This document shows positions 1 to 15,816 of a stretch of DNA of 15,816 nt, piece by piece (positions within the stretch are counted from its first letter, which is position 1; every line of letters begins with the position of its first letter). The DNA is from Chloroflexota bacterium. GTDB taxonomy: Bacteria > Chloroflexota > Limnocylindria > Limnocylindrales > CSP1-4. The stretch is taken from the NCBI GenBank assembly GCA_021785115.1, contig JAJYGO010000391.1, forward strand, positions 1 through 15,816, written 5' to 3'. The position numbers were made by a program, and so were the translations under genes. The notes beneath the pieces are model-generated. The model had not been told where the DNA came from. It saw nothing but the letters and a program-made list of their open reading frames with translations, and ran no database searches.

Positions 1-38
1 TTCATCCAGATCTCGACCCCGAAATCGGCGATGCGCAT
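1..38 (-). CDS. Partial CDS (N-terminus only), possible PLP-dependent aminotransferase
   Basis: Only the first codons of a leftward gene are in the window. Reading leftward from an ATG at 38 gives MRIADFGVEIWMN and then the edge. An in-frame ATG at 62 would add MRVGHHSP. The pattern 'M-R-I-x-x-F-G-V-E-x-W-M-N' resembles from memory the start of a group of class I/II fold aminotransferases, so I prefer the start at 38, but thirteen residues cannot prove the family. Neither ATG has a Shine-Dalgarno sequence. The ATG at 38 lies 6 nt after CATCAT, a weak -10-like hexamer, which would suit leaderless transcription. The neighbouring leftward gene stops at 366, so this gene probably has its own promoter in the intervening 300 nt. 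Confidence 0.4.
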   Translation of the reverse strand, partial: MRIADFGVEIWM

Positions 39-62
39 GGGCGAATGATGCCCGACCCGCAT

Positions 63-365
63 CGTGCAGGCGGCGGGCGCCCCGACGTCGCCCGGGTCAG
101 GCCGCGATCGCCTCCCGCGGCGGGCCGGCGAGCGCGGGGCCGACGCGGCCGGGGACGACCCGGCCGCCCGCTGGGCGAGCCTGCAATCGGGTCCGGTGGC
201 TGCACCGCTCACCTGGCGAGCCGACCGGCCGGCGACGCGCCGTCGCTGCTCGACAGCCGAGCGGGGGGACCGCTGCGGCGCCGCCCTCACCCGCCTGGCG
301 AGCGGCGGCCCTCGGGATGGCCCGGCCGCCCGGCGAATGGGAGGCGGTCCGCGCAGCCCCGCCGA
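63..365. other. Intergenic region, no gene recognised
   Basis: About 300 nt between the partial gene at the left edge and the stop codon at 366. The frames that stay open here give Arg/Pro/Gly-rich translations typical of non-coding frames in very GC-rich DNA, with no recognisable domain or membrane segment. It must hold the promoter of the partial gene and probably a terminator for the gene ending at 366, but I see no convincing hairpin with a T-rich tail and no clear -35/-10 pair. Confidence 0.5.
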
Positions 366-821
366 TCAGGCGGCCATCGTGTTCCTCGGCCGTCCCGCAA
401 TCTCAGCGACAGCCCAGCCCATGACCCCCAGGCACAGGCTGGTCGCCACGTCGATGGCGAAGCCGACCCAGAACGACAGCTCGGGCAAGGTGAGCGCGGC
501 CCCGTCGCTCCACGGCCGCTGCGCCGCGTCCACCCACAGGTTGGCGATCAGGACGTATCCGATCGCGTAGCTCCCGGCCATCAGCAGGCCGGCGAGCGCC
601 CCCGTCCACAGCCGCCGATGCCGGGGGGCGACGATCCACGCCACGACCCCGGCCCAGCCGCTCAGCGCGAGTGCCAGCACGATCCCCTCAACGGGCTGCC
701 CGGCCAGCGAGCCCGACCCGGCCGCCGACGACCCGTAGATCCCGAACCAGGTCAGCCATCCGGCAGCCAGGCTCGCGAGCAGCCCCACCCTCATCCAGTT
801 GAGCCTCGCCCGATCGCCCAT
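366..821 (-). CDS. Four-helix integral membrane protein, unknown function
   Basis: A 151-residue protein with four predicted membrane segments, at about residues 10-30, 43-65, 70-95 and 112-140, and a short basic loop (APRHRRLW) between the second and third. I do not recognise the family and no catalytic motif is visible. The start at 821 is chosen over an in-frame upstream ATG at 896 because GGAGGTG lies 5 nt before it (positions 833-827), the strongest Shine-Dalgarno in this part of the window, and because the extra 25 residues look non-coding. The helices are small-residue rich with conserved-looking Trp and Gly at the boundaries. It stands alone, leftward, well separated from the small gene ending at 1134. 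Function cannot be inferred from context. Confidence 0.75.
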   Translation of the reverse strand: MGDRARLNWMRVGLLASLAAGWLTWFGIYGSSAAGSGSLAGQPVEGIVLALALSGWAGVVAWIVAPRHRRLWTGALAGLLMAGSYAIGYVLIANLWVDAAQRPWSDGAALTLPELSFWVGFAIDVATSLCLGVMGWAVAEIAGRPRNTMAA

Positions 822-826
822 CACGG

Positions 827-833
827 CACCTCC
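827..833 (-). promoter_or_regulatory. Strong ribosome-binding site deciding the 821 start
   Basis: On the minus strand GGAGGTG is followed by 5 nt and then ATG at 821. It selects this start rather than the in-frame ATG at 896. It is worth recording because several other genes in the window have no Shine-Dalgarno at all. Confidence 0.7.
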
Positions 834-1133
834 GTGGCATCTCAGTCCCAGCCACCCATCAGCGTGGAACCTTGGGCCCGCCACGACCAGAGGCACGCGT
901 CACGTGTCGCTCCGCCCAGCGGAGCGCAGAAGCAGGCCACGGACCGCCGGCTGGTGGACCGTCGGCGACGAGTTGTGCCCGGGGGCGTCCGGCCGCCAGC
1001 GGGCGCCGTCGCCATGACCGCTCGGGACAACGGCTCCAGCCGCCGACCGATGCCGATCCCCCGGCCGCAGGTCTCCCCGCCTGCCTGCCGGGGGATCGGT
1101 GCCGGCGCTCAGCTGTCACCCAGGCCCGGAGCA
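834..1133. other. Intergenic region holding two hairpins and the promoter of the 366-821 gene
   Basis: About 300 nt between two leftward genes, without a credible coding frame. Two structures stand out: a perfect 8-bp stem with 3-nt loop at 908-926 (CGCTCCGC / GCGGAGCG) and a large hairpin at 1053-1099, listed separately. The promoter of the gene at 821 should lie between 834 and about 1050, but no clear -35/-10 pair is visible. Confidence 0.5.
1053..1099 (-). terminator. Large hairpin downstream of the small gene, probable terminator
   Basis: CCGATCCCCCGG at 1053-1064 is the exact reverse complement of CCGGGGGATCGG at 1088-1099, a 12-bp perfect stem. Within the 23-nt loop, GCAGG (1067-1071) and CCTGC (1080-1084) can add a nested 5-bp stem. 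It begins 34 nt beyond the stop codon of the leftward gene at 1134-1346. There is no T tract, as is common for terminators in very GC-rich genomes, so termination is inferred from position and stability. Confidence 0.55.
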
Positions 1134-1346
1134 CTAGGCCTTGCTGCCGGCCGACTGGAGCCCCGTCGCGGGAGACGTCGGCTTTGCCTCGGTGCTGGCG
1201 GCGGGCGCCGGCTGCTGGGCGTCCCAGCCCTTGGCCCAGGCGGCCCAGACGCCGGGCACGATCGGCTTGAGCTCCACCTCGGCGGGCTCCGCGGGCTGCG
1301 GGCTGGCGATCGCGGTCAGGACGCTGGCGACGTACAGGCGGCCCAT
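1134..1346 (-). CDS. Small 70-residue protein, unknown function
   Basis: The product starts MGRLYVASVLTAIAS, followed by Pro/Glu-rich sequence (PQPAEPAEVELKP), a Trp-containing patch (VWAAWAKGWDAQQ) and an Ala/Pro/Ser/Thr-rich tail. I do not recognise it. The first 15 residues are mildly hydrophobic but too short and uncharged for a convincing signal peptide. Three things support a real gene: AAGGGAG lies about 7 nt before the ATG at 1346, the composition is unlike the Arg/Pro-rich shadow frames, and a strong hairpin lies just behind the stop. A longer open frame runs on upstream of the ATG, but it lies antisense to the regulator at 1516-2187 and looks non-coding. It is divergent from that regulator, with 169 nt between start codons, so it could be its target. 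Confidence 0.55.
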   Translation of the reverse strand: MGRLYVASVLTAIASPQPAEPAEVELKPIVPGVWAAWAKGWDAQQPAPAASTEAKPTSPATGLQSAGSKA

Positions 1347-1502
1347 CGTGTGCTCCCTTGCGGTGCCTGCCGGCGTACGGGCGCGCCGGTCAGGTCCAGA
1401 TCCTCGCCGCGGACGGCCAGGCGCGCGATGGCGGCCGTCACCGCCCACCTGGTAATCCGTCACAGCCGCGTCGACCCGAGCGCGACGCCCCCGCGCGCGC
1501 CG

Positions 1503-1518
1503 TATGCTCCGCCGCATG
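1503..1518 (+). promoter_or_regulatory. -10-like box 7 nt before the regulator ATG (leaderless start)
   Basis: TATGCT at 1503-1508 is followed by 7 nt and then ATG at 1516. This spacing would put the transcription start on or next to the start codon. No Shine-Dalgarno precedes either candidate ATG (1504 or 1516), which fits a leaderless mRNA. No -35 consensus is visible 17 nt upstream, so confidence is limited. Confidence 0.35.
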
Positions 1519-2187
1519 GACGGAGGGACCACCGGGACGTTGCCGCCAGAGCCCGACGGCGGGTCGCTCGCAGCAGCGTTTCGCGACGGGCGCCGGCTGC
1601 GCCTGCGAGTCGGGACGACCCTGATGGCGGAGGGCGACGCCTCGAGGCGCGTGATCCTGCTGCTCTCGGGCCGCGTGAAGGTCTCCACGCTCTCGGCCGA
1701 CGGCCAGGAGACCGTTCTCGCGTTCCGGGGAGCCGGCGACATTCTCGGCGAGCTCGCAGCGATCGACGGTGAGGACCACATGGCGACCGTGACCGTGGTC
1801 GAGGAGGGCACCGCGCTTGCCGTGACGGCCGAGAGGTTCCTGGCCGCGCTGGAGACCGAGCCTGGCCTGGCGGTTATCCTGCTGCGCTCGGTGATCGGCC
1901 GGCTCCGCACGGCCGACCGGATGCGGACGGAGTACGTGGCGCTCGACGTGGCCGGGCGCGTGGCGAAGCGGCTCGTGGACCTCGCCTCGGCCTACGGGCA
2001 GCCGACGGACGGCGGGACTCGGATCGGGCTGCAGCTGTCCCAGCGCGAGCTGGCGGGCTGGGTCGGCGCCTCTCGCGAAGCCGTGAACAAGGCGCTCGCG
2101 CAGTTCGAGGCGCGGGGGCTCATCGCCCGTGACCACGGGACGCTCATCGTGCGTGACGAAGACGGGCTGCGGCGGCGGGCGAGCTGA
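1516..2187 (+). CDS. Crp/Fnr-family transcriptional regulator
   Basis: A 223-residue protein of the usual length for the family. Residues about 20-125 form the cyclic-nucleotide-binding beta-roll, with the conserved GEL at 78-80. Residues 174-203 (LSQRELAGWVGASREAVNKA, then LAQFEARGLI) are the Crp-type winged helix-turn-helix that contacts DNA. The phosphate-binding cassette is not canonical: where CRP has Arg-Ser (R82/S83 in E. coli), this protein has His-Met (H88/M89), so cAMP binding in the usual way is doubtful. No Fnr-type cysteine cluster is present. The start at 1516 is preferred to the in-frame ATG at 1504, which overlaps a -10-like TATGCT box. It is divergent from the small gene at 1346 and convergent with an MFS-cNMP fusion; either could be a target, but that is inference. 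Confidence 0.9.
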   Translation: MDGGTTGTLPPEPDGGSLAAAFRDGRRLRLRVGTTLMAEGDASRRVILLLSGRVKVSTLSADGQETVLAFRGAGDILGELAAIDGEDHMATVTVVEEGTALAVTAERFLAALETEPGLAVILLRSVIGRLRTADRMRTEYVALDVAGRVAKRLVDLASAYGQPTDGGTRIGLQLSQRELAGWVGASREAVNKALAQFEARGLIARDHGTLIVRDEDGLRRRAS

Positions 2188-2196
2188 CATCTGAAG

Positions 2197-2258
2197 GGCG
2201 CCGCACCGCTGAAGGGCGGACGGGTCGGCCCAGGGCGGACCGGCCCGGTGCGGGCGCC
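2197..2258. terminator. Nested hairpin between convergent genes, possible bidirectional terminator
   Basis: GGCGCCGCACCG (2197-2208) pairs with CGGTGCGGGCGCC (2246-2258) with one bulged G. Inside it, CGGGTCGG (2221-2228) can pair with CCGGCCCG (2240-2247) including one G-U. The two pairings overlap by two bases, so they are partly alternative. The structure fills the 95-nt space between the stops of the regulator (2187) and the MFS-cNMP gene (2283). No T tract is present on either strand. Confidence 0.4.
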
Positions 2259-2282
2259 GTGGCGCGCGCCGGAGCCCGTGCC

Positions 2283-3917
2283 TCAGACCTCCTCGGCCAG
2301 CCTCCGGTCCGCCAGGCTCTCCGCGGCGACACGCGACTGCGGGTGGCCCGTGACAGCTTCGAGGAACGGATCGCGGTCGAGCGCGTAGAGCACCAGGGGC
2401 GTCGTGGCCAGCACCGTGGCGGTGCGCGGCACGTCCCGGAGGAGCGCGATCTCGCCGAGGACGTCAGGGCCGCTGCGAGCGGCGATGTGGCGCCCCTGGC
2501 GCACCACGTCCACGCCACCCTCGGCCAGGATGTAGAGACGGTCTCCCCGCGCGCCCTCGCGGATCAGCGTCGCGCCGGCCGGCAGCTCCAGGCGCTCCAG
2601 GCTGGCCATGACCCGCTCCATGGCCGGCGGCGGCAGCGGCGCGAAGATCGGCAGCGACCGGGCCAGCGCGAGCAGGCCGGGATCCGGGACGTGCGCGCCG
2701 CGCTCGACCGCCCGCAGCGGACGCCACAGCAGGGCCACGACCAGCGGGACGAGGGCCCCGGCGGCCAGCAGCGCCGCGGCGATCCCCACGGAGGCCACGA
2801 GCGCCGACGCGACGACGCTGCCGAGGGCGAGCGAGACCATGGTGAGGCTCTCGAGCACGCCGAACACGCGGGCCATCGCGGCGGGCGGTGCGGCGCGCTG
2901 GAGCAGCGTGTTGCCCGCGACCGACGCGACGCTCCGGCCGACGCCGGTGAGGCCAATCAGCAGCGGCGCCGTCGTCAGGGTCGGCAGCGCCCCGAGGGCG
3001 GCGACGGGTCCGCCGAACAGCGCCGACCCGGCGGCCAGCGCTGGCGTGAGGCGGCGCCGTCCGGCCAGCGACACCGCGAGGCCGGCGCCCGCGATCCCGC
3101 CCAGCCCCAAGGCGGCATTGAGGTACCCGGCCCAGCCCTGGCCGGCGTGCAGCAGGTCGATCGCGGCGGCAACCAGCAGCACGTCCAGGGCACCCACCAC
3201 CACGAACATCGTGGCCAGCACCGCGATCGGCAGCCGGACGGCGGGCTCTGCCCGGAGCACCGCGAATCCGTGGAGGACCTCGCCCAGCACGGCGCGCGCA
3301 GTGAGCGGGTGCTCCGGGCCGGCCCCCGACGCGACGCGGACCTCGACGATCTGTGCCGCCGCCACGGTCAGGATCGCGCCGAACGCCGCCAGCGCGGCGG
3401 CGGGTCCGGACGCCGACAGCAGCGCGCCGGCGACGAACGGCCCCAGCAGCATGCCCAGCCCGTCGGCCAGGCCCGACACCGCGTTGGCCCCGGTGAGGGC
3501 CGCGACCGATTCGGTGACGTCGGGCAGCACCGCGAAGTGCGTGGGCCGCGTGAAGGTGATCGACGCGGAGTTCGCGGCCGCGATCGTCAGCACGAGGGCG
3601 GGCGCGGCGCCGACCACGAGGGCGGCCGACGTCGCGAGCAGCGTCACCGCCTGGACGACGTACGCGACCAGCAGCACGCGGCCGCGCGGGAACCGGTCGC
3701 CGGCGAAGGCGCCGAGCGGCGCGGCGAGCGCGGACGGGACCATCTGGGCCACGGCCACCAGCGCCGCGAACGGCGCTCCACCCAGCCCGTACGCGTAGAC
3801 GAGCAGGACGACCCAGACGCCGTACTCGGCCACCGCGAAGCCGAGGAAGGCGGTGACGAGCAGGCGCTGTCGGCGGTCGCGGAGCACGCCGCCAACGGTC
3901 GTGAGCCAGGTGGACAT
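2283..3917 (-). CDS. MFS transporter with fused C-terminal cyclic-nucleotide-binding-type domain
   Basis: A 544-residue fusion. Residues about 15-405 form a major facilitator superfamily permease with 10-12 hydrophobic segments, resembling the MFS_1/MFS_3 drug-export-like group; the loop GDRFPRGR matches MFS motif A. Residues about 425-530 form a Crp-type cyclic-nucleotide-binding roll, starting 'LARSLPIFAPLPPPAMERVM' and containing GEIALLRDVPRTATV at 488-502. That stretch is a canonical phosphate-binding cassette, with Glu489 and Arg498 placed as in functional cAMP/cGMP sites. No HTH follows, so it should gate transport or sense rather than bind DNA. The ATG at 3917 has no Shine-Dalgarno. 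The gene lies downstream of the permease at 4101 after a 183-nt gap holding a structured repeat, and converges on a Crp/Fnr regulator. Substrate unknown. Confidence 0.9.
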   Translation of the reverse strand: MSTWLTTVGGVLRDRRQRLLVTAFLGFAVAEYGVWVVLLVYAYGLGGAPFAALVAVAQMVPSALAAPLGAFAGDRFPRGRVLLVAYVVQAVTLLATSAALVVGAAPALVLTIAAANSASITFTRPTHFAVLPDVTESVAALTGANAVSGLADGLGMLLGPFVAGALLSASGPAAALAAFGAILTVAAAQIVEVRVASGAGPEHPLTARAVLGEVLHGFAVLRAEPAVRLPIAVLATMFVVVGALDVLLVAAAIDLLHAGQGWAGYLNAALGLGGIAGAGLAVSLAGRRRLTPALAAGSALFGGPVAALGALPTLTTAPLLIGLTGVGRSVASVAGNTLLQRAAPPAAMARVFGVLESLTMVSLALGSVVASALVASVGIAAALLAAGALVPLVVALLWRPLRAVERGAHVPDPGLLALARSLPIFAPLPPPAMERVMASLERLELPAGATLIREGARGDRLYILAEGGVDVVRQGRHIAARSGPDVLGEIALLRDVPRTATVLATTPLVLYALDRDPFLEAVTGHPQSRVAAESLADRRLAEEV

Positions 3918-3980
3918 CGGGAGAGGATGACAGGAGCGCCGCGCCTGACGCTCGGCTGTGCGGCGGGCCGCAACAGGTCC

Positions 3981-4035
3981 CAGACACGAAGCGAGGCCCC
4001 GGTCCGGGGCCTCGTTCCGCGGAGGAGAGGAGGTG
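3981..4035. repeat. Structured intergenic repeat, copy 1
   Basis: Starts with the 18-nt block CAGACACGAAGCGAGGCC, runs into a near-perfect hairpin (CGAGGCCCCGG / CCGGGGCCTCG, 3992-4014), continues with GTTC and ends in purine-rich GGAGGAGAGGAGGTG. The second copy at 7503-7568 has the identical first block, a different but also paired middle, and the same ending. Read leftward, the hairpin lies about 90 nt behind the permease stop (4101) and is followed by CTTCGTGTCTG, which could act as a terminator tail. It also lies about 65 nt before the start of the MFS-cNMP gene. Confidence 0.7.
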
Positions 4036-4100
4036 CCCGCATCCTGGACGGGCCATCCTTTCGATGCGGTGACGCGCCGCGAGGTTTCGCGCGAGCGCGC

Positions 4101-5126
4101 CTACCCCCGGGTGAGCGCGAGCGCGGCGATGGCCGCAAGGCCGCCAACCACGGCGTACCTCCATGCGTCGCGGACGTGCTCCGCGGCCGGCAAGTGGACG
4201 CCCTGTCGGTGCGCTCCTGCCCGGACCAGCATCGTGGCAGCTGACCCGTGCGGCGTCGCGACCGCCACGACGTTGGTCCCGACCAGATAGGCGACCACCA
4301 CGGACGGGCTCACGTGGCCGAGCCAGACGGCGCCCAGGGCGGCCGCCGGAAGATTGTTGACAAGCGCCGCGGCCGTCCCGCCGACAACGAGGGCCTCGGC
4401 GAGTCCAGACGCGCCACCGCCAGGATGCGGCAGGGCCTCTGCCCAGCTTGAGAGCGGGCCGTACAGCGCGGCGGCGGCCGCCACCAGCAGCAGTGCGCCG
4501 ATCGGCAGGCTTCGGACGACGTCCCGGGGGCGAGCCCTGCCCGCAGCGACCACGCCCGCGGTGAGCAGCCCGCTCGCCGCGGCGAAGGGCAGCGCCATGT
4601 CCAGCCCGAGGAGCCCGAACGCGATCGCCCCGCCGGCCCCGGCGGCCGCCACCAGTCCCGCCACTCGCGCGGGCGCCAAGGCCTCGCCAGGCACGTCGTC
4701 CGCAGCGGGCAGGTCGCCGGACCGGTGCGCCCGCCAGACCAGCATGGCCCCGACCGCGATCGCGGCCGCGAATTGGGGCGCCGCCGATGCGGCGACGTAG
4801 GACGCAAACCCGATGCCCGTTGCCCCGACCAGGACCAGGTTGGTCAGGTTGCTGAACGGCAGGAGCAGCGAGCCGGTGTTCGCGCCCAGCATCGCAGCAC
4901 CCAGATGCCAGCGCCGGGCGGGCGGGTGCCGACCGGCGGCGTCCGCGCCGACGCTGGCCCCTGCCACGGCTGCAACGTCGAGCGTGAGCAGGGCGCTCGT
5001 GCCCAGCCAGACGCCGTAGGCTGCCAGCAGGCGCGGGATGGGACGGGTCATCCGCCGCAGCTGGGCCGCGGCATAGCCGCTCCACCCGAACACTTCGAGC
5101 GCCAGGGCGAGCGGCGGCAGCACCAC
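4101..5126 (-). CDS. ArsB/NhaD-type (ion transporter superfamily) permease
   Basis: 341 residues from a GTG at 5126, almost entirely hydrophobic with about ten membrane segments. Three ArsB-family signatures are visible: GANTGSLLLPFSNLTNLV at 81-98 (cf. 'ANxGSLxxxxSNLxNI'), VNNLPAAALG at 256-265 (cf. 'NNMPxxLxG') and GTNVVAVATPHGSAATML at 283-300 (cf. 'GxxxxxxGSLATxLW'). ArsB proteins export arsenite or antimonite, but this superfamily also moves other anions and I cannot assign a substrate; no arsR, arsC or arsA is nearby. The start is uncertain: the frame is open back to the exporter's TGA at 5250-5252, and the 41 intervening codons encode a further hydrophobic segment (AAAALTGALLALAPAAA) as expected of the family, yet contain no ATG, GTG or TTG. 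It is third in the MarR-DHA2-permease operon. Confidence 0.8.
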   Translation of the reverse strand: MVLPPLALALEVFGWSGYAAAQLRRMTRPIPRLLAAYGVWLGTSALLTLDVAAVAGASVGADAAGRHPPARRWHLGAAMLGANTGSLLLPFSNLTNLVLVGATGIGFASYVAASAAPQFAAAIAVGAMLVWRAHRSGDLPAADDVPGEALAPARVAGLVAAAGAGGAIAFGLLGLDMALPFAAASGLLTAGVVAAGRARPRDVVRSLPIGALLLVAAAAALYGPLSSWAEALPHPGGGASGLAEALVVGGTAAALVNNLPAAALGAVWLGHVSPSVVVAYLVGTNVVAVATPHGSAATMLVRAGAHRQGVHLPAAEHVRDAWRYAVVGGLAAIAALALTRG

Positions 5127-5249
5127 TAGCAGGGCGAATGGCGACGCCAGTCGGCCGAGCGGGCTCGCGGCGGCCGGCGCCAGGGCGAGGAGCGCGCCGG
5201 TCAGCGCAGCTGCCGCGACGCGCGTCGGGGGGTGGTCCGGGCCCAGGGC

Positions 5250-7019
5250 TCAGCCCGCCTCGGGCTCGACCACGGCCTCGGCCACCGCCACCTCGAGCAT
5301 CGCCTCCGCGACGGGCGCGGTGGCGTGGGAGGTGACGGCCTCGGGCTCGGGCTCGGGGCCGTTCCACCACGACGCAGCCGCCGCGCCCAGGGACACGACC
5401 GCGCAGGCGCTGAACGCCACCCGGAGGCCGTCCACGAACGGCCCGGACAGCAGCTGCGGGAAGAACGAGGTGTCGAGGATCGCGCTCCGGGTGGCCGCGG
5501 GCAGGGCCGCCAGCTGGGCGGGCGGGATCATCATGCCCATCGGGTTGTAGCCCAGGAAGGCGGCGAACAGCGCGCCGATCGGCGGGATCTGCGAGAGCGC
5601 CGCCGTCATCGGGGCCGGCAGCCCGGCCGCCGTCAGGTGGCTGGTGAGGGCGCCCGGCAGGCTGGCCGAGAGGCCCATCACCACCAGCGTGAAGATCACC
5701 GTCAGGCTGATGCTCTGGCCCACGTTGAGGAACGCCGCGCGCATGCCCGAGGCCACGCCCCGGAACGCGGCCGGCACGGCGTTCATCACCGACGCGGTGT
5801 TGGGCGCCGCGAACACGCCCTGCGAGATGCCCAGCAGGAGCAGCAGCGCGGCGAACACCGGGTAGTCGAAGTTGGCCGGGATCAGCATCAGCCCCACGAA
5901 CCCGGCCACCGAGAGCAGCATGCCCGCGGTGGCGAAGCCGCGGCTCCCGAACCGGTCCGAGAGGGCGCCCGAGAGGGGGCCCGAGATGAGGAAGCCCGCC
6001 GTCATCGGCAGCATGTAGATGCCGGCCCAGAGCGGCGTCTGGTCGAACGAGTAGCCGTGCTGCGGCAGCCAGATGCCCTGGAGCCACACGATCAGGATCA
6101 GCTGCAGGCCGCCGCGGGCGATCGACGACAGCGCGCCGGCGATGTTGCCGGTGGCGAACCGGCGGGTCCGGAACAGCTCCATCTTGAACAGCGGGTCGGA
6201 GACGCGCAGCTCCACGACCACGAACGCGACCAGCAGGACCAGGCCGCCCACGAGGCCGCCGACGATCCACGGGTTCGTCCAGCCCATCGCGGAGTCGCCG
6301 GACGGCTGGAGGGCGAAGTTGGAGGCGACCAGGATGGCCGACAGCCCGACGCCGAACAGGGTCAGGCCCAGCCAGTCGAACCGCTGGTGGTGGCGGATGG
6401 TGGCCGTCTCGTGGAGCATCAGGTAGGCCCAGACCGTGCCGATCACGCCGAACGGCACGGACACCAGGAAGATCGCGCGCCAGTCCACGGCGGCCAGCAC
6501 GCCGCCCAGCAGCAGGCCGATGAAGCCGCCGGCGAGGCCCGCGATCTGGTTGACGCCCATCGCGAAGCCGCGCTGGTCGGCCGGGAAGGCGTCGGTCAGG
6601 ATCGCGGCGGAGTTGGCCATCAGGAACGCGCCGCCGACCGCCTGCACCATCCGGGCGCCGATCAGCCACAGGACCGCGCCGTTGCCGGTGCCGGGCACGA
6701 GGTAGCTGGCGATCGACGCGAGCGCGAACACCAGGAAGCCGGCGTTGTACAGGCGGACCCGGCCGAACATGTCGGAGATGCGGCCCGCGGGCACCAGCAT
6801 CACCGCCAGGACGAGCGTGTAGCCCACCAGCAGCCACAGCAGGTAGTCCGTCTCGCCCGGCGCGAGCGGGTTGATGCCGATGCCCCGGAAGATGGCCGGC
6901 AGGGCGATCAGCACCGTGCTCGCGTTGAGGGAGGCCATCAGGATGCCCAGCGTGGTGTTCGACAGGGCGATCCAGCGGTAGTCGATGTGGGCGGCGCGGC
7001 GGCGCGGCGCGGGGGTCAC
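5250..7019 (-). CDS. DHA2-family (14-helix) MFS drug efflux transporter
   Basis: 589 residues from a GTG at 7019. The length and about 14 hydrophobic segments fit the DHA2 drug:H+ antiporters (EmrB/QacA type), which expel lipophilic or cationic compounds across the inner membrane. Motif A is GRISDMFGRVRLY (79-91), motif B is RMVQAVGGA (123-131), and a motif C-like glycine stretch GVNQIAGLAGGFIGLLLGG lies at 155-173. The last 50 residues are an acidic, Pro/Glu/Ala/Val-rich tail (GPEPEPEAV... VVEPEAG) that is probably cytoplasmic. The start is set by a 4-nt GTGA overlap with the end of the MarR gene and by GAGGAG (7033-7028) 8 nt upstream. The overlap implies translational coupling and control by that MarR. 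No EmrA-type adaptor is present, as expected for a single-membrane pump. Confidence 0.93.
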   Translation of the reverse strand: MTPAPRRRAAHIDYRWIALSNTTLGILMASLNASTVLIALPAIFRGIGINPLAPGETDYLLWLLVGYTLVLAVMLVPAGRISDMFGRVRLYNAGFLVFALASIASYLVPGTGNGAVLWLIGARMVQAVGGAFLMANSAAILTDAFPADQRGFAMGVNQIAGLAGGFIGLLLGGVLAAVDWRAIFLVSVPFGVIGTVWAYLMLHETATIRHHQRFDWLGLTLFGVGLSAILVASNFALQPSGDSAMGWTNPWIVGGLVGGLVLLVAFVVVELRVSDPLFKMELFRTRRFATGNIAGALSSIARGGLQLILIVWLQGIWLPQHGYSFDQTPLWAGIYMLPMTAGFLISGPLSGALSDRFGSRGFATAGMLLSVAGFVGLMLIPANFDYPVFAALLLLLGISQGVFAAPNTASVMNAVPAAFRGVASGMRAAFLNVGQSISLTVIFTLVVMGLSASLPGALTSHLTAAGLPAPMTAALSQIPPIGALFAAFLGYNPMGMMIPPAQLAALPAATRSAILDTSFFPQLLSGPFVDGLRVAFSACAVVSLGAAAASWWNGPEPEPEAVTSHATAPVAEAMLEVAVAEAVVEPEAG

Positions 7020-7465
7020 GCAGGGGTCTCCTCGGTTGGGGCGGTGATGCGCTCGAGCAGGTCGGCGAAGGCGGCGCGCTCGTCCTCGTCCAGGCGCAGC
7101 AGGCGCCGCACGAGGTCGCTGTCGCGCACCACGGCGAAGCTCTCCAGGGCGGCGAAGCCGGCGGCGGACGGCCCGACCAGCGTCACGCGCCGGTCGCCGG
7201 GCTGGGCGGAGCGGTCCACGAGGCCCGCCCGCTCGAGGCGGTCGACGAGGTTGGTGGCCGACGACCGGGCGAGCCCGAGCTCGGCGCCGAGGCGGCTCAC
7301 CGGGATGGCGCCGGTCAGCTCCAGCACGCGCAGCGCGTGGAGGTCGGCGAGGGCGATGCCGTGGCGCGTCGCGACCTCCCGCTGCAGCGGCTCGACGAGG
7401 GCGGCGGCGCGGAAGAACGCCGCGAACATGCGGCGGGTGGCGGTTTCGGTGGATGTTGCTCCCAT
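7016..7465 (-). CDS. MarR-family transcriptional repressor
   Basis: A 149-residue protein of typical MarR length. The recognition region lies at about 56-78 (VSRLGAELGLARSSATNLVD), followed by the wing PGDRRVTLVGPSAAG (89-103) with the conserved Asp-Arg-Arg. Helices at both ends form the dimer interface. MarR proteins usually repress their own operon and an adjacent efflux gene and release DNA on binding small phenolic or lipophilic ligands. It overlaps the DHA2 exporter by 4 nt, fitting that role. The ATG at 7465 has no Shine-Dalgarno, but TACAAT ends 7 nt before it, so the mRNA may be leaderless. A TTG-N5-CAA operator-like motif covers that -10 box. No redox cysteines are present, arguing against an OhrR-type peroxide sensor. 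Confidence 0.93.
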   Translation of the reverse strand: MGATSTETATRRMFAAFFRAAALVEPLQREVATRHGIALADLHALRVLELTGAIPVSRLGAELGLARSSATNLVDRLERAGLVDRSAQPGDRRVTLVGPSAAGFAALESFAVVRDSDLVRRLLRLDEDERAAFADLLERITAPTEETPA

Positions 7466-7494
7466 CGGCGGGATTGTATGTCAAATGGGAGCAA
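7456..7494 (-). promoter_or_regulatory. marR operon control region: inverted repeat, -10 box and MarR-type operator
   Basis: TTGCTCCCAT (7456-7465) and ATGGGAGCAA (7485-7494) form a perfect 10-bp inverted repeat with a 19-nt spacer; the left arm contains the MarR start codon. Between the arms, on the plus strand, TTGTATGTCAA (7474-7484) has the TTG-N5-CAA form common in MarR operators. The minus-strand -10-like TACAAT is 7478-7473, overlapping this motif and 7 nt before the ATG. Binding there would occlude the promoter. No good -35 is seen 17 nt upstream. Confidence 0.5.
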
Positions 7495-7502
7495 TCTGGC
7501 CG

Positions 7503-7568
7503 CAGACACGAAGCGAGGCCTCGGTGGTCTGATCGACCGAGGCCCCGTTCGCGAGAGGGGAGGAGGTG
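7503..7568. repeat. Structured intergenic repeat, copy 2
   Basis: Same 18-nt opening block CAGACACGAAGCGAGGCC (7503-7520) as the copy at 3981-4035. The hairpin is GGCCTCGGT (7517-7525) with ACCGAGGCC (7536-7544) and a 10-nt loop, followed by GTTC, GCGAGAG and GGAGGAGGTG. The loop differs from copy 1 while pairing is kept, which looks like conservation of structure. Read leftward it ends about 35 nt before the MarR start codon. It could terminate transcription from the gene ending at 7644 or form part of the control region. Confidence 0.7.
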
Positions 7569-7623
7569 ACTCGTAGTCTCTGCCCGGATTCTTGGAATTG
7601 CATGACAACGCGCCGATATCACG

Positions 7624-7643
7624 CGACGGCGCTTCGCGCGTCG
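7624..7643 (-). terminator. Small hairpin directly after the sensor-like gene's stop
   Basis: CGACG (7624-7628) pairs with CGTCG (7639-7643), and CGC (7630-7632) with GCG (7636-7638), leaving one bulged G and a 3-nt loop. It starts immediately beyond the stop codon at 7644-7646. There is no T tract, so termination is only suggested by position. Confidence 0.3.
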
Positions 7644-8228
7644 TCAGCCCGTCCGGGTCGCGCGGGCCTCGACCAGCCAGGCCGCGGCCAGGCACGCGAC
7701 GGCGACCGCCCCGAGGGTCGCCGCGAGGCCGGCCCCCGCCAGCAGCAGGGCGCGGTCCTCGAGCCGCTCCACCTCGCGCAGCGACCGCCCCGCCATCACC
7801 GTGCCGCCGCTCCAGCGCACGGTGACCGTGGCGATGCGCACGCCGGGTGTGGGCTGCCAGGTGACGCGGTTGGGCCGGTCGGCGGCCGCGTGGTCGAGCA
7901 CGCCCAGCGGGGGAACGGGGTCGGCCCCGCCCAGGAGCCCGCTGGACGCGAGCGGCGCGCCCGCCCGGTCGAACACCACGAGGAACGGCGCGAGGCTCCG
8001 GCCGACGTCCACGGTGCCGGGGCCCGTGACGCTGGCGGGGCTGGCGCCCGAGTCCAGGGCGCGGGCCGCGTCCTCGGCCATCTGGAGCTGCGGGCTGTCC
8101 GCGCCCGACCGCAGGGCCTGCTGGGCGACGACGTACACCGTCCCCGCGAGGCCGGCCGCCAGCACCGCCAGCGGCAGGAACGCGATGGCGGCGCGGAGGA
8201 GGACGCGGCGGGTGCGGGCGGTTGTCAC
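7644..8228 (-). CDS. Membrane-anchored protein with extracytoplasmic sensor-like domain
   Basis: 194 residues from a GTG at 8228. A basic N-terminus (TTARTRRVLLR) leads into a helix at about 12-35. An outside domain of about 125 residues follows, then a second helix at about 162-186 and a short basic tail. The layout resembles the sensory half of a histidine kinase (helix - PAS/Cache-like loop - helix), but no HAMP, kinase or other output domain follows, so signalling would need a partner. Phrases such as QLQMAEDAARALDSG, SLAPFLVVFDRAG and AGRSLREVERLEDR look like a conserved family, but I cannot name it. Another in-frame GTG at 8291 would add 21 Arg/Ala/Pro-rich residues lying over a direct repeat, so I prefer 8228; neither has a Shine-Dalgarno. 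It lies 115 nt downstream of the TetR gene on the same strand and may be co-transcribed. Confidence 0.75.
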   Translation of the reverse strand: MTTARTRRVLLRAAIAFLPLAVLAAGLAGTVYVVAQQALRSGADSPQLQMAEDAARALDSGASPASVTGPGTVDVGRSLAPFLVVFDRAGAPLASSGLLGGADPVPPLGVLDHAAADRPNRVTWQPTPGVRIATVTVRWSGGTVMAGRSLREVERLEDRALLLAGAGLAATLGAVAVACLAAAWLVEARATRTG

Positions 8229-8248
8229 GGCGGCTGGGACGCGGCGAG

Positions 8249-8307
8249 GGCCACGCGGGTGACGGGCCGCCGATGCCGCCCTGACGGCCACGCGGGTGAC
8301 GGGCCGC
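8249..8307. repeat. 22-bp perfect direct repeat, two copies 37 bp apart
   Basis: The 22 nt at 8249-8270, starting GGCCACGCGGGTGACG and ending GGCCGC, recur exactly at 8286-8307. The sequence between the copies is not repeated beyond this. They lie in the short space between the TetR stop (8344) and the likely start of the sensor-like gene (8228). Each copy carries a GTG on the minus strand, in different frames because 37 is not a multiple of three. Confidence 0.85.
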
Positions 8308-8343
8308 GAGGGTCCGGCGAGGCAGGCGGAGCAGCCCGGGGCG

Positions 8344-8994
8344 TCAGCCCTCGACCGGCTGCGACACCGCCAGCAGCAGCAGCGGCAGCACCGAGCGCGC
8401 CATCGCGTCGGGGTCGGAGCCGCCGCCCTGGAGGAGCGCCCGGCGCACGGACCGCTCCACGATGGCCACCGCGGCGTCGGCGACGTCCGCGGCGGGGATC
8501 AGCAGCTCGCGGCCCCGGAACGCCGTGCCCCGCTCGATGAACTCCGCGATCCGGGCGCGGAAGCGCAGGTCGGCGTCGCGGAACGAGCGCGAGACGTCGG
8601 GCTGGCGGATGGCGTTGATCTCGAGCTCCGTCTGGAGCATCGCCACCTGCCGGTCCACCGGGACGGCCGAGAGGATCCGCTCGATCACCGGGGCCATGCT
8701 GCCCAGGTCGTCGGGGGCGCCGTCGCCCATCTCGGCGAGCGTCAGCGCGAGGTTCGCGTCCAGGTAGGCGATGACGCGCGCGTGCTCGCGGGCCACCAGC
8801 GCGTCCACCAGGTCCGCCTTGTCGGTGAAGTTCGAGTAGAAGGCGCCGCGGGTGAAGCCCGCCCGCTCGCAGATGTCCTCGACCGACGAGCCGATGACCC
8901 CCCGCTCCGCGAACACGGCCAGCGCCGCGTCCAGGACCCGCTCGCGCGTGGCCTCGCGCCGGGCCGTCCGCGCACGCTCCGTCGTCTCGGTCAC
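8344..8994 (-). CDS. TetR/AcrR-family transcriptional repressor
   Basis: 216 residues from a GTG at 8994. The N-terminal DNA-binding domain is typical: helix 1 RERVLDAALAVFAERG (17-32), then the helix-turn-helix SSVEDICERAGFTRGAFYSN (36-55) ending in the usual 'FYxxFxxKxxL' pattern. Residues about 75-216 form the helical ligand-binding and dimerisation domain, whose sequence is not conserved enough to predict a ligand. Members usually repress a divergent or adjacent exporter. Here the gene is back-to-back with the MMPL-YhgE fusion, 145 nt between start codons, with a palindrome cluster between them. An upstream ATG on the minus strand near 9018 is out of frame. No Shine-Dalgarno is clear at 8994. 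The sensor-like membrane protein follows on the same strand. Confidence 0.93.
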   Translation of the reverse strand: MTETTERARTARREATRERVLDAALAVFAERGVIGSSVEDICERAGFTRGAFYSNFTDKADLVDALVAREHARVIAYLDANLALTLAEMGDGAPDDLGSMAPVIERILSAVPVDRQVAMLQTELEINAIRQPDVSRSFRDADLRFRARIAEFIERGTAFRGRELLIPAADVADAAVAIVERSVRRALLQGGGSDPDAMARSVLPLLLLAVSQPVEG

Positions 8995-9005
8995 CCGTCG
9001 AACCT

Positions 9006-9058
9006 CGATACGGTCATGTATTCGATACGTTGACGTATCCGATACACCTTCGTATCCT
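9006..9058 (+). promoter_or_regulatory. TetR operator palindrome overlapping the promoter of the MMPL-YhgE gene
   Basis: GTATTCGATACGT (9018-9030) and ACGTATCCGATAC (9033-9045) form a 28-bp imperfect palindrome with a 2-nt centre, 11 of 13 pairs matching. Further CGATAC and CGTATC units flank it at 9006-9011 and 9051-9056. The plus-strand promoter TTGACG (9030-9035), 17-nt spacer, TATCCT (9053-9058) overlaps it and would start transcription near 9065. The layout is that of a TetR repressor blocking the divergent exporter gene and probably its own. Confidence 0.7.
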
Positions 9059-9129
9059 ACCGGAGCGGCAACGCCCGCCGCAACCCCGACGCACCCAGTC
9101 GCAGGCCGGCCCGTCGGTGGCCAGGCCTT

Positions 9130-9136
9130 GGAGGAG
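9130..9136 (+). promoter_or_regulatory. Ribosome-binding site deciding the start of the fusion gene
   Basis: GGAGGAG at 9130-9136 is followed by ATC and then GTG at 9140. It separates the true start from the open frame that continues far upstream through the promoter and antisense to the TetR gene. An in-frame TTG at 9128 overlaps this site and is less likely. Confidence 0.7.
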
Positions 9137-9139
9137 ATC

Positions 9140-12100
9140 GTGTTCGAAGCCCTGGGCTCGAAGACCTACAAGCTGCGCTTCCTGATCGTCGTGGTGTGGG
9201 TCCTCGCGGTCATCGCCTCGGTCAAGCTGGCCCCGTCGCTGGCCGGCGAGGCCGCCTCCGACCAGTCCGCGTTCCTGCCCCCGGACGCCCCCTCGATGCT
9301 GGCCAACGACGCCATCGAGAAGGCGTTCCCGGGCTCCACCTCCTCCAGCTCCGCCACCCTGACCTTCTCGCGCGACTCGGGGCTCACCGCGAGTGACATC
9401 GCCTACATCGACTCGACCGCGGCATGGGTCACCAGCAGCGCCGCGCCCGCCGACCTGCGCAGCGCCGTCACCGGCACGGCCACGGCCGCCTCCCGCCCGG
9501 AGCTCGCCTCGATGCTCAAGAGCTCGGACGGCCAGCTCCAGCTGCTGCTCGTGGACCTCAACGTCAGCTCGGCCGGCGACCAGGCGGCGACCGTGGTCGG
9601 CGACCTCCGCAACTACGTCCCCGCCCACGCACCGGCGGGCCTGGCGGTCCACGTGACGGGCACCGCGGGGATCACCAGCGACTACCTCGCGGCGGTCAAG
9701 TCCGGCACCGACAGCACGACGCGGGTCACGATCATCCTGGTCCTCGCCATCCTGCTGCTCATCTACCGGGCCCCCCTCGCGGCCATGGTCCCGCTGGTCA
9801 CCATCGGCGGCGCCTACGTGGTCGCGCGCGGCGTGCTGGGCATCCTCGCGGCCGCCGGCTGGAAGATCACCTCGCTGCTGGACACGTTCCTCGTGGTCAT
9901 GGTGTTCGGGGTGGGGACCGACTACGCGATCTTCCTGATCAGCCGCTTCCGCGAGGAGATCAGCGGCGGGACGGACTGGCACGACGCATCGCGGGAGACC
10001 GTCCGGCGGATCGGCGCCGTCATCTCCGCCTCGGCGGCGACGGTCATCGTGGGCCTGGGCGCGATGGCGTTCGGCAACTTCGAGATGATCAAGACCACCG
10101 GCCCGGCCCTGGCGGTCGCCATCGCCGTGACGCTGGTCGCCGGCCTCACCCTGGCGCCGGCCCTGCTCGGCATCTTCGGGCACTACCTGTTCTGGCCGCT
10201 GCACACGCGGCCCGCGCAGGAGGGCGAGCCCGGCGGCTTCTTCGCCAGGCTGGCCGCCGCCGTGTCGCGGCACCCGGGCCTGGTCGCGATCGCCCTCGTG
10301 GTGGCGCTCGGGCTGCCGGCGACGTTCGTGCCCCAGATGAAGACCAACTTCGACACGCTGGCCGAGCTGCCCGCCAGCTCCGACGCCCGCCAGGGCTTCG
10401 ACATCATCGCGGCGCACCTGGGCAAGGGCAAGCTGGTCCAGTCCACCGCCCTGATCACCACCGGCTCGGGCGACGTGCTGGCCCCCGCGGACCTGGCCCG
10501 CCTGCGCGACACCGTGGTGGCGCTCCAGCACAGCGCCGGGGTGTCCTCGGTAACGAGCCTGGTCACGCCCGACGGCGACGGCAAGGTGCCCGACGGCTTC
10601 CGCCCGTCGATCCAGCTGGGGACCATCGGCGACGCGTTCTCGGCCAACTCCACCTCCTCGTCCTCCTCCGCGGCAGCGGCCAGCGGCTCCAGCAGCTCGC
10701 TGCTCGACCCCAAGCTGACCGACGGCCTGGACCAGGCGCTCAACTACGTGGGCGCGCTGGGCGCCGCCTATCCGGACGTCGCCGGCCGCTCCGAGTACCG
10801 GGCGGCGCGGCAGTCGATCACCGACGCGCTCGACCTGGTGGCGCGGGTCAAGAAGCAGAGCGTCGTGGCCACCCAGCTGCGCACGCTCGCGGCGGCCCTC
10901 ACGGCCCCCAGCTCGGCGGCCGGCGGCGGCGGCGACAGCTCGCTGATGGCGAACTACCTGGCCGAGCTCGCGACCGCGTATCCCGAGGTCCGCCCGCTCC
11001 CCGCCTACCAAGACGCCGTCAAGGCGGCGGCCTCGCTCGCGTCCAAGCCGACGGCGACGGCCGCGGTGGACACGGCCGACGCGATGAACCAGCTCGCGGT
11101 CCACTTCGACAGCCAGCCCAACGACACGCTGTCCCCGCAGAGCCTCGCCAACACGCCGTCCGCGCTGGAGCTCAAGACCGAGGCCAAGACGACGTTCGCG
11201 GCGATCCCGACCGCGTTCCACGGCCTGGCGAGCGTGTTCGCGGCGCGCCCGGACGACATCTTCGTCCCGGTGGGCCTGGGCGGCGACAACGCCCAGCAGC
11301 TCACCGACGCCGTGAACGCCTTCGTATCCGCCGACCACACCGCGACCCGGTTCTACGTGGTCACGACCGACGACCCGTACTCGGAGGCGGCGTTCACCAC
11401 GATCCGCAACACGCAGGCGGCGCTGGCGGCGGCCGCGCCCTCGTTCGGCCCGGGTGCGACGGCCTACCTCGGCGGCGCCACGGCGCAGTTCTCCGACGTC
11501 CAGACCGTCCTCTCGAACGACTTCACGCGGGTCGGCGTCATCACCGTGATCGGCATCTTCCTGGTGCTGATGCTCCTGCTGCGGGCGATGGTGGCGCCGC
11601 TGTACCTGGTGGGCACGGTGCTGCTCTCGTACCTGTCCGCGGTGGGCCTGTCGGCGTTCCTGTTCCAGAACGTGCTGCACCACGCCGGCATCAGCTTCTA
11701 CCTGCCGCTGATGGTGTTCGTGCTGCTGGTGGCGCTGGGCTCCGACTACAACATCTTCCTGATGAGCCGGGTGCGCGAGGAGAGCGAGACGCGGCCGATC
11801 CGGGACGGCATCCGGATCGCGTCGGGCCACACCGGCTCGGTGATCACGTCGGCCGGCCTGATCCTGGCCGGCACGTTCGGCTCGATGGCCACCGCCCCGC
11901 TGATCGTCCTGTTCCAGGTGGGCGTCGCCGTCGCGATCGGCGTGCTCATCGACACCTTCGTCGTCCGCTCCATCCTGGTGCCCGCCATCACGACCATCGC
12001 GGGCGACCGCACCTGGTGGCCGTCCGGGATCCGCCTGGGCGCCCTGGCGCCCGCGGTCGCGGGGGCCGCCGGTGAGCCCGGGCTGGGCGAGGCCGCGCTG

Positions 12101-14758
12101 GCGGCGGCGACCGCGAACGAGGCCGCCGGGGCAGCGGCCGATGCCGGGCCGGGGACGGGCGCGCGCCCGACGCCGGCCGCCGGCCGCGGGCACCGCAGGC
12201 TGCTGCGGGCGCTGGTCGCCCTGGGGCTCGCGGTCCTCGTCCCGGTCACCCTGGCCGGCGTGGCGACGTGGGCCTGGCAGCCGCAGGCCGGGGCGGTCAC
12301 GTTCCAGGCCGCGGTGGTCAACCTTGACCAGGGCGCCACGGTCACCGCCGGCGACGGCACGACCCAGACCCTGGCCCTGGGCAAGGAGGTCAGCGACGGG
12401 CTCGTCTCGGGCGGCGCGAGCGCCACCGGCGCCGGCACGCCCGGATCGGCCGGCTCATCGGTGGCCTGGACCGCCACGGACGCGCAGGCCGCCGCCGACG
12501 GCCTCGCGTCGGGGGCCTACGCCGCGGTGCTGACGATCCCCGCCGACTTCTCGAGGTCCATCGCGGCCATCCGCGCGGGCACCTCGGGCGACACGCCGTC
12601 GGCCACGCTGCAGCTCGAGACCGGCTCGGGCGGCGGCAACGTGGCCACCGCCGTCGCGCGGTCCGTGAGCACTGCCATCACCGCGTCCGCCACGCGCGAC
12701 GCGACCGCCTCGTACGTCGCGAACGTGCTGCTCGCCGTGTCCACGGCCCAGTCGAGCGTGACCTCGGCCGCGAACTCCGCGCAGGGCGTGGCCTCGAGCG
12801 CCAGCAGCCTCGCCGACAACGCGAGCGGGGTGCGCACGGTCTCGGGCGAGCTCGTCACGGGCCTCGGCCAGATGGCGTCGGGGGTGTCGTCGTCGATCAG
12901 CGGCGCCCAGCAGCTCGCCAGCGGCACGGCCTCGCTCGCCAGCGGCGCCAAGCAGCTGGCCACGGGCGCCGCCTCGCTCGCGTCGGGCACCCACCAGAGC
13001 GCGGCCGGCGCCTCGTCGCTCGCGGCCGGCGCGTCGTCGCTGTCCGACGGGCTGGCGAAGCTCGACAGCCAGACCCAGGCGCTCCCCTCGCAGGCGGCGC
13101 AGCTGGCGTCCGGGGCGTCGGACGTGGCCTCGGGCGCGAGCCAGACGGCAGCCGGCGCGGCGTCGCTCGCGTCGGGGCTCCAGACGCTCGCCGCCAGCAC
13201 GGCCGGCCTGGGGACCCAGGCCCAGCAGCTCAAGGCCGGGGCGGACGGCGTGGCGACCGGCACCTCGTCGGTGGCGGCGGGCCTCAGCCAGCTGGTCGCG
13301 CCCGCGACGAGCCTGTCGAGCGGGGCGGGCGACCTCGCCGCCGGCGTCGGGGCGTACACCGGGGCGCTCGGCCAGATCGCGTCCACCTGCATCGCCGACG
13401 GCGGCGGGCCGCTCGTCTGCGGCGAGCTCGAGAGCCTGATCGGGGGCACGCTCGCCATCCCGGGCCAGGGCACGGTCCCCGGCTCGGCGACGCTCCAGGC
13501 GGGTGCGACCTCGGTCGCGGGCGGCTCGGCCGGCGTCCTCTCGGCCGTCAAGACGCTGGCGGCCGGCGCGGCGCAGACGAGCGGCGGGGCGTCCCAGCTC
13601 GACGCCGGGATCACGCAGTTCGCCGCCGGCGCGCCGGCCCTCCAGTCCGGCATCGCGCAGGCGGCGTCGGGCTCGGCGACCCTGGCGTCCGGCGCCGCCC
13701 AGCTGTCGAGCGGCGCGGCGCAGCTCGCCGGCGGCACGCAGCAGCTGTCGGCCGGCCTGCCGCAGCTCGCCTCGGGGGTGGCGCAGCTCGCCTCCGGCGC
13801 GTCCGGGGTGTCGTCGGGCGCATCCTCGCTCTCGAGCGGCATCGCGGCGCTCGCGTCGGGCGCCGACAAGCTCGCGTCGGGCGCCCAGCAGACCGCCAGC
13901 GGCGCCGCCCAGATCGCGTCCGGGACGAAGTCGGCCGCCAGCAGCGCGAGCCAGCTCTCCAGCGCGGTCAACCAGGTACTCGACGGGGCCAAGCTCGTCC
14001 AGGCCGAGACCGGCCAGCTGGCCACCGACGGCAAGTCGCTGTCGGGCGACGCCGCCAAGGTCTCCGACTCGCTGACCGCGACCGCGGGCTCGATGCCCGT
14101 CCACGCGACGGCGGACCGCTCGCAGGTGGCCGCCCGGATCGCGGACCCGGTGACGGTGGAGACCGCGTCCACCGCACCGGTGGACGCCGGCATCGCGCCG
14201 CTCGCGATGGCGATCGCCCTGTGGCTCGGCGCCCTCGCCGCGCTGCTGGCGGTGCCCGCGCTGGGCCGCGACCGGCGGCGCTGGTGGGCCGGCCCGGTGG
14301 GCGCGATGGGGCTGGCCGCCCTCGTGGGGCTGGTCGCCGCCGCGCTCATGGTGGCGGGGATCCGCCTGGGCGTCGGCCTCGACGCGGCCCGCCTGCCGCT
14401 GCTGCTGGGGCTGAGCGCCCTGACCGCGGTGGCGTTCGCGGCCGTGCTGGGCGCGCTCGTGGCCGCGTTCGGGATCCGGGGCTGGGTGGCGGGCCTGCTG
14501 CTGGCCGGCCTCGGCATCGGCGCCTCGGGCTACCCGTTCGGCGTGGACGCGCTGCCGGGGCCGCTGTCGATCATCCGGCCGGTCCTGCCGACCTCCTGGG
14601 CGATCGACGGCATCCGGGCGGCCATCGAGAGCGCCAGCTCGTCGGTGGCGGTGGACGCGGCGGTGCTGGGCGCGTGGCTGATCCTGGGCGTGCTGGTGGT
14701 GCTGGCGGTGACCGCTGGCGCGGCGAGGCGCCGCGAGGAGCAGCCGGCCGCGGCGTGA
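9140..14758 (+). CDS. MMPL/RND transporter fused to a YhgE/Pip (EsaA-like) heptad-repeat membrane protein
   Basis: 1872 residues in one uninterrupted frame. Residues 1-965 are a full MMPL transporter: helix at 13-28, outside loop, helices at about 195-350, helix at about 380-397, large second loop (400-795), then helices at about 797-955 ending DTFVVRSILVPA and DRTWWPS, both typical MMPL endings. Asp261-Tyr262 (GVGTDYAIF) and Asp869-Tyr870 (GSDYNIF) match the two proton-relay Asp-Tyr pairs of MmpL3. Residues 966-1018 are an Ala/Gly/Pro linker. Residues 1018-1872 are a full YhgE/Pip protein: helix at 1021-1045, AAVVNLDQGATV (1056-1067), WTATDAQAAADGLASG from 1110, IPADFS near 1135, 'xxxLASG' heptads over about 1234-1620, then five helices (1685-1860) including 'PFGVDALPGPLS' and 'VLPTSWAIDGIR'. 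The topology of the two halves is compatible. The start is set by GGAGGAG before the GTG. Likely repressed by the divergent TetR. Substrate unknown. Confidence 0.92.
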   Translation: MFEALGSKTYKLRFLIVVVWVLAVIASVKLAPSLAGEAASDQSAFLPPDAPSMLANDAIEKAFPGSTSSSSATLTFSRDSGLTASDIAYIDSTAAWVTSSAAPADLRSAVTGTATAASRPELASMLKSSDGQLQLLLVDLNVSSAGDQAATVVGDLRNYVPAHAPAGLAVHVTGTAGITSDYLAAVKSGTDSTTRVTIILVLAILLLIYRAPLAAMVPLVTIGGAYVVARGVLGILAAAGWKITSLLDTFLVVMVFGVGTDYAIFLISRFREEISGGTDWHDASRETVRRIGAVISASAATVIVGLGAMAFGNFEMIKTTGPALAVAIAVTLVAGLTLAPALLGIFGHYLFWPLHTRPAQEGEPGGFFARLAAAVSRHPGLVAIALVVALGLPATFVPQMKTNFDTLAELPASSDARQGFDIIAAHLGKGKLVQSTALITTGSGDVLAPADLARLRDTVVALQHSAGVSSVTSLVTPDGDGKVPDGFRPSIQLGTIGDAFSANSTSSSSSAAAASGSSSSLLDPKLTDGLDQALNYVGALGAAYPDVAGRSEYRAARQSITDALDLVARVKKQSVVATQLRTLAAALTAPSSAAGGGGDSSLMANYLAELATAYPEVRPLPAYQDAVKAAASLASKPTATAAVDTADAMNQLAVHFDSQPNDTLSPQSLANTPSALELKTEAKTTFAAIPTAFHGLASVFAARPDDIFVPVGLGGDNAQQLTDAVNAFVSADHTATRFYVVTTDDPYSEAAFTTIRNTQAALAAAAPSFGPGATAYLGGATAQFSDVQTVLSNDFTRVGVITVIGIFLVLMLLLRAMVAPLYLVGTVLLSYLSAVGLSAFLFQNVLHHAGISFYLPLMVFVLLVALGSDYNIFLMSRVREESETRPIRDGIRIASGHTGSVITSAGLILAGTFGSMATAPLIVLFQVGVAVAIGVLIDTFVVRSILVPAITTIAGDRTWWPSGIRLGALAPAVAGAAGEPGLGEAALAAATANEAAGAAADAGPGTGARPTPAAGRGHRRLLRALVALGLAVLVPVTLAGVATWAWQPQAGAVTFQAAVVNLDQGATVTAGDGTTQTLALGKEVSDGLVSGGASATGAGTPGSAGSSVAWTATDAQAAADGLASGAYAAVLTIPADFSRSIAAIRAGTSGDTPSATLQLETGSGGGNVATAVARSVSTAITASATRDATASYVANVLLAVSTAQSSVTSAANSAQGVASSASSLADNASGVRTVSGELVTGLGQMASGVSSSISGAQQLASGTASLASGAKQLATGAASLASGTHQSAAGASSLAAGASSLSDGLAKLDSQTQALPSQAAQLASGASDVASGASQTAAGAASLASGLQTLAASTAGLGTQAQQLKAGADGVATGTSSVAAGLSQLVAPATSLSSGAGDLAAGVGAYTGALGQIASTCIADGGGPLVCGELESLIGGTLAIPGQGTVPGSATLQAGATSVAGGSAGVLSAVKTLAAGAAQTSGGASQLDAGITQFAAGAPALQSGIAQAASGSATLASGAAQLSSGAAQLAGGTQQLSAGLPQLASGVAQLASGASGVSSGASSLSSGIAALASGADKLASGAQQTASGAAQIASGTKSAASSASQLSSAVNQVLDGAKLVQAETGQLATDGKSLSGDAAKVSDSLTATAGSMPVHATADRSQVAARIADPVTVETASTAPVDAGIAPLAMAIALWLGALAALLAVPALGRDRRRWWAGPVGAMGLAALVGLVAAALMVAGIRLGVGLDAARLPLLLGLSALTAVAFAAVLGALVAAFGIRGWVAGLLLAGLGIGASGYPFGVDALPGPLSIIRPVLPTSWAIDGIRAAIESASSSVAVDAAVLGAWLILGVLVVLAVTAGAARRREEQPAAA

Positions 14759-14778
14759 GCCGGGGCGGCGGCACGGGT

Positions 14779-14800
14779 CCGGGCGTGGCGGCACGCCCGG
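14779..14800. terminator. Hairpin between convergent genes, probable bidirectional terminator
   Basis: CCGGGCGTG (14779-14787) and CACGCCCGG (14792-14800) form a perfect 9-bp stem with the 4-nt loop GCGG, 20 nt behind the fusion gene's stop and in the 124-nt space before the stop of the LON-domain gene. A smaller palindrome (GATCC GGG GGATC) follows. No T tract is present on either strand. Confidence 0.5.
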
Positions 14801-14882
14801 GCGATCCGGGGGATCCGCCGCGCCGCGCCGGTCGCGCGGCGTCCCGCGGCCCCGGCGCCCGTCGTTGCCAGTTCCGTCGCTG

Positions 14883-15653
14883 CTAGTTGCGGCGGTCGGC
14901 GAGGTTCCGGCGGTCGGGCACGTACAGCCCGAGCCGCTGGTGGAGCAGGTCGAGCTCGCGCCGCAGCAGCCCGTCGAGGTCGCGCAGGCGGTCCTCGGCC
15001 GTGGGCGCCTCCAGCAGCGCCTGCTTGCGGTCCAGCTCCGCCTGGACGATGCCGGTGAGCAGGAACGACAGCGGGGACGGGTCCTCGGGCACGCGGAGCG
15101 ACTCGAGGGTGGGCTCGCGGCCCTCGTCCTCGTCCGCCTCGGCGCGCACCTCCTCGACCGGCTCGCCCTCCACCTCGACCTCCACCTGGACGTCCACCGG
15201 CAGGCCCAGCTCGCCGTCCTTGGGCTGGAGCTCGCGGAGGTACTCGATGAACCGCGACCCCACCCGGTCCACGAGGCGGGCCGCGGCCTCCGGGTCGCCC
15301 ACCTCGTCGGGCAGCGGCTCCACCTCGGCCACGAGGTACGGCTCGGCCTCCGCGTCCACCTCGAGCACGGTGAACCGGCCGGTGCCCACCACCAGCAGGC
15401 TCCAGCGGCCGTCGGCGAACTTGGTCGCCTCGCGGATCTCGGCGAACGTGCCCACGCCGGCGATCGCGAGGTCCGCGCCCTCGCCGGCCCGGGGGGCCAC
15501 CTCGGAGCCCTCGCGGATGAGCACGACGCCGAACGGCGACGACGCGTCGAGGCAGCGGCGGACCATCAGCCGGTAGCGCTCCTCGAACACGTGGAGCGGC
15601 AGCGCGATGCCCGGGGCGAGGACGGTGTGCAGGGGGAAGAGCGGCAGGCGCAC
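14883..15653 (-). CDS. LON peptidase substrate-binding domain protein
   Basis: 256 residues from a GTG at 15653. The N-terminus RLPLFPLHTVLAPGIALPLH, followed by FEERYRLMVRRCL, is the signature opening of the LON substrate-binding (PUA-like) domain, which covers about residues 1-205 and includes GVVLIREGSE and LLVVGTGRF. No AAA+ ATPase or Ser-Lys protease domain follows, so it is a stand-alone relative of the Lon N-domain. Such proteins are widespread, and their function in bacteria is not well established. An acidic insert (VQVEVEVEGEPVEEVRAEAD, then EDEG) lies at about 155-180, with a charged helical C-terminus. The end contains a small duplication (RRNLADRRN). The GTG start agrees with the family start. 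It has no Shine-Dalgarno, and TACTCT lies 6 nt upstream. It converges on the fusion gene, and no functional link is implied. Confidence 0.93.
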   Translation of the reverse strand: MRLPLFPLHTVLAPGIALPLHVFEERYRLMVRRCLDASSPFGVVLIREGSEVAPRAGEGADLAIAGVGTFAEIREATKFADGRWSLLVVGTGRFTVLEVDAEAEPYLVAEVEPLPDEVGDPEAAARLVDRVGSRFIEYLRELQPKDGELGLPVDVQVEVEVEGEPVEEVRAEADEDEGREPTLESLRVPEDPSPLSFLLTGIVQAELDRKQALLEAPTAEDRLRDLDGLLRRELDLLHQRLGLYVPDRRNLADRRN

Positions 15654-15665
15654 GGGACGAGAGTA
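15654..15665 (-). promoter_or_regulatory. -10-like box 6 nt before the LON-domain GTG (leaderless start)
   Basis: On the minus strand TACTCT (15665-15660) is followed by CGTCCC and then GTG. There is no Shine-Dalgarno, so the transcript probably starts at or next to the start codon. No -35 consensus is visible 17 nt upstream. Confidence 0.35.
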
Positions 15666-15687
15666 GGCCGAGGCGCCGGAATCGCGC

Positions 15688-15710
15688 GAGCCGCCGGTGG
15701 CCGGCGGCTC
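15688..15710 (-). terminator. Perfect hairpin behind the right-edge gene fragment
   Basis: GAGCCGCCGG (15688-15697) and CCGGCGGCTC (15701-15710) form a perfect 10-bp stem with loop TGG. It lies about 59 nt beyond the stop of the possible leftward gene fragment at 15769 and before the LON-domain gene promoter, a fitting place for a terminator separating the two. It lacks a T tract. Confidence 0.45.
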
Positions 15711-15768
15711 GGGATCGGCGGATCGAGGTGCGGTCGCGCGGCGGGCGGCCCGCGCGCCGGTCAGGCGG

Positions 15769-15816
15769 TCAGTGGGAGCAGGCGTGCGGCGCGCCGGCGT
15801 CGTCGGCGGTGCGGAA
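15769..15816 (-). CDS. Possible C-terminal end of a leftward gene (partial)
   Basis: The frame entering from the right edge encodes FRTADDAGAPHACSH and then TGA at 15771-15769. The Cys-x-His ending and ordinary residue mix look more protein-like than the other frames, and a perfect hairpin follows the stop. Fifteen residues are too few to name a family, and this could be chance in GC-rich DNA where open frames are common. Confidence 0.3.
   Translation of the reverse strand, partial: FRTADDAGAPHACSH

Follow-up and report, generated by a model that had tools for sequence, protein, structure and literature searches.

A complete MMPL (RND) exporter and a complete YhgE/Pip protein share one uninterrupted open frame in the 15,816-nucleotide stretch of Chloroflexota DNA analyzed here (the window), and this fused architecture is a conserved, lineage-restricted family. 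The first-pass annotation, made from the letters alone, considered the pairing uncommon as one polypeptide. It does appear to be undescribed, since no report of an MMPL-YhgE fusion or operon, or of an experiment on any member, was found in a full-text literature search that covered few subscription papers, but it is not a one-off. RND and ABC exporters count as two distinct mechanisms, the former proton-driven and the latter ATP-driven. The main interest therefore goes beyond a conserved fusion of two known families and lies in what may be a partnership of an RND transporter with an ABC-2-type permease from which the ATPase is disappearing.

The fused gene occupies 9140..14758 on the + strand (1872 codons plus a stop codon). 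It starts with GTG just downstream of a Shine-Dalgarno-like GGAGGAG (9130..9136, +), at a position (MFE/VFE) common to most full-length relatives. The MMPL half (residues 1-965; 9140..12034, +), presumably with the 12 membrane helices typical of the MmpL fold, accounts for two matches to Pfam MMPL PF03176 (E 3e-114, 381.9 bits against a cut-off of 20.5). The more specific NCBIfam models score lower: TIGR00833 (actII/MmpL) reaches 485.4 bits over residues 13-961 against a curated cut-off of 874.7, TIGR03061 (YhgE/Pip N-terminal) 62.3 bits over residues 1025-1196 against 96.15, and TIGR03062 (YhgE/Pip C-terminal) 89.9 bits over residues 1666-1857 against 102.2. Since these scores lie under the curated cut-offs, we regard the chain as a divergent relative of the actII/MmpL and YhgE/Pip models; the fused relative in genome G005 exceeds the TIGR03062 cut-off with 113.9 bits. 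Two Asp-Tyr pairs, Asp261-Tyr262 (9920..9925, +) and Asp869-Tyr870 (11744..11749, +), align with the DY pairs of Mycobacterium smegmatis MmpL5 and are invariant in a 44-row alignment. We take them to be the first and second proton-relay pairs, the role that such pairs have in RND proteins and MmpL3.

The two halves are joined by an Ala/Gly/Pro-rich cytoplasmic linker (residues 966-1016; 12035..12187, +) that is predicted to be disordered (pLDDT under 50). The YhgE half then follows the order known for YhgE/Pip proteins, with its helices taken from the predicted model: membrane helix 1 (residues 1017-1045; 12188..12274, +; model helix and TIGR03061), a small mixed alpha/beta ectodomain with the VNxD-type segment AVVNLDQG (residues 1055-1161; 12302..12622, +; model and TIGR03061), a long helical heptad coil of xxxLASG type (about residues 1166-1651; 12635..14092, +) and predicted C-terminal membrane helices 2-6, ABC-2/ABCG-like (residues 1686-1867; 14195..14740, +). 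The coil is marked by five stretches of xxxLxxG (TIGR03057, NCBIfam) between the YhgE N- and C-terminal matches, and its helices are predicted with moderate confidence. At the predicted turn of the coil lies Cys1417-x9-Cys1427 (13388..13420, +), a possible disulfide whose cysteines are both invariant in the 44 rows. A C-x(5-14)-C pair is present in 71 of 72 fused proteins among the matches listed (the window's two entries and the Nigerium protein P0092 counted), and in 8/9 YhgEs of the MMPL operons described below vs 8/32 other YhgEs of the sampled loci. Because 76 of 111 unfused YhgE-type proteins among the matches listed also have one, the pair is not special to MMPL-linked YhgEs. The profile matches, the open frame and the relatives thus confirm the first-pass view of two complete families in one frame with both Asp-Tyr pairs and a long heptad-coil ectodomain, and the proposed cytoplasmic location of both the MMPL C-terminus and the YhgE N-terminus fits the predicted helices.

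A join of this kind could result from misassembly, and the linker calls for particular care. In the 3.45-Mb, 96-contig assembly G000 the fused gene is interrupted within the linker, where contig C26 stops at window position 12132 and contig C20 starts at 12106, so that the two share an identical 27-base overlap (12106..12132) that is unique in the window. Contig C20 and the window have 2 differences over 3711 bases. Given this near-identity and the break, the window appears to derive from a second assembly of this organism. Two contigs are on record with the identical fused protein, the longer of 149,197 bases, and relatives in other genomes read through the linker without interruption (1954 codons in G002, 1974 in G004, 2082 in G045 and 1906 in G114) or remain open in frames cut by contig ends (1842 codons in G005, 1805 in G053). 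Among the matches listed, in-frame fused relatives with 37-73% identity over the YhgE part lie on many different contigs. In a collection of 343 proteins, drawn from searches that listed 120 of 279, 120 of 4327 and 120 of 796 matches, 71 carry MMPL-N, MMPL-C, YhgE-N and YhgE-C in order (the window's two entries, P0092 and 68 others of the fused family), and 12 further proteins carry a partial set. The join is therefore credible despite the break in G000, and the fusion is not an assembly artefact. Two adjacent genes wrongly joined by assembly, an explanation that the first-pass annotation had named among its possible refutations, would account for a break placed exactly in the linker, but it is extremely improbable in view of the relatives that read through this region.

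Within the window's class, the YhgE C-terminal domain was detected at E <= 1e-6 in 10 of 177 genomes, which represent 4 of 46 genera and belong to one family. An MMPL-YhgE frame, whole or cut, was seen at the fetched loci of nine of these 10 genomes; for the tenth, G000, it is the frame in the window. The fused loci L041-L044 and L047 are from Chloroflexi MAGs, while genomes G001, G002, G005 and G009 belong to the window's genus and G053 to its family (loci L041-L045 and L047 came from a contig scan with a single peptide pattern). Among the matches listed, protein names include 'Candidatus Limnocylindrales', and databases name such proteins either 'MMPL family transporter' or 'YhgE/Pip family protein'. 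Of 226 plasmid records with a match, none covers 80% of the fused protein.

MMPLs as such are far more widespread in the family. The C-terminal end of the MMPL half matches some MMPL in 101 of 107 family genomes, with identity down to about one third, and 18 of 20 fetched MMPL regions are without any YhgE match, two of these 18 (L101 and L103) being cut at a contig end without upstream sequence; the remaining two, L112 and L113, are fused. On the tree of MMPLs a single clade (support 100) unites the fused proteins; five unfused rows fall within this clade and other unfused rows are its sisters, which suggests that the fusion arose once or a few times and may since have been reversed. Given the five unfused MMPLs inside the fused clade, the MMPL half may also work alone. 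Close unfused kin of the MMPL half, with 83-86% identity over the last ~110 residues, occur at L100-L103 and L105 (genus g7) and at L104 (genus g3), with no YhgE match nearby. An apparent adjacent unfused pair from Chloroflexota, P0289 and P0125, was set aside: the last part of P0289 looks frameshifted, and the two are probably one interrupted fused gene.

Unfused homologues that sit as adjacent genes, which the first-pass annotation had proposed to look for, do exist in Actinomycetes. At L045, the first actinobacterial locus with a named record, the genes for MMPL and YhgE are separate and adjacent and lie in different frames. A TIGR03061 search of 148 Actinomycetes genomes centred on the genome of L045 gave a match in 40; of 54 matches, the 38 above the cut-off and L085 (two partial matches) were taken and 14 weaker ones left out, and with two places from G178 (L086 and L087) added, the sample comprised 40 regions with 41 YhgE genes. 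Nine of the 41 lie directly behind a same-strand MMPL gene (L076, L077, L079-L083, L085 and L086), with -15 to +6 bases between the end of the MMPL frame and the start of the YhgE domain match. All nine operon MMPLs end in a domain that resembles a nucleotide-binding domain (NBD) by our own profile, in the very position that the linker occupies in the fusion. P0092 from Nigerium massiliense carries MMPL, an NBD remnant and YhgE as a single chain.

By the same profile, NBD-like coding lies directly upstream of 40 of the 41 YhgE genes, with L084 as the exception. The profile was built from 14 NBD-like stretches, whose own matches are by construction, and some matches are weak (33-44 bits in L061, L062, L064, L066 and L070; 16 bits, E 4e-5, in L085). 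Pfam ABC_tran passes in 8 of 10 separate NBD-like genes tested, and in two of seven operon MMPLs tested (L076, 4.5e-15; L080, 3.9e-8); it gave no match in the other five or in P0092. The Walker A motif GxxxxGK[ST] is intact in only 4 of 40 NBDs (L076, L077, L080 and L087; a fifth intact row, L087 270-1094, belongs to an opposite-strand ABC gene and was not counted) and otherwise often reads GxxGxGRT. LSGGQ was seen in none of the NBD rows where those columns are filled, and a stringent scan for the canonical ABC motifs (Walker A together with an LSGGQ-like motif) picked up only one unrelated gene. The same profile found no NBD-like match in the fused chloroflexot proteins, the window or the fused loci. 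The YhgE loci without MMPL (L048-L075, L078 and L087) have an ABC-ATPase-like gene upstream, mostly with the Walker A Lys changed to Arg or lost.

The history of the pairing was examined with trees of hand-picked rows that included 10 to 20 fused proteins. In the careful YhgE tree (56 rows), 15 fused proteins, the nine operon proteins and P0092 split from 31 YhgEs with a separate NBD gene (100/98). L084 was left out of this tree for its long branch; a quick tree that included it recovered the same split with a weak support of 43. The MMPL halves behave differently: the fused MMPLs grouped with unfused ones from Chloroflexota, at a great distance from the MMPLs of the operons, with a support of 100. 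Both MMPL trees and the first YhgE tree were made by the quick method, and the tree of fused versus operon MMPLs took every third unfused match. Because the two MMPL partners are distant subfamilies, the MMPL-YhgE pair was not simply inherited as a unit. We read these sequence relationships, one YhgE lineage with two MMPL subfamilies, as partner replacement or double recruitment. The pairing recurs in either reading, which argues for a working partnership, and the adjacent genes in another phylum, often accompanied by a related regulator, make the union look like a working machine and not an accident.

This regulator is a divergent TetR-family protein of 216 residues (8344..8994, -; PF00440, E 5.5e-14). 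Three operator-like palindromes of the form RATAC-N6-GTATY, at 17-base spacing, lie at 9007-9022, 9024-9039 and 9041-9056; none occurred in 200 shuffles of the window, and a perfect tandem palindrome pair is found at one place in the whole G000 genome. A TetR relative diverges from six of seven other fused loci with upstream sequence (220-354 bits), L090 being the exception, and from seven of nine actinobacterial MMPL-YhgE operons (56-130 bits), the exceptions being L085 and L082, the latter with only 18.8 bits. Elsewhere in the window's own genome the best match reaches 35.8 bits, and the weaker matches of 16-43 bits in 18 actinobacterial regions (L082 included), which are without the operator, were not counted since they are similar to matches elsewhere in the regulator's own genome. 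The motif is present in 22 of 119 loci, namely fused loci, the seven TetR-bearing operons, L065 and L066, and in none of the other 97; the 22 include several copies of one contig, and L045 and L080 are one contig. TetR and the 17-base-spaced operator occur together in 7/8 fused loci and 7/9 MMPL-YhgE operons, compared with 2/31 other actinobacterial regions and 0/18 unfused MMPL loci; fused locus L090 and operons L082 and L085 have neither a TetR match of at least 56 bits nor the operator. The regulator and the motif thus travel with the MMPL-YhgE pair in two phyla, and the TetR protein probably binds the array. L065 (motif 8348-8380) and L066 (motif 8231-8246) are NBD-gene/YhgE loci without MMPL that share the motif and a TetR of 91 and 103 bits, respectively. 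The link between the regulator and the MMPL partner is thus not a strict one.

Structure prediction, another of the checks proposed at the outset, models the YhgE half as a six-helix permease of the type V (ABC-2) kind with the stalk between helices 1 and 2, at moderate confidence (pLDDT 67.6, pTM 0.42). In plain Foldseek the model had no match at E <= 0.001; the matches listed were coil matches and weak ABC-2 matches, with no EsaA/YueB structure among them. Compared with solved structures by sequence, the YhgE half gave four weak matches that we take as coil-like chance. The insert of the MMPL half at the position of the MmpL5 coil (residues 482-700) is predicted as broken helices. The folds of both the YhgE permease and the MMPL half are thus predicted ones. 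The earlier picture of YhgE as a stalk holds as far as the long ectodomain is concerned; a mere stalk it would not be, being a predicted ABC-2-like permease whose sampled actinobacterial relatives adjoin ABC-ATPase-like coding.

Several known systems share parts of this design. The mycobacterial MmpL4 and MmpL5 (in the MmpS4L4 and MmpS5L5 siderophore/drug exporters) are one parallel, with a coil in the second periplasmic domain of MmpL5, whereas in the fusion the big coil belongs to the C-terminal permease-like module. Many other MMPL matches of about 1281-1483 residues (P0073 among them; those with names are from Lactobacillus, one from Lactiplantibacillus) have a similar heptad coil between the MMPL halves and no YhgE match, a different way to give an MMPL pump a stalk. 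With YhgE/Pip and EsaA/YueB (phage infection protein, TC 9.B.74) the fusion has in common the single helix, the VNxD domain, the xxxLxxG coil and the C-terminal helices; unlike them, it scores under the curated cut-offs, lies behind an MMPL and has no WXG100 match in a genome about 92% complete. Like the ABCA/ABCG (type V) ABC exporters, it has a six-helix permease fold, as predicted here. In ABCA proteins the ectodomain sits between helices 1 and 2, the placement modelled for the fusion; unlike ABCA/ABCG, no NBD was found in the chain, the window or the fused loci, and the ectodomain is of the bacterial heptad-coil kind. PMC3924187 had already counted ABC-2-superfamily proteins among the Pip homologues. 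The actinobacterial TetR/MMPL-NBD/YhgE operon and P0092 come closest, with the same partners in the same order, YhgE halves that group with those of the fusion and, in 7/9 operons, a related TetR and the operator motif; they differ in being two genes (one chain in P0092), in the NBD-like domain between the partners and in the MMPL subfamily.

Taken together, we consider it an evenly balanced proposition that the fused protein is a TetR-controlled single-chain exporter that couples an RND engine to an ABC-2-type permease lacking an NBD and passes a lipophilic molecule outward. It would be an envelope exporter of one Chloroflexota family. The N-terminal half would act as an MmpL4/5-like RND transporter, most likely using the proton gradient, and would take up its lipophilic cargo, be it a lipid, a hydrophobic metabolite or a toxic compound, from the membrane. 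The C-terminal half, with its predicted six-helix ABC-2 (ABCG/ABCA-type) fold and no ATPase, and with an alpha/beta domain and a ~480-residue coil hairpin bearing the Cys pair at its turn placed between helices 1 and 2, would receive the substrate and conduct it across the cell wall to the outside. The ABC ATPase may have lost its role, so that ATP would no longer be used, since the operon MMPL ends in an NBD-like domain before the YhgE gene and most of these NBDs lack an intact Walker A. The divergent TetR, acting at the GATAC-N6-GTATC array, would control expression. Proton drive, substrate, hand-over, conduit and envelope spanning are what we infer from this arrangement.

Two published observations point the same way. 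In Saccharopolyspora hirsuta the consecutive genes F1721_04135 (YhgE/Pip) and F1721_04140 (MMPL), by their names and tags a candidate pair of the operon type, figure in a list of 28 genes induced by cholesterol at 24 h, with values of 3.82 and 3.33, respectively (PMC9782250). MmpL5 needs a coiled-coil insert with a disulfide that was modelled as a 13-nm tube (PMC12501195). A bolder version, which we hold as tentative and somewhat doubtful, is a hybrid class in which an RND engine took over the ATPase's job in a type V (ABC-2) exporter, with the proton pump driving or gating the permease and stalk. Its steps would be a separate ABC ATPase with YhgE, then MMPL-ATPase with YhgE, then MMPL-dead-ATPase with YhgE (or the one chain of Nigerium), and last MMPL-YhgE as one chain without an ATPase.

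Other explanations must be weighed against the single-chain exporter. YueB forms a fibre, and Pip/YueB relatives are mainly known as phage receptors with long ectodomains; since the coil is the most prominent part of the YhgE half and, among the matches listed, other MMPLs bear a similar coil between their halves without a YhgE match, this half could be a surface stalk or anchor only (scaffold, adhesin-like or wall-positioning), joined to a normal MMPL exporter for equal dosage and placement. We find this unlikely, as the R, G, W and P columns of the permease helices are invariant in the 44-row alignment, the sampled actinobacterial relatives retain an NBD-like partner, and the YhgE lineages sort by partner in the tree. 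It is less probable still that the YhgE half remains an ABC-2 permease powered by ATP through an NBD encoded elsewhere, with the MMPL half as an auxiliary loader. The predicted ABC-2 fold and the intact Walker A of L076, L077, L080 and L087 would suit such a scheme, but neither the fused chloroflexot proteins nor the window nor the surroundings of the fused loci gave an NBD-like match, and the NBDs of the sister operons are mostly without an intact Walker A and show no LSGGQ where the columns are filled.

The link to EsaA and type VII secretion drawn in the first-pass annotation is weak. For a piece of a type VII-like system in the role of EsaA/YueB speaks a match to TIGR03929 over residues 1054-1219, but this match has 33 bits against a cut-off of 122, the G000 genome, about 92% complete, has no WXG100 match, and the neighbors observed are TetR, MMPL and NBD. 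On the profile score and the missing WXG100 we rejected this reading, which is very improbable. A conserved chain of an RND pump and a predicted ABC-type permease, together with relatives whose ATPase domain is present, degenerate or absent, would open the energetics of the YhgE/Pip/EsaA proteins, which are poorly understood, to direct tests, and raises the question of whether these proteins are ABC exporters whose ATPase has been lost or is being lost. A TetR with a recognisable operator in two phyla offers a concrete regulatory unit for seeking inducers and substrates, and a single chain fixes the stoichiometry for structural work.

Elsewhere in the window, a 544-residue frame at 2283-3917 (-) combines an MFS transporter (MFS_1, 7.9e-19) with a C-terminal cyclic-nucleotide-binding domain (cNMP_binding, 4.2e-15), and a CRP/FNR-type regulator lies close to it at 1504-2187 (+). 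The convergent neighbor of the fused gene, at 14883-15815 (-), has a LON substrate-binding domain (PF02190, 4e-33) and is cut by the window end.
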